Of a stretch of 64,000 nucleotides of DNA, positions 1-64,000 are shown one piece after another. Position numbers and translations under genes: made by a program. The stretch comes from Terriglobia bacterium (GTDB lineage Bacteria; Acidobacteriota; Terriglobia; Bryobacterales; Bryobacteraceae). The notes beneath the pieces are model-generated. The model was not told the DNA's origin. It did not search any database and saw only the letters and a list, made by a program, of their open reading frames with translations. The stretch covers positions 310,001-374,000 of the forward strand of contig JAJPHN010000006.1 in NCBI GenBank assembly GCA_021325235.1, given 5' to 3'. Position 1 is the first letter of the stretch; each line of letters begins with the position of its first letter.

Positions 1-989
1 GTGTACTGCTCGAAGATCTTTTCCGCCAGAGCGGCGGGAACGCCGGGGCCCGAATCGCAGATATCGATCCGGTACCCGGGGCCGTTCAGCGGTTTGTGCC
101 CGTTTCCCGTATGATCGGGCGGAAGATCGTTCACCGGAGCAGCGCGAATTTCAATCGAACCACCCTGCGGCGTAAATTTGCAGGCGTTTTCGAGCAGGTT
201 TACCAGCACTTGCTCGATCTGCTCGCTCTCGAAAAGCAGCCGTCCGCCGGGCGGCTGAATTTCAATGCGCAGCTCGAGGCCCTTCTCTTTAGCCATCGGA
301 TAAACATCGTGCACGGCCTGGCTCAGCGTCTCCCCGATATCGCCGGCGTTCCGCACCGGTGCTCGTTCAAAACGCCCTTCCGATAGCAACTCGAGCGCGC
401 CGCCTGCGAGCCGCGTAAGCCGCCGGGTGCTGTTGCGCATGCGTTCAAGTAGGGTCCGCTGAGCGCTTGTTACAGCCCCGATCTTGCCTTCACTCAGCAG
501 ATCGCAATAACCGAGCAGCGCGGTTAAGGGCGCGCGGAAATCGTGCAGCGCTCGTGCCAAGAAATTGTTGCGCTCCTGGTCGTATTCCTGCAGCTTGAGA
601 TTGACTTCCAGGACATATTGCAGCAGCGTGTCACGATCCGATCGGAGGCTGTCGGTTTCCAATACTTGTTTCCGCAACTGCCAGGTCTTGTAGGCAAGCT
701 CGACAAACGCGCGCATGCGAAATGCTGCGAAAGGCTTGAGCAGAACGCAGATCGAGCTCTGGAGGTCCCCAAGCGAATCGAGGTCCTTTGGATCCAGCAG
801 TAAGTATTGCTGCGCATGGGGGTGGGATGCGAACCACGCGCGCAGTTCATCACTGACCCGGCAATCCCAGATGTAGAGATCGGCCACGGGAACGTCTTCG
901 CCCGCTCGGATCGTCTCTACGCTAAAACGCTGATCGAACCGGAGCAAAGAAGGCAACTCGTCCGACTGCGAGACCACGCAGATTCGCAT
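1..989 (-). CDS. Sensor histidine kinase with receiver-like N-terminus (partial, C-terminus off window)
   Basis: Reading the minus strand from an ATG at 989 gives an open frame that runs off the left edge. Residues 1 to about 115 look like a degenerate receiver fold (MRICVVSQ..., then DLYIWDC). A coiled linker (LLQYVLEVNLKLQEYDQERNN) leads to an H-box, ALHDFRAPLTALLGYCDLL, at about 525-560, and the frame ends inside the ATPase domain at the G1 box (DICDSGPGVP) near the window edge. It should autophosphorylate on the H-box His. The ATG has GTGGAG just upstream; an in-frame GTG at 998 is an alternative. No membrane segment is visible, so it is probably cytoplasmic. The end of the ATPase domain is not in the window. 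Confidence 0.85.
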   Translation of the reverse strand, partial: MRICVVSQSDELPSLLRFDQRFSVETIRAGEDVPVADLYIWDCRVSDELRAWFASHPHAQQYLLLDPKDLDSLGDLQSSICVLLKPFAAFRMRAFVELAYKTWQLRKQVLETDSLRSDRDTLLQYVLEVNLKLQEYDQERNNFLARALHDFRAPLTALLGYCDLLSEGKIGAVTSAQRTLLERMRNSTRRLTRLAGGALELLSEGRFERAPVRNAGDIGETLSQAVHDVYPMAKEKGLELRIEIQPPGGRLLFESEQIEQVLVNLLENACKFTPQGGSIEIRAAPVNDLPPDHTGNGHKPLNGPGYRIDICDSGPGVPAALAEKIFEQY

Positions 990-1072
990 GCTCTCCACTA
1001 AATGTCCACTGCTCACTTCAGGGTGCCTCCGAATACACTGCCTGCTAAGCTTCCCGGCTCCGACACCAGGAA

Positions 1073-1134
1073 TTAGCAAACATTGCCAATTTGTAAGACT
1101 TTGCTAGATCAGAATACAGCAATTTGTCTAGCTT
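1073..1134. promoter_or_regulatory. AT-rich repeat cluster in the gap upstream of the histidine kinase
   Basis: The 279-base gap (990-1268) between the two minus-strand genes is AT-rich compared with its surroundings. It holds an inverted repeat TAGCAAA (1074-1080) / TTTGCTA (1100-1106), a second inverted pair GCTAGA (1103-1108) / TCTAGC (1128-1133), and a direct repeat CAATTTGT at 1087-1094 and 1120-1127. The 33-base spacing of the direct repeat is about three helical turns. This could be an operator and promoter for the kinase at 989. No specific regulator can be named, and nothing else is seen in the gap. Confidence 0.35.
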
Positions 1135-1268
1135 CCGGTGCTAATGAGTACTGGTACGGCGCTCCGATTTAAGAGAAGACAGAACTCGATTTTGAGTTAT
1201 AGAAACATAAAATTCCCGAATGCCAGGAAGCATTCCGAAAAGGAGGGAAGAAGCAGGAAGTTTTCGCC

Positions 1269-1535
1269 TCAGTTCACGCGCTCGCGGAACTTCTCACGAA
1301 GAACCAGTTCGTCGAAGATGGCGAGAACACGCTTGCGGTAGGTATACATCTGACGCAGGGAATCGCGGAAGCCGGCTTCGTAGCGTCGGGGATGCAGCCA
1401 TTTGTTAAGGAGCGGCCGGGGAACATCGATATCTTTGCGCAGATCTTCAGCCGAGTGTCCCCGCAAAAAAAGTCCGTAGAAGATGGCTGCCTCCCGTTGA
1501 GGGGCGAGAGGATCAAAATCGTCGCGGCCAACCAT
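1269..1535 (-). CDS. Small basic protein of unknown function, possibly HTH-like
   Basis: An 88-residue protein if started at the ATG at 1535; a TTG at 1592 would extend it by 19 residues and I consider it less likely. It is charged and helical (REAAIFYGLFLRGHSAEDL, then VPRPLLNKWLHPRRY). This pattern is compatible with a helix-turn-helix of the kind that pairs 'SAEDL' and 'PRPLLNKWL' helices. No signal peptide, Cys or metal site is present. It stands alone, divergent from the FHA/kinase operon that begins at 1673. I do not recognise the family, and DNA binding is inference only. Confidence 0.5.
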   Translation of the reverse strand: MVGRDDFDPLAPQREAAIFYGLFLRGHSAEDLRKDIDVPRPLLNKWLHPRRYEAGFRDSLRQMYTYRKRVLAIFDELVLREKFRERVN

Positions 1536-1672
1536 AAACGAGCGCTGCCAAATCCGTATCGTACACCAAAAAAACGGATTCTCAACCTCCAAAAGAACAG
1601 TGTAGCTTCGAGCGAGGTCCGCTCTCCAACATTTCGTCCCGGTCTTGTATTGTTGCGGCGTGCTCGCACGGT

Positions 1673-2575
1673 TTGAGGTACGATTTCAGCAAGGATGAGG
1701 CGCCTGCCCGGGTTGAACGACCCGACCGCACAGCGCCCGAACAACAGGAACTACAGGTGCCGGCTCGCAGGCAGACGTTGGAGGACTTCGGACGCAGCTC
1801 ACCAGGCGCCTCGCTCAGCGGAAACGTCATTGTGAGCGAGTTGCTGAGGAACATGGAGGCCGGCCGTTTCGAGATGGCCTACAGCGTTCTGCTGCCCTGC
1901 GTGTTCACTATTTACCTGAATCCCGAAGACCACGCCGCACTTAGCGGAGTGCTGGATTTTGTGGTTGAGGATGCTCGCAAGGCGCTGCGCGCTCGCGTCG
2001 GCGAGTGGAACCGTGCGGCGCTCGGTCCGGGTAAACGAAGGCGCGGGGCAGGGAAGGAATATAAGATTGCGTGCCGGGAGTGGCAACTGGAGTTTCTGCC
2101 GGAGCCGGAGGTCGGGGCTGGCGACGTGGAGATCCATTCGCAGCTGAACGAAAGAGTTCCACCGGGATTTCGCGGCACCCGAACGACACTGCTGGGAGGC
2201 CAGCCTTCGGTAACGCGCGAGCGCACGCCGGAAGCTGGGATTCGTGATTCAACCGTTGTCTACGGCGCGCTTCATTACGAGGACGAGAGCGGGCCGCAAA
2301 CCTACTTCATTCGCCAGAATCAGGTGAGGATCGGCCGCGGGGGCGAGAATCAGCCGGTAGATCTTGCGCTGCGGGCAAGCGACGAGATCTCGCGGCAGCA
2401 TCTCATCCTGCGGCGCGATCCCGCCAGCGGAATATTTTCGGTGCTGGATGCCAGCACAAACGGCACGCTCGTCAATGGGAAGCGGCTGGCCAAAGGCGTT
2501 GAATGCCGGCTTCCGGCTCGTGCCGAGATTCGCTTGAGCGAGGAGCTGACGCTCCTGTTCGAGGCTCGCAGCTGA
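1673..2575 (+). CDS. FhaA-like protein: DUF3662-type domain plus C-terminal FHA domain
   Basis: A 300-residue cytoplasmic protein. Residues about 55-150 (VLLPCVFTIYLNPEDH...) resemble the N-terminal DUF3662 domain of actinobacterial FhaA. Residues about 200-298 form an FHA phosphothreonine-binding domain with the usual landmarks: RIGRGG, then SRQH, then NGT. It is the first gene of an operon with a Ser/Thr kinase (8 bases downstream), a SEDS-PBP fusion and a second FHA protein, so it probably reads kinase-dependent phosphothreonines in control of wall synthesis. The start is uncertain: TTG at 1673 is the only early candidate and has no clear Shine-Dalgarno site; a GTG at 1757 would also keep both domains. 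Confidence 0.8.
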   Translation: MRYDFSKDEAPARVERPDRTAPEQQELQVPARRQTLEDFGRSSPGASLSGNVIVSELLRNMEAGRFEMAYSVLLPCVFTIYLNPEDHAALSGVLDFVVEDARKALRARVGEWNRAALGPGKRRRGAGKEYKIACREWQLEFLPEPEVGAGDVEIHSQLNERVPPGFRGTRTTLLGGQPSVTRERTPEAGIRDSTVVYGALHYEDESGPQTYFIRQNQVRIGRGGENQPVDLALRASDEISRQHLILRRDPASGIFSVLDASTNGTLVNGKRLAKGVECRLPARAEIRLSEELTLLFEARS

Positions 2576-2582
2576 GGCTCAC

Positions 2583-4397
2583 ATGAGGCAAGGCGACCAG
2601 GTTGGCAAGTACGAAATTGTACGCCAGCTCGGGCGCGGCATGACCCAGGTCTACCTGGCGCTCGATGTCGTAGACCGGCGCACGGTCGCGCTGAAGCTGG
2701 TGGAAGGCGCGGATCGTCGCGAAGCTCGAAGCGTTATCGAAGCTGAAAAGCGCGGCGCCCGTCTGCAACAGGCGCTGCATCATGCGAACCGGCAGATTCT
2801 CGAAGTTTACGAGTGGGGCGAGCTGGAGGGACGTTTCCTGGTCGCCCTCGAGTATTTCGAGGGCCGCACGCTGGCAGAAATTCTGCAGGCGGAAGGCAGG
2901 CTGGAACCGAAGCGAGCCTGTCGCTATGCGGCTGAAATCTGCCGGCAGTTGCGCGTGCTGCATGAATTTACCGGAGCTGGGGACGATTGCCGGGGTGCAG
3001 TGATTCACGGCGACATCAAGCCATCGAACGTGCAGATTTCGAGCGACGACGAGTTGCGCCTGCTCGACTTCGGCATCGCGAAGACAATCCGGCCGGGGCA
3101 CGATCTCACGCATCACGAACTGGGAAGCCCAAGTTATTGCTCGCCCGAGCGCCTGCGAGAGTATCGGGTCGATGTACATGCCGATCTGTGGGCGGTCGGT
3201 GTAACGCTTTATGAGATGCTGGCCGGAGCACTGCCTTTTGAGGCACGAGACACGCGCGAACTGGAGAGAGTGATCCAGAGCAGACCGGCTGTGCAGCCTC
3301 CACCCGATTGTCCGCCGCAGCTGGCCTCGATACTCAGAAAGGCCCTCGCACCCCAGCTGGCGGACCGGTTTCAATCGGCTGCAGCGCTCGAGAAAGAACT
3401 GCGCCGGTATCTCGAGCCGGTTCCGCAGAAGCGGACCATTTTCCGGCGCAGTCCTGCCAGGCAGAAAACTAAGATGGCGCGGCGCGCTGCCGGTTATTCG
3501 ACCGTGGCGGCGCTTCTGGCCGGCGTGCTCGCGGGTCTGCTGCTCTTTCTGCCGCTCGCCTACCATTTGCGACTCGAAAGAATCAGTCAGACGCTGAACC
3601 GACAGAAAGATTATTCGCGATTGACGGCAGCGGACCTGGCTTCGGATTGGCGAGTGTTTCAGATGATGCGATCGCGCAGTGCGTGGTGGCGGCGGCTGGT
3701 TTCGACTGAAGCTGCCGAAGCCCGGTTCCGGTCGAATCTCTTTTATTCGGCGGGCGCCGCGACAGATGCGTTCCGGCGGGGTCAGGAAGTGAACTGGGCG
3801 CAAGCGCGCCTGTGTGCGTGGTACGAGCTGCAGCTGGATCCGCAGAACCGGCAGGCCCTTGGACATTTCCATCTGGCAAGTGCGTTTGTGGACGCATCTT
3901 CGCCGAAAAAGAGCACGGGGGAGAGCTATCGAGAATTTCGTAAGGCGCTGCTGCTTCTGCCCCGGTCGCCGGTTCCGCATCTGGGGCTGGCGCGGCTCTA
4001 TACCTATCGCGCGCATAACGTGGGTGCTGCAGTGGCGGAATGGCAGCGTGCACAAGCGCTCGGCTATCAACTGCGTGCGCGCGAACTGGAGCAGGAAGGG
4101 GATGCCTATCTCTATCGAGCCGAACAGGAATTCGATCGGGCACGAGGCTTGCCTTCCGATGCGAAAGCTGAAGCGCTGCGCGCAGTGCGCCTGGCAGAGA
4201 GCGATTTCGAACGGGCCCGGAGTTTCTACCAACCGATTAACGGTTTTTCACAGAGCGGCGCGAATCTGGAACGCATCGACGAAGCGCAGAACGCAACCGC
4301 CAATTTTGAAACCGCACTCCTCACGACGCCGTCTCCCAAGCCGCGCCTCCTTTTGCTGAAGGTGCGATTTGGCGGCCGCAGCTCGCGTTTGCGATGA
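2583..4397 (+). CDS. Membrane-anchored Ser/Thr protein kinase (PknB-like) with extracytoplasmic helical repeat region
   Basis: A 604-residue protein. The N-terminal 280 residues are an Hanks-type kinase: glycine-rich loop LGRGMTQVYLA, invariant Lys38 (VALKL), catalytic loop HGDIKPSN (His142-Asp144), DFG at 162 and SPE in place of APE. The catalytic loop is HGD rather than HRD, so activation-loop control through the arginine pocket is probably absent. One membrane segment spans about 306-327. The remainder is Ala/Arg-rich, helical and TPR-like (about 400-560). Its last 29 bases overlap the SEDS-PBP gene if that starts at 4369, which suggests translational coupling. It probably phosphorylates wall-synthesis partners read by the FHA proteins on both sides. 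Confidence 0.9.
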   Translation: MRQGDQVGKYEIVRQLGRGMTQVYLALDVVDRRTVALKLVEGADRREARSVIEAEKRGARLQQALHHANRQILEVYEWGELEGRFLVALEYFEGRTLAEILQAEGRLEPKRACRYAAEICRQLRVLHEFTGAGDDCRGAVIHGDIKPSNVQISSDDELRLLDFGIAKTIRPGHDLTHHELGSPSYCSPERLREYRVDVHADLWAVGVTLYEMLAGALPFEARDTRELERVIQSRPAVQPPPDCPPQLASILRKALAPQLADRFQSAAALEKELRRYLEPVPQKRTIFRRSPARQKTKMARRAAGYSTVAALLAGVLAGLLLFLPLAYHLRLERISQTLNRQKDYSRLTAADLASDWRVFQMMRSRSAWWRRLVSTEAAEARFRSNLFYSAGAATDAFRRGQEVNWAQARLCAWYELQLDPQNRQALGHFHLASAFVDASSPKKSTGESYREFRKALLLLPRSPVPHLGLARLYTYRAHNVGAAVAEWQRAQALGYQLRARELEQEGDAYLYRAEQEFDRARGLPSDAKAEALRAVRLAESDFERARSFYQPINGFSQSGANLERIDEAQNATANFETALLTTPSPKPRLLLLKVRFGGRSSRLR

Positions 4398-7300
4398 GCG
4401 CATCGCGGCGGAAGCGAGGCTGCGCAGGTACGGCGCGATGGCGGTAACGCGGCGAAGCGATAACAGACTCGGGCTCGAGCTCGCCCTGATGGCGCGCGCA
4501 AACAAGAGCGTGCGGCGCCGAGAATTCCTTTTGCTCTGCTGCGCGACGATTCTGGTTGCGGCCGCATTTCTGTTCACCATGCGTGCCAAAACGCGCGGCT
4601 TCGCCGATGCACAGACGCAGCTACAGAGGGGTGAGCTGCTGAATCTGAACGCGGCGATTCCTGCGGCGAGTATCGGCGGGATGCTTCAGGCGAGCACCGG
4701 AACGCAGTTGAGTTCCGATCAGCTACGGAGGCTCGAAGAATATCTGGCTCGTTCGCGACCGCTGCCCAATGTGGGGGCCTTGGCGCATTTGCATCTGTTT
4801 CCGCTGGCGCGGCTCAAGCCTCACCTGGTCGTACGCACGCCCCACGAATTTTATGTTCAGTTTGCGCTCTGGTCAGCCATCTATCTTGGAGCGTTCTGGC
4901 TCGTGCACCTGCTGTGGCGCGCGTTGCAGTTTCGCGGCGATCCGTATCTACTGCCTGCGCTGGAATTGCTGACCGGTTTCGGTTTCGTGCTGATGCTGAG
5001 CTTGCGCGATCCGCTGCGCGACACGCTGGAATTCCGGAAATTTGCCTGGGGCTGCGCGGCGGGTTGCCTGTTGCTGCTCGCTCCGCTTTTCAAGTTTTTT
5101 CAAACGCGCAACTTCGCGCGACTGGTCTACACGCCTCTTCTGGCCGCGCTGGCGCTTTTTGCGGCTTTGCTCCGCTTCGGCTCGGGGCCGACCGGCAGCG
5201 ATGCGCATGTGAACCTCGGCCCGTTTCAGCCGGTGGAGGTAATCAAGATTCTGCTGATCTTCTTTCTGGCCGGGTATTTTGCCCAAAAGTGGAACTGGCT
5301 TCGAGATCTGCACGAAAAGCGCTGGGTTCCGAGCTGGCTCCGCTGGCTCGAACTGCCACGCGTCAGCCACGCTGTGCCAGTGATGTGTGCGGTCGCCTGC
5401 GCACTGCTGATGTTTTTCGTCCTGAAAGACATGGGGCCGGCGATGATCACCGGCCTCGTGTTTCTGGTCCTGTTTGCGATCGCTCGCAAGCGCAGTGGCC
5501 TGGCGCTGCTGGGCATGGCCTTGTTGATCGGCGGTTTTGTTGTCGGTTACCGGCTTGGCACGCCGCACACGGTAGTCGAACGCGTTTCGATGTGGCTGTC
5601 GCCTTGGGACAACAATGTTCGCGGCGGCGACCAGCTGGCGCATTCGCTGTGGGGTTTTGCGACGGGCGGTCCGTTCGGATCCGGGCCGGGGCAGGGCGAT
5701 CCGAGTGTGATTCCGGCCGGCCACACCGACCTCGTTCTGCCTGCAGTGGCAGAAGAGTGGGGATTTCCCGGCGTGGCGATCATCTGCTTCCTGTTTGCCG
5801 TGCTGGTAAGCCGCGCCTTTCGCATTGCTGTGCGCGCACCCGATGAATACGCTCTGTTTCTGGCCGCTGGATTCGGGAGCCTGCTCGCTTGCGAGATGCT
5901 GCTGATTTCCGGTGGCGTGCTCGGCGCGATTCCGCTCTCCGGGGTAGTGTCGCCGTTTCTGAGCTCGGGCAACACGGCGATGCTCGCCAACTTCTTCATC
6001 TGCGCCGTGCTGGCGGGTATCTCAAATCAAGTCGCGCGGACAGATTCGTGGAGCGAGGCGACGAGGGAGCCGGTGCTGGCGCCTCTCTTCGGTAAACCGA
6101 TGCGTGTCGCCGCTGCAGTTCTTTCCATCTGCGCCATCGGTCTGCTCGGGAAAGCAGCCTGGATCGAGCTATTCCAGGATCAGGAGCTGCTCAGCAAAGA
6201 TGCGCTTGTGTATACCAGCGATGGCGTCAAACGCCCGGAGCACAATCCGCGGCTAAGCTTGCTAGCGGCTTCGATTCCGCGCGGCGATATCTACGATCGC
6301 AATGGAATTTTGCTGGCAACAAGCGATCGGCAAAAGCTCGAGGCCGAACGCGCGCGTTATGAGCAACTCGGAGTTTCGCTCGATCATACGGCGCAACCGG
6401 GCCAATCGCGCTACTATCCCTTCGGAACGGCCACGCTGCATCTGCTCGGCGACTTTCGCACCGGCGAGCGATTTCATGCGACCAACGCATCTTTCGTGGA
6501 ACACGATTCGAATCAGAAACTGCAGGGTTATCGCGACTATCACGAGCTTGCGCAGTATGTGCGATACCGGCACCGGCCCGATAATCCGGAAATTGCGGCG
6601 CTGTTCCGGCGAACACGGGATGTCCTCACGACCATTGATATCCGCCTCCAGCTCAAACTGGATCAGCTCGTTGAGCAACATTTCTCGAAAGGGGAGAAGG
6701 GCGCGGCGATTTTGATGAATGCCGCTTCGGGCGATGTGCTGGCATTAGCGAGCTGGCCGCTGCCGACTGCTGAGAACGCAACTACGGACGAACTGCTGGA
6801 CCGTGCGCGTTATGGAGAATATCCACCGGGCTCAACCTTTAAGCTGGTCACGGCGGCTGCTGCACTGGCCCTCGATCCCAACGCGGAACAGCGCACGTTT
6901 CGCTGCAGCCGGCTGGCGGACGGTCGAGCCGGCGTTGTGATTCGAGGCTGGCGCAGGCCGGTTCGGGACGATATCGGCGATCGGGTGCATGGGACGCTCG
7001 ATCTCAAGCAGGCCATTACGGTTTCCTGCAACGCGTATTTCGCGCAGCTCGGCGTTTTTGCGGTCGGTTCAAACGCATTAGTGAGAACGGCGGCTCGCTT
7101 CGGGATCAAGGCTGGTTCGGAGCAGGAAGTGAAACAGATGCTGCCATTTGCCGCCTACGGACAGGGAACGGTAGTTGCGACGCCGCTTCAGATGGCCCGG
7201 GTAGCCGCCACGGTTGCCGGTGAGGGCAAGATGCCGCAAGGCAGATGGGTTCTGGATGGCAGCGACGGACGAAATGCAGCCGCCCTCGATACGCTGAGCG

Positions 7301-7599
7301 AACAGACGGCTGAAGTGCTCGCTGCGGCCATGCGTAATGTCGTGGCGAGCGGGACGGCGCGCAGTGCAATGACCGGTGCCGAAGATCTGCGCATTGCCGG
7401 AAAAACAGGAACCGCGCAACTCGACCATGGGCAGCCGCATTCCTGGTTCATCGGATTCGCTCCCTATGATGCTCCGGTAAACGAGCGAATCGCGTTTGCG
7501 GTGATTGTGGAGCATGGCGGGTATGGCGCCAAAACAGCCGCTCCGTTTGCGCGGGAAATGCTCGAAGCTGCCGCCGATTTAGGTCTGCTAAAGAGGTAA
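4369..7599 (+). CDS. SEDS peptidoglycan polymerase fused to class B penicillin-binding protein (RodA/FtsW-PBP fusion)
   Basis: A 1076-residue single polypeptide joining two proteins that are normally separate. After a short cytoplasmic tail and one TM (about 50-68) comes a multi-span SEDS domain (about 155-560) with family motifs FQPVEVIKILLIFFLAGYFA and GHTDLVLPAVAEEWGFPG. A further TM (about 580) precedes a class B transpeptidase: the N-terminal RGDIYDRNG motif (about 645), SxxK as S822-TFK825, SxN as S886-CN888, and KTGT at 1012-1015. The SEDS part should polymerise lipid II and the PBP part crosslink it. The TTG at 4369 has GAAGG six bases upstream; an in-frame ATG at 4438 is a strong alternative. 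Whether it acts in elongation (RodA/PBP2) or division (FtsW/PBP3) cannot be told from sequence alone. Confidence 0.9.
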   Translation: MAAAARVCDERIAAEARLRRYGAMAVTRRSDNRLGLELALMARANKSVRRREFLLLCCATILVAAAFLFTMRAKTRGFADAQTQLQRGELLNLNAAIPAASIGGMLQASTGTQLSSDQLRRLEEYLARSRPLPNVGALAHLHLFPLARLKPHLVVRTPHEFYVQFALWSAIYLGAFWLVHLLWRALQFRGDPYLLPALELLTGFGFVLMLSLRDPLRDTLEFRKFAWGCAAGCLLLLAPLFKFFQTRNFARLVYTPLLAALALFAALLRFGSGPTGSDAHVNLGPFQPVEVIKILLIFFLAGYFAQKWNWLRDLHEKRWVPSWLRWLELPRVSHAVPVMCAVACALLMFFVLKDMGPAMITGLVFLVLFAIARKRSGLALLGMALLIGGFVVGYRLGTPHTVVERVSMWLSPWDNNVRGGDQLAHSLWGFATGGPFGSGPGQGDPSVIPAGHTDLVLPAVAEEWGFPGVAIICFLFAVLVSRAFRIAVRAPDEYALFLAAGFGSLLACEMLLISGGVLGAIPLSGVVSPFLSSGNTAMLANFFICAVLAGISNQVARTDSWSEATREPVLAPLFGKPMRVAAAVLSICAIGLLGKAAWIELFQDQELLSKDALVYTSDGVKRPEHNPRLSLLAASIPRGDIYDRNGILLATSDRQKLEAERARYEQLGVSLDHTAQPGQSRYYPFGTATLHLLGDFRTGERFHATNASFVEHDSNQKLQGYRDYHELAQYVRYRHRPDNPEIAALFRRTRDVLTTIDIRLQLKLDQLVEQHFSKGEKGAAILMNAASGDVLALASWPLPTAENATTDELLDRARYGEYPPGSTFKLVTAAAALALDPNAEQRTFRCSRLADGRAGVVIRGWRRPVRDDIGDRVHGTLDLKQAITVSCNAYFAQLGVFAVGSNALVRTAARFGIKAGSEQEVKQMLPFAAYGQGTVVATPLQMARVAATVAGEGKMPQGRWVLDGSDGRNAAALDTLSEQTAEVLAAAMRNVVASGTARSAMTGAEDLRIAGKTGTAQLDHGQPHSWFIGFAPYDAPVNERIAFAVIVEHGGYGAKTAAPFAREMLEAAADLGLLKR

Positions 7600-7607
7600 A
7601 TGCAGGG

Positions 7608-8420
7608 ATGCCGCTCTCGAATGTATTTGAAAAGCTCGGCCGGGCTGTGTTTGAATCGCCGTTTGAATCAAAGCGGCTGGCAAAGGATGCACCCGAAGTG
7701 GCGGAGATCCGGCTGACGGCCATTGATGCAATAAAGAACCGGAGCCATCGCGTTGGTGCAGCCCAGGTCTTCCCGTTCGACCTGGTGCGCATCCATCTGC
7801 TCGGGATTCCCGAAGAGCAGGAGCCGGTTTTTCAGAGTGAATTTCTGCTGAAGTATTTCGCCGACGAGCTCAAAGCCGCACTGAAGCGCGGCAGCTATCG
7901 ATTTCCAGCAAATCTTGCGGTCGAGTTCCTTACGAATTCACGGCTCCCGCAGGAGGGCGAACAGTGGGTGACGGTGGAAACCGCGATGCGCAGCGGCACG
8001 AAAGCGGAGACCGTGTGCGAGCGCCCTGCACGGCTCATTGTGCTGCAGGGGTCCGCAAATCAAAGCGAATTTGTGCTGGATCGTGCACGCTTCAATATTG
8101 GCCGCGGCGCGGAGATCTTTCGCTCCACCGGGCCGTCGCGGCGCAACGAAATCTCATTTCTCGGGAATGACGAGGCAGGCAGGACAGTATCGCGGGAACA
8201 TGCACACATAATGCGCTCAACCGCCACAAACGAGTACCGGATCTTTAACGATCGCGTGTACCAGGGGGAAGAAAACTGCGGAATCTGGATTATGCGCGAG
8301 GGCCTGAGCTTTCCGGTGCATCACGGCCCTCGCGGGACACTACTTCAATCGGGCGACGAGATTCATCTCGGAACGGCAGTGGTACGCTTTTCAGTCGAAG
8401 CCGCTGATGCCGCTGAGTGA
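7608..8420 (+). CDS. FHA-domain protein (second FHA protein of the wall operon)
   Basis: A 270-residue cytoplasmic protein. The N-terminal half (FEKLGRAVFESPFE..., about 1-120) resembles the DUF3662-type domain. The C-terminal half (about 145-265) is an FHA domain with FNIGRGAEI, TVSREHAHI and an N-D-R-V loop where NGT normally sits. The Asn that contacts the phosphopeptide backbone is therefore present but the motif is variant, and an inserted loop separates the first two strands. It lies 8 bases after the SEDS-PBP gene and closes the operon. Its last 58 bases overlap, in antisense, the 3' end of the hybrid regulator on the minus strand. Confidence 0.8.
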   Translation: MPLSNVFEKLGRAVFESPFESKRLAKDAPEVAEIRLTAIDAIKNRSHRVGAAQVFPFDLVRIHLLGIPEEQEPVFQSEFLLKYFADELKAALKRGSYRFPANLAVEFLTNSRLPQEGEQWVTVETAMRSGTKAETVCERPARLIVLQGSANQSEFVLDRARFNIGRGAEIFRSTGPSRRNEISFLGNDEAGRTVSREHAHIMRSTATNEYRIFNDRVYQGEENCGIWIMREGLSFPVHHGPRGTLLQSGDEIHLGTAVVRFSVEAADAAE

Positions 8421-10279
8421 GTCGCGTGCTCTTCGCCTGCGCTCAGCAGACCCTCGGCCGCAGCCACCAGGTCATTGAGCTCGTAAGGACGGGTCAGGAA
8501 TGTCGCACCGACGATCCCGGCGTTGTGCTCTCCTGAACCAGCCAGAATGAGCGTCTTCACATTCGGCCAGCGAGTGGAGATGCTGGTATGGATGCGGCGC
8601 TGTGCCGGGACGCCCACGTTCGCGCTGTCGATCACGAGCAGATCGACTCGGTCCTCGACAAACTCGAGCACCATGGCCGTTTCCTGCACATTCGCGGTCT
8701 GAAGCACGACTGTGCCGCTCGTCTCGAGTGCGTTGGCGAGGAGCTGTCCGGGAACCGAATCAAGCCCGACCGTCACGGCAGTGCGGCGCGAGATGTGCGG
8801 CAACTCGACGCCCGCCGAAGTAACGGAAGCGATCGAGGGGAGCAGAACCTCCGTGGTCGAGACAGCATCGGACTCGTCACTGGTGTGAATCGTGCCTTCG
8901 CTTACCGCTACGATCGCATTCACGACCGTCAACGTGAGCTCGGAGTTCTGAGCGTGGCTTGCGAACTGCGCGGGGGGCAGTCCGTTCGGCGGATTGCGAT
9001 GTGCTTCGACGGCGAGCTTCACAAATTGTTTATCAGCGGTTCCTTTTTCGCCGGGCGCGCTGACGTTGCTGGTGGAAACGACGATGTTGCCGCCGTAGGG
9101 CATCGAGTGCTTGGCACTCAGAATCAGGTTCAGCGCCAGCTTTTCGAGATGCAGAGCGTGATTGAGCACCAGATCGAGGTCTTCACCGAGCCGCATATCG
9201 ACCGAGATGGTGGAACCGCAGAGATGGTTATAGAGCGGCTGGCGCTCGGCAAGGATCTCATTGAGGTTGATCATGGAAGGCCGTGCGCCCTGATTGCTGC
9301 CGAGATCGACCAGCTGGCGAGCGAGCGTAACACCCGCGCGGCTGGCGCGATTGATGTAGCCGGCGATATCGGCCACGAATTCTTCGTCTTCTTCACGATC
9401 GCTCAACTGCTCGCTGAAGCTGGCAATCAGATCGAACAGGCCGAAGAAGTCGTTTGCGATATCGTTCGCCATCTGTCCGACCGAGAGCATGCGCTGTTCC
9501 TGGCGCACGCGCTGTTCCTCCTGCCGGCGCACGGTGGCATCGTGGAGGGTGACCATGGCTCCGGCGGCGCGTCCCCGAGCGCGGCTGATGGCGATCTGGC
9601 CGTCAATAAAGATCGAACGGCCGTCCTTGGTCTGCAATGTGGTGTCGCGGGGCACCAGAATCGGCTTGGTTCCGGCTAGAGCGCGGGCAAGCAGGGATGA
9701 GCCGATGCCGCCATCGAGCGAAACGACTTCATCGAAGAACTTGTCGAGTGCCTCTTCCTGCGACCAGCCGGTGAGCGCTTCGGCCGCGGCGTTCATGAAC
9801 TGAATGTGTCCCGTCGCATTGGTGACGACGACGGCTTCGGCGATGGTGCCGAGAATGGTGGAAAGCAGCGCCCGGTTTTCTTCGAGCTGGCGATCGATCT
9901 TGTGCTTGTAGAGCGCCATCTCGATCGAACTCGGAAGATTGGCATGGTTCACGGGCTTGACAAGGTAACCGAGGGGCTCGGTAATCTTGGCGCGCTCGAG
10001 AGTGTCTACGTCAGCGTGGGCGGTGAGATAGATCACCGGCAGATGATATTTCTCCCGGATCACCCTGGCCGTTTCCACACCATCGGTCGGTCCCTGGATA
10101 TGAATATCCATCAGAACCAGGTCCGGTTTGGTTTGCTCGATCTGTTCAAACGCTTCCTGCGCCGAGGCCGCCATACCAGGGACTGAATATCCGGCCTTGA
10201 ACAGACTCCGCTCGATCGAATGCGCGATGAGTTGCTCATCTTCGACGATCAGGATTTTCTTTTCGTTGTGAGTAGACAT
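8363..10279 (-). CDS. REC-PAS-pseudokinase-REC hybrid regulator with phosphoacceptor His replaced by Asn
   Basis: 638 residues from the ATG at 10279, 8 bases after the stop of the kinase upstream. Domains: an intact receiver (1-120, KKILIVEDEQ, phosphoacceptor Asp58 in LVLMDIHI), a PAS domain (about 145-255), a dimerisation helix (about 262-300), an ATPase-like region with an altered N-box (NLILSAKHSMPYGG), and a C-terminal degenerate receiver-like domain (about 510-620, LLVIDSANV, FLTRPYE). The helix that should carry the phosphoacceptor reads MANDIANDF, where AHDF is expected; residue 276 is Asn (codon 9452-9454). The canonical ATP-lid G boxes are not seen. It is probably a phosphorylation-sensing scaffold fed by its neighbour kinase. 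The Ala/Ser/Thr-rich tail overlaps the FHA gene. Confidence 0.85.
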   Translation of the reverse strand: MSTHNEKKILIVEDEQLIAHSIERSLFKAGYSVPGMAASAQEAFEQIEQTKPDLVLMDIHIQGPTDGVETARVIREKYHLPVIYLTAHADVDTLERAKITEPLGYLVKPVNHANLPSSIEMALYKHKIDRQLEENRALLSTILGTIAEAVVVTNATGHIQFMNAAAEALTGWSQEEALDKFFDEVVSLDGGIGSSLLARALAGTKPILVPRDTTLQTKDGRSIFIDGQIAISRARGRAAGAMVTLHDATVRRQEEQRVRQEQRMLSVGQMANDIANDFFGLFDLIASFSEQLSDREEDEEFVADIAGYINRASRAGVTLARQLVDLGSNQGARPSMINLNEILAERQPLYNHLCGSTISVDMRLGEDLDLVLNHALHLEKLALNLILSAKHSMPYGGNIVVSTSNVSAPGEKGTADKQFVKLAVEAHRNPPNGLPPAQFASHAQNSELTLTVVNAIVAVSEGTIHTSDESDAVSTTEVLLPSIASVTSAGVELPHISRRTAVTVGLDSVPGQLLANALETSGTVVLQTANVQETAMVLEFVEDRVDLLVIDSANVGVPAQRRIHTSISTRWPNVKTLILAGSGEHNAGIVGATFLTRPYELNDLVAAAEGLLSAGEEHATHSAASAASTEKRTTAVPR

Positions 10280-10287
10280 GGGGGTAA

Positions 10288-13200
10288 CTAGCTCGCTTTC
10301 GGGAATAGGACTGTAAAAGCAGTTCGGGAAGGGGAAGACTCGATCTTCAGAGTGCCTCCGAGTTGCTTGGTGAGGAGGTTCACGATCGTGACGCCGAGCG
10401 ACTTCGATTTGCGCCAATCGAAGTTGGCGGGCAGTCCGCGGCCGTGATCTTCCACGGTGAGCCGGACCATCCGCTCGGCGCTCTGATCGAGATGAAGGAA
10501 AATGAAGCCCTGCGCGCCGGCAGGGTAGGCATACTTGATCGCGTTTGTGACGAGCTCATTCAGAATGAGCCCGCAGGGGATCGCCTGTTCGATATTGAGC
10601 TCGATGGGCGACATGTTGTATTCGGCATCGATCTGCGAACCGCTGGGCGCATAGGTCAACAGCAGATCCTGAGTGAGCGTTTCGGCGTACTCGTGGAAAT
10701 TGATGCGATCCATTCGCTTGTTGCCGTATAACCGCTCGTGGATAGCGGCCATCGCCATTACACGGCGCTCGCTTTCGCGCAAGGCGTTGGCGGCCTGCTC
10801 TTCAATCACGGAGGAGGCCTGCATGTTCAGCAGGCAGGAAATCACCTGCAGATTGTTCTTGACGCGGTGGTGTACCTCTTTGAGCAGCACTTCCTTTTCA
10901 TCGAGGGACTGCTTGAGCGCTTCCTGAATCTGCTTTTCCTCGGTGATATCGAGCATGGTGCCGGCCAGGCACTGGCGCGAACCATTGGAATATTTGCCGC
11001 GGCCGTGGATGTAGCGCAATTCGCCGTCGTTGCGAACGATGCGGAATTGCAGATCGTAGACCTGCTGCTTTTGCACTGAGGTGGCGACGGCGGTGGCAAC
11101 GTGCTGCCGGTCGTCGGGATGAACAAGATTCAGAAACGCGTCGAAGGCAAGCTTGCCGGACGGCTCGTCGATGCCGAAGATACGGAATGTCTCGGGCGAC
11201 CAGTTTACTGCGCCCGACCGCATATCGAGCTCCCAGCTGCCTAGCCGCGCCAGATGCTGGGCTTCCTGCAGCTTGGCTTCACTGCGGCGGATCTGCTCGG
11301 CTTTGCGCTGCTCGGTGAGATCGCGGATGACGTTGAGGCGCGATGTATCCGACAGCTTGCAGGCGGCGATTTCGACTTCGATCAGCTCGCCGCTGCTTAG
11401 TCTGTGATACCAGGGACCGGAAGTCCAGGAAGGCCGGTCGGAGAACGCGGTGAGCTCCGATTCCATCAGTTCGGCTTCTTCGTGCAGTCGGACCTCGTCG
11501 ACCGTCATCTGCAGAAACTGCTCGCGCGTGTAGCCATAGTGGCGCACGGCCGCTTCGTTCACGTCGAGGAATCGGCGCGTCTGTGGGCTGTACGTCCAGG
11601 AAGGCAGGGGATTGAACTCGAAAAACTCGCGGTACCGGCGCTCCGAGGCCTCGAGCTTGCGCTCTGCCTCGATGCGGGCCGTCATGTCGCGTACGAACCA
11701 GTACGACCCGACACGATTTCCGAGATGGTCGTGTGCTGGGGCAAGGCGCACGTGCTGATAAATAGCTGAACCGTCTTTGCGCAGACCGCGCACCAGCGCT
11801 TCGCCGCAGCCGGATTCGAGAGAATCCCGATAAACCGCGGTCATATACGGCAGATCTTCCGGATCGATCAGCTGCTGCCAGTGGAGGCCGATCATCTCCT
11901 CCTGCTTGTAGCCGGTGGTCTCGGCGTGTGACTTGTTGACCGTTACATAGCGGCCGTCGAGATCGAGCGTCGCCCAGCCGGAGACCGTGTCCTGGAGAGC
12001 CTGATTGAGCTCCTGCGCCTGGTGGCTGGCACGCTTGAAATCGGAGATATCAGTGGCGTGCTCCAGGAAGCCGCTCAGCTGGCCGTTTTCATCGAAAATT
12101 GGGGTAACAGTCAGACGAACCGGTACACGCGTACCGTCCTTCCGGATAAACGTGCATTCTTCGGTTTCTTCGCCATTCAGCAGCGCGCGAGAGAGAAACG
12201 GGTTGCTTTCCAGATTACCGTTCAGATCGAGGCGGCGAGCCTGGGTCTTGGGATCTTCGGGATCGAGCCAGAGATCCGGTGTTCCGCGGCCCACGACTTC
12301 GGCGGCGCTATAGCCAAGTAAGCGCTCGGCGGCCGGATTCCAGCTCGTCACGGTGCGATTCTTGCCGATCGAAATGAGCGCGACATGCGTGCTCTTCAGA
12401 ATCGCCTCATGCAGCTTGGTGAGCTGCGCGAGTGATCGTTCGGCTTCAATCTTTTCGGTCTGATCCTGCCGGAAACCGATGATGCGAAGCGGGCGGCCCG
12501 AGTCATCGGTCTGCACGGTTCCGGAACTGGCCATCCACTTGCCCTCGATCGTGCGAAAGACAACGTGATACGGCGTGCGGTGTTCAACGGCGTAACGAAC
12601 CGTCTGCTCAACCTGGGTACGAAATTCGGGGCTGATATAGGCGAGTCCCTGGCCGAAGGTGAAGCCCTTCGGGAGACTTTCATCGATCAGCTCGAAATTC
12701 TTCACGCTCGAGCTGCCCGAGCCCGGCGGAATGCGCAGCTCCCAGACGTGCATAGCACCGGATTTGAGGGCCATTCGCAGGCGTTCTTCGCTCTCTTCGA
12801 GCGCACGCTGCGTGCGGCGGAATTCGGTGACATCGAGCGCCAGGCCGCCGAGCAGAGTGGTCTGTCCGTCGGGCGAAAACGGAAATTTGACGATCAGCCA
12901 ATCGCCGGCTTTCTTACCGCGCCCCGGAACGCGCTCCAGGAATTCGAGCGTTTTGCCGCTCGCGAGAATGTCGCGATCGTGTTCCTTGAATTGATCGGGA
13001 ATCGCTTCCGAGCCCGTTTGCGAACCGTGCGAAGCTCCGCCCATCGAATGGTTCCAGGTCTTGTTGGCGTAAATAAGCCGCGAATTTTCGTCCGTGATGA
13101 ACGCAAGCAGCGGACTGTGATCCATGAACGCGATGAATCGGGCTTCGGCTGCATGCAAACGTCGCAACATCGAGGCCGTCCAGACATTTTCAGCGTTCCA

Positions 13201-13815
13201 CTTGCGCCAGAGAAACACTACGGATGCTATGGAGAAAAGCAGCATTCCGAGATTCATATAGACCGTCGCGGAACGGACGAACTCCATGTGCTCGGTTCGA
13301 GGCTCAAGCAGACGCTGCTCTTCGGCGCGCATTTTAGCGAGTACAGATGTGCCGTCCACAAACGGGCGGTCGGTGTCGGAGAGCACCGCGGCTTCCTGCG
13401 ACCAGTTCTTAAGTCGGCTCTCCAACTCGCGGGCGTAACCTTGCTCGGTCTGGTTATCGCTGGTCGAGGAGAGCAGGTTGCCGATCTTCTTCTGTGCCGC
13501 TGCCAATTCGTGGTCCGAGCGCCACAAATCTCCCGGATCTTTGGTGAAACGGTAGGCCTGATACCAGGCTGCGCCAGCTGAGAGTGATTGTTCGACGTTG
13601 TCGATCTGTTCGATCATCTGGCGGGTATGGTTGCGCCACCAGCCGGCCTCCCGGAGCAGATAGAGATTGATGAGCGAGAGCAGGCTGATGGCGATCATGC
13701 TCGCCAGCGACAGGAACAGCAGCTTGGCAAGCGGGCCTGCTTTGCTGTCCATCGACTTGGGAAGCGATGGGCCGAAACTGTTGGCCGGTTCGTGTTGGCT
13801 TGCCGCTCTTTGCAT
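10288..13815 (-). CDS. Multi-PAS membrane sensor histidine kinase, HisKA_2 type, with CHASE3-like sensor
   Basis: 1175 residues. Two N-terminal TM segments (about 30-52 and 185-205) flank a helical CHASE3-like periplasmic domain. About six PAS/PAC repeats follow (around residues 220-950), several with recognisable PAC ends. The C-terminal transmitter is HisKA_2 type: EVHHRVKNNLQV with phospho-His983, N-box LILNELVTNAIKYAYP, and G1 EDHGRGLP. Such kinases usually pass phosphate to stand-alone receivers. The next gene, 8 bases downstream, begins with an intact receiver and is the likely partner. The ATG at 13815 lacks a clear Shine-Dalgarno site; a second ATG at 13752 would shorten the protein by 21 residues. 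Confidence 0.9.
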   Translation of the reverse strand: MQRAASQHEPANSFGPSLPKSMDSKAGPLAKLLFLSLASMIAISLLSLINLYLLREAGWWRNHTRQMIEQIDNVEQSLSAGAAWYQAYRFTKDPGDLWRSDHELAAAQKKIGNLLSSTSDNQTEQGYARELESRLKNWSQEAAVLSDTDRPFVDGTSVLAKMRAEEQRLLEPRTEHMEFVRSATVYMNLGMLLFSIASVVFLWRKWNAENVWTASMLRRLHAAEARFIAFMDHSPLLAFITDENSRLIYANKTWNHSMGGASHGSQTGSEAIPDQFKEHDRDILASGKTLEFLERVPGRGKKAGDWLIVKFPFSPDGQTTLLGGLALDVTEFRRTQRALEESEERLRMALKSGAMHVWELRIPPGSGSSSVKNFELIDESLPKGFTFGQGLAYISPEFRTQVEQTVRYAVEHRTPYHVVFRTIEGKWMASSGTVQTDDSGRPLRIIGFRQDQTEKIEAERSLAQLTKLHEAILKSTHVALISIGKNRTVTSWNPAAERLLGYSAAEVVGRGTPDLWLDPEDPKTQARRLDLNGNLESNPFLSRALLNGEETEECTFIRKDGTRVPVRLTVTPIFDENGQLSGFLEHATDISDFKRASHQAQELNQALQDTVSGWATLDLDGRYVTVNKSHAETTGYKQEEMIGLHWQQLIDPEDLPYMTAVYRDSLESGCGEALVRGLRKDGSAIYQHVRLAPAHDHLGNRVGSYWFVRDMTARIEAERKLEASERRYREFFEFNPLPSWTYSPQTRRFLDVNEAAVRHYGYTREQFLQMTVDEVRLHEEAELMESELTAFSDRPSWTSGPWYHRLSSGELIEVEIAACKLSDTSRLNVIRDLTEQRKAEQIRRSEAKLQEAQHLARLGSWELDMRSGAVNWSPETFRIFGIDEPSGKLAFDAFLNLVHPDDRQHVATAVATSVQKQQVYDLQFRIVRNDGELRYIHGRGKYSNGSRQCLAGTMLDITEEKQIQEALKQSLDEKEVLLKEVHHRVKNNLQVISCLLNMQASSVIEEQAANALRESERRVMAMAAIHERLYGNKRMDRINFHEYAETLTQDLLLTYAPSGSQIDAEYNMSPIELNIEQAIPCGLILNELVTNAIKYAYPAGAQGFIFLHLDQSAERMVRLTVEDHGRGLPANFDWRKSKSLGVTIVNLLTKQLGGTLKIESSPSRTAFTVLFPKAS

Positions 13816-13925
13816 CTAACTTGAGAGAGTGGGGTCGATAATGAGTGTTAATAGATGAGCAGTTGTCTCAAATTGGACAAAAGGATCAGGATTATCCTGC
13901 CCCGGAAGACGGGTGAGAGCGGTAG

Positions 13926-15230
13926 ATGAGTGATAACGGTTCGGCAGTCCCGGCCACCGTACGGATAAAGAGGCGCAGTGTGCTGCTGGGCGGAGCATAT
14001 GGGGCCATTTCAGCCGCGCCGCGCGCCGCTGCCGCTCAGGCTGATACCAAACTGCCGCTTTCTATTTCTGCTCTGGCTTCGATGCGCTCGCAGGCCAAGC
14101 CGATCAGCAACGACGAGCGCCGGGAGCGAATCCTCAAAGCGCAGAAGCTGATGAGCGCGCACGCGATGGATGCGATACTGCTCACCGGCGGCGCTTCGCT
14201 CTTCTACTTCACAGGCATGCACTGGGGAAATAGCGAGCGGCTCTTTGCGTGTGTGATTCCGGTTCGCGGACGAGCCTTCTTCGTTTGCCCCTCGTTTGAG
14301 GAGGACCGGGTTCGCGAAAGGCTGGACCGCGGACCGCTCGAAGACGCTGCTGTGCTCACCTGGCACGAAGATGAGAGTCCTTACAAGTTAGTGGCGTCAG
14401 GGCTGAAAAATCTCGTGATTTTATCGGGAACACTGGGTATCGAGGAGCGCACGCCCTGGGTGTTCAGTGATGGCGTCGCCAAGGCAGCGCCCGCTCTACG
14501 GCTCACCTCCGCGACTCCGGTAACCGCGGGTTGCCGGATGATCAAGAGCGCGCATGAACTGGAGCTGATGCGCCTGGCCAATCAGGCAACTCTCAGCGTG
14601 TATAAGGCGGTGTATGAGGCCTTAAAACCCGGCATGGGTCAGGATGAGGCGCAGGATCTGATCTCGGCCGCTTACGCGCGGGTTGGCTTCCGGGGCGAGG
14701 CGAGCGTAGAAGTGGACGCCGGAAGCGCGCTGCCGCACGGTTCGGAAAAGCCGCAGCGCATCCGCGAAAACTCGCTGGTGATGATAGACGATGGCTGTGA
14801 GGTGGAGGGCTACAACTCCGATATCACGCGGACATTTGTGCTGGGACGGGCTAACGACAAAATGAAGCGCGTCTTCGACATCGTGAAACGCGCCCAGGCG
14901 GCGGCGCTGGAAGCAGCGCGTCCCGGAGTGCAATGCCAGGCTGTCGATGCCGCGGCGCGGAAAGTGATCGTCGAGAGCGGCTATGGTCCCGACTACACCT
15001 ACTTCAGCCATCGCGTTGGGCATGGAATCGGGTTGGAAGGGCATGAGTGGCCCTATCTTGTGCGGGGCAACACGCTGCCGCTCGCGCCCGGCATGACATT
15101 CAGCGACGAGCCGGGTATCTATCTGCGCGGTGAGTTTGGCATGCGTCTGGAAGACGATATGTACATCACCGGGGACGGAGCGCAGTTATTCACGCCACCG
15201 AGCCCGTCGATCGAGCACCCGTTCGCTTAG
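13926..15230 (+). CDS. Exported M24-family metallopeptidase (Xaa-Pro aminopeptidase-like)
   Basis: 434 residues with a twin-arginine signal (KRRSVLLGGAYGAISAAPRA). A creatinase-like N-terminal domain (about 60-190) precedes the pita-bread catalytic domain. Metal ligands are visible: DDGCEVEGYNSDITRTF (the Asp pair), HRVGHGIGLEGHE (His), DEPGIY (Glu) and RLEDD (Glu). This set fits a dinuclear Xaa-Pro peptidase that removes N-terminal residues preceding proline. Tat export implies folding, and probably metal loading, in the cytoplasm. It is monocistronic and ends 10 bases before the convergent tautomerase gene. Proline specificity is inferred from the family. Confidence 0.88.
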   Translation: MSDNGSAVPATVRIKRRSVLLGGAYGAISAAPRAAAAQADTKLPLSISALASMRSQAKPISNDERRERILKAQKLMSAHAMDAILLTGGASLFYFTGMHWGNSERLFACVIPVRGRAFFVCPSFEEDRVRERLDRGPLEDAAVLTWHEDESPYKLVASGLKNLVILSGTLGIEERTPWVFSDGVAKAAPALRLTSATPVTAGCRMIKSAHELELMRLANQATLSVYKAVYEALKPGMGQDEAQDLISAAYARVGFRGEASVEVDAGSALPHGSEKPQRIRENSLVMIDDGCEVEGYNSDITRTFVLGRANDKMKRVFDIVKRAQAAALEAARPGVQCQAVDAAARKVIVESGYGPDYTYFSHRVGHGIGLEGHEWPYLVRGNTLPLAPGMTFSDEPGIYLRGEFGMRLEDDMYITGDGAQLFTPPSPSIEHPFA

Positions 15231-15240
15231 GAGCTCTGGT

Positions 15241-15690
15241 TTAGCCGCCTGCGACCCGCTTCATCAGACGCCCGACCCAGGGAACAAGATCCGAAAGTAG
15301 ACGCCCTCCCACGGCGAAATCCGTCGCTGGATACGGGTGAAAGCGGATGTTGATGCCGTCCCGCGCAGTCGCAGGAATATTGAACAGTTCCGCCAGCAGG
15401 GGCGTCAACTCGCGTGCGATTCGCCGCTGGCGCCTGACAGACATGCTCCAGTCTGAAAGTTCAACGGTCAGGTCCATGGCGCCGCGCTCTTCGGGCGTTC
15501 GAGCTCCGATAAACAATTCATTTGGCCGGTAGGGGGTAAAGTGCACCGTGGTTCTTTCGCGCAGTTCCTCGCGAGTGGGGCCGCCCCGTGGGTGAAAGAA
15601 GAGATCGTTAATCGCTTCGGTTAAGCGCTTCGCGATCGCACGCCTCCGCTCATCGGGCAATTCGGGGCAAGTGATCCGCAGGTACGGCAT
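15241..15690 (-). CDS. Tautomerase-superfamily protein
   Basis: 149 residues starting MPYLRITCPEL. After Met removal, Pro would be residue 1, the catalytic base of the 4-oxalocrotonate tautomerase superfamily. The length (about twice a 4-OT subunit) and the pattern ERRRAIAKRLTEAINDLF suggest a fused or MSAD-like fold. Substrate is unknown. A TAAAAT hexamer (15700-15705, read on the minus strand) lies 9 bases before the ATG with no Shine-Dalgarno site, consistent with near-leaderless translation. It is divergent from the phosphatase gene at 15792. Confidence 0.65.
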   Translation of the reverse strand: MPYLRITCPELPDERRRAIAKRLTEAINDLFFHPRGGPTREELRERTTVHFTPYRPNELFIGARTPEERGAMDLTVELSDWSMSVRRQRRIARELTPLLAELFNIPATARDGINIRFHPYPATDFAVGGRLLSDLVPWVGRLMKRVAGG

Positions 15691-15776
15691 AGCGCTCGCA
15701 TTTTATCCAGCGACAATCAGCGCAGGATGCTTCACCGTACGAGGCGGCGGATCTTCGAACCGCAAACCGGCCCTGC

Positions 15777-15782
15777 TATACC
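15777..15782 (+). promoter_or_regulatory. Putative -10 element of the phosphatase/ygfZ operon
   Basis: TATACC ends 9 bases before the ATG at 15792. Transcription starting about 7 bases after the hexamer would leave a leader of only 2-3 bases. No Shine-Dalgarno site is seen. The -35 region is poor, so this is a motif-level call. Confidence 0.4.
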
Positions 15783-15791
15783 TAAACTTTC

Positions 15792-16556
15792 ATGTCATTC
15801 GAAAAAGAGGTCGAACTCGCAAAACTGGTTGCGCAGGAGGCGGGCGCGCTGGCACTTGACTATCAGCGGCACGGGGTGACAGCGGAGAGCAAGTATGACG
15901 AATCGCCGGTAACCGCGGCCGACCGCGCCTGCGAAAAGCTGATTGTCGAAACGATTGGTCGCGAGTTTCCCGAAGACGGCATCCTGGGCGAGGAAGGAGC
16001 AAATCGCGAGAGCCGCAGCGGACGCAAATGGATCGTCGATCCCATCGACGGTACACGGGATTTTGTGCGGGGCATTCCATTATGGGCTGTCCTCATTGGG
16101 CTTGAGCAGGACGGCAAACTCGTCGCCGGCGCCGCCCATTGTCCGGGACAAAACGCGCTGTTATGGGCCGCTCGCGGCTCGGGGGCATTCGCCAATGGCT
16201 CTCAAATCCGGGTCTCCGGCAAGACGGAAGCCAGGGATGCGGTGCTGTCTTTCAACGGCTTTCATAAAGCCGGCATCAAGCCGTTTGCCGACCGTCTGGT
16301 GCCGTGGCTGCAGACCTTCTGGGCCGTGCGAAGCCTGGGCGGTGCGATGGATGCGATTCTGCTCGCGCAGGGCAAAGCCGATGTGTGGATCGAGCCGAAT
16401 GCTGCGCCGTGGGATCTGGCGCCTCTAAAGATCCTGATCGAGGAAGCGGGCGGTGTGTTTCGAACCTTTGCCGGCGAAGACTCGATCTATGGCGGCAACG
16501 CTTACGCCTGCACCCCGGCGCTCGAGCCGCACATCAAAGAATTACTGAAGAGATGA
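15792..16556 (+). CDS. hisN: Inositol monophosphatase-family phosphatase (histidinol-phosphatase-like)
   Basis: 254 residues, the usual family length. Family motifs are complete: GEE (metal-binding Glu), WIVDPIDGTRDFVRGIP (the DPIDGT metal motif), and EPNAAPWDLAP (the WDxAP motif). It is a Mg-dependent, Li-sensitive-type sugar or alcohol phosphatase. The F-V-R-G-I-P variant after DPIDGT is common in HisN histidinol-phosphatases, so histidine biosynthesis is the best guess, but inositol-phosphate or PAP substrates cannot be excluded. Its TGA overlaps the ATG of ygfZ (ATGA at 16553-16556), so the two are translationally coupled. Confidence 0.8.
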   Translation: MSFEKEVELAKLVAQEAGALALDYQRHGVTAESKYDESPVTAADRACEKLIVETIGREFPEDGILGEEGANRESRSGRKWIVDPIDGTRDFVRGIPLWAVLIGLEQDGKLVAGAAHCPGQNALLWAARGSGAFANGSQIRVSGKTEARDAVLSFNGFHKAGIKPFADRLVPWLQTFWAVRSLGGAMDAILLAQGKADVWIEPNAAPWDLAPLKILIEEAGGVFRTFAGEDSIYGGNAYACTPALEPHIKELLKR

Positions 16557-17446
16557 ACGGCTACCAGGCGCTGCGCGAGAGCGCGGCGTGGATCGATTTA
16601 TCGGATCGCGGCAAGATTCTTGTTACAGGCGAGGATCGCGCGCGGCTGCTGCATGCGCTTTCGACTAACGATATTCAAAACCTCGGGCCGGGCGAAACAG
16701 TTTACGCTTTTTTTCTGAACGAAAAAGGCCGCGTAATCGGCGACGCCTATATATCGAATTTTGGTGAGGGCCTCTGGGTCGATACAGAACCGGAGCTTCG
16801 CGAGAGCCTTTTCTCGCATCTGGAGCGCTACATAATCGCTGACGACGTCACGCTCACCGACATCAGCCATCAATACGCCTTGATCGCGATTGAAGGGCCG
16901 AACGCACGGGCGATGCAAGTATCGCAGCAACCGGTCACGAATGCGAGCACGACCGGCCAGCCCGCGATTCGTGCGTTTGTGCCGCTTGCAGAACGTGAGG
17001 CATACCTGGCGCGTCTGGCTCAGCTCGGCATCCCGCAAGCGAGCAAGGAAGAGTCCCGGGTGGTGCGCATTGAAAACGGTGTACCGCGTTACGGAGATGA
17101 CATTTCGGACCGGTATTTGGCGGCAGAAACACAGGTGGCGCATGCGGTGCATCCGAACAAGGGCTGCTATCTGGGGCAGGAGATCGTAGAGCGTGTCCGT
17201 TCGCAGGGCCAGGTGCACCGGCTGCTTACGCCGCTGCGCATCAGTGGAACCGATGTGCCCGCGCCTGGTACCAGATTGCACAGCGATGGTCGCGAGGTCG
17301 GGGAAATCACTTCTGCCGTTTATTCACCCGCATTCGCCGAAGTGGTCGCGCTCGGCTACGTTCGTCGTGAAGTTCTCGATCGGGGTGTTCCGATTACGCT
17401 GGCCGGGGCAGAAGCTCCCGTTACCGTTCGTCCGGCTCACTCCTGA
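16553..17446 (+). CDS. ygfZ: YgfZ/GcvT-like folate-binding Fe-S cluster maintenance protein
   Basis: 297 residues from the ATG that overlaps the previous stop. It carries the YgfZ signature around the conserved Cys, KGCYLGQEIVERVRSQGQV (about residue 203), and the GcvT-like folate-binding fold (LSTNDIQNL, FFLNEKGRVIGDAYI, GPNA). The protein uses tetrahydrofolate to support assembly or repair of Fe-S enzymes. Its 3' end overlaps the convergent AI-2E transporter gene by 10 bases. A longer in-frame extension upstream (to 16304) lies inside the phosphatase gene and is not real. Confidence 0.88.
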   Translation: MNGYQALRESAAWIDLSDRGKILVTGEDRARLLHALSTNDIQNLGPGETVYAFFLNEKGRVIGDAYISNFGEGLWVDTEPELRESLFSHLERYIIADDVTLTDISHQYALIAIEGPNARAMQVSQQPVTNASTTGQPAIRAFVPLAEREAYLARLAQLGIPQASKEESRVVRIENGVPRYGDDISDRYLAAETQVAHAVHPNKGCYLGQEIVERVRSQGQVHRLLTPLRISGTDVPAPGTRLHSDGREVGEITSAVYSPAFAEVVALGYVRREVLDRGVPITLAGAEAPVTVRPAHS

Positions 17447-18615
17447 TTGTCGCCAAGCAACCGTCCAACCGGTTCCAGCGACTCCACGTTATCGCACACA
17501 GCTTTGATTCCGGCAGTGATCGGGATGGCCAGCACCAGCCCGATCGCTCCCCAGAGCAGGCCCCAGAACATCATCGCGACGGTCACTACCAGCGGATTGA
17601 GGCGCACCCGGCGTCCGACGATTTTTGCATAGACGAAATTCATGCAGATCAGGTGTAGCGCGGCCGTAATCAGCACCGCGATCATCACGATTTTGAAACG
17701 GTTCGGTACCGCGACCCCCGCGAGCACCGGCGGTATGACGCTGAGCGGCAGACCGACATAGGGAACCAGGCTGAAAAATCCGCTCAGCAGGCCGACCAGC
17801 GGCCAGTACGGCAGCCCCAGCAGAAAGTAGGCGAGTGCGCTGACGGAGCTTAGAAAAACCCAGAGCAGAAAGTTGCCGAGCACGAAGGCGCGGGTCGATT
17901 CGCCGATATGCGTCCAGCTCTTGCCGACGATGTAGCGGTTTTCGCCCGGGAACAGGAGCAGGAAGCGGCGGTTGATGTGGTCGCGCCAGCTCAGCATGAA
18001 GTAGACGAGGAAGGGAATGAACGAGGCCATCAGAATCGGCTCGAGATACGCCGATACATAGCTGTACATGGTGCTGATGACCGGCCTCGGCTCGACGTGC
18101 ACACGCACTTCCTGGATCGGCGGCGGCGTGTTGGCAGCCGCAGCCGCCGCAGCAGTGCCGGCGCGGCGTTTGCGGGCGCGCTGTGCTTCCTGCGGCTTCT
18201 GTTCGATCTGCTGCTGCTGCTCGCGAAAGCTCTTCGGGATGATCAGGTCGAGCGTGCGCTTTTCGGTTTCGTCCATGCGTGCGTTCACGGCATCGACAAT
18301 CTCACCGACGCGCGAACTGTAGCTGGGCAGGTCTTCTTTGATCGTCGCTATCTGGCCCCAGGCAATGGCGCCGAGGATATAAACCCCGAGAATCGCGATC
18401 CCGAGCACGATGGCGGTGGCCAGGGCGCGCGGCAGACGCAGCTTCATCACCAGCACCACGGCCGGATCCAGAATGAACGCAAAAACAGCCGAAATGATGA
18501 GCGTGATGAAGAAATCGCGTCCGAAATAAAGCAGCGCAATCAACGCCGCTCCGGCGATCACCGACCGAGCGAGGCCGAAGTTACTCGAAGTGGCAGGAGC
18601 GTCGAGAAGTGCCAA
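17437..18615 (-). CDS. AI-2E family (PerM-like) membrane transporter
   Basis: 392 residues with about eight TM segments in the family pattern: an N-terminal pair or triplet (about 18-90), a cytosolic or periplasmic domain (about 100-190), then five or more TMs. The terminal region has the family motifs PYVGLPLSVIPPVL and LNPLVVTVAMMFWG. The middle domain contains an unusual basic, Ala-rich insert (RARKRRAGTAAAAAAANT) not normally seen. The substrate of this branch is unknown; homologues are called permeases or Na/H antiporters. It stands alone. Confidence 0.85.
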   Translation of the reverse strand: MALLDAPATSSNFGLARSVIAGAALIALLYFGRDFFITLIISAVFAFILDPAVVLVMKLRLPRALATAIVLGIAILGVYILGAIAWGQIATIKEDLPSYSSRVGEIVDAVNARMDETEKRTLDLIIPKSFREQQQQIEQKPQEAQRARKRRAGTAAAAAAANTPPPIQEVRVHVEPRPVISTMYSYVSAYLEPILMASFIPFLVYFMLSWRDHINRRFLLLFPGENRYIVGKSWTHIGESTRAFVLGNFLLWVFLSSVSALAYFLLGLPYWPLVGLLSGFFSLVPYVGLPLSVIPPVLAGVAVPNRFKIVMIAVLITAALHLICMNFVYAKIVGRRVRLNPLVVTVAMMFWGLLWGAIGLVLAIPITAGIKAVCDNVESLEPVGRLLGDNQE

Positions 18616-18671
18616 AGGGAAGAGACTGCAGGTCCTCTGTCAACCGCTAATCTAGCACGCCCGAAGCCTCT

Positions 18672-18677
18672 ATAATC
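18672..18677 (+). promoter_or_regulatory. Consensus -10 element of the ruvX-mltG unit
   Basis: A perfect TATAAT lies 4 bases before the TTG start of ruvX at 18682, with no Shine-Dalgarno site. If it is used, the transcript starts at or next to the initiation codon. No convincing -35 lies 16-18 bases upstream. Confidence 0.45.
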
Positions 18678-18681
18678 CAAC

Positions 18682-19131
18682 TTGGCGCCTCCTGAAATCT
18701 CCGGCCGCATTCTCGCGCTCGATGTCGGCAAGAAACGAATCGGCCTGGCCGTGAGCGATGCTTTGCGCATCACAGCGCAGGGTTTGGAAACGTTTCAGCG
18801 CACGCGCATTCGCGACGATCTGCGACAACTGAAAGAGATGGTGAATCAATCGGGGATTGGATTGCTGCTGGTCGGCAAACCGCTGCACATGAGCGGCGAT
18901 GAAAGCCGCCAGAGCGAATATACCCGAGAGTTTGCAGATCGGCTAAGCGCGGAAACGGGTGTACCGGTCGTGTATTGGGACGAGCGGCTGACGTCTATGG
19001 AGGCGGAACGCCTTCTGAAGCACGCGGGCGCGACGCTCGAGGATCGCAAGCGTGTGGTAGACCGGATGGCGGCGACTCTGTTGCTCGAAAGCTATCTCGG
19101 CTACTTGCAGCAGGGAGGCGCGATTGGCTGA
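18682..19131 (+). CDS. ruvX: Holliday junction resolvase / pre-16S rRNA nuclease RuvX (YqgF)
   Basis: 149 residues, the standard length. It has the RNase H-like landmarks of the family: ILALDVGKKRIGLAVSD (first catalytic Asp), LLLVGKPLHMSG, and the C-terminal DERLTSMEAER with VDRMAATLLLESYL. In bacteria this protein acts in 16S rRNA 5' maturation or recombination. It starts with TTG just after a TATAAT box. It overlaps mltG by 8 bases (19124-19131), a pairing widely seen in bacteria. Confidence 0.92.
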   Translation: MAPPEISGRILALDVGKKRIGLAVSDALRITAQGLETFQRTRIRDDLRQLKEMVNQSGIGLLLVGKPLHMSGDESRQSEYTREFADRLSAETGVPVVYWDERLTSMEAERLLKHAGATLEDRKRVVDRMAATLLLESYLGYLQQGGAIG

Positions 19132-20137
19132 GCGCCGCGGCTGCATGGTTCGCGCCTTGCTGCTGATTGTTGTTGCAGGCATTCTGGCAGCGGCGGGCAT
19201 TGCCAGCTACTGGTATCTTTCGCCATACCGCAATTTCGGCACCGAGACGTTCGTCGAGATCGAGCATGGGATGTCGTCGCGAGCGATTGCGGCGAAGCTG
19301 CAGAAACAGGGCGTCGTGCGATCGCGCTATGCATTTCTCCTTGTGCGAGCGCTGCATCCGCGTGCGCCGCTACAGGCCGGGGAGTATCGCTTCGGTTCTG
19401 CGCAGACGCCCTTCCAGGTCTTCAACAAAATCGCGCGCGGCGAAATTTTTTACGAGGAGTTTACGATTCCGGAGGGCAGCAATATGTTTGATATTGCCGG
19501 GCTGCTCCGGAATGGCGATACGGTAAAGGCGGCGGATTTTCTGGCGGCGGCGGCGGATCCCTCGCTCATTCGCGACCTGGATCCGAAGGCGCCGAATCTC
19601 GAAGGATATCTGTTCCCGTCTACGTATCGCGTAACGCATAAAACGACGGCGAAACAGCTTTGCCGTAGTATGATCGATGAATTTCGAAAGCAGTGGAAAC
19701 AGCTGGGCGGAGAGGCCCAGAACGCGCGTATCCACGAGATCGTGATCGTGGCGTCGCTGGTGGAAAAGGAATCGGCCAGTCCCGAGGAGCGCCCGGACGT
19801 AGCGTCGGTCTTCTTTAATCGCCTCCGGCTGAGCATGCCGCTGCAATGCGATCCCACGACGGTGTATGCGGCGCTGCTCGAAAATCGTTATCGCGGGACG
19901 ATCTACAAATCGGATCTGGCGAGCATGAACGCGTACAACACGTACACGCATAATGGGCTACCGCCGGGCGCGATTGCCAATCCGGGTGCAATGTCGTTGA
20001 AAGCGGCGCTGCATCCGGCGGCAACGAATTATTTGTATTTTGTGGCCAAGCCGGATCGTTCCGGGACACATGCGTTTTCCGCAACGCTCGCTGAGCACGA
20101 GAAGAATGTGGAAGCGTTTCGACGGGCGCAGCGCTAG
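19124..20137 (+). CDS. mltG: Endolytic murein transglycosylase MltG
   Basis: 337 residues. One N-terminal TM (about 10-30) anchors a periplasmic domain (LysM-like part about 40-110). The catalytic part holds LEGYLFPSTYR, ASLVEKES with catalytic Glu214, LQCDPTTVYA and the terminal NTYTHNGLPPGAIANPG motif. It cleaves nascent glycan strands and is thought to set strand length as a terminase for SEDS/PBP synthases, such as the fusion at 4369. Start is TTG inside ruvX. Its stop codon abuts the stop of the convergent GNAT gene with no gap. Confidence 0.93.
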   Translation: MAERRGCMVRALLLIVVAGILAAAGIASYWYLSPYRNFGTETFVEIEHGMSSRAIAAKLQKQGVVRSRYAFLLVRALHPRAPLQAGEYRFGSAQTPFQVFNKIARGEIFYEEFTIPEGSNMFDIAGLLRNGDTVKAADFLAAAADPSLIRDLDPKAPNLEGYLFPSTYRVTHKTTAKQLCRSMIDEFRKQWKQLGGEAQNARIHEIVIVASLVEKESASPEERPDVASVFFNRLRLSMPLQCDPTTVYAALLENRYRGTIYKSDLASMNAYNTYTHNGLPPGAIANPGAMSLKAALHPAATNYLYFVAKPDRSGTHAFSATLAEHEKNVEAFRRAQR

Positions 20138-20575
20138 TTACAGCTCTTTGTGGAAGACGGCCTGGCGTTTCCATTCGCTGTAGCCGTGGCGCAAATAGAA
20201 CTGGTGGGCGCGTTCGCGAGTCGTGCGGGAACGGACGACGACTTTGCGGATGCCGCGGCTGCCAATCCACTCTTCGGCGCGTGCAACCAGCTGCTCGCCG
20301 ATGCCGCGGCTGCGATGTTTGCCGGACACGACGAGGCCGCCGATTTCGCCGAAAGCTGGCGATGCGAGGTGATGCACGATTGCCACATCGATCCAGCCGA
20401 CGAGTGCGCTGTCAACGCAGGCCACGAAGAGCGCGTGTTCTGGGCGCTCACGAAGAGCTTTTATGCGAGCGCCGATTTCGTCCGGCTCGGCGGGATAGCC
20501 GAGTTCGCCGCTGAGCGCGGCGACCTCCAGCGCGTCATCCGCGCGCATTTCGCGTATAAGGATGGGCGAATTCAT
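20138..20575 (-). CDS. GNAT-family N-acetyltransferase
   Basis: 145 residues covering one GNAT domain. The acetyl-CoA pyrophosphate loop is visible as SGKHRSRGIGEQLVARA (the R/Q-x-x-G-x-G/A pattern), followed by the final motif NT-like segment RERAHQFYLRHGYSE. No substrate can be assigned. It overlaps the serine hydrolase gene upstream by 4 bases (ATGA, 20572-20575), so it is the last gene of an SDR, serine hydrolase, GNAT operon. Confidence 0.85.
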   Translation of the reverse strand: MNSPILIREMRADDALEVAALSGELGYPAEPDEIGARIKALRERPEHALFVACVDSALVGWIDVAIVHHLASPAFGEIGGLVVSGKHRSRGIGEQLVARAEEWIGSRGIRKVVVRSRTTRERAHQFYLRHGYSEWKRQAVFHKEL

Positions 20576-22317
20576 TCAAACAAGGAGACGGCTTTGCGGC
20601 CTGCGAGGCGTTCGGCGATATGCTCGCCCAGACGGTCGGCGAAGCTCGATTCCGGAGACACGGTTGTATTGAAAAGGACGACCGCCGCGGTGTCTTCCCG
20701 CGGATTGAAATAAGCGAAGCTGCTGTATCCGCCGGTACCGCCGTTGTGCCAGTAATCGCCGGTCTTTTCGTTGTAGAGCCAGACGAGCGCGATCTTCATG
20801 CCGGGGCCGATGTCCGAGCGGAGTTGGTGGGTGAGCGGAATCGATTGCGGCAGCGTGCCGGGTGTCTTCTCTGGGTGCAGTTGTGCTTCAAGATACGTGA
20901 GCATGTCCCCAGCGCTGGAACGAATGGCGCCTGCTCCCGCAAGCGCATCGAGATCCCAGGCGTGGGCGGGATGGTGCGTAGAGTCGTGGCCAAGTGCGAA
21001 GCGTTGCTGCAGCTCAGGCGAAAGTTTGATGACCGTATCGTGCATCGCGAGCGGCCCGGTGACTTCGTGCGCGAGTAGTTCCGGATAGGTGGTGTGCTCG
21101 CAGTTCGCGAGCGCCTGGCCTAATAGTCCGAGGCCAAGATTGCTGTAGCCGAAGCTGGCGTTGGAGGGTCGTGCCAACCCGATTTTCGCGATGAATTCGT
21201 AAAGATTTTCGGCTGTGTAGTCCGCATAGGGATTGCTCGGATCGGCGGGATGAAAGTTATCGGGCATGCGCGGCAGGCCGGAGTGCTGGGTGGCGAGATC
21301 GAGCAGGGTGATCTCCGGCCCGTTTGGTTTCGGCACGGTATTGGCCGGAAGCAGTTCCCGGACGGGTGTCTCGAGTGTGACCTTTTTCTGCTCCACCATC
21401 TGCGCCAGTATGAGACCGGTAAAGGTCTTGGTAATCGAGCCGATCTCAAAGATGGAATCTTCCTTTACCGGCCCATAGCTCCAGACGTAGCGCTTGCCGT
21501 GCTGCACGACACCGATTGCGACGCCGCCTCCGGTTGCTGGCGAAAGCGCGCCCGTTTGTAATGCTTGCGCGAGATCGCGATCGAGTACCGGTTTCAGATC
21601 CGCCGCAGCGATGGGCGCCATAGCAGCTTCATAGCTGGGCGGCTTGATGCCGGCCGCGGCTTTCTGGCGGGTGAGATTGAGCGGCAGCGGCTTGCCCTGC
21701 GACCACGTTCCAGTCAACTGATTCGCGTCCTCGCTCAGCGTTCCAGACCAGTTGCCGTGTACGCTTGGCACATCAAAGGAGAGCTTGTTGCCCTCAAACT
21801 TGACGTTGTCGCACGGAAGGCCGATTGCGCCCTGATCGAGGCTGTCGAGCGTGCAGTGCTCTTTGCCCGTAACGTCGCTCTTGAGATTCACCTGAATGCG
21901 CAGATGCTGACCGCCGGCTTCGAGAGTGCCGAGCCAGACGCCATCGACTTTCGACGGTTTGCCCGCGGGCTGATCCTTGTTGAAGTTCAACGGCGCAGAC
22001 TGCCCGCCCTGCGACCAGTTGCCCGAAAGTGTCGCGGCATCGGAGGTGACGGTTCCCTTCCAGTTGCCATTGACGCTCGGAACATCGAACGAGAGATTCG
22101 CGCCCTCCAGTTTGATGTTCGCGCAGGGCAGGCCTTTTGCACCCTGATCGGGACTGTCGAGCGTGCCTTCCAAAGAGCCGGCGCCGGATTGCTTCAGATG
22201 CAGATTGAGATGGAGCGGCCCGAGAGTGCCGGAGTAGTCGCCCGAGAGATTGGGCGCTTGAGCGAAGCTACACATCGCGAGAGCGGCGAGAGCGAGCGAC
22301 AGCCGTACAAGTGTCAC
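20572..22317 (-). CDS. Exported serine hydrolase (class C beta-lactamase/DD-peptidase fold) with two N-terminal repeats
   Basis: 581 residues with a signal peptide ending around SFAQA. Two tandem repeats of about 95 residues follow (about 22-118 and 122-215); each has a DSxDQGAxGLPC core, SFDVPSVxGNW and LxGxWSQG, with a conserved Cys. The catalytic domain (about 235-575) has SITK (SxxK), YSN and HNGGTGG (the KTG-equivalent), as in penicillin-recognising esterases. It lies 17 bases after the SDR gene. Substrates could be peptides, esters or wall fragments; beta-lactam hydrolysis is not implied. Confidence 0.85.
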   Translation of the reverse strand: MTLVRLSLALAALAMCSFAQAPNLSGDYSGTLGPLHLNLHLKQSGAGSLEGTLDSPDQGAKGLPCANIKLEGANLSFDVPSVNGNWKGTVTSDAATLSGNWSQGGQSAPLNFNKDQPAGKPSKVDGVWLGTLEAGGQHLRIQVNLKSDVTGKEHCTLDSLDQGAIGLPCDNVKFEGNKLSFDVPSVHGNWSGTLSEDANQLTGTWSQGKPLPLNLTRQKAAAGIKPPSYEAAMAPIAAADLKPVLDRDLAQALQTGALSPATGGGVAIGVVQHGKRYVWSYGPVKEDSIFEIGSITKTFTGLILAQMVEQKKVTLETPVRELLPANTVPKPNGPEITLLDLATQHSGLPRMPDNFHPADPSNPYADYTAENLYEFIAKIGLARPSNASFGYSNLGLGLLGQALANCEHTTYPELLAHEVTGPLAMHDTVIKLSPELQQRFALGHDSTHHPAHAWDLDALAGAGAIRSSAGDMLTYLEAQLHPEKTPGTLPQSIPLTHQLRSDIGPGMKIALVWLYNEKTGDYWHNGGTGGYSSFAYFNPREDTAAVVLFNTTVSPESSFADRLGEHIAERLAGRKAVSLFE

Positions 22318-22334
22318 AGAAGCCTCTCGGAGAA

Positions 22335-23090
22335 TTATGTACCCGTGACTACGCCGCCGTCTACGCTGAGGACGGTGCCCGTGATGAAACTTGCAGCATC
22401 GGATGCCAGCCAGAGGTACGCGTTGGCAATGTCTGCGGGCTGCCCGAGGCGGCCGAGCGGCGTGTGTTCCACCATCGTGTGGCGGATCTTTTCCGGCACC
22501 GATCGGATCATCTCGGTCGCGATATAGCCGGGTGCGACGGCGTTGACGCGAATTTTGTGTTTACCGAGCTCGCGCGCCCAAACTTTGGTCATGCCGATCA
22601 CGCCGGCTTTGGAGGCGATGTAGTTCGTCTGTCCGAAATTGCCGTATAGAGCGACCACGCTCGATGCATTGAGGATGACTCCGCCCGCTGCGGCCGCAAC
22701 CATGTGCTGCGCAACGGCACGGGCGCAGTGGAATACGCCTTTGAGATTGACCGCGATAACGGCATCGAACTGCTCGTCGGAGAGAGAGCCGGTGAGTGCG
22801 CCATCTTTGTACTTGAGCAGCTGCGCATCCCACAGAATGCCGGCGTTGTTAACGAGCACGTATGGCGCGCCCCAGAGCGCGGTGATTTCGACCAGGGCGG
22901 CGTCAATAGAGAGCGTATCCGTGACATTGACCGTTTGGAAGATGCCGCCGGGGGGCGGGTTGCCGGGATTCACATCCCAACAGGCGACGCGTGCTCCTTC
23001 GGCGGCGAAAAGCTCAGCGGTGGCTTTGCCGATGCCGCTGGCGGCGCCGGTAACGATGACCACTTTGTTTTTAAGACCGGTCTCGATCAT
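22335..23090 (-). CDS. Short-chain dehydrogenase/reductase (FabG-like)
   Basis: 251 residues from the ATG at 23090. It has the classical SDR landmarks: TGAASGIG, NNAG, Ser in NASSVVALYG, the catalytic YIASK (Tyr-x-x-x-Lys), and the C-terminal FITGTVLSVDGG. An Asp after the second strand (CWDVNPG) points to NAD rather than NADP. It is the first gene of a minus-strand operon with the serine hydrolase and GNAT. Possible upstream starts (GTG 23108, TTG 23111) would leave only 2-5 bases before the divergent TPR gene. A TATAGT box ends 4 bases before the ATG. Confidence 0.85.
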   Translation of the reverse strand: MIETGLKNKVVIVTGAASGIGKATAELFAAEGARVACWDVNPGNPPPGGIFQTVNVTDTLSIDAALVEITALWGAPYVLVNNAGILWDAQLLKYKDGALTGSLSDEQFDAVIAVNLKGVFHCARAVAQHMVAAAAGGVILNASSVVALYGNFGQTNYIASKAGVIGMTKVWARELGKHKIRVNAVAPGYIATEMIRSVPEKIRHTMVEHTPLGRLGQPADIANAYLWLASDAASFITGTVLSVDGGVVTGT

Positions 23091-23113
23091 GATGACTATA
23101 TTGGACACCAACG
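23091..23113. promoter_or_regulatory. Very short divergent promoter between SDR and TPR genes
   Basis: Only 23 bases separate the ATG of the SDR gene (23090, minus) and the TTG of the TPR gene (23114, plus). A shared AT core gives TATATT on the plus strand (23097-23102) and TATAGT on the minus strand (23095-23100). These sit 11 and 4 bases before the two starts. No Shine-Dalgarno site is seen for either gene. Confidence 0.4.
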
Positions 23114-24031
23114 TTGTTTAAGAAGCGGTATCTGATATTCGTCATCGTGAGCTTGCGAGCAACGTGTGCTTTTGCCCAGCAGGACGATCTTGCGCTCGCC
23201 CGCTCGTATGCTGACCGTAATCTGCTGCCGGCCGCCGAAACCGAAGCTCGCCGGGTGTCTGCTGCTCATCCCGATTCGCCGGATGCTCACTTTCTGCTGG
23301 GCTACATCCTGTTTCGCGAGCAGAAGGCGCGCGAGTCGCTGGCCGAATACACCGCCGGGGCGAAATACCGCAAGCCGAGCGCAGCCGACCTGCGGGTAGT
23401 CGGCGCCGACTATGTCCTGCTCAATGATTACGAGGATGCGGACAAGTGGTTCACCAAATCGACCGAATTTGATCCTTCCAACGTGCTCGGCTGGTACTAT
23501 CTCGGCCGCACGAAATACAACGAAAACCGCTTCGAAGAAGCCATCGCCGCATTCAAGCGCTGTCTCGATCTCGCCCCGCGCCACGTGCGAGCCGAAGATA
23601 ATCTCGGGCTTTCCTATCAGGGTCTCGGCCGTTACGACGAAGCGTATCAGGCGTTCAAAAACGCCATCGATTGGCAATCCAATATCGCCGACGACAGCAA
23701 AGATCCGTGGCCTTACATCGACATGGGCAGCTTTCTCATCGAGACCAATCGCCCCCAGGAAGCCGTTCCTTATCTGAAGCAGGCCATCGCGCTTGTGCCG
23801 GATTCGCCCAAGGCTCATCAGCAACTAGGCAAGGCGTATCTTGCTGCGAAACAATTTCCGGCAGCACAGGCAGAATTGGAAGCTGCCGTAAGACTCGAGC
23901 CGGACAGCGCGCCGGCTCATTACGTCCTCGGACAGCTTTATCAAAAAGAGGGCCAGCCCGACAAAGCCAGGCAAGAATTCGCGAAATATCAGCAGCTGAA
24001 TGCGAGCAAGTCGCCGAACAAGGCTCAGTGA
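23114..24031 (+). CDS. Exported tetratricopeptide-repeat protein
   Basis: 305 residues with a signal peptide (MFKKRYLIFVIVSLRATCAFA). The rest is about seven TPR units (about 30-295), for example YYLGRTKYNENRFEEAIAAF and NLGLSYQGLGRYDEAYQAF. It is a scaffold for protein contacts in the periplasm or at the outer membrane; no enzymatic domain is present. It converges on, and overlaps by 7 bases, a second exported TPR gene on the minus strand. The start is TTG; the signal peptide supports it. Confidence 0.8.
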   Translation: MFKKRYLIFVIVSLRATCAFAQQDDLALARSYADRNLLPAAETEARRVSAAHPDSPDAHFLLGYILFREQKARESLAEYTAGAKYRKPSAADLRVVGADYVLLNDYEDADKWFTKSTEFDPSNVLGWYYLGRTKYNENRFEEAIAAFKRCLDLAPRHVRAEDNLGLSYQGLGRYDEAYQAFKNAIDWQSNIADDSKDPWPYIDMGSFLIETNRPQEAVPYLKQAIALVPDSPKAHQQLGKAYLAAKQFPAAQAELEAAVRLEPDSAPAHYVLGQLYQKEGQPDKARQEFAKYQQLNASKSPNKAQ

Positions 24032-25170
24032 GCCGTCTGGCTGTTCTGAATCACTTCGCCCGCACGTTCAGCTTGCGCATTGCGTGACTTCTGCTCGAGC
24101 TCGCTGAAGGTCTTCATCTCCGAATGTGCCTGTTCCGCCTGCCCGGTTGCGCGATACGCCTGAACCAGCAGAAAATGCACGCTCGCCTCCGCCGGATTTG
24201 CCTTTTCCGCCGCCAGCAGCTCCGGAATCGCCTCCTGATCGCGATGCAGCTTGATGAGCACGCGTCCGCGATCCGCTCTCGCCTCCGTCAGATTCGGGCA
24301 CCCTGCCAGCGCCTTGTCGACGTGCTTGAGCGCCTCCTCCATCTCCACGCCTTTTTCGACGAGAATATCGCCCAGCTTGTACTCGATCAGGCAATTCCGC
24401 GGATCAATCTTCTGCTCCGCCAGAAACTGTTCCGTTGCGTTGTCCCATTGCTGGAGGCTCCAGTACAGATCCCCCAGCTTGAAATGCACGCCCGGCTGAT
24501 TCGGGGCCACTTCAATCGCCTTCTTGTACTCCACGATCGCGCCGTTGTAATTTTTCATGCTCTCCATCAACTCGGCCGAAATCTGGTGAGCCCAGACCGA
24601 GTTTGGATCGATCTCGTTCATCTTCGACAGTGCCTGTTCGCCGAGCTGCATGTAAACGCGGCCGAGCAAATACCAGACGCGCTCATTCCGTGGCTGCCGT
24701 TGCGCCAGTCTCTGCAGATGCTCCGCGGCTGCGTTGAATTCGCCCAGCTTCGTCAGATCGTTGACCAGCAGGAATTCCGCATTGTCATCGGCGGGATGCG
24801 CCTTCAGTGCAGCCTCCAGATACGGCCGCGCCTTCGCATATTCGCCCATTTGGAAGAGCGATAAACCAAGTAGTGCGCGCGCTGAACTCATCCGGCTGTC
24901 CACTTTCAGACCGCGCTCGAGCACATCCGCCGCATCCGCGAAACGCCCCTGCTTGACATACAGCGCTCCAAGGTTGTTGTACGCCGGAGCAAGCTGCGGA
25001 TCGAGCTTGAGTATCTCGCGGTACTTATCGATCGCCGTCGCAAAATCGCCGGACGCTTCCGCCGCGCTTGCTTCAGCGTGCAACGTATCGACACGATCCG
25101 ACTGCGCGGGCGCTATACCCGCAATCGCAACCGCAAGAAACAAAATCCGAATGGCAGACCACGGCGCCAT
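24025..25170 (-). CDS. Exported tetratricopeptide-repeat protein
   Basis: 381 residues from the ATG at 25170, beginning MAPWSAIRILFLAVAIAGIAP, a clear signal peptide. About nine TPR units follow (about 30-360), such as AYNNLGALYVKQGRFADAADVL and VHFKLGDLYWSLQQWDNATEQF. It is divergent from the ASPIC/UnbV gene, an association I know from Solibacter-type genomes, where such TPR proteins accompany FG-GAP proteins. A TATAGT box ends 6 bases before the ATG. An in-frame extension upstream to 25305 crosses the divergent gene and is not real. Confidence 0.82.
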   Translation of the reverse strand: MAPWSAIRILFLAVAIAGIAPAQSDRVDTLHAEASAAEASGDFATAIDKYREILKLDPQLAPAYNNLGALYVKQGRFADAADVLERGLKVDSRMSSARALLGLSLFQMGEYAKARPYLEAALKAHPADDNAEFLLVNDLTKLGEFNAAAEHLQRLAQRQPRNERVWYLLGRVYMQLGEQALSKMNEIDPNSVWAHQISAELMESMKNYNGAIVEYKKAIEVAPNQPGVHFKLGDLYWSLQQWDNATEQFLAEQKIDPRNCLIEYKLGDILVEKGVEMEEALKHVDKALAGCPNLTEARADRGRVLIKLHRDQEAIPELLAAEKANPAEASVHFLLVQAYRATGQAEQAHSEMKTFSELEQKSRNAQAERAGEVIQNSQTAH

Positions 25171-25192
25171 GGTTACACTATAGAGCCTGAGA
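25171..25192. promoter_or_regulatory. 22-base divergent promoter with a shared palindromic -10 core
   Basis: The hexamer CTATAG (25178-25183) is its own reverse complement. It yields TATAGA on the plus strand (25179-25184, 8 bases before the GTG at 25193) and TATAGT on the minus strand (25177-25182, 6 bases before the ATG at 25170). With usual spacing both transcripts would begin at, or within two bases of, their start codons, giving two leaderless genes from one core. Confidence 0.5.
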
Positions 25193-26854
25193 GTGAGCCC
25201 GCGTTTTGTTTCGCTCGTGAGTTTGCTGGCGTGTGCCGCCGGAATTTCTTTGTGCGCCGGCGTGTTTCCGCTAGCCTTCCAGGACGTAGCCGAACAGGCT
25301 GGCATTCGCGCCAGTATGCGATGCGGCGGTCCGGAGAAGCGCTGGATTCCGGAAGCGAACGGCAGCGGCGCGGCCTGGCTTGACTACGATAACGACGGCT
25401 ACATGGACCTGCTCATCGTCAACGGCGGTACGATGCAGCAGCTCCGGCAGACGCTCGCCGGTACTCCCCCGTCTGCCCCGGCAAGCGGCGTCTATCTGTA
25501 CCACAATCTGCGCAACGGCCGCTTCGAAGATGTCACGGCGCGCGCGGGACTCGTCAATCCGTACTGGGGCACCGGAGCCAACGCCGCCGATTACAACGGT
25601 GATGGTTTCGTCGATATTTTAATTACGACGATCGGCCGCGATCTGCTCTACAAGAACAACGGCGATGGCACATTCACCGAAGTCAGCGGCGCCGCCGGGT
25701 TGCGCGATTCCGTGGCATGGCACACCGGCAGCGCATTCGGCGATTTCGAGGGCAATGGGCGACTGGATCTCTTCATCACGGGCTATGTGGACCTGCGCTC
25801 GATGCGCTGGACCGACCCGGCGCCCGTTTGCGATTGGTATGGCCAGCGTGTGTTCTGCGGACCGGTTGGGCTGAAGGGGGAACATAGTGTCTTGTATCGC
25901 AACAATGGCGACGGCACATTCACAGATGTGACAAAGGTATCCGGGATAGCGGGGGTTCCGGAGGCGCACGGCTTCACGACAGTTGCCGCGGATTTCAACG
26001 GGGACGGCAAACTCGATATCTTCGTCGCGAACGACTCTGATCCGAATTATCTGTTCATCAACAAGGGCAGCGGCAAGTTTGAAGAACAGGGCCTCGATCG
26101 CGGCGTGGCCGTAAACGCGGACGGGCGCACGCAATCGAATATGGGCGTGGCGATCGGATCGTACGGCGCAGGAACCGATATGGACGTGCTGACGACCGTT
26201 TTTAGCCGCGATTATGTTCCCTTGTTCCGGCGCGGCAAATCGGGCGGTTTCGAAGAGGTCTCTTCCGGCGCGGGCCTGATGGCGGTCACCAGCCGATATC
26301 TGGGATGGGCCTGCGGGCTGGCTGATTTTGATAACGCGGGCAGGAACGACTTCTGGACGGCAAACGGCCACGTTTACCCGACCGATCCGGATTACTTCGA
26401 GCCGGTCGTTATCTTCCGAAGTGCGGGAACCAAGAGCGCGATCGCCTTTTCCTATCCTTCTCCACCCAATAACTCATATCGCGGAGCGGCAACTGGCGAC
26501 TTCGACAACGACGGCCGGCTGGATCTGATCGTTCTGCCGATTTCGGGCGCACCCTTGCTGCTCCATAACGAAACCGGCAACAGCAATCATTGGATCGGCC
26601 TCGCGCTGCATGGTCTGTCTCCGAACCGCGATGCCATAGGAGCGACGGTCATGATCAATGCGTGCGCGCACACACAGTCGGACGCGGTCCGGAGCGGCGG
26701 AAGTTATCTCTCCCGCAACGATCCCCGGCTGCATTTCGGGCTCGGCGCATGCAGCAAGGTGGACCGTCTCAGCATCACCTGGCCGGATAAGAAGCAGCAG
26801 CAACTCACGGACGTTGCGATCGATCGGTATCTCAGCGTTACGGAATCGCGCTAG
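25193..26854 (+). CDS. Exported FG-GAP/ASPIC-UnbV (CRTAC1-type) repeat protein
   Basis: 553 residues: signal peptide (about 1-24), then FG-GAP/VCBS-type beta-propeller repeats with Ca-binding loops (DYDNDGYMD, DYNGDGFVDI, DFNGDGKLDIF, DFDNDGRLDL) across about 55-460, and a C-terminal ASPIC/UnbV domain (about 475-545) with VRSGGSYLSRNDPRLHFGLG. Proteins of this family are secreted or surface-bound and of unclear function; the propeller suggests ligand or matrix binding. Start is GTG, close behind a TATAGA box. Divergent from the TPR protein at 25170. Confidence 0.88.
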   Translation: MSPRFVSLVSLLACAAGISLCAGVFPLAFQDVAEQAGIRASMRCGGPEKRWIPEANGSGAAWLDYDNDGYMDLLIVNGGTMQQLRQTLAGTPPSAPASGVYLYHNLRNGRFEDVTARAGLVNPYWGTGANAADYNGDGFVDILITTIGRDLLYKNNGDGTFTEVSGAAGLRDSVAWHTGSAFGDFEGNGRLDLFITGYVDLRSMRWTDPAPVCDWYGQRVFCGPVGLKGEHSVLYRNNGDGTFTDVTKVSGIAGVPEAHGFTTVAADFNGDGKLDIFVANDSDPNYLFINKGSGKFEEQGLDRGVAVNADGRTQSNMGVAIGSYGAGTDMDVLTTVFSRDYVPLFRRGKSGGFEEVSSGAGLMAVTSRYLGWACGLADFDNAGRNDFWTANGHVYPTDPDYFEPVVIFRSAGTKSAIAFSYPSPPNNSYRGAATGDFDNDGRLDLIVLPISGAPLLLHNETGNSNHWIGLALHGLSPNRDAIGATVMINACAHTQSDAVRSGGSYLSRNDPRLHFGLGACSKVDRLSITWPDKKQQQLTDVAIDRYLSVTESR

Positions 26855-26941
26855 ACGGCAAAGACCCGTGAGGCTCCGGATCAGCGTTTCGGGGTTCCGT
26901 TACGCACCGCTTCTCTCTCTTGCCAGGCCCAACGCGAAATT

Positions 26942-26953
26942 CGAAAATTTTCG
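26942..26953. promoter_or_regulatory. 12-base perfect palindrome upstream of transketolase
   Basis: CGAAAATTTTCG sits in the 163-base gap before the transketolase gene, 64 bases ahead of its GTG. It could be an operator or a short hairpin. No regulator can be named and chance is possible. Confidence 0.3.
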
Positions 26954-27017
26954 CCGTACTACCCTGTTACTTTGCGCTACAACGTGCCGGATTTGAGTCC
27001 AACCAGGAGATAAGAAC

Positions 27018-29153
27018 GTGCCTACGACCACCGAAACCCAAACTCTAGAAGAACTCTGCATCAATACGATTCGCTTTCTGTCTGCCGACGCCGTGCAGCA
27101 GGCCAATTCCGGCCACCCCGGCATGCCCATGGGCGCCGCTGCCATGGCCTACACACTCTGGACAAAGTTCCTGAAGTTCAATCCAAAAGATCCGAAATGG
27201 TTCGACCGCGACCGCTTCATTCTTTCCGCCGGGCACGGCTCGATGCTGCTCTACAGCCTGCTCTATCTCACCGGCTACGATCTGCCGCTCGAAGAATTGA
27301 AGCGGTTTCGGCAATGGGGCAGCAAAACACCCGGCCATCCGGAGCGCGGCCATACGCCCGGGGTAGAAGTAGCGACGGGTCCGCTGGGCCAGGGTTTTGG
27401 TAACGCGGTCGGACTCGCCATCGCCGAAGCCTGGTTCGCGGCACGGTTTAACAAGCCCGGCCACACGATCATCGATCACTACACCTACGGTATCTGCGGC
27501 GACGGCGATCTCATGGAAGGCGTCAGCCAGGAAGCCGCTTCGCTCGCCGGCCATCTGCAACTCGGCAAGCTGATCTTTCTCTACGACCAGAACCATATTT
27601 CGCTGGCCGGCGGAGTGGACCTGACGTTCACTGAGGACGTCGCCAAGCGCTTCCAGGCCTATGGCTGGCACACGCGACACGTAGAGCGCGGCAACGATAC
27701 TGAAGAAATTGCCAAGGCGATCGAAGAGGCGCGCAACGAGCACTTCAAGCCGTCGCTGATCCTGGTGCGCACGCACATCGGCTACGGCAGCCCGAAAAAG
27801 CAGGACACCTTCGAAGCTCATGGCAATCCGCTCGGCGAAGAAGAACTGCAGGCCGCGAAAAAAGCGCTCGGCTGGGGCAGCATGGACAAGTTTTACCTAC
27901 CCCAGGACTCGGTCGATTTCTTCCGCAAAATCGGCGAGAAGGGCGGCAAAACGCAGCAGGAATGGCAATCGAAGCTCGACGCTTACAAGAAGGCGTTCCC
28001 CAAAGAAGCCGCCGAGCTCGAGCAGATGATCGCCGGTAAGCTTCCCGAGAACTGGCGCGCCGATCTGCCCAAATGGAAGCCGGAAGACAAGCCAATCGCC
28101 ACTCGTGCCGCGGGCGGCCAGGCCTTGAACGCTATCGCCAAGCACATTCCGAACATCATCGGCGGCTCGGCCGATCTGAATCCTTCCACCAACACCGCGC
28201 TCAAGGGCGAGGGCGATTTTCAGCCACCCGAGGCCGGTGGTCCCGCCATCCAGGGTGCAGTAGGCGGTGTCTGGGGTTATGCCGGACGCAACGTCGCTTT
28301 CGGGGTGCGCGAGCATGCGATGGGCGCCGCCGTCAACGGTATGGCGGCGCATGGAGGGCTGCTTCCCTTCAGCGCGACCTTCCTTGTCTTCTCCGATTAC
28401 ATGAAGCCCTCCGTTCGTCTGGGTGCGCTCAGTAATCTGAAGTGCTATTACGTCTTCACGCACGACAGCGTGGGCGTCGGCGAAGATGGACCGACACACG
28501 AGCCGATCGAGCAGCTCGCCGGATTGCGCGCCATCCCCAATCTCAATGTGGTGCGCCCGGCCGATGCCACCGAAACGGCTGAGGCCTGGGCTGTCGCGAT
28601 CGAGCACAATGGGCCCACCCTCTTCGCTTTCAGCCGGCAGAATCTGCCGCATCTGACGCGTAATGGTGCCAAAGGCGATGTCAGCAAGGGCGGCTACATT
28701 CTTTCGGAAGCCGAAGGCGGCAAACCCGACGTGATCCTGATCGGGACTGGTTCGGAAGTAGCCCTGTGTGCGAAAGCGCAGGAAAAGTTGAAGGAGTACA
28801 ACGTCAAGGCGCGCGTGGTCAGCCTCCCGAGCTGGTTTCTTTTCGAAAAGCAGGATGCTGCCTATCGCGAAAGTATTCTGCCCAAATCCATCAAGAAACG
28901 CGTTACCGTCGAAGCTGGTTCCACCTACGGCTGGGAGCGCTGGGCCGGCGACGAAGGTATCATGATCGGCATCGACCACTACGGTGCTTCCGCTCCCGGC
29001 GAGGAAATCATGAAGCACTTCGGTTTCACTGTTGAGCACGTCGCTTCCGCCGCGCTCGAAACGCTCGGCCGCAAGGACGAGGCGCAGAAGCTCTACAATG
29101 GCGGTGATTCGGCCAACTTTGCTCCGACTGCCGCGCACGAAGGTCACTCGTAA
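27018..29153 (+). CDS. tkt: Transketolase
   Basis: 711 residues, typical length. It moves two-carbon ketol units between pentose-, hexose- and triose-phosphates using thiamine diphosphate. Visible motifs: [21 protein letters not shown] at the N-terminus (substrate His), [17 protein letters not shown], the ThDP/Mg motif [14 protein letters not shown] ending in QNHI, and the transketolase signature [18 protein letters not shown] with the conserved Glu in [10 protein letters not shown] good Shine-Dalgarno site (AGGAGA) precedes the GTG start. It is followed 8 bases later by a CHAD gene. Confidence 0.95.
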
Positions 29154-29161
29154 GCACTCAC

Positions 29162-30139
29162 ATGCCCTATCGCTTCAAAGCGAAGCAATCGATAGAAGAG
29201 AACGTCCGCCGTATCGCTCATGAAGAGATCGATTCGGCGGTCGACCTTTTGAGCCGGGTTGCGCCTCGGAAGCGGGATGAATCGGTCCATGAGGCTCGCA
29301 AAAGTATCAAGAAGACCCGCGCCTTATTGCGTTTGGTCGCGCCGGAGCTCGGTAAAACTTTCAACCAGGAGAACAAGCGTTTTCGCGACACCGGCCATCA
29401 GCTCTCTGTGCTCCGCGATGCGGCCGCGCTACTCGAAACGGTCGGCCACATTGAAGAACAGCTCGGCGCATCGCTCGACCGGCGCTTGCTGGCCACGGTA
29501 CGCAGAGGGCTCCAGCGGCAAAAACGAGAGCTTGAACACCAATTTACGCGTTCAAAGACGATTCCTCGCGCGGCTTCGGCTCTGCGCGCGGCGGCCAAGC
29601 GGATCCGGGGCTGGCCGCTTGGGGCTGACGGGTTCGAAGCGATTGCCCCGGGCCTGAAGCGCAGCTACCGCGACGGTCGCCGTGCTCTGAAACGAGCGCA
29701 GCAGAAGCGCGACATCGTCTCTTATCACGATCTGCGGAAGCGAGTGAAGGACCATTGGTATCACGTCCGCCTGCTCGAAAGCATCTGGACGGAAGTGATG
29801 CAGGCTCACGAGGCAAGCCTCAAGGAGCTTGAGACCTGGCTCGGCGAGGACCACAACGTAAGCGTCCTCCGCGAGAAACTGGAAGAGAACCCCGACCATT
29901 TCGGCGGCGAGCAGACCGTGCGCGTTTTTCTCGCCCTGGCCGACCAGTATCAGAAGGAATTACAGGAGAAGGCGCTCGCTCTTGCCGAGCGCGTCTACGT
30001 CGAAAAGCCCCGGCTGTTCCTTGCGAACATCGCTGCCCTCTGGGATGGCTGGCAGAAGCAACCGCCTGCCATGAAGGAAGTCGAACGCGAGCAGCGAGAC
30101 AGCAAAGAAAAACGTGTAAGCGGGCGGACAGCTGCCTGA
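29162..30139 (+). CDS. CHAD-domain protein (polyphosphate-binding type)
   Basis: 325 residues forming one CHAD domain of paired helical repeats. Conserved basic and His positions are seen in SVHEARKSIKKTRALLRLV and TGHQLSVLRDAAALLE, and again in DLRKRVKDHWYHVRLLE. CHAD proteins bind polyphosphate or polyphosphate granules through a basic groove; no catalytic CYTH domain is attached here. Gap to transketolase is 8 bases, so it is probably cotranscribed; a functional link is not obvious. Confidence 0.85.
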   Translation: MPYRFKAKQSIEENVRRIAHEEIDSAVDLLSRVAPRKRDESVHEARKSIKKTRALLRLVAPELGKTFNQENKRFRDTGHQLSVLRDAAALLETVGHIEEQLGASLDRRLLATVRRGLQRQKRELEHQFTRSKTIPRAASALRAAAKRIRGWPLGADGFEAIAPGLKRSYRDGRRALKRAQQKRDIVSYHDLRKRVKDHWYHVRLLESIWTEVMQAHEASLKELETWLGEDHNVSVLREKLEENPDHFGGEQTVRVFLALADQYQKELQEKALALAERVYVEKPRLFLANIAALWDGWQKQPPAMKEVEREQRDSKEKRVSGRTAA

Positions 30140-30207
30140 GCGCCTTATAGTTTCTTCCTACCGGGTCCGCAAATACTTCCTATTGGATAAAGGGCGGCGA
30201 ACCCGTC

Positions 30208-30243
30208 TCAAAGTGGACATAAAAAATAACTGGTCTACTTTGA
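30208..30243. repeat. 11-base inverted repeat (hairpin) upstream of the DUF1328 gene
   Basis: TCAAAGTGGAC (30208-30218) and GTCTACTTTGA (30233-30243) can pair over 11 positions with one G-U in RNA, around a 14-base A-rich loop. No T-run follows, so it is not a standard intrinsic terminator. It lies 81 bases before the DUF1328 ATG and 69 bases after the CHAD stop, and could be an operator or mRNA end structure. Confidence 0.45.
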
Positions 30244-30323
30244 AGCACTTAGTGGTTTATTACTGCTGAAAATTCAGTGGTACGGGAAATGCTCTTAGCT
30301 GAAAGGAGGAGATAAACCAACAC

Positions 30324-30488
30324 ATGCTCTGGTACACATGGGTGTTTCTCATCATCGCCATCCTGGCAGCTATTTTGGGCTTCGGTGGCATCGCCGCAGC
30401 AGCTGCTTCGATTGCGAAGATCTGCTTCGTCATCTTTCTCGTGTTGTTCCTGGTAAGCTTGCTTGCCGGACGGCGCGGAGCGGTCTAA
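30324..30488 (+). CDS. DUF1328-family small membrane protein (YtjA-like)
   Basis: A 54-residue micro-protein, [20 protein letters not shown]..., with two hydrophobic segments (about 4-24 and 30-48) around a Gly/Ala-rich turn and a basic end (AGRRGAV). This is the pattern and length of DUF1328 (E. coli YtjA), small inner-membrane proteins linked to stress in several proteobacteria. A strong Shine-Dalgarno run (AAAGGAGGAG, 30302-30311) precedes the ATG. It is probably its own transcription unit. The function is unknown. Confidence 0.85.
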
Positions 30489-30516
30489 GGACACCCGAAT
30501 ACAAGGGGCGGGTTTA

Positions 30517-31857
30517 TTAGCCTGCCCCGTTTTCTGAAAGGATTCGTCGCTCGGCTTCGTTCCAGCGAACCGGGCATCTGCGGAAATACGATTCGTTTGC
30601 CATGTGGCAGGCAATCGCCGCATGATTGCCGAAAACGGCATCCTCCGCCACCGGCTTGCGCGACCGGACAGCCTGGAAAAAGTTCCAGAGATGCGGTCTC
30701 ACGTCATCCCAATCGGGACCGTCGTAGTGCGTCTCGCTGTCAATGGCTTCGGCCCCCCAAATTTGATGGTGCTCGCGGCGCCACTCCTCGACGTACCTCT
30801 CGTGCATCTCGCGTGGAAAACTATTCGCGTAATAGCTCGGCTCGGTATCCTGTCCGCTCTGCGGAACGTAGCGTAGCGTTTTACCCGTGGCTTCGAGCAC
30901 GCCCTTAGGCCCGAGGAAACGAGCGAACTCCGGAGTTTCCGAGCATAGGTCGAGCCGCACGTACACCGGAATGCCGTCGTAATCGAAGAGCACCGTGTGC
31001 AGGTCCGGCATGTTGCGCCCGTCCTTGAAACGGAAAATGCCGCCCAGCGCCATAGCCGAGCGCGGCGCTTTGTTCCAGTCGAGGGTGTAAAGCATTCCGC
31101 TGATCAGATGAACCATGAGATCGCCGCCGACCCCAGTCCCGTACTCCTTCCAGCAGCGCCAGCGCGCGAAGCGGACCGGATCAAACGGAATCTTAGGCGC
31201 ATCGTTGAGCCACGTTTCCCAATCGAGATTCTGAGGCGACAAATCCGGAGGCGGCGGATAGACCCATGCGCCCGTCGGATCGTTCCGGCCAAGCGACAGC
31301 TCGACCATTTCGATCTCGCCGATCGCGCCCTGTTTGTACAATTCCCGAGCCTTCTTACACAGCTCGGAGCTGACGCGCTGCGAACCGATCTGCACGATGC
31401 GCTTGTTATCGGCTGCCGCTTTGACCATTTCGAAGCCCTGCTCAGCGGTATGCGACATCGGCTTTTCGCAGTAGATATCCTTGCCCGCGTTGCAGGCGTC
31501 CACCACCACGCGCATATGCCAGTGGTCCGGCACCGCAGCGATCAGGCAGTCGATGTCTTTGCGGTCGAGTAAGTCGTGATAGCGGCGGGTCGTCGGCAGT
31601 TTCGGATTGCCGGTGATTTGTTGCGCCAGCAGATGGCGGCCGTCGTAAAGGTCGGCCGCGCCCACACATTCGATGCCGGGCAGGGAAATGGCATTCGGCA
31701 GCAGTCCCGAACCCTGCATTCCGATGCCAATGATGCCGATGCGCAGACGCTCGCTCGAAGCCGCTGGCGCAGTCTGCTCTAGTACAACGCTGCGCGAAGC
31801 GAAGGCCGCTCCGCTTGCCTTCAGGAATGTACGACGCGGTACCTTGTTGCTCGTCAT
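30517..31857 (-). CDS. Tat-exported Gfo/Idh/MocA-family oxidoreductase
   Basis: 446 residues. The N-terminus has a Tat signal (VPRRTFLKASGAAFA). The NAD(P)-binding Rossmann motif is GIIGIGMQGSGL (about 40-50), and the dinucleotide domain carries the family EKPMSHT segment (the conserved Lys in EKP) and HWHMRVVVDACNAGKDIYCEKP. The C-terminal domain gives substrate binding. Members with this signal oxidise sugars or sugar derivatives in the periplasm with a cofactor acquired before export. A strong Shine-Dalgarno site (GGGAGG) precedes the ATG. It follows the nucleoside hydrolase by 16 bases. Confidence 0.85.
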   Translation of the reverse strand: MTSNKVPRRTFLKASGAAFASRSVVLEQTAPAASSERLRIGIIGIGMQGSGLLPNAISLPGIECVGAADLYDGRHLLAQQITGNPKLPTTRRYHDLLDRKDIDCLIAAVPDHWHMRVVVDACNAGKDIYCEKPMSHTAEQGFEMVKAAADNKRIVQIGSQRVSSELCKKARELYKQGAIGEIEMVELSLGRNDPTGAWVYPPPPDLSPQNLDWETWLNDAPKIPFDPVRFARWRCWKEYGTGVGGDLMVHLISGMLYTLDWNKAPRSAMALGGIFRFKDGRNMPDLHTVLFDYDGIPVYVRLDLCSETPEFARFLGPKGVLEATGKTLRYVPQSGQDTEPSYYANSFPREMHERYVEEWRREHHQIWGAEAIDSETHYDGPDWDDVRPHLWNFFQAVRSRKPVAEDAVFGNHAAIACHMANESYFRRCPVRWNEAERRILSENGAG

Positions 31858-31873
31858 GTCTGAACCTCCCGAG

Positions 31874-32833
31874 CTATCGGCGATTCAACGTGCACGCCGT
31901 CAAATCCACCGCGTGCGTGCTTTGATAATAGTCCAGTTTCCTGGCGAAGTCGTCCCACAGCCGCGCCGAATCGACGCTTCTGATCCATCCGATCTTCTTT
32001 CCGTTATTCGTTTGCTGGAATGAAAGATCATCCCGCAGCTGCGGGCGCGCAATCTGGTCCTGTTCCGTCATGCCCTCGAGGTATGCCAGCGTGATGATGT
32101 CCCAGATCACCCAGGGTTTGGAGAAATCGTTCTGCCGCAGCGGCTTCACATTCCGGAAATACCATTCCTGATACTCGCGCCAGAGCCAGGCGCCTAACGC
32201 GCCGCGCCCGGCGAGAAACGTCTTCGCGTGCTCAAAACTCATGGCCAGATCGCGCTGGCAAACGTCGCCGGCTCCGATCACCACCGGTACATCGGAATCC
32301 AGAATCACCTGCCAGGCCTTCGGATCGTTCTCCACGTTGTACTCATGCCCGGCTTCCTGCAGACTCCGGAAACCCATCGCCACTACGCGAATGCGCCGCG
32401 CAACCGATGAATCCTTCAAAATTGCCGAAGCAACGTCGGTGGCAGCGCCAATCGTGAGCACGGTCAGGCGATTGCCCGCGGAAAACTCTTTTGATTGCTC
32501 GATGAGGTAATCGACTCCGGCATTCATGTGCGGCTCACCGCCGCTGAGCGGCTCGCTCGAGCCCTCGAACAGCGGCGGATGCACATTCATCCCGAGCCGG
32601 TGCTCGACTTCATCGACGAGGATCTCGTAGGTGGCATGGGCCGAGGGCGCCGGCAAACTGGGAGCGTGCGCCGAGATGATGGCTCGCACATCAAAATCGG
32701 GACTCGCCAGCATGTAGGCGATTGCCCACTGATCGTCGATCTCGTTACCGACATCGGTCGAAAGAATAAGGGGCGTCTTCGCCAGCGCGCAGGAAGCGGC
32801 CGCCAGCCACAGCATCAACAAACCGGTCTTCAT
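31874..32833 (-). CDS. Exported inosine/uridine-preferring nucleoside hydrolase-family protein
   Basis: 319 residues with a signal peptide (MKTGLLMLWLAAASCALA). The calcium-binding N-terminal signature of nucleoside hydrolases is present as STDVGNEIDDQWA (first Asp of the usual DxDxxxDD altered to a D-V-G-N-E-I-D-D form). The substrate-side motif is seen in YNVENDPKAW. It would release ribose and base from nucleosides outside the cytoplasm. It heads an operon with the Gfo/Idh/MocA gene and is divergent from a GRP sugar transporter. Confidence 0.8.
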   Translation of the reverse strand: MKTGLLMLWLAAASCALAKTPLILSTDVGNEIDDQWAIAYMLASPDFDVRAIISAHAPSLPAPSAHATYEILVDEVEHRLGMNVHPPLFEGSSEPLSGGEPHMNAGVDYLIEQSKEFSAGNRLTVLTIGAATDVASAILKDSSVARRIRVVAMGFRSLQEAGHEYNVENDPKAWQVILDSDVPVVIGAGDVCQRDLAMSFEHAKTFLAGRGALGAWLWREYQEWYFRNVKPLRQNDFSKPWVIWDIITLAYLEGMTEQDQIARPQLRDDLSFQQTNNGKKIGWIRSVDSARLWDDFARKLDYYQSTHAVDLTACTLNRR

Positions 32834-32859
32834 AGTCTGAAGTGTTACTTTATCGCCTA

Positions 32860-33858
32860 GTGTTCACGGTACATTCAAACGCGCTCGCCATCCTGTTCTG
32901 CACCATTACGATGATCGGCTGGGGCTCCTGGGCCAATACCCAGAAGCTCGCCGGTCGCACGAAATGGCCGTTTGAACTCTATTACTGGGATTACGCGCTG
33001 GGATTGCTGCTTTTCAGCGTGCTGTTCATGTTTACCGCGGGCAGCATGGGCGCGGGCGGCATGAGCGCTGTGCAGAATCTCAAGCTCGCTTCTTCCGGTG
33101 CGATCGGGCAGGCCCTGGTGAGCGGTGTTCTGTTCAACGTGGCCAATATTCTGCTGGTCGTCGCCATCGACGCGGCCGGCATGTCGATCGCTTTTCCGGT
33201 TGGTATCGGGCTGGCGCTCATCATCGGAACCTTGAAAAGCTATCAGGAGCAGCCCAAAGGCAACGCCGGATTGCTGTTTATCGGAGTTGCGCTTGTGCTC
33301 CTGGCCATGATCTTCTCGGCACTGGCCTACCGGAAACTGCCGCGCTCAACAACCGGCAACTGGGCCAAAGGAATTGTATTTGCCGTGGTCGCGGGCTGCC
33401 TGATGGGCTTTTTCTATCCGTGGCTGATTCGCTCTCTTTCACCCCAATTCAACTCGGGCCTGATCGTGCCCGGCAAGCTGACGCCGTATACCGCACTGTT
33501 TTTCTTCTCGCTCGGTGTCCTCGCCAGTAACGTCATCGTCAACACGATTTTCATGAAAACGGCCGGACGCACCTATCGGGAGTACTTCGCCGGCAGCGCC
33601 TATCTGCACTCGCTCGGCATTCTGGGCGGAGCCATCTGGATGCTCGCCTTTGGGCTCAACGTAATCGCTTCGGGAGTGGCCGGGCCGGCCATTTCGTACG
33701 CGCTGGGGCAGGGAGCAACGCTCGTCGCGGCGATCTGGGGCGTGCTCATCTGGAAGGAATTCAAAGCTGCGCCTACGGGCACTATGCCGCTCGTTGCGCT
33801 GATGTTCGCCGGTTACCTGGCCGGTCTGCTGCTGATTGGTTTTGCCAGTCTGACCTGA
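32860..33858 (+). CDS. GRP-family sugar transporter (glucose/ribose porter-like)
   Basis: 332 residues from the GTG at 32860; a GTG at 32842 would add six residues. Ten hydrophobic segments, as in the drug/metabolite superfamily. Family-like segments include TMIGWGSWANTQKL at the N-terminus, WDYALGLLL, and FPVGIGLALIIGTLKSY. It should import a sugar by proton symport. Divergence from an exported nucleoside hydrolase, with a gap of about 26 bases, makes ribose a sensible guess. A TACTTT hexamer lies 8 bases before the GTG. Confidence 0.8.
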   Translation: MFTVHSNALAILFCTITMIGWGSWANTQKLAGRTKWPFELYYWDYALGLLLFSVLFMFTAGSMGAGGMSAVQNLKLASSGAIGQALVSGVLFNVANILLVVAIDAAGMSIAFPVGIGLALIIGTLKSYQEQPKGNAGLLFIGVALVLLAMIFSALAYRKLPRSTTGNWAKGIVFAVVAGCLMGFFYPWLIRSLSPQFNSGLIVPGKLTPYTALFFFSLGVLASNVIVNTIFMKTAGRTYREYFAGSAYLHSLGILGGAIWMLAFGLNVIASGVAGPAISYALGQGATLVAAIWGVLIWKEFKAAPTGTMPLVALMFAGYLAGLLLIGFASLT

Positions 33859-34195
33859 TGGGATCATCGATGCGGCTTCGACACTGCGCAAAGTATCCCA
33901 TCGGCAAGACCTTCGATGCTCACCGCTTGTGCTTGTCAAGTTGATCATGCCCCTGGGCGGCGCAGCGGCCGATGACAAGAGCTACCCGCAGTTAAGCAAA
34001 GAGGAGCCCGCGCGTAAAAAACAAGGCTGGAAAACACTGGCGCGACCGAGCCCGTTGTCAAGGCTGGCCTGGGCTTTGCCGAGAACGGCGACTGGTTGTC
34101 TCCGCTTCGGCCGTTGAGCACCCGCGGGATATGCAGGCGAATAGCTGCGCTCGCCCGGCTCGGCCTTCAGCCGCATGAAAGCTGACCCAGAGTAA
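33859..34195. other. Non-coding stretch between sugar transporter and gasdermin cassette
   Basis: About 340 bases with no convincing gene. An 8-base inverted repeat GATGGGAT (33857-33864) / ATCCCATC (33895-33902) overlaps the transporter stop, but has a 30-base loop and no T-run. Two frames around 33950-34190 have codon-like stretches (...KAGLGFAENGDWL...) separated by a frame change. This could be a decayed gene, but no homology is visible to me. Confidence 0.3.
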
Positions 34196-34235
34196 CGGTA
34201 CGCCGATTGCTAGTGCGTTAGCCGTATTAGTACCG
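34196..34235. promoter_or_regulatory. 40-base discontinuous palindrome just upstream of the gasdermin gene
   Basis: Outer arms CGGTAC (34196-34201) / GTACCG (34230-34235) and inner arms GCTA (34209-34212) / TAGC (34219-34222) share exactly the same centre (34215.5). The site ends 23 bases before the ATG at 34259 and contains the candidate -10 TATTAG (34225-34230). It is a good candidate operator, so the cassette may be repressed until needed. Confidence 0.45.
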
Positions 34236-34258
34236 ACAATTCAGACGAAAGCTGGGAT

Positions 34259-35083
34259 ATGGCGAAAAAGAAGGATCCAAGCATCACTTACCTGAACAAG
34301 TTCGGCTACAACGTGGTCAAGCTGCCGCGGGTTGGCATCGAGCCGATGGACGTGGTCGGGAAAGATGAGACTACACAGTGGCTCGGGCCGCTGCGCAAAG
34401 CCTGGCAGAGCGCGGCGCCCGAACCGCAATTGTCCGGCCCCAATCCAGCCACCCACATCGAGGGTCAGCAGACGGACAAACTTGACCTTCAGTTCGGGAT
34501 ACACATTTTGGCGAACGCACTAAGTGCGTTCGGCGCGAGCATGCCTTCGCTCGATTTCGCTTATCAGCGAGCGCGCAGCATCGCCTTTTCTTTCTCGAAC
34601 GTGACGTCGACCTCGGTTGCCCCCTTTGACGCCGGCAATTACCTCGCAAAAGGAACGCTGAAGACCGACAACCCGGTCGTCGAACACTACTTTCGCAGCC
34701 CCGAAGCCGAAGCCTACTTGCTGGTGGATGTTTTGAAGTCGGACACAATTACTGTGACGGCTACCGACGAGCACGGCTTCGGTGTCGACCTGGATATTCC
34801 CGCTATCCAAAACGTTCTTGGCGCGAAGGTCGGAGTGAAGCCGAGCGCAACGAGCAAAGGCACGGTCAGCTATACCGGGCCGCAGGCGGTTTCGTTCGCC
34901 TTTGTGGCAAATGCCATTGAATTTGACGGGACCAAATGGTCGATGCACGGCATAACGCCCGATGGCGACCACGCGTTCGGCTTGCAGGGCGATTCCACCA
35001 GTGCGGGCGCCGCGCTGGCTGTGGCGGAGCCGGAGGCTGTCATTCTTTCCAGTTCTTGTCTGTTACGTCTTTCCGAAGCATAA
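34259..35083 (+). CDS. Bacterial gasdermin-like pore-forming protein
   Basis: 274 residues, the size of bacterial gasdermins. It begins with the family-like N-terminal segment YLNKFGYNVVKLPRVGIEP and continues with the expected body: LGPLRKAW, GQQTDKLDLQFGIHILANAL, ALGA-like AFGASMP, AFSFSNV, TSVAPFDAGNYLAKG, VDLDIPAIQNVLGAKV and VSYTGPQAVSFAFVANAIEF. After about residue 230 is a Gly/Asp/Ser-rich loop (HGITPDGDHAFGLQGDST) and a hydrophobic C-terminal tail that would act as the inhibitory peptide. In this family proteolysis in that loop releases a membrane-pore form and kills the cell. There is no Cys near the N-terminus, where several studied members are palmitoylated; the only Cys is in the tail. 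Two proteases follow in the operon. The family call rests on remembered sequence patterns. Confidence 0.8.
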   Translation: MAKKKDPSITYLNKFGYNVVKLPRVGIEPMDVVGKDETTQWLGPLRKAWQSAAPEPQLSGPNPATHIEGQQTDKLDLQFGIHILANALSAFGASMPSLDFAYQRARSIAFSFSNVTSTSVAPFDAGNYLAKGTLKTDNPVVEHYFRSPEAEAYLLVDVLKSDTITVTATDEHGFGVDLDIPAIQNVLGAKVGVKPSATSKGTVSYTGPQAVSFAFVANAIEFDGTKWSMHGITPDGDHAFGLQGDSTSAGAALAVAEPEAVILSSSCLLRLSEA

Positions 35084-35127
35084 GAGACCGCCGTTTACGC
35101 AACAAGAGGATAGAGGTGTCATTCGCG

Positions 35128-38100
35128 ATGCAAACGTCCGATGAGCGGCATCTGCTTCTTCGAGTGCGGGTACCGGACGAATTGCCAGCGGCGGATGGCA
35201 ATCTCTCGCGGCTAACGGTTGAGGTCGAGGCGCAGGTTGACCGCTCCTCCATTTATCCGGGTGGGCGAGTGGATATCAACCTGGATGCATTGCGAAGAGT
35301 CGAACTGCAGGAAGATGATCCGGACGGCAAACCGCAGAATCAATACGGCTGCCTGCTCGCGCAAAGCCTGACCGCCAGGCTGCCTTTGCAAGCAGCTTTG
35401 GCCACCCTCTCTCGCTCGAACAACGTGCGGGTGCAACTGCTGCTCGAGCCGGCCGGCTACCCGCTCAGTCTGCTCCGCTGGGAGCGGCTCCAGTTCTCGC
35501 AACTATCCGAGCTCCCCCTCAGCTGCGATATTCAAACGCCTTTTTCCCGCTTCGCCTCTGTGAATCGCGAAGAAATCGCCCCTCCGGCAGATACTGACTT
35601 CCACTTATTGGCATTTGTTGCAAATCCGTTGAACAATCCGGGATTCGCCCAGATCTCGGCCTCGGCGGAAATCAACGCGCTGGTAGGGGCCTGCACCCAG
35701 CTTCTTCAGAGTGGCTGGATGAGGCTTACGGTATTACCCGGCCAGCAAGGGCTTGACCAGGCCACCCTTAAACGCTGCGCAGATCTCAATATCAACGTCC
35801 TCTCGGGACCGTCTACGATCGAGCGGGTGAGCCAGCATCTTGCCGGTCCGGACAATGTGAGCGGCCTTCACGTGGTCGCGCATGGCGCTTTCTACCAAGA
35901 CAGCTTTCATCTCTTCCTGGAAGGAGAGGAAGGAGATCTCGCGCCGGCACCCGAGGACAAACTCTTGCACGAGTGGCAGCTCAAGAACACGCGAATGATC
36001 TATCTGCAATCCTGCCAGAGCGCGGTCGACGGGCGCGATCCGCGCCCGCATGTCGGCAGTTTCATGCAGCATTTGGTGGAGTGCGGCGTGCCCGGCGTGG
36101 TCGCCATGCAGGACTTCATCCGCACCGATGATGCCGGCAAATTTTGCAGCGCCTTCTACACATCCCTGGCGCGCGACGGCAGCGCCGACCGAGCCGTTAA
36201 TGCCGGGCGTTTCGCCATCGCCAACGACGGCTCGGCGCGCTGGTCAATACCCGCTTTTGCCACTCGCCTGTCAGATGGTTCGGTCTGGAAACAGTCCGCC
36301 GTGCGTTTTGCGAAGGAAAAGCTGCGGCAGAGAATTACTGCGTCCCGCAACGCGCGCCACATCACGGCACTCCCTCTCGACGTGATTTCGGTACCGCAAT
36401 CGTCTCTGACGCTCGTTGCACCGAAGGGAGCGGACGAATTTGCCACTCTACCGGCGCAGTCGACGCTGAAAGTGGATGCCGAGAAGGCATTGCGGGCGTC
36501 GCTTGAACCAGAGGGAAGAGTATTCACGGCGCTTATCGGCAAACGTGGCCGCGACAAACGGCAGCTGCTCGAAAGTCTGTATCTGGCCGCTACCCAGCAC
36601 GAATTGCGCGCCGCTGCGAGCGACCGTCTTTGCCTCGTGCTACGTTTATCCGATCTCTCCCATCCCGGATACGACGGAGAAGACCTCGCCATCGCGCGCG
36701 CCGTCGCCGCGTATTTTGAGGATCTCACCGGGGTCACGCTCGATGTACAGGATCTGACCAAGCAATTCGAGCAGAAAGCCTGCGCCTTTCTGATTCACGG
36801 CGACGATACCTTCGGCGACGTGGTGCGCAATGGCCTCCGTGTTCTGGAAAACTTCGCCGGCACTGACGCCAAGAGTAAACACCGCTTCGTCCTTACGCTC
36901 GATGAAAACCAGCTCCGTGTTCGCGATCTTCCCGGTATTCGTGAAGAGAAGGAGGATAATCCCGAAACCGTCGATACGCAGTGCCTCATCATCCAGCCCA
37001 TGCGTCCGGAACGCATCCGCCAGTTCCTGAGCGATCCGGGAAATGCGAAAGGCAGCCCCGAGCGCGATCTGCTCGAGGAACTCGAAAAGAACGCGCTCTT
37101 CGATTTGGCAGAAGTTCCGTGGCTGCTGCGCGAGATGCTGGGCCTCGCGCGCCGCAAAAGTCTGCGCCCCTCGCGCGCGAAAATTATCGGGCGCATTATC
37201 AACGACGATATTTCGCGCTACAAAGGATCGGCCACCTCGGCGGTTAGGCTGCGCGGCACGCTACAACGCTTTGCCTGGGAGGCGCTCACTCATCGCAACT
37301 CCTGCCTGCCCGGCGCGGAGGCGTTCGATATCCTGCAAAAGCTGCGCGGCAATCGCGACTATCCTCTTTCCAATTTTCTCTCCGACATCATCGAATCGTG
37401 TAATGTGCTGGCCTATATCGGCGAAGACGGAATTGGATTCAATTACCCGGGTTTTCGCGCGTTTTGCGCCGCCGAATACCTGTTAAATCTTCCTGAAGAG
37501 CAACGCACCTTTCACCTCGAAGAGATCACCGCACAACTTGGCCGGCAGTCGCGCGCGAATCTCTGGTGCGAGACGCTCTACATCCTCGCCGGATTATGGA
37601 AGGAAACCACCCGGCTGCTGCGCATGATTCTTTCGGGCAGCCTTCTGTATCAGGGCGATCAGCTTTTCATTGCCGTCCGCTGTCTGCAGGAAGCCCGGCT
37701 CAGCTTTCTCAAAGACGCTCCTCGGAGCGACAGTCGTATTGTGCAGTCGATCGTGGGCTCGCTGCTGCAGCAGATCAGTCCGATCGGGCTGCGGTCGGTT
37801 ACAAGCCGGATCAAAGCGATCGATCACCTTGGCCCCCTGCGTGAGCCCTGCGCTCTCGATCCACTACTTTCGCTGGTGGTCGATTGTGTACGGCCCGGCC
37901 GAGGCGGCTTGATGTGCTTCGACTACTCCGCTGTGCGGCTGGCCGCCATGAAGGCCTTGCGTTACGTCGCCGCCGAGGAGACCCAGAAGGCGCTCGCGAG
38001 CCGTTGCAAATGGGCCGACATGCCCCAATTGGCGAGAGTTGTTGAGGCCTGGTTCAAGAACGACTGCAGCGCCTTACAAAAACTGCTCGACGAAGAAAAA

Positions 38101-38736
38101 GATCCGGTTTCGGCCATAGCCGCCCTCGCCCTCGGTCTCTCACTCGATGCTTCGGCGTATCCGGCCCTGAAGAAAGCATTCATCCGGGCCGATATTTCCG
38201 TCGATACGCGCTGGGCGGTCACCGACTCTCTGATCGAACTCGCCCATGAGGATCTGGAAAACTTCGTCCGCAGCTGTATAACAGACGGCGTTGGCGACAA
38301 AGAAATGCTGGCGCACATGGCCGGCAAGCTTGGTAAAGCGGCCGAAGGATCGCCGGAATGGCAGTTCCTGCAGAACAACCTCAAGCAGGGCGAAGATCGT
38401 CTTGCCGGGCGGTCGCTTCAGGCGTTGGCGGAATTGTCAGCGCGCGATATCATCCCGACTTGCCATAGCTGGCTCGATCGGCAGGAATCACACCTTGCCT
38501 ACTTCGCGATGCAAGCCCTGCGCCTGATCGGCCGGCACGAGTCTCTGAAAAAAATAGAAGATCTGCGCTGGGATCCGCAGCGCAATGACACGTCGCGCAT
38601 CATCTTCCTCGACAGCGTCCGGCTCGAGGTTTACGAAAGCATCTATTGGAGGCTCGTAGGCGGTCTTTCACGCGAAACTATGGCCCTTCCTGATACGGAC
38701 GAACCGAAACCCAAACCCACAGGAGCATCCACCTAA
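35128..38736 (+). CDS. CHAT protease fused to a degenerate NACHT-like module and HEAT-like repeats
   Basis: 1202 residues from the ATG at 35128; GTG at 35116 (AGAGG six bases upstream) is an equal alternative. Residues about 1-390 are a CHAT caspase-like peptidase with YPLSLLRWERL, catalytic His252 in HVVAHGAF and Cys296 in YLQSCQSA. Residues about 450-830 resemble a NACHT/STAND NTPase: P-loop-like GKRGRDKR (471-478), strand FLIHGDD (about 554-560), and the distal helices NYPGFRAFCAAEYLL. The Walker motifs are degenerate. The C-terminal 350 residues are Ala/Leu-rich helical repeats of HEAT type (SIAALALGLSLDAS-like units), likely the sensor. By analogy with gasdermin operons it should sense a trigger and cleave the gasdermin. 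An in-frame extension to 34936 overlaps the gasdermin gene and is rejected. Confidence 0.8.
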   Translation: MQTSDERHLLLRVRVPDELPAADGNLSRLTVEVEAQVDRSSIYPGGRVDINLDALRRVELQEDDPDGKPQNQYGCLLAQSLTARLPLQAALATLSRSNNVRVQLLLEPAGYPLSLLRWERLQFSQLSELPLSCDIQTPFSRFASVNREEIAPPADTDFHLLAFVANPLNNPGFAQISASAEINALVGACTQLLQSGWMRLTVLPGQQGLDQATLKRCADLNINVLSGPSTIERVSQHLAGPDNVSGLHVVAHGAFYQDSFHLFLEGEEGDLAPAPEDKLLHEWQLKNTRMIYLQSCQSAVDGRDPRPHVGSFMQHLVECGVPGVVAMQDFIRTDDAGKFCSAFYTSLARDGSADRAVNAGRFAIANDGSARWSIPAFATRLSDGSVWKQSAVRFAKEKLRQRITASRNARHITALPLDVISVPQSSLTLVAPKGADEFATLPAQSTLKVDAEKALRASLEPEGRVFTALIGKRGRDKRQLLESLYLAATQHELRAAASDRLCLVLRLSDLSHPGYDGEDLAIARAVAAYFEDLTGVTLDVQDLTKQFEQKACAFLIHGDDTFGDVVRNGLRVLENFAGTDAKSKHRFVLTLDENQLRVRDLPGIREEKEDNPETVDTQCLIIQPMRPERIRQFLSDPGNAKGSPERDLLEELEKNALFDLAEVPWLLREMLGLARRKSLRPSRAKIIGRIINDDISRYKGSATSAVRLRGTLQRFAWEALTHRNSCLPGAEAFDILQKLRGNRDYPLSNFLSDIIESCNVLAYIGEDGIGFNYPGFRAFCAAEYLLNLPEEQRTFHLEEITAQLGRQSRANLWCETLYILAGLWKETTRLLRMILSGSLLYQGDQLFIAVRCLQEARLSFLKDAPRSDSRIVQSIVGSLLQQISPIGLRSVTSRIKAIDHLGPLREPCALDPLLSLVVDCVRPGRGGLMCFDYSAVRLAAMKALRYVAAEETQKALASRCKWADMPQLARVVEAWFKNDCSALQKLLDEEKDPVSAIAALALGLSLDASAYPALKKAFIRADISVDTRWAVTDSLIELAHEDLENFVRSCITDGVGDKEMLAHMAGKLGKAAEGSPEWQFLQNNLKQGEDRLAGRSLQALAELSARDIIPTCHSWLDRQESHLAYFAMQALRLIGRHESLKKIEDLRWDPQRNDTSRIIFLDSVRLEVYESIYWRLVGGLSRETMALPDTDEPKPKPTGAST

Positions 38737-38737
38737 A

Positions 38738-41620
38738 ATGCCTTTTCGCACGGTACCCGCAACTTCCACCCGCTACGCACTGGTGGCATTCGACAAGAGC
38801 GGCGCGGAGCGTAACGACGACGGCGACGGCGACCACGGGCTGCTAAGCAGCAGACTGTTAGCGGAAACCAATAACAATCCGCCGTCGGACATCTTCTTGT
38901 TCAGTCATGGATGGCGCGGAGATGTGGCGGCCGCGATCGACCAATACGATCGCTGGATCGGTGCTATGAACCGGCTCAACACCGGTATTGCGAGGATGGG
39001 GCCGGGCTTTCGGCCGGCATGGATCGGCATCCATTGGCCGAGCGAGCCGTGGGGCGAGGAGGAGTTGCAGCCGGTCGCTGCGTTCGCTGTTTCCGGTAAT
39101 GGAGCAGGTGTTCCGCAGGTCGACCTGCAAGAGAAGTATCTTGCGCGTCTTGGCCTGGAGGACTCGGCCGAGGCCCGCTCTCTGCTTGACATCATCTTCG
39201 AAACAAACCGAGTCAATGCGGCGGCACGCAAACTTCCCGAAGAAACAGCTAGCGCCTACAAACAGCTGGCCGCCTTACTTGGCTTTGGCCCGGGAAACGT
39301 CGCTTCCGAACCCGGCGCGGATCACACTACCTTCGACCCGCAGCAAGCCTTCGACGCGCTGAAGACCAACGCGGCTTTCGGCGGTGCCCTGCTTGGCGGA
39401 GTGCTGGCACCTTTGCGAACACTCTCGTTCTGGACCATGAAGCGCCGCGCTCGCTCGGTCGGGGAGAGCGGAGTCAATGGATTAGTGGCGCAGCTACAGG
39501 CGGCCGCACCGCAGGCCCGGCTGCATTTGATGGGTCATAGCTTTGGCTGCATCGTGATGTCGTCCGTCTGCGGCGGTCTGAACGGTACCTCCGCACTCCC
39601 TCGGCCCATCGATTCGCTCGCTCTCATCCAGGGAGCGCTCTCGTTATGGGCCTATGCGGGTAAGATCCCGTCTACCGGCGGCACAGGCTATTTCAATGCC
39701 ATGCTGCGCCGTCCAGCCGTGCGCGGGCCCATTATCACTACGCAGTCCATTCACGACACTGCCGTCGGCGTGATCTATCCCAAAGCGGTCGGGCTGGTAC
39801 TGCAGAACCCGAACTTCGCTGCTACTGGCGCGCCGCTTCCAAAATGGGGAGCAATCGGCGCTTTCGGAATCCAGGGCGCCGAGAATACGATCGCCACTCC
39901 CATGCTCGATACGGACCATACCTACAATTTCGAGAACGGCTGCATTTACAATGTCGAGGCTAGCCAGTTCATCGAGAAGATGAGCGGCCTCAGCGGCGCG
40001 CATTCCGATATTGACGGTCCGCAGGTGGCGCACGCTTTATGGCAGGCTGCCTGGGCATCGAACCAGGCTGGCACCCAGACCGCGAAGGTCAAAGTAGCTT
40101 CGTTTAGCGTTGGCGCCGGTGATGTCGGACCTACGGTTGCCTCGATGCCCGCACTCTCCGAGCTTGCCGTACAGCCTCGCACAGCTGCCACGCCACCCTC
40201 GTTTGGCGTTCAGGCCGAAACCGGCGCGTATCTTCCCGCCATAAGCGCTGAGGCTCTCCTGCATATCGATCGCGACCCGGCCTCGATCCGGCGCCGCTTG
40301 CCTGCCGGGACGGGTGTGTTTGGTGTTACTGCGAGCGTCGATGCCGGCAATTTGGCGCAAGCCGGCTGGGGCATTATCTTCCCTAAGCATATGCAGAGCG
40401 CCGATGTCGCGGCGGTCGAGAACGCGCTCGAACCGTTGCTCGCTTTGCGCAAATCGCAAGCGGGCGCACGCTTCTGGAAATTCTCCGGAGAGAATGGCTA
40501 CGCTGGTGAGCCGGATGCGGACGAGTGGCTCAGCCAGCACGGCTCCGCATTGAGCATTGTCGACCCGACGCAGGGCGTGCCCTATTACTTGTTGCTGGTC
40601 GGCTCGCCGGACGATATTCCTTTTGAGTTTCAGTACGATCTCGATTCCTTTTTTGCCGTCGGCAGATTGTACTTCGAAACCGCCGAAGAATACGCTGAGT
40701 ACGCCCGGAAGATTGTAGCTTTCGAGACAGCTGACGCACCGCCCAACGGCAAGAACATCGCTCTATTCGTGACTCGCAATCCAGGCGATGCGGCCACCGC
40801 CATGTTGCACGACCTGGTCGGCACCGCGTTTGCGGATGGCGATCCCGGCAACGGGTTTGAACCTCTCGGCCAATCGCAGGGCTATGCGCGAACGAAGTTC
40901 CTTGCCGACAACGCCAGCAAGAATAACCTCGTCTCCCTGTTGTCCGGGAAATCGGAGGCCGGCATTCCCGCGCTTTTGTTTACCGGCTCTCATGGAGTTT
41001 CGTTTTCCCTGAACGACCCCGCGCTGAATCAAAAGCAGGGTGCCATTCTGACTAAGGAGTGGAAAGGGCCGAATACACCCGTATCGCCCGATACGTACCT
41101 GACGGCTGCAGAATTACCCAACGACGCGAATCTGAGCGGAACCATCCATTTCTTCTTTGCCTGTTATAGCGCCGGCTGCCCCGAATTCGACACGTATTCT
41201 TACCAGGGTGATAAACCGGCGCCGCTTGCCCGGGCGGCTATCATCGCGCGTCTTCCACAACGTATCCTCCTCGCCGGCGCTCAGGCCGTAATCGGCCATA
41301 TCGACCGTGCGTGGGCCTATGGGTTTCAGTCCGCAGCCGGAACCACGACGCGCCAGAATCTGGCTGATCCGCTGGTGCGAATATTGCGCGGCGACCGCGT
41401 CGGCCATGCGCTCGATTCCTTCAACCAGCGCTGGAGCGTCGCAAGCAACGCGCTGCTCAAGATGAGAGCGCAGCGCGATGGCAATCCGGCCAGCGTTTCC
41501 GAGGAGAAGCTAACAAATAAGTGGATCGAGCGGGATGACGCGCGAAACTACATCATCTTAGGCGATCCCGCCGCCCGTGTCGCAATAGCCAGATCAGACG
41601 AGCAAGGGACAGCGAGGTAG
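38738..41620 (+). CDS. Lipase-like alpha/beta-hydrolase fused to a gingipain (C25)-like peptidase
   Basis: 960 residues; ATG one base after the previous stop TAA, with AGGAG 12 bases upstream. The N-terminal half (about 1-445) is an alpha/beta-hydrolase: oxyanion segment IFLFSHGWRG, nucleophile elbow GHSFG (Ser268) and a probable catalytic His422 in GAHSD. The C-terminal half (about 560-950) has gingipain-like order: YLLLVGSPDDIPFEFQYDLD, LLFTGSHG with His752, FFACYSAGCP with Cys809, LAGAQAVIGHIDRAW and NYIILGDPAARV. So it joins a possible lipase or esterase with a second clan-CD cysteine peptidase. No signal peptide or membrane segment is seen. It may mature or regulate the gasdermin or CHAT protein, or attack host membranes directly. 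Function of the fusion is inference. Confidence 0.75.
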   Translation: MPFRTVPATSTRYALVAFDKSGAERNDDGDGDHGLLSSRLLAETNNNPPSDIFLFSHGWRGDVAAAIDQYDRWIGAMNRLNTGIARMGPGFRPAWIGIHWPSEPWGEEELQPVAAFAVSGNGAGVPQVDLQEKYLARLGLEDSAEARSLLDIIFETNRVNAAARKLPEETASAYKQLAALLGFGPGNVASEPGADHTTFDPQQAFDALKTNAAFGGALLGGVLAPLRTLSFWTMKRRARSVGESGVNGLVAQLQAAAPQARLHLMGHSFGCIVMSSVCGGLNGTSALPRPIDSLALIQGALSLWAYAGKIPSTGGTGYFNAMLRRPAVRGPIITTQSIHDTAVGVIYPKAVGLVLQNPNFAATGAPLPKWGAIGAFGIQGAENTIATPMLDTDHTYNFENGCIYNVEASQFIEKMSGLSGAHSDIDGPQVAHALWQAAWASNQAGTQTAKVKVASFSVGAGDVGPTVASMPALSELAVQPRTAATPPSFGVQAETGAYLPAISAEALLHIDRDPASIRRRLPAGTGVFGVTASVDAGNLAQAGWGIIFPKHMQSADVAAVENALEPLLALRKSQAGARFWKFSGENGYAGEPDADEWLSQHGSALSIVDPTQGVPYYLLLVGSPDDIPFEFQYDLDSFFAVGRLYFETAEEYAEYARKIVAFETADAPPNGKNIALFVTRNPGDAATAMLHDLVGTAFADGDPGNGFEPLGQSQGYARTKFLADNASKNNLVSLLSGKSEAGIPALLFTGSHGVSFSLNDPALNQKQGAILTKEWKGPNTPVSPDTYLTAAELPNDANLSGTIHFFFACYSAGCPEFDTYSYQGDKPAPLARAAIIARLPQRILLAGAQAVIGHIDRAWAYGFQSAAGTTTRQNLADPLVRILRGDRVGHALDSFNQRWSVASNALLKMRAQRDGNPASVSEEKLTNKWIERDDARNYIILGDPAARVAIARSDEQGTAR

Positions 41621-42070
41621 CTATAGTTCGCCGCACGCCCCATCTGCGAGCACCGATAGCTTTGCTGGATCGTCCGAGGAACTCCAGCCGCGTGTCCGGC
41701 TGGCGAACACCTCACCTCGATTCTTCGCGACCATAAAAACCGGCTAGACTCAGGCGGCCAGCAGGGCCCTGCGTGAAAAGTGTTCGCCAACCTGGACCTG
41801 CATAGAGTAGACCTCCGGAGCGCTCGTCAGTACGCAATAAGGGAACGTAAATCTCGCAGGGCCTCACGCCTCCCACCTGCCAGGCTCAAACTCGGCGAGC
41901 GCGCCCGTCCCCTGCGCACTCGCGGCTGTCCCAAGCGCAGCGTTTCGCTGCAGGCGTTTGAATAGAAGCCGCCATTGCTCACCTCGGCCCGCTGTTTGGT
42001 CTCGGATAAATCCTATTCTGTCGGGACATCGAAATCAACCGATAGAGCCAATAAGAAGAACAGGATCCGC
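41621..42070. other. Intergenic stretch after the gasdermin cassette
   Basis: About 450 bases. Neither strand shows a gene with convincing composition or family motif, and there is no tRNA, insertion sequence or repeat shared with the upstream boundary at 33859-34258. A Shine-Dalgarno-like AGGA (42062-42065) at the right end serves the histidine kinase. Confidence 0.5.
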
Positions 42071-44689
42071 TTGCCCACCCAACAGCACAGACCGGCTATT
42101 TTCCGCACGCTGAGCCCCTTCTTCCTGCTATTTGGCTTTGTTTTTTCAGCCCAGGGCGCCCCTCCCGGACGCCTGCCGGTGCTGACGTCTATCGGCCAGC
42201 TCCGAAAGCTCGATCCGGCGGAGGCCAATCGTGCCTACCCGGTACATTTGCGCGCGGTTGTGACCTTTTTCCACATCGCGCCTCCGGCTACGGGCCCGCA
42301 GGCTCCTGACCTGAGTTCGAACATGTTCATCCAGGACGCGACCGGCGGGAACTGGGTTCAGATTACGCCCGGGCAGCCCGCTTTGAAAGCCGGCGACTGG
42401 ATCGAACTCGAAGGCAAAACGACACAATCCGACTTTGCACCGGATATCGTCGGAGCGCGGTGGCGCGTTCTGGGCGCGCACCCCCTTCCGGTGGCTCGCC
42501 GGGAAGAATTTGGGGCGCTCGCATCGACGCAGCGAGACAGTCTGCGGGTGGAGATTGAAGGCATTGTTCGTTCGGCCGCTCCCAATTACTCCGATTTCAA
42601 GCTCGACGTAGCCATGGATGGCGGACATGTCACCGTTTACCTGCCCGATACCAAGCGGATTCCCCCTAATATCATCGACGCGCATATTCGGGTTCGCGGC
42701 GTCTGCGGAGCGCTTTTCAATGCTCGCAATCAGCTGCGCGGCGTGAACCTTTTCGTTTCGGACTGGAGCGAGGTGGAAATTCTGCAACCCGGGCTGGCGG
42801 ATCCGTTCCTGGTTCCCGTTCGTCCGATCGATAGCGTGCTTCGCTTCACGGTAGCGGGAACGGCTGGGCATCGCGTTCGCCTGCGGGGAATTGTCACGCT
42901 TTACCGGCCCGGCAGCTTCCTCTTCATCAAAGGCCAGAGTTCGAATATTCGCGTCAATTCGAGTCAGACGATCCGGCTCGAACCGGGCGACGGTGTGGAA
43001 GCGGTCGGATTTCCTGCGATCGGGGAAAACGACCCGGTTCTGGAGCAAGCGGTGATTCGCCGTTTGGCTGTCGGAAAGCCTGTCACCCCGCGAGTTGCTG
43101 CGGCCGCCCAGGTGGTGCACGAAGCGCAGGAGGGAGAACTGGTGCAACTCGATGGGCGTCTGCTCGATCGAACTCTGACCGTCCATGAGCAGGTGCTGAT
43201 CGTCGAGAGCGGGAAGACGATCGTGGAGGCGCAGTTGAATGAGCCGGCCGCATTGCCCATATTCTCGACAATTCAGCCGGGCAGCCGACTGCGGCTTTCC
43301 GGCGTCTCGTCGGTTACAAATTCCGGGACACTGAAACTGCTGCTCCGCTCCCCCGCAGACGTAATTGTGCTCTCACGGCCGTCCTGGTGGACGTTCCGGC
43401 GCAGTCTCTGGGTTGTCGGCACCATGGCGGCTCTGCTGATTGCGTTCTTTACCTGGGGCGCTCTGCTACGCCGCAAAGTACGCGCACAAACGGAGATCAT
43501 TCACGGCAAAATGCGGGAACTGCGCGCGACGAAGGAATCCGCCGAAGCGGCCAATCGCGCCAAGAGCGAATTTCTGGCCAACATGAGTCACGAGATCCGG
43601 ACGCCGCTCAATGGGGTGCTGCTGGCGGCGGAACTGGCCGCTGGCGAGAGCGTCTCAGCTTCGCAAAGCGAATTACTGCAGACCATTCGGGCTTCCGGGG
43701 AATCGCTGCTCACCCTGCTCAACGATCTTCTCGATCTCTCGAAGATCGAAGCCGGGAAAATGGAGCTGCACGAGTCCGAATTCTCGATTGAGAACTGCCT
43801 GCGGGAATGTGTTTCGCTGCTTGAAAGCCGTGCGCGGCAGAAGTCTCTTGCTCTGAACCTGTTCGTCGATCCGGCTTTGCCAGCCGCCGTAAGAGGCGAT
43901 GCGCTCAGGCTGCGGCAGATTGTGTTGAATCTCGTCGGCAACGCGATCAAGTTCACTCCGTCCGGCTTCGTGAACGTAAGTGCCCGCTACCTCGGTCAGC
44001 AGGACGGCCGGGTGCGGTGCGAATTCTCTGTTCAGGATTCCGGCATCGGCATCCCGCGCGACAAGCACGCCGCCGTTTTTCGCGAGTTCGAGCAGGCTGA
44101 CAGCTCCACCACGCGCCGTTTCGGGGGTACGGGACTGGGTCTGGCGATTTGCCGTCAGCTCGTTGAATTGATGGGCGGGACGATTTGGCTTGAGAGTGAG
44201 GACAATCAGGGAAGCACGTTCCGCTTCACCGCTCGGTTCTCTCCGGGAGCTGCCTCTAGCCTTCGCGTGAGCCAAGCCGAGGACGATTCCCGGGATGCAG
44301 AGCCGGCGCTACGTATCCTCCTGGCCGAAGACAACGCGGTCAATAAACGGCTCGCGATTCGTCTGCTTGAGAAACACGGTCACGCTGTGGTTGCAGTTGA
44401 AACCGGAACAGCCGCAGTGGAACAAGCCAAAAGCGGTTTGTTCGATCTGATACTCATGGACATTCACATGCCCGAAATGGACGGTTTGGAAGCGGCCCGC
44501 GCCATCCGTGCCAGCGAGCAAAAAACAGGTGGCTTTGTTCCCATCATCGCCATGACGGCCAGCGCCATGAAGGAAGATCGCGAGGCGTGTGCGGCGGCCG
44601 GCATGGACGGCTATGTTTCAAAGCCGATTCGTCCTGACGAGCTGTTTCGAGCGCTGCGCGAGGCGTCGCTTCGAAGCTGCACGCGCTAG
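42071..44689 (+). CDS. Hybrid sensor histidine kinase with exported OB-like sensor region and C-terminal receiver
   Basis: 872 residues from a TTG at 42071 with AGGA five bases upstream; this start gives a proper signal peptide ([19 protein letters not shown]). The periplasmic part (about 30-435) repeats OB-like beta modules ([10 protein letters not shown]..., [20 protein letters not shown]). One TM (about 445-468) leads to HisKA with phospho-His507 ([12 protein letters not shown]), HATPase ([25 protein letters not shown]) and a complete receiver with Asp797 ([13 protein letters not shown]) and SKPIRPDE. The ligand is unknown. Its cognate target is not nearby. Confidence 0.9.
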
Positions 44690-44736
44690 CTGCGGCTTGG
44701 GTTCTAGTTCCGCTATATTAGTTTGGAACTACAAAC

Positions 44737-45486
44737 ATGCCGATAAATGGAATTGTTATTCGTGCCGTTGCCTTCGGCATTGTGGCGAGCTCGACGCTCC
44801 TTGCGGAGACGGTAACGTGTTCCTCCGACGATGGCGGCCGCCATCACTGCGCTATTGCGCCTGACTACACGCGCGTGCGCATGGTGCACCAGCGTAGCGG
44901 GTCGCCCTGTGAAGAAGGCCGCTCCTGGGGAACTGACGATCGCGGCATCTGGGTCGATCATGGCTGCCGGGCCGATTTCGATGTGGATCGGAGTAGTTAT
45001 GGAGCAAGCGGCGGATCACCTTCGGAGACGATTACCTGTTCTTCCGATAACGGCGGCCGCAATTATTGCCGCATCGCGCCCAATTATACGCGCGTACGCA
45101 TGGTGCACCAACGCAGCGGTTCACGCTGCGAGGAGGGCTACTCGTGGGGTACAAACGATCACGGGCTTTGGGTGGATCACGGCTGCCGAGCCGATTTCGT
45201 GGTGGAACGCGGCAACTACGGCAACGCCGATTACGGCACAATCAACAATCCGAATCATGGCGCTGGCGATTACCAGGGCCGCGAAAAGGTTGTTACCTGC
45301 GCCGACGAGAGCGGCCACGGCAACCACTGCAACGCCATTGTCGCGGGGGGCGTCGAGATGGTGCGCCAGCGCAGCGATGCCAAGTGCGTGAAGGGCTATT
45401 CGTGGGGGACCGACGAGCAGGGTATCTGGGTCGATCACGGCTGCCGTGCCGACTTCGTGCTGCACGGCGTAGCGGCGGACCGTTAA
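44737..45486 (+). CDS. Exported DUF3011 protein with three repeats
   Basis: 249 residues with a signal peptide (about 1-23). Three copies of a roughly 62-residue Cys-containing module, each running from TCSSDxGGR...C to MVxQRSxxxCxxGxSWGTDxxGIWVDHGCRADF (residues about 25-82, 96-154, 184-243). The first two are nearly identical, a sign of recent duplication, and the third is more diverged. DUF3011 modules carry conserved Cys that probably form disulfides outside the cytoplasm; their role is unknown. A TATATT hexamer lies upstream at about 44713-44718. Convergent with the retropepsin-like gene, 4 bases apart. Confidence 0.8.
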   Translation: MPINGIVIRAVAFGIVASSTLLAETVTCSSDDGGRHHCAIAPDYTRVRMVHQRSGSPCEEGRSWGTDDRGIWVDHGCRADFDVDRSSYGASGGSPSETITCSSDNGGRNYCRIAPNYTRVRMVHQRSGSRCEEGYSWGTNDHGLWVDHGCRADFVVERGNYGNADYGTINNPNHGAGDYQGREKVVTCADESGHGNHCNAIVAGGVEMVRQRSDAKCVKGYSWGTDEQGIWVDHGCRADFVLHGVAADR

Positions 45487-45490
45487 CGCG

Positions 45491-46981
45491 CTATTTCAAG
45501 ACGTAATCGAAGTTCACGAGCCCGTTCCGGTAATCGATTGTCAGCCGGAACATCTGCAGAACGCTCAGCCCGAGAATCCCCGACATTCGTACTGTGGGCG
45601 GCTCGGGCCCGTTGTTTAGATCGATGGCAATCAGGCCAATGTTGTCCTGCCGGAAATGGGCGAACTGCAATTCGCCTTTGCTCGCCTCATAGACCTGCTT
45701 GACTCGCCCGGAGACTCCCTGAACGTGCATGTCGGAGCCGTGGATCTTCGTGGAGAGCCGGGCGAATGTTGCGTCGATATTGTTCGCCTCCGAACCGGTA
45801 TCGAGCAAAAACAACCCCGTGCTCTTACGGTTCACGATGGTCGAAACCATCAGGCTGTGCCCGAAGCGATAAACCGGCGTAAAGCCGGTCTCATCCGGCG
45901 GTACTGAGCGGTCGTAACCCTGCGGACTAGAAGGCCGCGGCGGCAAGGGTTTCAAGTGCAGCTCTTTCTTCAGGAAGTCGATTGAGACGACATAGTCCTG
46001 GAAAAAATCCGCCCCGATCAGACCGTCAACGTCGCCGGCGACAGCGCGCTTGCCTTCCATGCCTCGCAGCAGGCAGTTCCGGAAGCGCAGCTTCGCGATT
46101 TCGCAGGTATCGGCGATGGCCGCGAACGTCTTGCGCGTACCTGCATCGCCAATGCCCCACGCCTCGGCTGATCCGAGATGGGTCAGACCGGCTTTATCGA
46201 TCGCGCTCTGACGCAATAGAATGCCGCTCGCTCCGGTATCGAAGAGCATGCGAACGGGACGGCCGTCGCCAATCTTGAGATCGAGGCCAACGCCCTGCGC
46301 GTGGTGCGGGTCTCTCAGCAGAAGCGCGAATTTGAGAGTGGTCTCCTGGGCCGGTCCATCAATCGCGAACAGCTTTCGCTCAGCGACCGCGTTTTTGATC
46401 GCCGATACGTTCTCTTCCTGCTCCTGGTAACGGCGATACAGCCAGGGATGGGCTGCGGCAAAAGGCTGTAGCAGTGCCGCGCGTTTTTCCGCCGGCACGT
46501 AGCGCAGGAAAGCCTGCGTGATCAGCGCATCGTTGGGATCGATCTCGTGCGCCTTTAGAACATCCAGCCGGCTTGTCCGATAGTACGAAGCCGCGCGGAA
46601 CAGGCGCGACAGCCCAAACAGCGCGCGGGCATTGCTTTCCTGCAACTGCAGCGCTGATTTGAAGAGCTTCTCGGAGCCCGGCATGTCGCCCATGTGGAAG
46701 GCAAATTCTCCGCGCGCGACGAGCACTTCGGGCACATTGCCGAACGCGGCTGCTTCCTGATCTATTTCCACCGCGCGATCGACCCGGTCCTCGGCCGTAA
46801 GAGACGAGAGCAACGCGGCCAGAACGGCGGGGTCTTTGGGAGACTGCGCATGAGCGGTTTCCAGAAGCGGAATGGCGGCTTCAAAGTTGGCGTCTTTATA
46901 GGCGCTCAGGCCGTTATCGCTCTGGGCAAGAAGTTGACAAGTGAGCGTGAATGCAAAAAACAAAACGAGACGGCGAAACAT
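45491..46981 (-). CDS. Exported TPR protein with two retropepsin-like aspartic protease domains
   Basis: 496 residues: signal peptide (about 1-20), TPR-like repeats (about 25-180), then two aspartic protease-like halves. The catalytic triads are FDTGASG (about 250) and LLDTGSEANN (about 390), each followed by a hydrophobic Gly motif (DGLIGADFF; SGILGLSVL). Retropepsins usually work as dimers, so two copies in one chain may form an internal dimer. The second has DTGS, the first DTGA; both are potentially active. It lies 15 bases after ftcD and may be cotranscribed, but a link to histidine catabolism is unlikely. Confidence 0.8.
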   Translation of the reverse strand: MFRRLVLFFAFTLTCQLLAQSDNGLSAYKDANFEAAIPLLETAHAQSPKDPAVLAALLSSLTAEDRVDRAVEIDQEAAAFGNVPEVLVARGEFAFHMGDMPGSEKLFKSALQLQESNARALFGLSRLFRAASYYRTSRLDVLKAHEIDPNDALITQAFLRYVPAEKRAALLQPFAAAHPWLYRRYQEQEENVSAIKNAVAERKLFAIDGPAQETTLKFALLLRDPHHAQGVGLDLKIGDGRPVRMLFDTGASGILLRQSAIDKAGLTHLGSAEAWGIGDAGTRKTFAAIADTCEIAKLRFRNCLLRGMEGKRAVAGDVDGLIGADFFQDYVVSIDFLKKELHLKPLPPRPSSPQGYDRSVPPDETGFTPVYRFGHSLMVSTIVNRKSTGLFLLDTGSEANNIDATFARLSTKIHGSDMHVQGVSGRVKQVYEASKGELQFAHFRQDNIGLIAIDLNNGPEPPTVRMSGILGLSVLQMFRLTIDYRNGLVNFDYVLK

Positions 46982-46996
46982 TGGATTCGTGCCAGC

Positions 46997-47956
46997 CTAG
47001 CAGATTCGCTCGCCTGGAAGAAATATCCCGCCGGGGGTAACCGTTGCAAATTGCAGCGGTCTGATCTGGTCTTCGATGACGCACGAGGCTCCGAACCCGG
47101 GCAGCTTGAGGTAATGCGAAAATGCAGCATCGAGGGCGGCGCGCGGCAGAAGTCCAATGAGCTCGCTTTCGGCAATCTCTACGCGCTCCGCTGCGGCTAG
47201 TTGCTCCACCGCCTCGTACACAACGTGCAGAGGCGTCATTGTGAAATCGGTCAGGTTCATGGAGACCTGCACGAGACTGCGCGACGGCAACGGTACGCCG
47301 AGGGCTTTCACAGCCGGTAGTCCGCCGCTGCTGGCTCGTATCGACCGGGCAATGCGGCGTGCGATGGAAAGATCAGTCGTTCTGAGATTTATGTTGAAGG
47401 CGATCAGAATCTTGCGTGCACCGACGATCACCGCGCCGGCGCTCGGGTGTAAAGCTGGGCCGCCGAGGTCGGGAGCGCGCTCCGGATTTTGCAGCGCCTC
47501 TTCGCGCAGCACTTCGAATTGCCCGCGCCGCACGTTCTCGAGAGCCGCGCGTTCGGGGACGCGTGCGGCGGCTCCATAGAAGTACACTGGGATGCCGAGT
47601 TCGGCGGAGATTCGCTCGCCAGCCGCATGAGCAAGGGTGGCGCAGTCTTCAAGGGTCGCCGAGCCGAGCGGTACAAATGGCAATACATCGAGAGCCCCCA
47701 CGCGCGGGTGAACGCCGCGATGTTGCCGCAAATCAATCAGCCGGGCAGCTTCGCGGGCCGCGCGGACGGCTGCTTCAACGACCGGTTCGCGACGGCCGGC
47801 GAATGTGATGACGCTGCGATGGTGATCCCAATCGCTGGTTCGGTTCAAGACGAGAACGCCCGGAGTAGCGGCGATCGCGGAACAAATTGTATCGATGCGC
47901 GCCGAGTCTCGCCCTTCCGAAAAGTTCGGGACACATTCAATCAGCGACTCCGTCAA
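46997..47956 (-). CDS. ftcD: Glutamate formimidoyltransferase (FtcD N-terminal domain type)
   Basis: 319 residues, the size of stand-alone formiminotransferases without the cyclodeaminase domain. It has ECVPNFSEGRD at the N-terminus, HPRVGALDVLPFVPL in the middle and LVQVSMNLTDF. The enzyme moves the formimino group from N-formimino-L-glutamate to tetrahydrofolate, a last step of histidine breakdown. Nine bases separate it from an imidazolonepropionase-like gene upstream, as in hut clusters. The cyclodeaminase and histidase are not in the window. Confidence 0.88.
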   Translation of the reverse strand: MTESLIECVPNFSEGRDSARIDTICSAIAATPGVLVLNRTSDWDHHRSVITFAGRREPVVEAAVRAAREAARLIDLRQHRGVHPRVGALDVLPFVPLGSATLEDCATLAHAAGERISAELGIPVYFYGAAARVPERAALENVRRGQFEVLREEALQNPERAPDLGGPALHPSAGAVIVGARKILIAFNINLRTTDLSIARRIARSIRASSGGLPAVKALGVPLPSRSLVQVSMNLTDFTMTPLHVVYEAVEQLAAAERVEIAESELIGLLPRAALDAAFSHYLKLPGFGASCVIEDQIRPLQFATVTPGGIFLPGERIC

Positions 47957-47965
47957 GCTTTCACC

Positions 47966-49105
47966 TTAAACCAGGATGACCTTGTGGCCGCTGCGATTCA
48001 CGGCGAGTTTGCCTTCACGCAGCGCGAGCAGCACGTGATTACTTCCGAACTGACGCGGCAGTTCGCGGTAATCGGGGAGATCCAGTATGAGCAAATCGGC
48101 TCGCTTGCCCACTTCGAGCGTACCCGTCAAATGACCGACTCCGGCTGCGTACGCGGCATTTACAGTTGCCGCCGCGATCGCTTCTTCAGCAGATAATCCG
48201 AGTCTGAGAACCGCAAGAGAAATCGCCATCTGCATATTGAAGACAGGCGATTCACGTGACTCGTATCCGCTCCCCAGCGCCAGTGCGCCACCCCACTGTA
48301 TTAGCCGCCGCACGCTGCCGCAGTAAATATCGTTGATGAGGCAACGAATCGGCGCGACCACCACCGGCAGACCGAATTCCGCCAGGACCGAACACTCGTT
48401 ATCGTGCAAAGCTTCCTCGCAGATCACGGTACGAGGACGCGCACTTGCGAGTGTGTCTCGCAAATCCTCCCGACAGCCGCTTTGATAGAGCAGGTTGATG
48501 CCGAGCCTCTCCGAGTGGGCAGCGGCGTACAGCGCTTGGGTCCTGCTTGTTGCCGGCACGTCGATGCGATGCGCGAGCTTACGTTCCGCCAATTGAGCAA
48601 TCGCTTCGACTGAATTGGAAAGCGTGGTCTCCTCGGCCATGCTCCAGCACCGAGTAAGCCCGTGCATCCGTGACCCGAGCGACAGGATCTGGCGCAGCGC
48701 GGAAAAATTGGCACGAAGGTCACTGCTGCCCGCACTCACTCGCAATTGTGCATGGAGCGTTCCGTGCTGGACCGACGAGCGCAGCAGTGCAGAGCAGGTC
48801 TCGAAAAATGGAGTAGCAGTCACTCTGCCATTCGGTGCGACACTTGCCTGCACGGCCATCGATGCGTCCACAAATCCCGGCATCACCACGGCGCCGTTTA
48901 CCGCCAGTTCGACGGCCTGACGCGCCTCTCTGAGATTCTCGAGACGCCGTGTCGATCCGACCTGCACGATTACACCATCGCGGATCAGAAGCGAACCATC
49001 TTCGATGATTTCCAGATTTCCCAGCGCGCTGCCGGTTCGGGGCACCGAGGGTCCGCGCAACGTAAGCAGCTGCCGGGCCCCCCGCAGGAATATCGCCTGG
49101 GCCAA
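47966..49105 (-). CDS. Imidazolonepropionase-like amidohydrolase lacking metal ligands (probable pseudoenzyme)
   Basis: 379 residues. Overall order is HutI-like: an N-terminal beta-sandwich (LLIRDGVIVQVGS), the barrel, and the C-terminal ending VGHLTGTLEVGKRADLLILDLPDYRELPRQFGSNHV. The catalytic metal sites are missing: GFVDASMAVQA where GFVDxHTH is expected, and LGSGYESRES where the family's SD(x)NPG motif should sit. It is therefore probably not a functional imidazolonepropionase. It could be a regulatory or structural remnant retained next to ftcD. The frame is intact, so it is not a simple pseudogene. The start is a TTG and is uncertain. Confidence 0.75.
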   Translation of the reverse strand: MAQAIFLRGARQLLTLRGPSVPRTGSALGNLEIIEDGSLLIRDGVIVQVGSTRRLENLREARQAVELAVNGAVVMPGFVDASMAVQASVAPNGRVTATPFFETCSALLRSSVQHGTLHAQLRVSAGSSDLRANFSALRQILSLGSRMHGLTRCWSMAEETTLSNSVEAIAQLAERKLAHRIDVPATSRTQALYAAAHSERLGINLLYQSGCREDLRDTLASARPRTVICEEALHDNECSVLAEFGLPVVVAPIRCLINDIYCGSVRRLIQWGGALALGSGYESRESPVFNMQMAISLAVLRLGLSAEEAIAAATVNAAYAAGVGHLTGTLEVGKRADLLILDLPDYRELPRQFGSNHVLLALREGKLAVNRSGHKVILV

Positions 49106-49119
49106 CCGACATTATCGGA

Positions 49120-50382
49120 TCAACGGACCTTCAGAATCAAAAAAGTCAGATCGTCGTGTTGTGGAGCGGTGCCGATCCATTGCTTCAGTTCCGCGCTGAT
49201 GTGACGCGCCATTTCGTGTACGGGCAAATGGGCGAGCCGGCAGAGCAGGGCCTTGAGACGCTCCTCGCCGAACTCTTCTTCAGCGTCGTTGAGCGCTTCG
49301 GTGACGCCATCGGTAAAAGCGACGAGTACATCGCCGGGTTCGAGCACGAGTTGGGCTTCCTGGTACTGCGCTTGGGAAAACATGCCGATGATCATGCCGC
49401 CGGTGGCGAGCTCTTCGAGATTGTTTTCGTGGGCACGTAATCGCACCAGCACGGGCGGATTGTGGCCGGCGTTGACGTAGCGCAGCTCGCGCGTTGTTTC
49501 GTTCAGCTGCGCGTAGAAGAATGTTGCATAGCTGCTCACGCCGGTGGAGCGATGCAGAAAGCGGTTGAGTTTCGCAACGAGCTCCGGCAACGGCATGTGC
49601 GATTCGGTCGCGAGGATGCGCAAAGAAGCCTGTACGACCGACATGATGAGCGCGGCGGGAATGCCTTTGCCTGCCACGTCGGCGAGCGCGATACCGAGCG
49701 AATCGGGGCCGACGCGGAGGAAATCGTAGTAGTCGCCACCAACGCTGCGGGCGGGGAGAGTGAAGGCGGCGAGATCCGCGGCGCTCGATTCGGGATAGCC
49801 TTCAGGCAGCAGACGTTTTTGCACTTCGGCTGCGAGTGCGAGATCACGATTGATTTTTTCCTGCTCCAGCACGCGTGCGGTGAGGCGCGTGTTTTCGAGC
49901 ATCAACGCGAGCATGTGCGGCCAGTTGTGCAGGGATGTTGCCGTCGATGGGCCGAGCAGGAGCAGGCCGATGATTTCGTTTGTGCCTCGCAGCGGCGCCG
50001 CGAACCGAACATCAAGCTGCTTCAGATTTCCGAGTTCGGCGAGGTGTTCGGGCTTTTGGTCAGCGGCCCAGCGCTGCCAGGAATCTAAATCTTCGGCCGA
50101 GATGGGAAGCGCGGCGGAGTAGAAGCGAAAGCGGCTGGCGAGGAAACCGTTTTCGGGCAACCCGGGAGCGGGGTGATTGGGCGGGTACGTTGCGACCGCC
50201 GAAAAGCTGCCGTTCTCCCGCTGGTACACGACAGCGGAATGAGCTTCCAGCTTTTCGCAGAGCGTATCGAGCGCGATCTGGAGAGCGCCCGTGGCGGAGT
50301 TTGCGGCGCGTGCGGCATGGACGAAATCGCCGAGCTGTGGTTCGACGGGAGCGCGGTCGGCTGTTGCGCTTTGGCGATGCAT
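49120..50382 (-). CDS. GAF-PP2C (SpoIIE/RsbU-type) protein serine phosphatase
   Basis: 420 residues. A GAF-like domain (about 25-165) is followed by a coiled linker (LEQEKINRDLALAAEVQKRLLP) and a PP2C-type SpoIIE domain (about 185-418) with the metal-binding ARSVGGDYYDF, IALADVAGKGIPAALIMS, NAGHNPP, FTDGVTEA and HDDLTF. It probably dephosphorylates an anti-sigma-factor antagonist in a partner-switch pathway; no such partner lies nearby. It is preceded 18 bases upstream by the ABC permease gene. Confidence 0.88.
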   Translation of the reverse strand: MHRQSATADRAPVEPQLGDFVHAARAANSATGALQIALDTLCEKLEAHSAVVYQRENGSFSAVATYPPNHPAPGLPENGFLASRFRFYSAALPISAEDLDSWQRWAADQKPEHLAELGNLKQLDVRFAAPLRGTNEIIGLLLLGPSTATSLHNWPHMLALMLENTRLTARVLEQEKINRDLALAAEVQKRLLPEGYPESSAADLAAFTLPARSVGGDYYDFLRVGPDSLGIALADVAGKGIPAALIMSVVQASLRILATESHMPLPELVAKLNRFLHRSTGVSSYATFFYAQLNETTRELRYVNAGHNPPVLVRLRAHENNLEELATGGMIIGMFSQAQYQEAQLVLEPGDVLVAFTDGVTEALNDAEEEFGEERLKALLCRLAHLPVHEMARHISAELKQWIGTAPQHDDLTFLILKVR

Positions 50383-50400
50383 GCGCTCCCGCAGGGCCAG

Positions 50401-52785
50401 TCATATACCGCCGGGCTCGTTGCGAATAGCCACCATCGGGGAGAGCTGCGTGGCGCGCCAGGCGGGGTAGAAGGATCCGGCCAGTGTGATGAGCGCGATC
50501 AGCAGCGTGGAGTAGACAAACGGCCAGGGCTCGACGCCTTGCACTACGGACGATTTCACGAGCGCGACGCTCGCGACGGCAGCGGCGATTGCGCCAGCGA
50601 CAAGTCCTGCGGCCGTCATTTTGAAACCGCCGCCGAGGACGAGCTTCCAGAGGTCTCGAGTTTCCGCGCCGAGCGCCATGCGCGTGCCGATTTCGACCGT
50701 ACGCTGACGAACCGAGTACGCGACTACGCCGTAGATGCCGAGTGCGGCCAGCAGCAGTGCAGCCGCGGCGAAGAAACTGGTGAGGAGCGAGGAGGCGCGC
50801 TGATAGGTAAGCGAATCGTCGATTATTTCCTGGTAGGGGCGCACGTCATAGATGGGCTGCTCCGGATTCACGCGGCGGATGGTGTTCCGGATCGCCGCTA
50901 TCAGCATCTTTTCGGGAAGCGGCGAGCGAACGATGAACCAGGCAGGGTTCGGTGCTGTCAGGCTGCTGAGCAAATACATCTCGGGGACGGTTGGATTGTT
51001 GAGACCGTCGTTGCGAACGTCGCCCGCAATGCCGATCACCTGAAAGCGCGTGCCGTTAACGCTTTCCAGCCGTCCGTAGGCGCCGAGCGCGCCATGAGGC
51101 CAGTAGTGGTTTGCCGCCGCCTGATTGATTACCACGTTGAGCAGCTTTTCGTTGGTATCCCGCGCTGTCAGAAAGCGGCCCGCTCGCAGCGGAATCCGCA
51201 TGGTGGCGAGGTAATCAGGAGTGGTGGGAACAAAACTGACGCGTTTGGAATCGTAGCGCTCGGGTGCGCCTTCGGGGAAAACAGTGGTCGAAAAGCAGCA
51301 GCCATTCAGCGGCAGGTGGTTGCTTAGCGTTGCAGAGGTGATGCCGGGCGTGTTCTTAATCTCGTCGAGCAGGACGTTTTGATATTGCGCAAGGCGGTTT
51401 GCGTCGCCGTAGCTGAGTTGAAAAGTAGTAAGACCCCGCGGATCGAAGCCCGGATTGACACGATTGAGGCGGTTGAGTTGCGCGATCAGCAGAGCGCCCG
51501 TTGCGAGTAGCGTAAAGGTGAGCGCGATTTCGGCCACTACCAGCGCCTGCGAAAGACGGCGGCTGCGAAATCCTGCGGATGCACGGACGCCATCATTCAA
51601 CACTTCATTCGGGGCCGTGCGAAGCGCCTGCCAGAGCGGGGCAAGACTAGTGAGCAGACTTGCGAAAAACGCAGCGGCGATGGCGAAGAGCAGGGCAGTG
51701 GCGTCCACGGAGATCTGATCGGCCTGAACAATGACGTCCGCGCCGAGGGTGACGATGAGTTGAACGAGCGCAATGCTCAGTGCGACGCCGCAGAACGCGC
51801 CAAGCAGCGAGATCAGCAGTCCTTCGGAGAAATATTGCAACAGGAGTTTGCTCTGGGCCGCTCCAAGTGCAAGGCGGATCGCGGTTTCGCGTGCGCGAGC
51901 GACAGCGCGGGTAACAAGCAAGCCACTCACATTGGCGCAGGTGATGAGCAAGAGGAGCGCAGTTGCAGCAATCAGCAGCAGCAGTGTGGGCCGAAAGTCC
52001 TGGCTGACGACCTCGCGCAGCGTTTCGAGCTTCGCGGAATCGAGCGAGTGGTCGTCCTTATGCTCGCGCGCGTATTCGGCGGCAATACGCTTCACGTCGG
52101 CTAGAGCTTGCTGGTAGGTAACGCCCGGCTTGAGGTGCGCATAACAGAAGTACTGACCGGCGTAGATATTAGCGTGCTCGTATTGCGGATCGAGCGGAAT
52201 CCAGACATCCGTCTGAATCGAGCTGCCGTCCGGACTCGCCAGCGGTAGCCGGAACCAGCCGGGCATTACAGCGGTGACGGTGTAGCTCCTGCCGTCGAGC
52301 TTGAGCGGCTTGCCAATGATATCGGGGTGCGAACCGAGCCTGCGCCAGAGCCGGTCGGAAATGACGGCGCGATCGGATTCATCATCGAACCAGCGGCCCA
52401 TCTTGGGATTGACGCCAAGGCCACGCAGGAGTGACGGAGTGGAGCGAATCGCGTTAACGTGCTCGGGCTCGCCTGCGAAAGTCAGGTTGAAGCTCGAGTA
52501 CGTGAACCAGCCGAAGAGGTCGAAGCTGCGTTGCTTTTGTGTGAACTCGCGGAGATTGTTGTAAGAGAGAAACGACTTCTGTGCCGGCTGATTCGTTTGC
52601 GCGCCGTACACCGCAACGAAACGGCCCGCGTCGTGATACGGCAGCGGCTTCAGCAGAACCGCTTCAGCAACCGTGTAGATGGCCGTAGCCGAGCCGATGC
52701 CGAGCGCGAGCGCAATTATTGCAAGTACGGCAGTTGTGGCCGATCCGCGCCAGGAGCGCCATGCGTAACGCGCGAGGGAAAGCAT
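50401..52785 (-). CDS. MacB-type ABC permease of the acidobacterial ADOP family
   Basis: 794 residues from the ATG at 52785; a TTG at 52794 adds three residues. Duplicated FtsX-like architecture: an N-terminal TM (about 15-38) after the WRSWRGSATTAVL segment, a first MacB periplasmic domain (about 40-255), three TMs (about 258-380), a second TM and periplasmic domain (about 410-665) and a last three-TM block with GIYGVVAYSVRQRTVEIGTRMALGA. These duplicated permeases are expanded in Acidobacteriota. No ATPase gene is adjacent, so its partner ATPase is encoded elsewhere. It probably exports peptides or lipids. Confidence 0.88.
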   Translation of the reverse strand: MLSLARYAWRSWRGSATTAVLAIIALALGIGSATAIYTVAEAVLLKPLPYHDAGRFVAVYGAQTNQPAQKSFLSYNNLREFTQKQRSFDLFGWFTYSSFNLTFAGEPEHVNAIRSTPSLLRGLGVNPKMGRWFDDESDRAVISDRLWRRLGSHPDIIGKPLKLDGRSYTVTAVMPGWFRLPLASPDGSSIQTDVWIPLDPQYEHANIYAGQYFCYAHLKPGVTYQQALADVKRIAAEYAREHKDDHSLDSAKLETLREVVSQDFRPTLLLLIAATALLLLITCANVSGLLVTRAVARARETAIRLALGAAQSKLLLQYFSEGLLISLLGAFCGVALSIALVQLIVTLGADVIVQADQISVDATALLFAIAAAFFASLLTSLAPLWQALRTAPNEVLNDGVRASAGFRSRRLSQALVVAEIALTFTLLATGALLIAQLNRLNRVNPGFDPRGLTTFQLSYGDANRLAQYQNVLLDEIKNTPGITSATLSNHLPLNGCCFSTTVFPEGAPERYDSKRVSFVPTTPDYLATMRIPLRAGRFLTARDTNEKLLNVVINQAAANHYWPHGALGAYGRLESVNGTRFQVIGIAGDVRNDGLNNPTVPEMYLLSSLTAPNPAWFIVRSPLPEKMLIAAIRNTIRRVNPEQPIYDVRPYQEIIDDSLTYQRASSLLTSFFAAAALLLAALGIYGVVAYSVRQRTVEIGTRMALGAETRDLWKLVLGGGFKMTAAGLVAGAIAAAVASVALVKSSVVQGVEPWPFVYSTLLIALITLAGSFYPAWRATQLSPMVAIRNEPGGI

Positions 52786-52806
52786 ATTTGACAATCATAT
52801 GCGCGT

Positions 52807-53700
52807 TCATTCGAAGTACCGGCGGCTCATCTCCCGCAGAAATGCGAGCGATCCCGCCATCTCGCCCATCCCGTTCATGCCGTCCTCGATGCTGACCCAC
52901 CCTCGATAGTTATGGCCCGCGAGAATCGAAAAGATCGCGTCGTAGTCGTTGAGACCCTGGCCCGTGACGCCATGCTTCAGACTTGCGGCGTAGCCTTCGC
53001 TGCCTTCGGCCTCGGATAGTGACTCGAGCGTGGCGCCTTCGGCTAAGTAGCGATCGCTGGCGTGCATGCTGACGACGCGATCGGCCACGGCGTCCAGCAG
53101 CGCGATGGGATCTTCGCCCGCGACCACGCTGTTCGAGGGATCGTACTGCACGCCGAAATGCTCGCGGTCTTCGATGGCGTTGATGATCGGCACGAAGCGT
53201 TCCATCTTCTGAGCGAATTCGGGATAGCGCCAAAAGCCGTCCTTATAGTGATTCTCCATGCCGAGCACGATTCCGTATTCGCCTGCGGCCGGCAGCACGG
53301 CGCGGATCGCTTCGAGCACCCAGTCGCGACCCTGTTCCCAGTCGAGGCCGGGATAACGCTGGCCACTGAGAATGCGGCAGACTGCGCCTTTACCGCCGAG
53401 TCGAGCGGTAACGCGCACCATGTCGATTTCGCGCTCGATCTCGCGCTTGCGCTGATCGGCATCGGGCGCTGTGAAATCCGGCGAACAGCAGAACATCGGC
53501 ATCACCCGCCCGGTCGCTTCGATCGCCTCCCGCACGCGATCGAGATAGCTGTTTTCGAAGCTGGTGAAGAAGCCCGAGTACATCTCGAGACCGTCGGCAT
53601 CGAGCTGCCGCGACATCTCGATCCATTCGAAAACGGACATCTGCCCGTTCGAGATGGTTTCGAGATAGCACTTCGGGAAAGCGGATATTTTCAAGGGCAT
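52807..53700 (-). CDS. Sugar phosphate isomerase/epimerase-like TIM barrel
   Basis: 297 residues of the xylose-isomerase-like / AP endonuclease 2 fold. Metal-ligand positions are suggested by the E in LGMENHYKD, the D and H of VQYDPSN and SMHASDR, and WVSIEDG near the end. These fit the E-D-H-E set. Family members epimerise or isomerise sugars or inositol derivatives; the substrate is not defined. The gene lies 21 bases before the ADOP permease on the same strand. Confidence 0.75.
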   Translation of the reverse strand: MPLKISAFPKCYLETISNGQMSVFEWIEMSRQLDADGLEMYSGFFTSFENSYLDRVREAIEATGRVMPMFCCSPDFTAPDADQRKREIEREIDMVRVTARLGGKGAVCRILSGQRYPGLDWEQGRDWVLEAIRAVLPAAGEYGIVLGMENHYKDGFWRYPEFAQKMERFVPIINAIEDREHFGVQYDPSNSVVAGEDPIALLDAVADRVVSMHASDRYLAEGATLESLSEAEGSEGYAASLKHGVTGQGLNDYDAIFSILAGHNYRGWVSIEDGMNGMGEMAGSLAFLREMSRRYFE

Positions 53701-53860
53701 AGGTTCACACGGACCGCTTCGCTCGCCGCTCTGTTTGGCTGCCTCAGAGCGATGAGCAAGGGCCTTTGAACGATTACCCGAGTTCCGCAGATCGCGTATA
53801 GGGCGTCGAATGGGCGACTTTTCAGAGCCATGAGCGAAGCGATTGCTGTGCGCGATTATG

Positions 53861-54895
53861 TCACGGCGTCAACACGGCTTTCACATACTCGCCCGCATGC
53901 ATCTTTTCGAAAGATTCGTGCCATTCGGCAAGCGGTGCGACGTGGCTGATCACGGGCGCAAGGTTGACCTGGCCCGAGTTGATCATGCGAATCACACGCT
54001 CCCAGATCGGCCAATTATGCGAGAAGCTGCCCGAGAGCGTGATGTTCTTCTGCACCAGCGGATCGAGGCTGAACTGCAGCGGCTGCGGTCCCCAGCCGAC
54101 TTTGACGATCTGTCCTGCGGGACGCACGGCTTTGAGCGCCATCTGGAGAGTGACGGATGCTCCCGAGCAGTCGATAGCGATATCGACGCCGAGCCCGTCG
54201 CCATGCTGCGCGATGTGTTCTAAGACGCCGCCTTCGAGCGTTACGTCGGCACCGAGCTGGCGCGCTACTTCGAGGCGATGCTTATCGGCAGGCAGCCCCG
54301 CGACGATGAGCGTTCCCGCGCCGCTAAGCTTCGCCATCTCCGCACAGAGCAGGCCGATGGGGCCGGGGCCGAGCACGAGCACCGTGTCGCCCGGACGCAC
54401 GCGGCCATTAACGCAAACCGCGTTGTAAGCGACGCAGCAGGGCTCCGTGAGCGCGGCTTTTTCAAACGGCAGGGAATCGGGAAGCTTGTGCAGGCAGCGC
54501 TCGGGTACGCGCACGTATTCGGTCATGGCGCCGTCCACACCGTAGCCGAAACCGCGGCGCGCAGGATCGAGATTGTAGAGGCCGGCGCGGCTCATCGGCG
54601 AGGACTCGTCGATGACGGCCGCGGTTTCGCTGGTGACGCGATCGCCTTCGCGAAAAGGTTTCACGCCTGATCCGACGCGCGCCACAGTGCCACAGAACTC
54701 GTGGCCGAGGATGCACGGGTAATTGACGTGCCAGCTATGTGCACCCTGCCATTGATGCAGATCGCTGCCGCAAACGCTGACCGCCCCGACTCGCAACAGC
54801 ACGTCGCGCTCGCCGATCTCAGGAATTTTCACGTCGCGCAGCTCGACGGAAAGCGGTTCGCGCGCGTAGTTGACGAGCGCCGGCATGGTGCTCAT
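53861..54895 (-). CDS. Zinc-type alcohol/sorbitol dehydrogenase (MDR family) without structural zinc cysteines
   Basis: 344 residues. Catalytic-zinc ligands are visible as SVCGSDLHQW (Cys), GHEFCG (His/Glu) and the EP after the Leu-rich helix (LTEPCC). The NAD(P) motif is VLGPGPIGLLCAEM. Where the family has the structural-zinc lobe with four Cys, this protein reads ETAAVIDESSPMSRAGLYNLDP, without Cys. Related enzymes oxidise sugars, polyols or threonine. It overlaps the hexulose-phosphate synthase-like gene upstream by 4 bases, so the two are coupled and probably act on the same or adjacent metabolites. Confidence 0.82.
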   Translation of the reverse strand: MSTMPALVNYAREPLSVELRDVKIPEIGERDVLLRVGAVSVCGSDLHQWQGAHSWHVNYPCILGHEFCGTVARVGSGVKPFREGDRVTSETAAVIDESSPMSRAGLYNLDPARRGFGYGVDGAMTEYVRVPERCLHKLPDSLPFEKAALTEPCCVAYNAVCVNGRVRPGDTVLVLGPGPIGLLCAEMAKLSGAGTLIVAGLPADKHRLEVARQLGADVTLEGGVLEHIAQHGDGLGVDIAIDCSGASVTLQMALKAVRPAGQIVKVGWGPQPLQFSLDPLVQKNITLSGSFSHNWPIWERVIRMINSGQVNLAPVISHVAPLAEWHESFEKMHAGEYVKAVLTP

Positions 54896-55590
54896 GCGGT
54901 CACCTCGCCGAATGCGTGGACTCTTTCACAGATCAAACGCAATGCTCCTTCCAGATCTCCTTCGGCTGTGCGAAATGCGTGCGCATCGATCGCGAGTGGC
55001 GCGCCGATGACCACCAGCGGCGCACCGTAGCGCGGTGTCTCGATCGCCTGCTCAATCGTCAGCCCGCCGACGGCCTGCACCGGGACATTGACCGCACTCA
55101 CGATCTCGCGCAGTTGATCGAGCGGCGTGGGCGCGGACTGGCCGCGCTGCTTGCGCACCGTTCGCATGTCGTAGCCGATGTGGTGCACGATGTAGTCGCA
55201 ACCGAGCTCTTCGAGACGTTTCGCGCCGGCGACGGGATCGTGCATGTTCATGTTGTCGCCCATGATCTTGATGCCGTAATCGCGGCCGGCTTTAACGACG
55301 AGCTCAATGGTCTCTTCGTGCGCCTGTCCCATGACGACAACCATACTCGCGCCGGCTTTTGCCATGAGCTCGGTTTCGAGCGCGCCGCCATCCATGATTT
55401 TGAGATCGGCCACAATCGGCGTCTCCGGAAATCGCGCCCGCAATTCCCGAACACCGCGCGTGCCTTCCGCCAGGATCAGCGGCGTGCCCGCTTCCAGCCA
55501 GTCCACTCCCGCCCGCAGCCCTAGTTCCGCCGTGCGCAGCGCCTCATTGAGATCGATCAAGTCGAGTGAGAGTTGAACAGTGGCGCGCAT
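54892..55590 (-). CDS. 3-hexulose-6-phosphate synthase / 3-keto-L-gulonate-6-P decarboxylase-like (OMPDC suprafamily)
   Basis: 232 residues with the suprafamily active site: Glu33 in WLEAGTP, and the DxKxxD motif as Asp62-Leu-Lys64-Ile-Met-Asp67. Asp112 (MGDNMN) and His136 (IVHHIGYD) are in place. From memory of the KGPDC/HPS literature, an Asp at 112 (Glu in KGPDC) and no Arg after the His are synthase-like features, so condensation of formaldehyde with ribulose-5-phosphate is a fair guess. The isomerase that normally follows (PHI) is not seen here. The MDR gene overlaps it by 4 bases. A TGTTAT hexamer sits 9 bases before the ATG. Confidence 0.7.
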   Translation of the reverse strand: MRATVQLSLDLIDLNEALRTAELGLRAGVDWLEAGTPLILAEGTRGVRELRARFPETPIVADLKIMDGGALETELMAKAGASMVVVMGQAHEETIELVVKAGRDYGIKIMGDNMNMHDPVAGAKRLEELGCDYIVHHIGYDMRTVRKQRGQSAPTPLDQLREIVSAVNVPVQAVGGLTIEQAIETPRYGAPLVVIGAPLAIDAHAFRTAEGDLEGALRLICERVHAFGEVTA

Positions 55591-55624
55591 CGGACGGAAA
55601 TAACAGGTTTAACATGATCTAGAT
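55591..55624. promoter_or_regulatory. 34-base divergent promoter between the HPS-like and glycoside hydrolase genes
   Basis: The gap holds weak -10-like hexamers, TAACAT on the plus strand (55610-55615) and TGTTAT on the minus strand (55600-55605). Each ends 9 bases before its start codon. No Shine-Dalgarno sites are seen. Each hexamer matches TATAAT at only four of six positions. Confidence 0.3.
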
Positions 55625-58006
55625 ATGTGGCTGCGATACGGCCTTGCTCTGTTGCTGGCCGGTGTGGTTTCAAGCGCGGAGTTAGAGATTGTTGCGCCCT
55701 GTGAACCGGCGAAACCCTGGACAGTAGCGGGCGAGCGCGGCGCACTGTTCGGCAGACAAAATGGTGTGTTTGAAGCCTGGCAGTGGCCCGTGAAGCTGAT
55801 CAGTAACTTTCGGATTCGCGCGGAGCTGGCCGACTATGCTGTGCCGATCGATGTGAACCGGCTGGCGGCGCAGATTCGCGTCACGCCGGCGGAGACGACG
55901 ATTACGTACTCGCACGCAGCGTTTACGATCCGTCAGCATATGTTCGCCACGCGCGGTGAGGGGCAGGTAGGCGCCGCTGTCTTCTTCGAAATTGCTTCGG
56001 CGCGCGCGCTCGATCTGACCTTTTCGTTTACGCCCGAGATGATCGCCATGTGGCCGGCGCCGAGTCATGGACGGTCTAACGGCGAGTGGGTGAAGCAGGG
56101 CGAGTCTGGCTACTACATCCTGCACACGGATGATCCTGACTTCTCCGGATTTGTCGCCATGCCGAAGACGCAGCCGGGCATTCTGGTGCCGTATCAGGAG
56201 CATCCGCAGACGTATCCGCTCGAGCTGAAGCTGCATTTTGATCCGAAGGAGGATCAGTTCACGACATTTCCGCTGACGATCGGCCTGTGGCACGGCGCGC
56301 CGTACACACTCGATGAGAAGGCTGCGCGGAGTCTGCTGGATGCCGCCCAGGGCTATTACGCGCACTTTTTCGAGAGGCGGCTGATGGCGGAGACACCCGA
56401 CCCGCGCGTGAACGATGCCCTGCGGTGGGCCGAGGTGGCGATTGATCAGGGGCAGGTGCGGCACGGGAATGAAACTGGCCTGGTTGCGGGGTACTACGAA
56501 TCGGCGGATTCCGCGCGTCCGGGCTACGCGTGGTTTTTCGGGCGCGACACGCTCTGGACCTCTTACGCGATTAACAGCTACGGCGATTTTGCGCTCACGC
56601 GGCGGGCTCTTGATTTTCTATTTGCGAGGCAGCGCGGGGATGGAAAGATTATGCACGAATATTCGCAGTCAGCCGAAGCGCTCGACTGGACGAAGACGCC
56701 CTACTTCTATGCTTCGGCGGATTCGACGCCGCTGCTGGTGATGGCGATGGCGGATTACCTGCGCACGAGCGGCGATCTGGCGTATGTGAAGCAGCACTGG
56801 GAGGCGATTCGCAAGGCGTACTCGTTCACACGCGCGCATACAGGCAACGACGCGATTTATTCGAATGCGGAAGGCACCGGCTGGGTCGAATCGTGGCCGC
56901 AGGGCATGCCCAAAGAAGAGATCTATTTAGCGGCCGTCGATCAGCAGTCGTCGACGGCGATGTCGTATATGGCTGAGGCGTTGGGCGATCAAGAGCTGGC
57001 TCGATCTGCGAAGCAAAAAGCGCGCGAGATTGCCAACAAGATCGAGGGCGAATTTTACTCGCGCGAAGATGATTTGTACGCGTTTAGCCGCAACCCGGAT
57101 GGCTCGCTCGATCGGACCCAGTCGATCTATCCGGCGGTGGCGTGGTGGGATGGAACGTTTGCATTGAAAAGCGCCGAGCCGATGCTCTCGCGCTGGGCGT
57201 CCCCGGATGTTTCGGCGGACTGGGGCACGCGCGATATCAGCGATCGCACGCCTTTCTATGATCCGATCAGTTATCACCAGGGCTCTATTTGGCCGCTCTT
57301 TACGGGTTGGGTTTCGCTGGCGGAATATCGGGCTGGACGCGCGCTTTCCGGCTATGCCCACCTGATGCAGAATGTGAACCTGACGTGGGCGCAGGATCTG
57401 GGCGCGGTGACGGAATTGCTTTCGGGCGAGTTTTATCAGCCGCTGGGGAGGAGCAGCTCGCATCAGACGTGGTCGTCGGCCATGGTCATTACACCCATGC
57501 TGCGCGGTTTGTTCGGACTTGAGTGGGACGGTGCGAATCATAAGCTGCTGCTCGCGCCGCATCTGCCCGCGGACTGGGATCATGCTGTGCTGCGAAATGT
57601 GCCGCTCGGCGATAAACAAATCGATCTGGAATATCGCCGCGAAGCCGACCACATTCTCGTTTTCGCAAGCAGGGCCGAAGTCTGCCTGGTTCCACAGAGC
57701 GCTCCCTCTTCGCCCTGCACGCAAAAGCTCTCCATTCCCGTACCGCCTGTTGAAATTGCAATTCCTGCCGCGCTTCCCAACCCCGGTGATCAAACCAAGC
57801 AGCTGAAGGTGATTGATGAACGGTACACCGAGCACGAAGCGCGATTCGTTTTTGCCTCATCCTGGCCGCTCGGCTACGATCTGAAAGTTCGTCTGAATCG
57901 TCAGCACGTCACGGTCGATGGCGCTTCGTTGCAGGGCGGGATCCTGCACGTTCGCTTCCCTAACGGCCCTGGTTACGAGCAGCAGAACGTCACGTTTCAT
58001 TTCTAA
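55625..58006 (+). CDS. Exported (alpha/alpha)6-barrel glycoside hydrolase (glycogen-debranching-like)
   Basis: 793 residues with a signal peptide (MWLRYGLALLLAGVVSSA). A beta-sandwich N-terminal domain (about 25-250) precedes an alpha/alpha barrel (about 265-690) with GYAWFFGRDTLWTSYAI, the region typical of amylo-alpha-1,6-glucosidase/GH63/GH133 relatives, and YHQGSIWPLFTGW, carrying probable acidic and substrate residues. A final beta domain closes it. It probably trims alpha-linked oligosaccharides in the periplasm. The neighbour is a trehalase 9 bases downstream; both probably feed glucose to the cell. The exact GH family cannot be assigned from sequence alone. Confidence 0.75.
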   Translation: MWLRYGLALLLAGVVSSAELEIVAPCEPAKPWTVAGERGALFGRQNGVFEAWQWPVKLISNFRIRAELADYAVPIDVNRLAAQIRVTPAETTITYSHAAFTIRQHMFATRGEGQVGAAVFFEIASARALDLTFSFTPEMIAMWPAPSHGRSNGEWVKQGESGYYILHTDDPDFSGFVAMPKTQPGILVPYQEHPQTYPLELKLHFDPKEDQFTTFPLTIGLWHGAPYTLDEKAARSLLDAAQGYYAHFFERRLMAETPDPRVNDALRWAEVAIDQGQVRHGNETGLVAGYYESADSARPGYAWFFGRDTLWTSYAINSYGDFALTRRALDFLFARQRGDGKIMHEYSQSAEALDWTKTPYFYASADSTPLLVMAMADYLRTSGDLAYVKQHWEAIRKAYSFTRAHTGNDAIYSNAEGTGWVESWPQGMPKEEIYLAAVDQQSSTAMSYMAEALGDQELARSAKQKAREIANKIEGEFYSREDDLYAFSRNPDGSLDRTQSIYPAVAWWDGTFALKSAEPMLSRWASPDVSADWGTRDISDRTPFYDPISYHQGSIWPLFTGWVSLAEYRAGRALSGYAHLMQNVNLTWAQDLGAVTELLSGEFYQPLGRSSSHQTWSSAMVITPMLRGLFGLEWDGANHKLLLAPHLPADWDHAVLRNVPLGDKQIDLEYRREADHILVFASRAEVCLVPQSAPSSPCTQKLSIPVPPVEIAIPAALPNPGDQTKQLKVIDERYTEHEARFVFASSWPLGYDLKVRLNRQHVTVDGASLQGGILHVRFPNGPGYEQQNVTFHF

Positions 58007-58015
58007 AAGGAGCGC

Positions 58016-59605
58016 ATGAAGAAAATCGCCGCGTTTCTGTTCGCCGCCGCCACACTCGCCACCCTCGCGCAGAATCCTTCGCCTCAGGCGCAGACGACGG
58101 ACATTCTGCAGTACATTGACCAGACCTGGAAGGTGCTGCGGCGCTCCAATCGCACCCTGGCCACCGCCGCCGTGGACCCCAAATTCCAGCCCGAACCAGA
58201 TGGGCGCTGGCCTGTCTACATTCCGCGCTCGGAGGATTTACAGAAGGTCGAGCAGGAACTGCGCGCGGAGGTGCCGGAAGCAGGCATGAAGACCATCGCT
58301 CTGCGGCAGCTCCCCGAAAATATCAATCAGATCACCGAACAAGGGCTCCTCTATTTGCCAAAACCGTATGTGGTGCCGGGCGGACGCTTCAACGAAATGT
58401 ATGGCTGGGACAGTTACTTCATTCAGGTCGGCCTGCTGCGCGATCGCGATCTGGATCACGCCAAAGATATGGCCGATAACTTCCTGTATCAGGTGAAGAA
58501 TTACGGCGGGAAGGTACTAAATGCGAATCGCACTTACTATCTCAATCGATCGCAGCCGCCGTTTCTGACGCAGATGATACTCGGTGTTTACGAAAAGACG
58601 CACGACAAGCAGTATCTGGCGCAGGCGTTGCCCGAAATCGAGACTTACTACAAGTTATGGACCACCGAGCCGCATCTGACTACGGAAACCGGACTCGCCC
58701 GCTACTGGGATTTCGGCGAAGGTCCCGCGCCCGAAGTGGTCTCCGCCGAGCGCAACGCGCAAGGCCTCACTCACTACGACCTCGTCAAGGCCTACTTCAA
58801 GACACACCAGATTCCCGATTACGACGTAACGCAGTATTACGACCGCGCCACCGACACTCTCACGCCGCTCTTCTACAAAGGTGACCGCTCCATGCGCGAA
58901 TCGGGCTTCGATCCCTCCAATCGCTTTGGTCCCTTCAATATCGACATCATCCATTACAATCCGGTCTGTCTGAACTCGCTGCTCTACGCCATGGAGATGG
59001 AGACCGCGCAGATTCTGGACATTCTGGACCGACCGGACGAGGCAAAGACCTGGCGCAAGCGCGCGCACGATCGTGCCGAACGTATCAATCATCTGATGTG
59101 GAATAGCACCGACGGGCTCTACTACGACTACGACTTCGCCACCAAACAGCAGCGGAAATACCCGTTTCTGACGACGTTTTATCCCCTCTGGACCGGCATC
59201 GCGAGCAGGAAGCAGGCGGCAGCGGTTGAGCAGAATCTGCCGATATTTGAGCGCGAAGGCGGCCTGCAGACGAGCACGAATGTGAGCGGCAATCAGTGGG
59301 ACGCGCCTTTTGGCTGGGCGCCTCTTCACATGATTGCGATCGATGGACTGCGCCGCTACGGCTTCAAAGCCGATGCCGACCGCATCGCCCGCAAGTGGCT
59401 CTCGCTCATCCACCGCGACTTCCTCCGACGCGGTTATATCGTCGAGAAATACGATGTCGTTAACGCCAGCTCCAATGTCGAATCGCAGATCCACTTCGGC
59501 TACAGCGCGAATCAGGCTGGCTTTGGCTGGACCAATGCCGTCTTCACGCACTTATTTGACGAGCTAAGTCCGGCAGACCAGAAGAAGGTACTTGCGGCAC
59601 AGTAG
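58016..59605 (+). CDS. treA: Periplasmic trehalase (GH37)
   Basis: 529 residues with a signal peptide (MKKIAAFLFAAATLATLA). Both GH37 signatures are exact: PGGRFNEMYGWDSY (PGGRFxExYxWDxY) and QWDAPFGWAP. It splits alpha,alpha-trehalose to two glucoses, with the inverting mechanism of the family. An AAGGAG Shine-Dalgarno site precedes the ATG in the 9-base gap after the glycoside hydrolase gene, so the two form an operon. Its TAG directly abuts the stop of the small membrane protein on the other strand. Confidence 0.95.
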   Translation: MKKIAAFLFAAATLATLAQNPSPQAQTTDILQYIDQTWKVLRRSNRTLATAAVDPKFQPEPDGRWPVYIPRSEDLQKVEQELRAEVPEAGMKTIALRQLPENINQITEQGLLYLPKPYVVPGGRFNEMYGWDSYFIQVGLLRDRDLDHAKDMADNFLYQVKNYGGKVLNANRTYYLNRSQPPFLTQMILGVYEKTHDKQYLAQALPEIETYYKLWTTEPHLTTETGLARYWDFGEGPAPEVVSAERNAQGLTHYDLVKAYFKTHQIPDYDVTQYYDRATDTLTPLFYKGDRSMRESGFDPSNRFGPFNIDIIHYNPVCLNSLLYAMEMETAQILDILDRPDEAKTWRKRAHDRAERINHLMWNSTDGLYYDYDFATKQQRKYPFLTTFYPLWTGIASRKQAAAVEQNLPIFEREGGLQTSTNVSGNQWDAPFGWAPLHMIAIDGLRRYGFKADADRIARKWLSLIHRDFLRRGYIVEKYDVVNASSNVESQIHFGYSANQAGFGWTNAVFTHLFDELSPADQKKVLAAQ

Positions 59606-59992
59606 CTACTGCCCGTTGATCGACTTCTCCTGCGCGGCTATCTCAACGCGTTCGCGCTTGATGTCGAGGCGGACGCGCGCGTACAGATTCATATAAATGT
59701 TGGCCACCCAGACGAGCGCAAATCCGCTCACGATATACCCGCGCCAATCGTTATAGAGCAGCTTATAGCGAGTAAATATCAGGAACAAAATCGTTACATA
59801 GTGGCTGAAGCAGTACTCGCACGTGAATAAGTAGAAAAACTTCCGCTTCACGAGCTTGTTACAGACTTCGCTCTTGTTCTTGCACCATTCGCGCGGCTCG
59901 CGGAACACCTCTTCATGTGTTACGGTCCAGGCGACGCACGCAATCGGAATGGCGAGGATGAAGAGAAACGCCAACTGCTCGCCGATGCTCAT
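59606..59992 (-). CDS. Small membrane protein with a CxxC motif, unknown function
   Basis: 128 residues from the ATG at 59992. Three hydrophobic segments (about 7-23, 62-75, 88-101) and a CEYCF motif just before the second; two further Cys lie at 37 and 44. The end is charged ([14 protein letters not shown]). The layout recalls the DUF1360-type family (CxxC beside a TM), but I do not assign it. The longer frame running to 60544 lies opposite zwf and is not real. Divergent from zwf with 39 bases between starts. Confidence 0.6.
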
Positions 59993-60031
59993 ATAGCTAG
60001 TTTCGATAAACACAATCGGGAGAATAAAGAC

Positions 60032-61564
60032 ATGCCTCATGATCTCGCAAGTGGCGCGAAGCCGGCCGGAGCGTGCGCGCTCGTCATCTTTGGTGCGGCC
60101 GGCGATCTGACCAAAAGGCTGGTTGTGCCCGCGCTGTACAATCTCGCCTGCGCGAAGCTGCTGCCCGAAGAGTTTGCCGTAATCGGCTTCGATCTGGCCG
60201 ATCATACCGACCAAAGCTGGCACGAGGAGCTTCTCCAGATGCTGCAGCAGTTCGTGAAGGGGCCGGCGAACAATGGTGCGCTGCATCCCGACGTCTGGGA
60301 CTGGCTGACCTCGCGCATGAGCTACCTGAAGGGCGACCTGACCGATCAAGCCAGTTACCAGGCGCTTAAGCAGAAGCTGGCCGAGGTCGATCAGCAGCGC
60401 CATACGGGCGGGAATTACCTGTTCTATCTCGCTATCGCGGACCGTTTCTTTGGGACCACGGTGGAACAACTGGGGCAGAGCGGGCTCGCCAAAGAAGCAA
60501 ATGGAAACTGGCGGCGCGTGGTGATCGAAAAGCCGTTTGGGCACGATCTCGCCTCAGCGAAGGCCCTCAATCACCAGATACTCAAGGTGCTCGACGAGAG
60601 TCAAATCTACCGCATCGATCACTTCCTCGGTAAAGAGACGGTGCAGAACATCATGCTGTTCCGCTTTGCGAACGGCCTTTTTGAGCCGCTCTGGAATCGT
60701 GACCGCATCGATCACGTGCAGATTACGGTGGCCGAAACGGTGGGTGTGGAAAAGCGCGGATCGTTTTACGAGAAGACTGGCGCGCTGCGCGACATGGTAC
60801 CCAATCATGTGTTTCAGCTCGTCTCCATGACCGCAATGGAGGCGCCGAATTCGTTCAGCGCGGATGCTGTGCGCTCGGAAAAAGCAAAGGTGATCGAGGC
60901 GATCAAGATCTGCTCGAAGCAGGATGTTTCGTGCCATGCCGTGCGGGGGCAGTATGGGCCGGGCGAAATCGACGGCCAGCATGTTCCTGGTTATCGCGAG
61001 GAAGTGAATGTCGCGCCGGACAGCAACGTGGAAACGTATGCGGCGATGCGGCTCAGTATCGAGAATTGGCGCTGGGCAGGCGTGCCGTTCTATATTCGCA
61101 CCGGTAAGCGGCTGGCGCGGCGCAAAACGCAGATCGCGATTCGCTTCAAGGAAATTCCAGCCGCGCTGCTGCGCGATATCAAGATCGATCAGCCTGTGCC
61201 GAACTGGCTGCTGTTGCGCATTCAGCCCGATGAAGGGATTGCGTTCGAGTTTGGCGCGAAAGTGCCCGGGCCGAGAATGCGCGTGGGCGACGTGCGTATG
61301 GATTTCAAGTACGAAGACTACTTCGGGACTGCTCCGGCAACGGGTTACGAGACGCTGATTTACGACGTGATGGCGGGCGATGCGACCCTGTTTCAACGCG
61401 CGGATAATATTGAGGCCGGATGGAGCGTGGTGCAGCCGGTGCTCGACGTGTGGAATTCGGAACCGCCGCAAAATTTTCCGAATTACGCGGCAGGAAGTCA
61501 GGGCCCGGCAGCTGCGGACGAAATGTTAGCCAAGGAAGGCCGCGCCTGGCGTCCCATTAACTAG
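60032..61564 (+). CDS. zwf: Glucose-6-phosphate 1-dehydrogenase
   Basis: 510 residues, the usual length. The start ATG at 60032 has GGGAG nine bases upstream; a longer in-frame reading from 59915 overlaps the small membrane gene. NADP-binding motif [18 protein letters not shown] and active-site signature [13 protein letters not shown] are clear. It makes 6-phosphogluconolactone and NADPH, entering the oxidative pentose phosphate or Entner-Doudoroff route; the trehalase upstream supplies glucose. The last 39 bases overlap, tail to tail, the SPOUT methyltransferase gene. Confidence 0.95.
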
Positions 61565-62077
61565 TTCCCGATACTTCCGCAGCAACTCATACATAACCAC
61601 CGCGCCCGCGCTCGCCACATTCAGCGAGTGCTTCAGCCCAAGCATCGGAATCCGCACATGCGTATCGCACGCACCCAGCAGGGCAGGGGAGAGCCCATCG
61701 ACTTCATGTCCAAAAAGCACGCAGACGGGGAAGCGCGGCTGCCAATCGAAGATATCGAGCGCGGCTGTGCTGGTTTCAATCGCGACAATCTCGTACTCCT
61801 GCGCGCGCAGCCCGGCGACAGCCTGCAGCGGATCGGCAACGCTCATCCACGGCACGCGATCTTCCGCGCCCAGCGCCGTCTTGCGAATCGCATGTTTCGG
61901 CGGACGCGCCGTAATCCCGCTCAGTAACAACCGCTCAACCCCCGCGCCATCCGCCGTGCGAAAGAACGCGCCCACGTTGTACATGCTGCGTACGTTGTCG
62001 AGCAAAATCGTCACCGGCAATCGCAGATCGGCATACGGCTCGCTGCCCGCCGTCGCGCGATACGGAACTCGCTCCAC
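61526..62077 (-). CDS. SPOUT-family (TrmH/SpoU-type) RNA methyltransferase
   Basis: 183 residues from a GTG at 62077, two bases after the UbiD stop. SpoU motifs: [19 protein letters not shown] (motif 1), [17 protein letters not shown] (motif 2), and [22 protein letters not shown] (motif 3, where the knot binds AdoMet). It methylates a ribose 2'-OH in tRNA or rRNA; the target nucleotide is unknown. It is coupled to the UbiD gene upstream. A longer frame to 62161 would overlap UbiD and is not needed. Confidence 0.85.
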
Positions 62078-62079
62078 GC

Positions 62080-63531
62080 CTACTTTGCGAGTCCGGCTCT
62101 GCGCCAGAGCTCGTCTACTCGCGACTTCACTTCCGGCGACATGGTAATCACATTTGGCCACCGGCGCGTGAAGCCTTCGGTCCTGAACTTCGTCGTGGCG
62201 TCCACGCCCATCTTCGAGCCGTAATTGGGCAAGCGGCTCGCGTGGTCTAGCGAGTCGATGGGACCCATCGAGAATTCGATGTCGCGCTCGGGGTCGATGT
62301 TGTTGAGCGCTTTCCAGGCTACTTCGGCGACATTCTGCACGTCCACATCCTCATCCACCACGACGATGCACTTGCTGAACATCGCCTGCCCCAGGCCCCA
62401 GATCGCGTGCATCACTTTGCGCGCCTGCCCCGGATACGACTTGCGGATCGAGACGAGGATCAGATTGTGAAACACGCCCTCGGCCGGCATGCAGATATCG
62501 CGCACTTCGGGCAGTTGCGTCTTCATCAGCGGCAGGAAAATGCGCTCGATTGCCTTGCCCATGTAGTAGTCCTCCATCGGCGGCGGCCCGACGATAGTGG
62601 CCGCGTAGATCGGCTTTTTGCGGCGCGTGATGCACTCGATGTGGAATACCGGGTAGTCGTCATCGAGCGAATAGAAACCCGTGTGATCGCCGAACGGTCC
62701 TTCGCGCCGCAGCTCGCCCAAATTCAGATAGCCTTCGAGCACGATTTCCGCCTGCGCCGGCACCTCCAGATCGCACGTTTCGCATTTCACCATCTCGACC
62801 GATTTGCGCCGTAAAAAGCCGGCGAACATCATTTCGTCAATCGCGGGCGGTAGCGGCAGAATGGCGGAAAAGATGGTGGCGGGATCGCAGCCGATGGCGA
62901 CCGCAACGGGCATGCGCGCCTCTTTACCATCAGCTGCGAGCTGCCGATAGTGTTCCGCGCCCTGTTTGTGCTTCTGCCAGTGCATCCCGGTGGTGCGCTC
63001 ATCAAAGACCTGCATGCGGTACATGCCGCAATTGCGCTTGCCCGTCTCCGGATTCTTTGAAAACACCATCGGCAGCGTGATAAAGCGTCCGCCATCGCCC
63101 GGCCAGCAATGCAGAATCGGAAGCTCACCGAGCGAGATGCGTTCGCGCTCGATCACTTCCTTGCACGGAGCATCGCTGACCATCTTTGGAAACACCGCGC
63201 CTAACTCAGACAGCCTAGGGAGCAGTTTGAGTTTGTCGATCCAGCCCTGCGGCTGCTGCATTTCGAGAAAGCCCGCAATTCGTTGCGCAATCTGTTCGAT
63301 GTCGGAAACGCCGAGCGCAATCTCCATCCGCCGCTTGCTCGCGAACGCGTTTATCAGCAGCGGAACCGATGATTTCGGATTCTCGAACAGCAGTGCTGGC
63401 CCACCATTCTTTACAGCGCGGTTGGCAAATTCGGTTATCTCCAGATACGGATCTACGGCGAACGGAATCCGCTTCAGCTCGCCTTCGCGTTCGAGCGCGC
63501 GCACGAATCCGCGCAGGTCGTCAAAATGCAT
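62080..63531 (-). CDS. ubiD: UbiD-family prFMN-dependent decarboxylase
   Basis: 483 residues. It has the N-terminal MHFDDLRGFVRALEREGELKR, the cofactor-site EGPFGDHTGFY and the metal region ECITRRKKPIYAATIVGPPPMED. These are typical of 3-octaprenyl-4-hydroxybenzoate decarboxylases and of the futalosine-pathway menaquinone decarboxylase. It decarboxylates an aromatic or unsaturated acid with prenylated FMN made by a UbiX partner, not present here. Quinone synthesis is the likely role. Divergent from fabG by 37 bases; a GATAAT box lies on the minus strand at 63550-63555. Confidence 0.88.
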   Translation of the reverse strand: MHFDDLRGFVRALEREGELKRIPFAVDPYLEITEFANRAVKNGGPALLFENPKSSVPLLINAFASKRRMEIALGVSDIEQIAQRIAGFLEMQQPQGWIDKLKLLPRLSELGAVFPKMVSDAPCKEVIERERISLGELPILHCWPGDGGRFITLPMVFSKNPETGKRNCGMYRMQVFDERTTGMHWQKHKQGAEHYRQLAADGKEARMPVAVAIGCDPATIFSAILPLPPAIDEMMFAGFLRRKSVEMVKCETCDLEVPAQAEIVLEGYLNLGELRREGPFGDHTGFYSLDDDYPVFHIECITRRKKPIYAATIVGPPPMEDYYMGKAIERIFLPLMKTQLPEVRDICMPAEGVFHNLILVSIRKSYPGQARKVMHAIWGLGQAMFSKCIVVVDEDVDVQNVAEVAWKALNNIDPERDIEFSMGPIDSLDHASRLPNYGSKMGVDATTKFRTEGFTRRWPNVITMSPEVKSRVDELWRRAGLAK

Positions 63532-63568
63532 GCGTCACCGTCATCACCCATTATCATGAGAGGGAATT

Positions 63569-64000
63569 ATGACGAGACGGACGGCTTTTATTACAGGGGC
63601 AAGCCGTGGAATCGGGAAGGCGTGCGCACTGGCGATCGGCGCAGCGGGACATCGGGTAGCATTAGCGGCGCGGCAACGCGGAAAGCTCGAGGAAGTGGCG
63701 GAAGCGATACGCGCGGAAGGCGGCGAGCCGTTCGTGGTCGAGATCGATCTATCCGAGAGCGCATCCATCACAGAAGCATTCAAGAAAACAGCGCAGGACT
63801 TTGGCCGTATCGACATCCTGATTAACAACGCGGGTGTGACCAAGGACGGCCTGGCGATGCGCATGAAGCAGGCGGACTGGGAGACGGTGCTCAATACGAA
63901 CCTGAGCGGGGCATTCTATGCGATTCAGCAGGTGCTGCCCGGTATGATGCGCGAGCGCTGGGGACGCATTGTGAATATCTCGTCGGTGGTGGGCGAGATG
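63569..64000 (+). CDS. fabG: SDR-family 3-oxoacyl-ACP reductase-like protein (partial, C-terminus off window)
   Basis: The first 144 residues of a classical SDR: FITGASRGIGKA (Rossmann motif TGxxxGIG), INNAGVTKDGLAMRM, NTNLSGAFY and the catalytic-Ser segment VNISSVVGEM at the window end. NNAGVTKDGL(A/L)MRM is strongly typical of FabG, which reduces 3-oxoacyl-ACP with NADPH. A GAGAGGG Shine-Dalgarno site five bases upstream supports the ATG at 63569. The Tyr-x-x-x-Lys motif lies beyond the window. Confidence 0.85.
   Translation, partial: MTRRTAFITGASRGIGKACALAIGAAGHRVALAARQRGKLEEVAEAIRAEGGEPFVVEIDLSESASITEAFKKTAQDFGRIDILINNAGVTKDGLAMRMKQADWETVLNTNLSGAFYAIQQVLPGMMRERWGRIVNISSVVGEM

What the first reader, a model, noticed from the sequence alone, without database searches (positions are those of the whole stretch)
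34259..41620. Gasdermin cassette with a CHAT-NACHT-HEAT protease and a second, lipase-fused clan-CD protease
Seen: a gasdermin-sized protein with the N-terminal and body patterns of bacterial gasdermins, then CHAT (His252/Cys296) fused to a NACHT-like region and HEAT-like repeats, then an alpha/beta-hydrolase (Ser268) fused to a gingipain-like peptidase (His752/Cys809). The three genes are on one strand with gaps of 44 and 1 bases. Known: bacterial gasdermins are released by proteolysis in their C-terminal tail and kill infected cells, and their loci often encode caspase-like proteases and NLR-like ATPases. Inference: this is a defence cassette in which the CHAT-NACHT-HEAT protein combines sensor and protease. 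The lipase/C25 fusion as a third component is one I do not know from described systems; it could activate a protease cascade or attack membranes after the pore opens.
Basis: partly seen in the sequence, partly recalled or inferred. Interest (0 to 1): 0.93.

Follow-up and report, generated by a model that had tools for sequence, protein, structure and literature searches.

The report
Gasdermin and lipase-protease suicide cassette
This bacterium carries a compact set of genes that probably makes an infected cell kill itself, combining a membrane-pore protein with a second, lipase-like membrane attacker and two protein-cutting switches, and relatives of the set suggest that the lipase-like part travels with proteases much as the pore protein does.

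Summary
In detail: a bacterial gasdermin, a CHAT–(degenerate) NACHT–HEAT protein, and an alpha/beta-hydrolase fused to a C25 peptidase, with the named catalytic residues in place. It is not a one-off. Three other genomes carry the same four parts, with hydrolase and C25 as separate genes; five more carry them without gasdermin. The core is thus the trio CHAT-NACHT-HEAT + hydrolase + C25. The trio co-varies; gasdermin does not follow its tree (AU p 0.014) and looks like a plug-in effector. The hydrolase family is protease-paired: of 35 loci read, 15 have C25 (one 7.7 kb away), 17 an S8 subtilase, 3 neither. Gasdermins here also adjoin C25 (9 of 16) or S8 (1 of 16). My reading: CHAT-NACHT-HEAT senses and initiates, C25 executes, and gasdermin plus a lipase-like hydrolase are two membrane effectors released by proteolysis. 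Cascade, substrates and phage trigger are inferred.

The parts
34259..35083 (+). bacterial gasdermin, 274 aa; lacks the N-terminal Cys (starts MAKKKD)
35018..35080 (+). last 21 residues (254-274) of the gasdermin, presumed inhibitory tail; Leu253 is a candidate cleavage point (inference: about 20 aa from the C-terminus); no Lys/Arg between residues 227 and 269
   Evidence: sequence; tails compared; cleavage rule from PMC9612521
35128..38736 (+). CHAT-NACHT-HEAT protein, 1202 aa: presumed sensor and initiator protease
35359..36231 (+). CHAT domain (aa 78-368); His252 at 35881-35883, Cys296 at 36013-36015
36538..36564 (+). degenerate P-loop (aa 471-479, GKRGRDKRQ); relatives L073 and L115 keep a full Walker A
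38377..38586 (+). best HEAT repeat stretch (aa 1084-1153)
38738..41620 (+). alpha/beta-hydrolase fused to C25 peptidase, 960 aa
38738..40057 (+). alpha/beta-hydrolase domain (aa 1-440); Ser268 at 39539-39541, Asp340 at 39755-39757, His422 at 40001-40003
40058..40183 (+). fusion linker (aa 441-482), in frame
40184..41596 (+). C25 (gingipain-type) peptidase (aa 483-953); His752 at 40991-40993, Cys809 at 41162-41164

Best explanation
A programmed-cell-death (most likely anti-phage) operon with a two-protease cascade and two membrane effectors. SHOWN by sequence: a conserved trio of CHAT-NACHT-HEAT protein, alpha/beta-hydrolase and C25 peptidase that co-varies as a unit, to which a gasdermin is added in some genomes. 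INFERRED: the HEAT/NACHT part of the CHAT protein senses an infection signal and triggers its CHAT protease; this releases or activates the C25 peptidase; C25 and/or CHAT clip the gasdermin tail so that it forms pores, and also clip or unmask the hydrolase, which then degrades membrane lipids. In this genome hydrolase and C25 are one polypeptide, so that effector and activator are made one to one and may be separated by cleavage in the 42-residue linker. The cell dies before the invader multiplies.
Against: No experiment. The cassette lies among metabolic and signalling genes, not among recognised defence genes. Gasdermin and C25 distances do not correlate over 8 loci (r 0.14, p 0.32), giving no sign of tight gasdermin-protease co-evolution. 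The window P-loop is degenerate. No cleavage-site motif was seen in common in the gasdermin tails. Foldseek gives no hydrolase match at E <= 0.001; the best Z rows stand little above general esterases, and a shared fold does not prove lipase activity. One diverged CHAT-NACHT-HEAT stands alone. Three of 35 hydrolase loci have no recognised protease. Four of 16 gasdermin loci have no protease by my profiles. No phage or viral contig hit.
Confidence: 0.55

Rival explanations
1. Gasdermin is cut by CHAT alone, as in the first reader's view; the hydrolase-C25 protein is a separate module (C25 activates only the hydrolase) that merely shares the sensor and the operon.
For: The trio exists without gasdermin in 5 loci and gasdermin trees do not follow it. 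CHAT sits with 8 of the 9 gasdermins that adjoin C25, and activation of a gasdermin by a TPR-CHAT protease is reported for a fungal pair (PMC12881547, passage).
Against: C25 adjoins 9 of 16 gasdermin loci, 5 of them without a hydrolase seen (L038, L039, L060, L071, L075; L039 is a 5.5 kb contig, so one could lie beyond its end), and L071 has only a weak CHAT match about 7 kb away.
Confidence: 0.25
2. The hydrolase is not a membrane-lipid effector but a regulator, for example a de-acylase of the gasdermin or of membrane-anchored proteins, or an inhibitor that the protease removes.
Against: The window and L058 gasdermins have no N-terminal Cys to de-acylate, and the hydrolase exists in loci without gasdermin.
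Confidence: 0.15
3. The cassette serves a developmental or general stress-death programme rather than phage defence.
For: It is chromosomal in a large contig, outside recognised defence genes, and patchy; S/T kinases sit beside C25 and gasdermin in some relatives.
Against: Patchy distribution (none of the 4 listed same-genus genomes has a gasdermin match) and independent movement of gasdermin fit an arms-race role better; one studied gasdermin operon has a role in phage defence (PMC9612521).
Confidence: 0.2
4. The hydrolase-C25 fusion is an assembly or sequencing artefact that joined two adjacent genes.
For: In no other of the 35 hydrolase loci are they fused; in L058 the two genes overlap, in L073 they are 27 bases apart.
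Against: One open frame of 960 codons; the 42-codon linker has G+C by codon position 0.67/0.57/0.62 against 0.63/0.51/0.70 and 0.62/0.49/0.68 in the two halves, which is similar but too short to decide. I had no reads to check.
Confidence: 0.08

Closest known systems
Bacterial gasdermin (bGSDM) operons (Johnson et al. 2022 and Wein et al. 2025: neither paper held; known here through the review PMC9612521 and from recall)
   Same: Gasdermin beside caspase-fold proteases and NLR-like ATPases; short C-terminal tail; the review's Fig. 2 legend mentions associated lysozyme and phospholipase genes
   Different: Here a gingipain-type C25 peptidase and a distinct protease-paired alpha/beta-hydrolase family form a conserved trio with CHAT-NACHT-HEAT, with or without gasdermin; no N-terminal Cys. 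CARD and trypsin domains were not among the Pfam hits of the three proteins
Caspase plus alpha/beta-hydrolase pairing in MoxR-vWA VMAP ternary systems (Kaur et al. 2020, PMC7159879, passages seen)
   Different: Those are MoxR-vWA-VMAP systems; the words gasdermin, C25 and CHAT do not occur in that text. I could not test whether the hydrolase family is the same
Nuclease-protease pairs (Tuck et al. 2025, PMC12799240, passages seen)
   Same: A proenzyme effector travelling with its protease between unrelated defence systems
   Different: MBL-fold nuclease with trypsin-like protease; here alpha/beta-hydrolase with C25 or S8
Fungal gasdermin clusters with S8 or CHAT proteases (PMC12881547, passages seen)
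   Same: Gasdermins governed by S8 or CHAT proteases, some on NLR sensors; SesB-like lipase listed as an NLR effector domain
   Different: Fungal; C25 not mentioned in the passages; lipase and gasdermin not described there as one cassette
Gingipains RgpB/Kgp (peptidase family C25)
   Different: Only 13-16% identical in the aligned part; the protein ends right after the catalytic domain, so there is no room for the Ig-like domain of gingipains; intracellular setting is inferred

Membership tests
bacterial gasdermin (bGSDM) | match to the curated gasdermin profile | tested here: met
   NF051890 188.8 bits, cut-off 100; PADLOC bGSDM 4.2e-65; 7n51 and 8sl0 about 2e-43
bacterial gasdermin (bGSDM) | short C-terminal inhibitory peptide, cut about 20 aa from the C-terminus | tested here: inconclusive
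   length 274 aa is like solved gasdermins (266 and 268 aa chains); the tails differ and no site motif was seen; cleavage itself cannot be tested here
bacterial gasdermin (bGSDM) | adjacent protease gene | tested here: met
   CHAT and C25 in the same gene cluster
bacterial gasdermin (bGSDM) | N-terminal Cys for palmitoylation (reported for the majority, not all) | tested here: not met
   window starts MAKKKD; its only Cys is near the C-terminus
bacterial gasdermin (bGSDM) | membrane pore formation | not testable with these tools
   needs expression or liposome assay
CHAT peptidase | Pfam CHAT above cut-off with His/Cys dyad | tested here: met
   61.9 bits, cut-off 24; both residues in 38 of 38 rows
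NACHT ATPase | Walker A lysine followed by Ser/Thr | tested here: not met
   window has Lys then Arg; of 9 CHAT-NACHT-HEAT proteins 6 keep Lys-[Ser/Thr], the window, L058 and L041 do not; Pfam NACHT hits in 2 of 5 A4 members, not in the window
Peptidase family C25 | Pfam C25 above cut-off, His/Cys dyad, gingipain fold | tested here: met
alpha/beta-hydrolase with lipase function | Ser-Asp-His triad and fold | tested here: met
alpha/beta-hydrolase with lipase function | lipid hydrolysis | not testable with these tools
   fold matches only suggest it
VMAP ternary system (Kaur 2020) | MoxR, vWA and VMAP genes | not tested
   no profile for these was run as such; the 7 window neighbours scanned by Pfam are other families
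nuclease-protease pair (Tuck 2025) | MBL-fold nuclease with trypsin-like protease | tested here: not met
   neither family among the Pfam hits of the three proteins

The most novel reading that the evidence does not exclude
The hydrolase defines an unrecognised family of protease-activated, membrane-degrading proenzymes that is to phospholipid hydrolysis what gasdermin is to pores: it pairs interchangeably with C25 or S8 proteases, occurs as stand-alone S8-hydrolase two-gene units and inside CHAT-NACHT-HEAT cassettes, and in this genome works together with gasdermin, so that one sensor fires a pore and a lipase at once.
Probability: 0.35. Interest if true: 0.85.

Novelty: new variant of a known kind. 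Interest (0 to 1): 0.72.

Why it matters
If right, gasdermin is only one interchangeable output of a class of proteolytic death circuits, and a second output, a lipase-like proenzyme, has gone unnamed although it sits beside proteases in at least four phyla (Acidobacteriota here; plasmids of Sinorhizobium and Rhizobium, Nostoc, Rhodococcus). The four-part set with its gasdermin-free sister sets makes two questions directly testable: which protease cuts which effector in a bacterial initiator-executioner cascade, and why a cell would carry two membrane-directed effectors. The C25 partner would also extend gingipain-type peptidases from secreted virulence factors to an intracellular death switch (inference).

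Tried and rejected
Led nowhere: viral-contig scans with gasdermin, hydrolase and C25 alignments and phage tblastn with P0001 and P0003 gave no relatives, so a phage-borne origin has no support here. A DNA search for the flanking permease gene in 10 relatives gave matches of 65-71% identity in 6; I did not show an empty site. Full-length P0003 alignments misplaced the C25 rows, so the two halves were folded apart; I have no model of the fused protein and say nothing on how the halves contact. The CHAT-NACHT-HEAT protein and the gasdermin were not folded. Clan-CD families other than C25 were considered for the third protein: CHAT and separase match the fold less well. Gasdermin tails were compared by eye for a common cleavage motif; none seen. 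A gingipain-like Arg/Lys specificity for cutting the window gasdermin looks unlikely, because residues 227-269 hold no Lys or Arg. Literature: searches (open-licence PMC papers only; listings seen, a few papers opened for passages) showed me no paper joining C25 with a bacterial gasdermin or this hydrolase with S8; the two main gasdermin papers are not held and may contain it.

Selection and dropped rows: one search used the whole P0003, so its loci were chosen for hydrolase or C25; the independent counts are those. Of the 33 genomes matched I read 21 loci; weaker and further matches were not read. Of 24 plasmid records with P0003 matches I read 6; the plasmid matches of P0001 (1 record) and P0002 (2 records) were not read. 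L004 is counted with C25 although that gene lies 7.7 kb away beyond a transposase. The C25 matches of L006 and L050 are distant (E about 2e-31 and 2e-30). The gasdermin of L062 is cut by the contig end; L078 is under the curated cut-off and not found by my own profile. L039 and L059 are the same contig and counted once; L038 and L060 are different genomes with 91% identical gasdermins and counted twice. L060 was left out of the correlation. For the 4 gasdermin loci without a recognised protease (L040, L072, L077, L078) only my C25, S8, CHAT and nSTAND profiles were run, not Pfam. Other phyla could not be surveyed by the genome search.
Full report
1. What is there. Three + strand genes lie at 34259-35083, 35128-38736 and 38738-41620, with gaps of 44 and 1 bases. 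They are flanked by ordinary genes: CHAD protein, GFO/IDH oxidoreductase, nucleoside hydrolase and permease upstream; hybrid histidine kinase, DUF3011 and aspartyl-protease/TPR proteins downstream. ARAGORN finds no tRNA in the window, and G+C over the region (0.586-0.604 in 2 kb steps) is that of its surroundings. The window is part of a 5.03 Mb draft genome. The nearest relative of its gasdermin among five named loci found is in a Bryobacterales MAG, 63% identical; the others in that list are Acidobacteriota, so the host is probably an acidobacterium (inference).

2. Gene 1 is a gasdermin by three libraries. It has no N-terminal cysteine; of 12 aligned gasdermins, those of L073, L076, L075, L039 and L061 have one near the start. 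The review PMC9612521 (sections 5 and 6 read, other passages seen) says that the majority are palmitoylated there, that about 20 C-terminal residues hold the protein inactive, and that cleavage follows Leu or Arg. In the window Leu253 lies 21 residues from the end; this is only a candidate.

3. Gene 2 has a CHAT domain, then a NACHT-like region and HEAT repeats. Among nine such proteins the pattern G-x-R-G-x-x-K-[ST] is kept in six (L073, L076, L115, L116, L117, L118) and broken in three: the window, L058 and L041. So the region is NACHT-like by descent (Pfam NACHT hits in 2 of 5 members of A4), but the window copy fails the Walker A test.

5. Is the set conserved? L058 (Bryobacterales MAG) has gasdermin, CHAT-NACHT-HEAT, hydrolase and C25 in the same order, the last two as overlapping separate genes. 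L073 (G684) has the same order; L076 (G495) has gasdermin at the 3' end. L115, L116, L117, L118 and L041 have the trio without gasdermin nearby; the four class genomes among them (G687, G732, G480, G592) are not among the 10 of 399 with a gasdermin match, and G275 (L041) is not among the 4 of 396 in the phylum search. A search with the NACHT-HEAT part alone found 7 loci in 6 of 369 genomes: six are trio loci, the seventh (G480:C19, L140) stands alone.

6. The trio evolves together, gasdermin does not. Over nine loci the pairwise distances of CHAT-NACHT-HEAT, hydrolase and C25 correlate at r 0.79-0.84 (p 0.0005, the floor of 2000 permutations). Gasdermin against C25 over eight loci gives r 0.14, p 0.32. 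In the concatenated tree L058 (with gasdermin) pairs with L116 (without), and L073 with L115 (without), both with support 100; deeper nodes are weak (27 and 50). For the four four-part loci, the gasdermin alignment rejects the trio's topology (AU p 0.014) and the concatenated trio rejects the gasdermin's (AU p 0.0009); CHAT-NACHT-HEAT and hydrolase each reject it alone, C25 alone does not decide. So gasdermin was gained, lost or swapped more than once.

7. The hydrolase is protease-paired as a family. Over all 35 hydrolase loci read, 15 have C25 (14 close, L004 at 7.7 kb), 17 have an S8 subtilase adjacent, 3 (L042, L056, L057) neither. Nine of these S8 genes were tested by Pfam and nine hit PF00082, E <= 5.3e-40. 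From the class-wide search made with the hydrolase profile alone, 21 loci were read: 8 with C25, 13 with S8. Of 16 distinct gasdermin loci, 9 have C25, 1 has S8 (L061), 1 has a C14 caspase (L074), 1 has CHAT plus an nSTAND-type ATPase at a contig end (L062), 4 have none recognised by my profiles (L040, L072, L077, L078). The two effectors thus share partner families. Of 15 distinct C25 loci without hydrolase, 13 have a CHAT match in the fetched stretch, but some of these genomes carry up to 60 CHAT genes, so part of that may be chance; G000 has 4 and G495 has 2.

8. Mechanism. The common pattern is a sensor-protease (CHAT fused to NACHT-HEAT, or CHAT with a separate nSTAND1 ATPase as in L075), a second protease (C25) and one or two effectors. 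By analogy with gasdermin-protease pairs (PMC9612521) and with nuclease proenzymes unmasked by a paired protease (PMC12799240, passages), I infer that proteolysis releases both gasdermin and hydrolase. Which protease cuts which is open.

9. Comparison. Kaur et al. 2020 (PMC7159879, passages) already state that caspase-superfamily domains of VMAP systems have a neighbouring alpha/beta-hydrolase and probably operate with it, and the gasdermin review mentions associated phospholipase genes. So each idea has a precedent. The conserved CHAT-NACHT-HEAT/hydrolase/C25 trio, its optional gasdermin, the C25-or-S8 pairing and the fusion did not turn up in searches; the primary gasdermin papers were not held. 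In PADLOC, the L058 CHAT-NACHT-HEAT, hydrolase and C25 and the L122 hydrolase have no hit at E <= 0.01, while the L122 S8 matches 'subtilase' at 2.6e-55; of the window, P0001 hits bGSDM, P0002 touches SAVED_CHAT at E 0.0009, P0003 has no hit.

10. Verdict. Real and conserved; a new variant of gasdermin/caspase-type death systems with a probable second effector family. Interest 0.72.

Noticed in passing
L120-L132, L054, L055, L005, L007: Pairs of an S8 subtilase and a hydrolase of the same family as in the window, without CHAT, C25 or gasdermin found in the fetched stretch; a candidate stand-alone system.
   Followed up: partly
L061:3379-5473: Gasdermin directly followed by an S8 subtilase, like the fungal gasdermin-S8 pairs.
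   Followed up: partly
L074:7505-10410: Gasdermin next to a C14 caspase-domain protein with a weak carboxypeptidase-regulatory-like match.
   Followed up: no
L071:11986-14235, L075:12255-14414, also near C25 in L038 and L060: Ser/Thr kinase with TPR repeats beside gasdermin/C25 genes (shown by Pfam in L071 and L075; by a look at the sequence start only in L038 and L060).
   Followed up: partly
L075:3217-11889: nSTAND1 ATPase, CHAT, gasdermin and C25 in one gene cluster: the unfused counterpart of CHAT-NACHT-HEAT.
   Followed up: partly
L049:9016-13896: A 1626 aa protein that matches both the CHAT and the C25 profile, a possible protease-protease fusion.
   Followed up: no
L140:8401-12213 (G480:C19): A diverged CHAT-NACHT-HEAT gene alone, without hydrolase, C25, S8 or gasdermin in the 19.5 kb fetched.
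   Followed up: partly
L042:1851-5235: A hydrolase of the C25-type branch next to a protein with TerD and TerF-like vWA domains.
   Followed up: no
L058:1-2403 and L038:11551-14505: A divergently transcribed second CHAT-like gene upstream of the gasdermin (Pfam CHAT below cut-off); none in the window.
   Followed up: no
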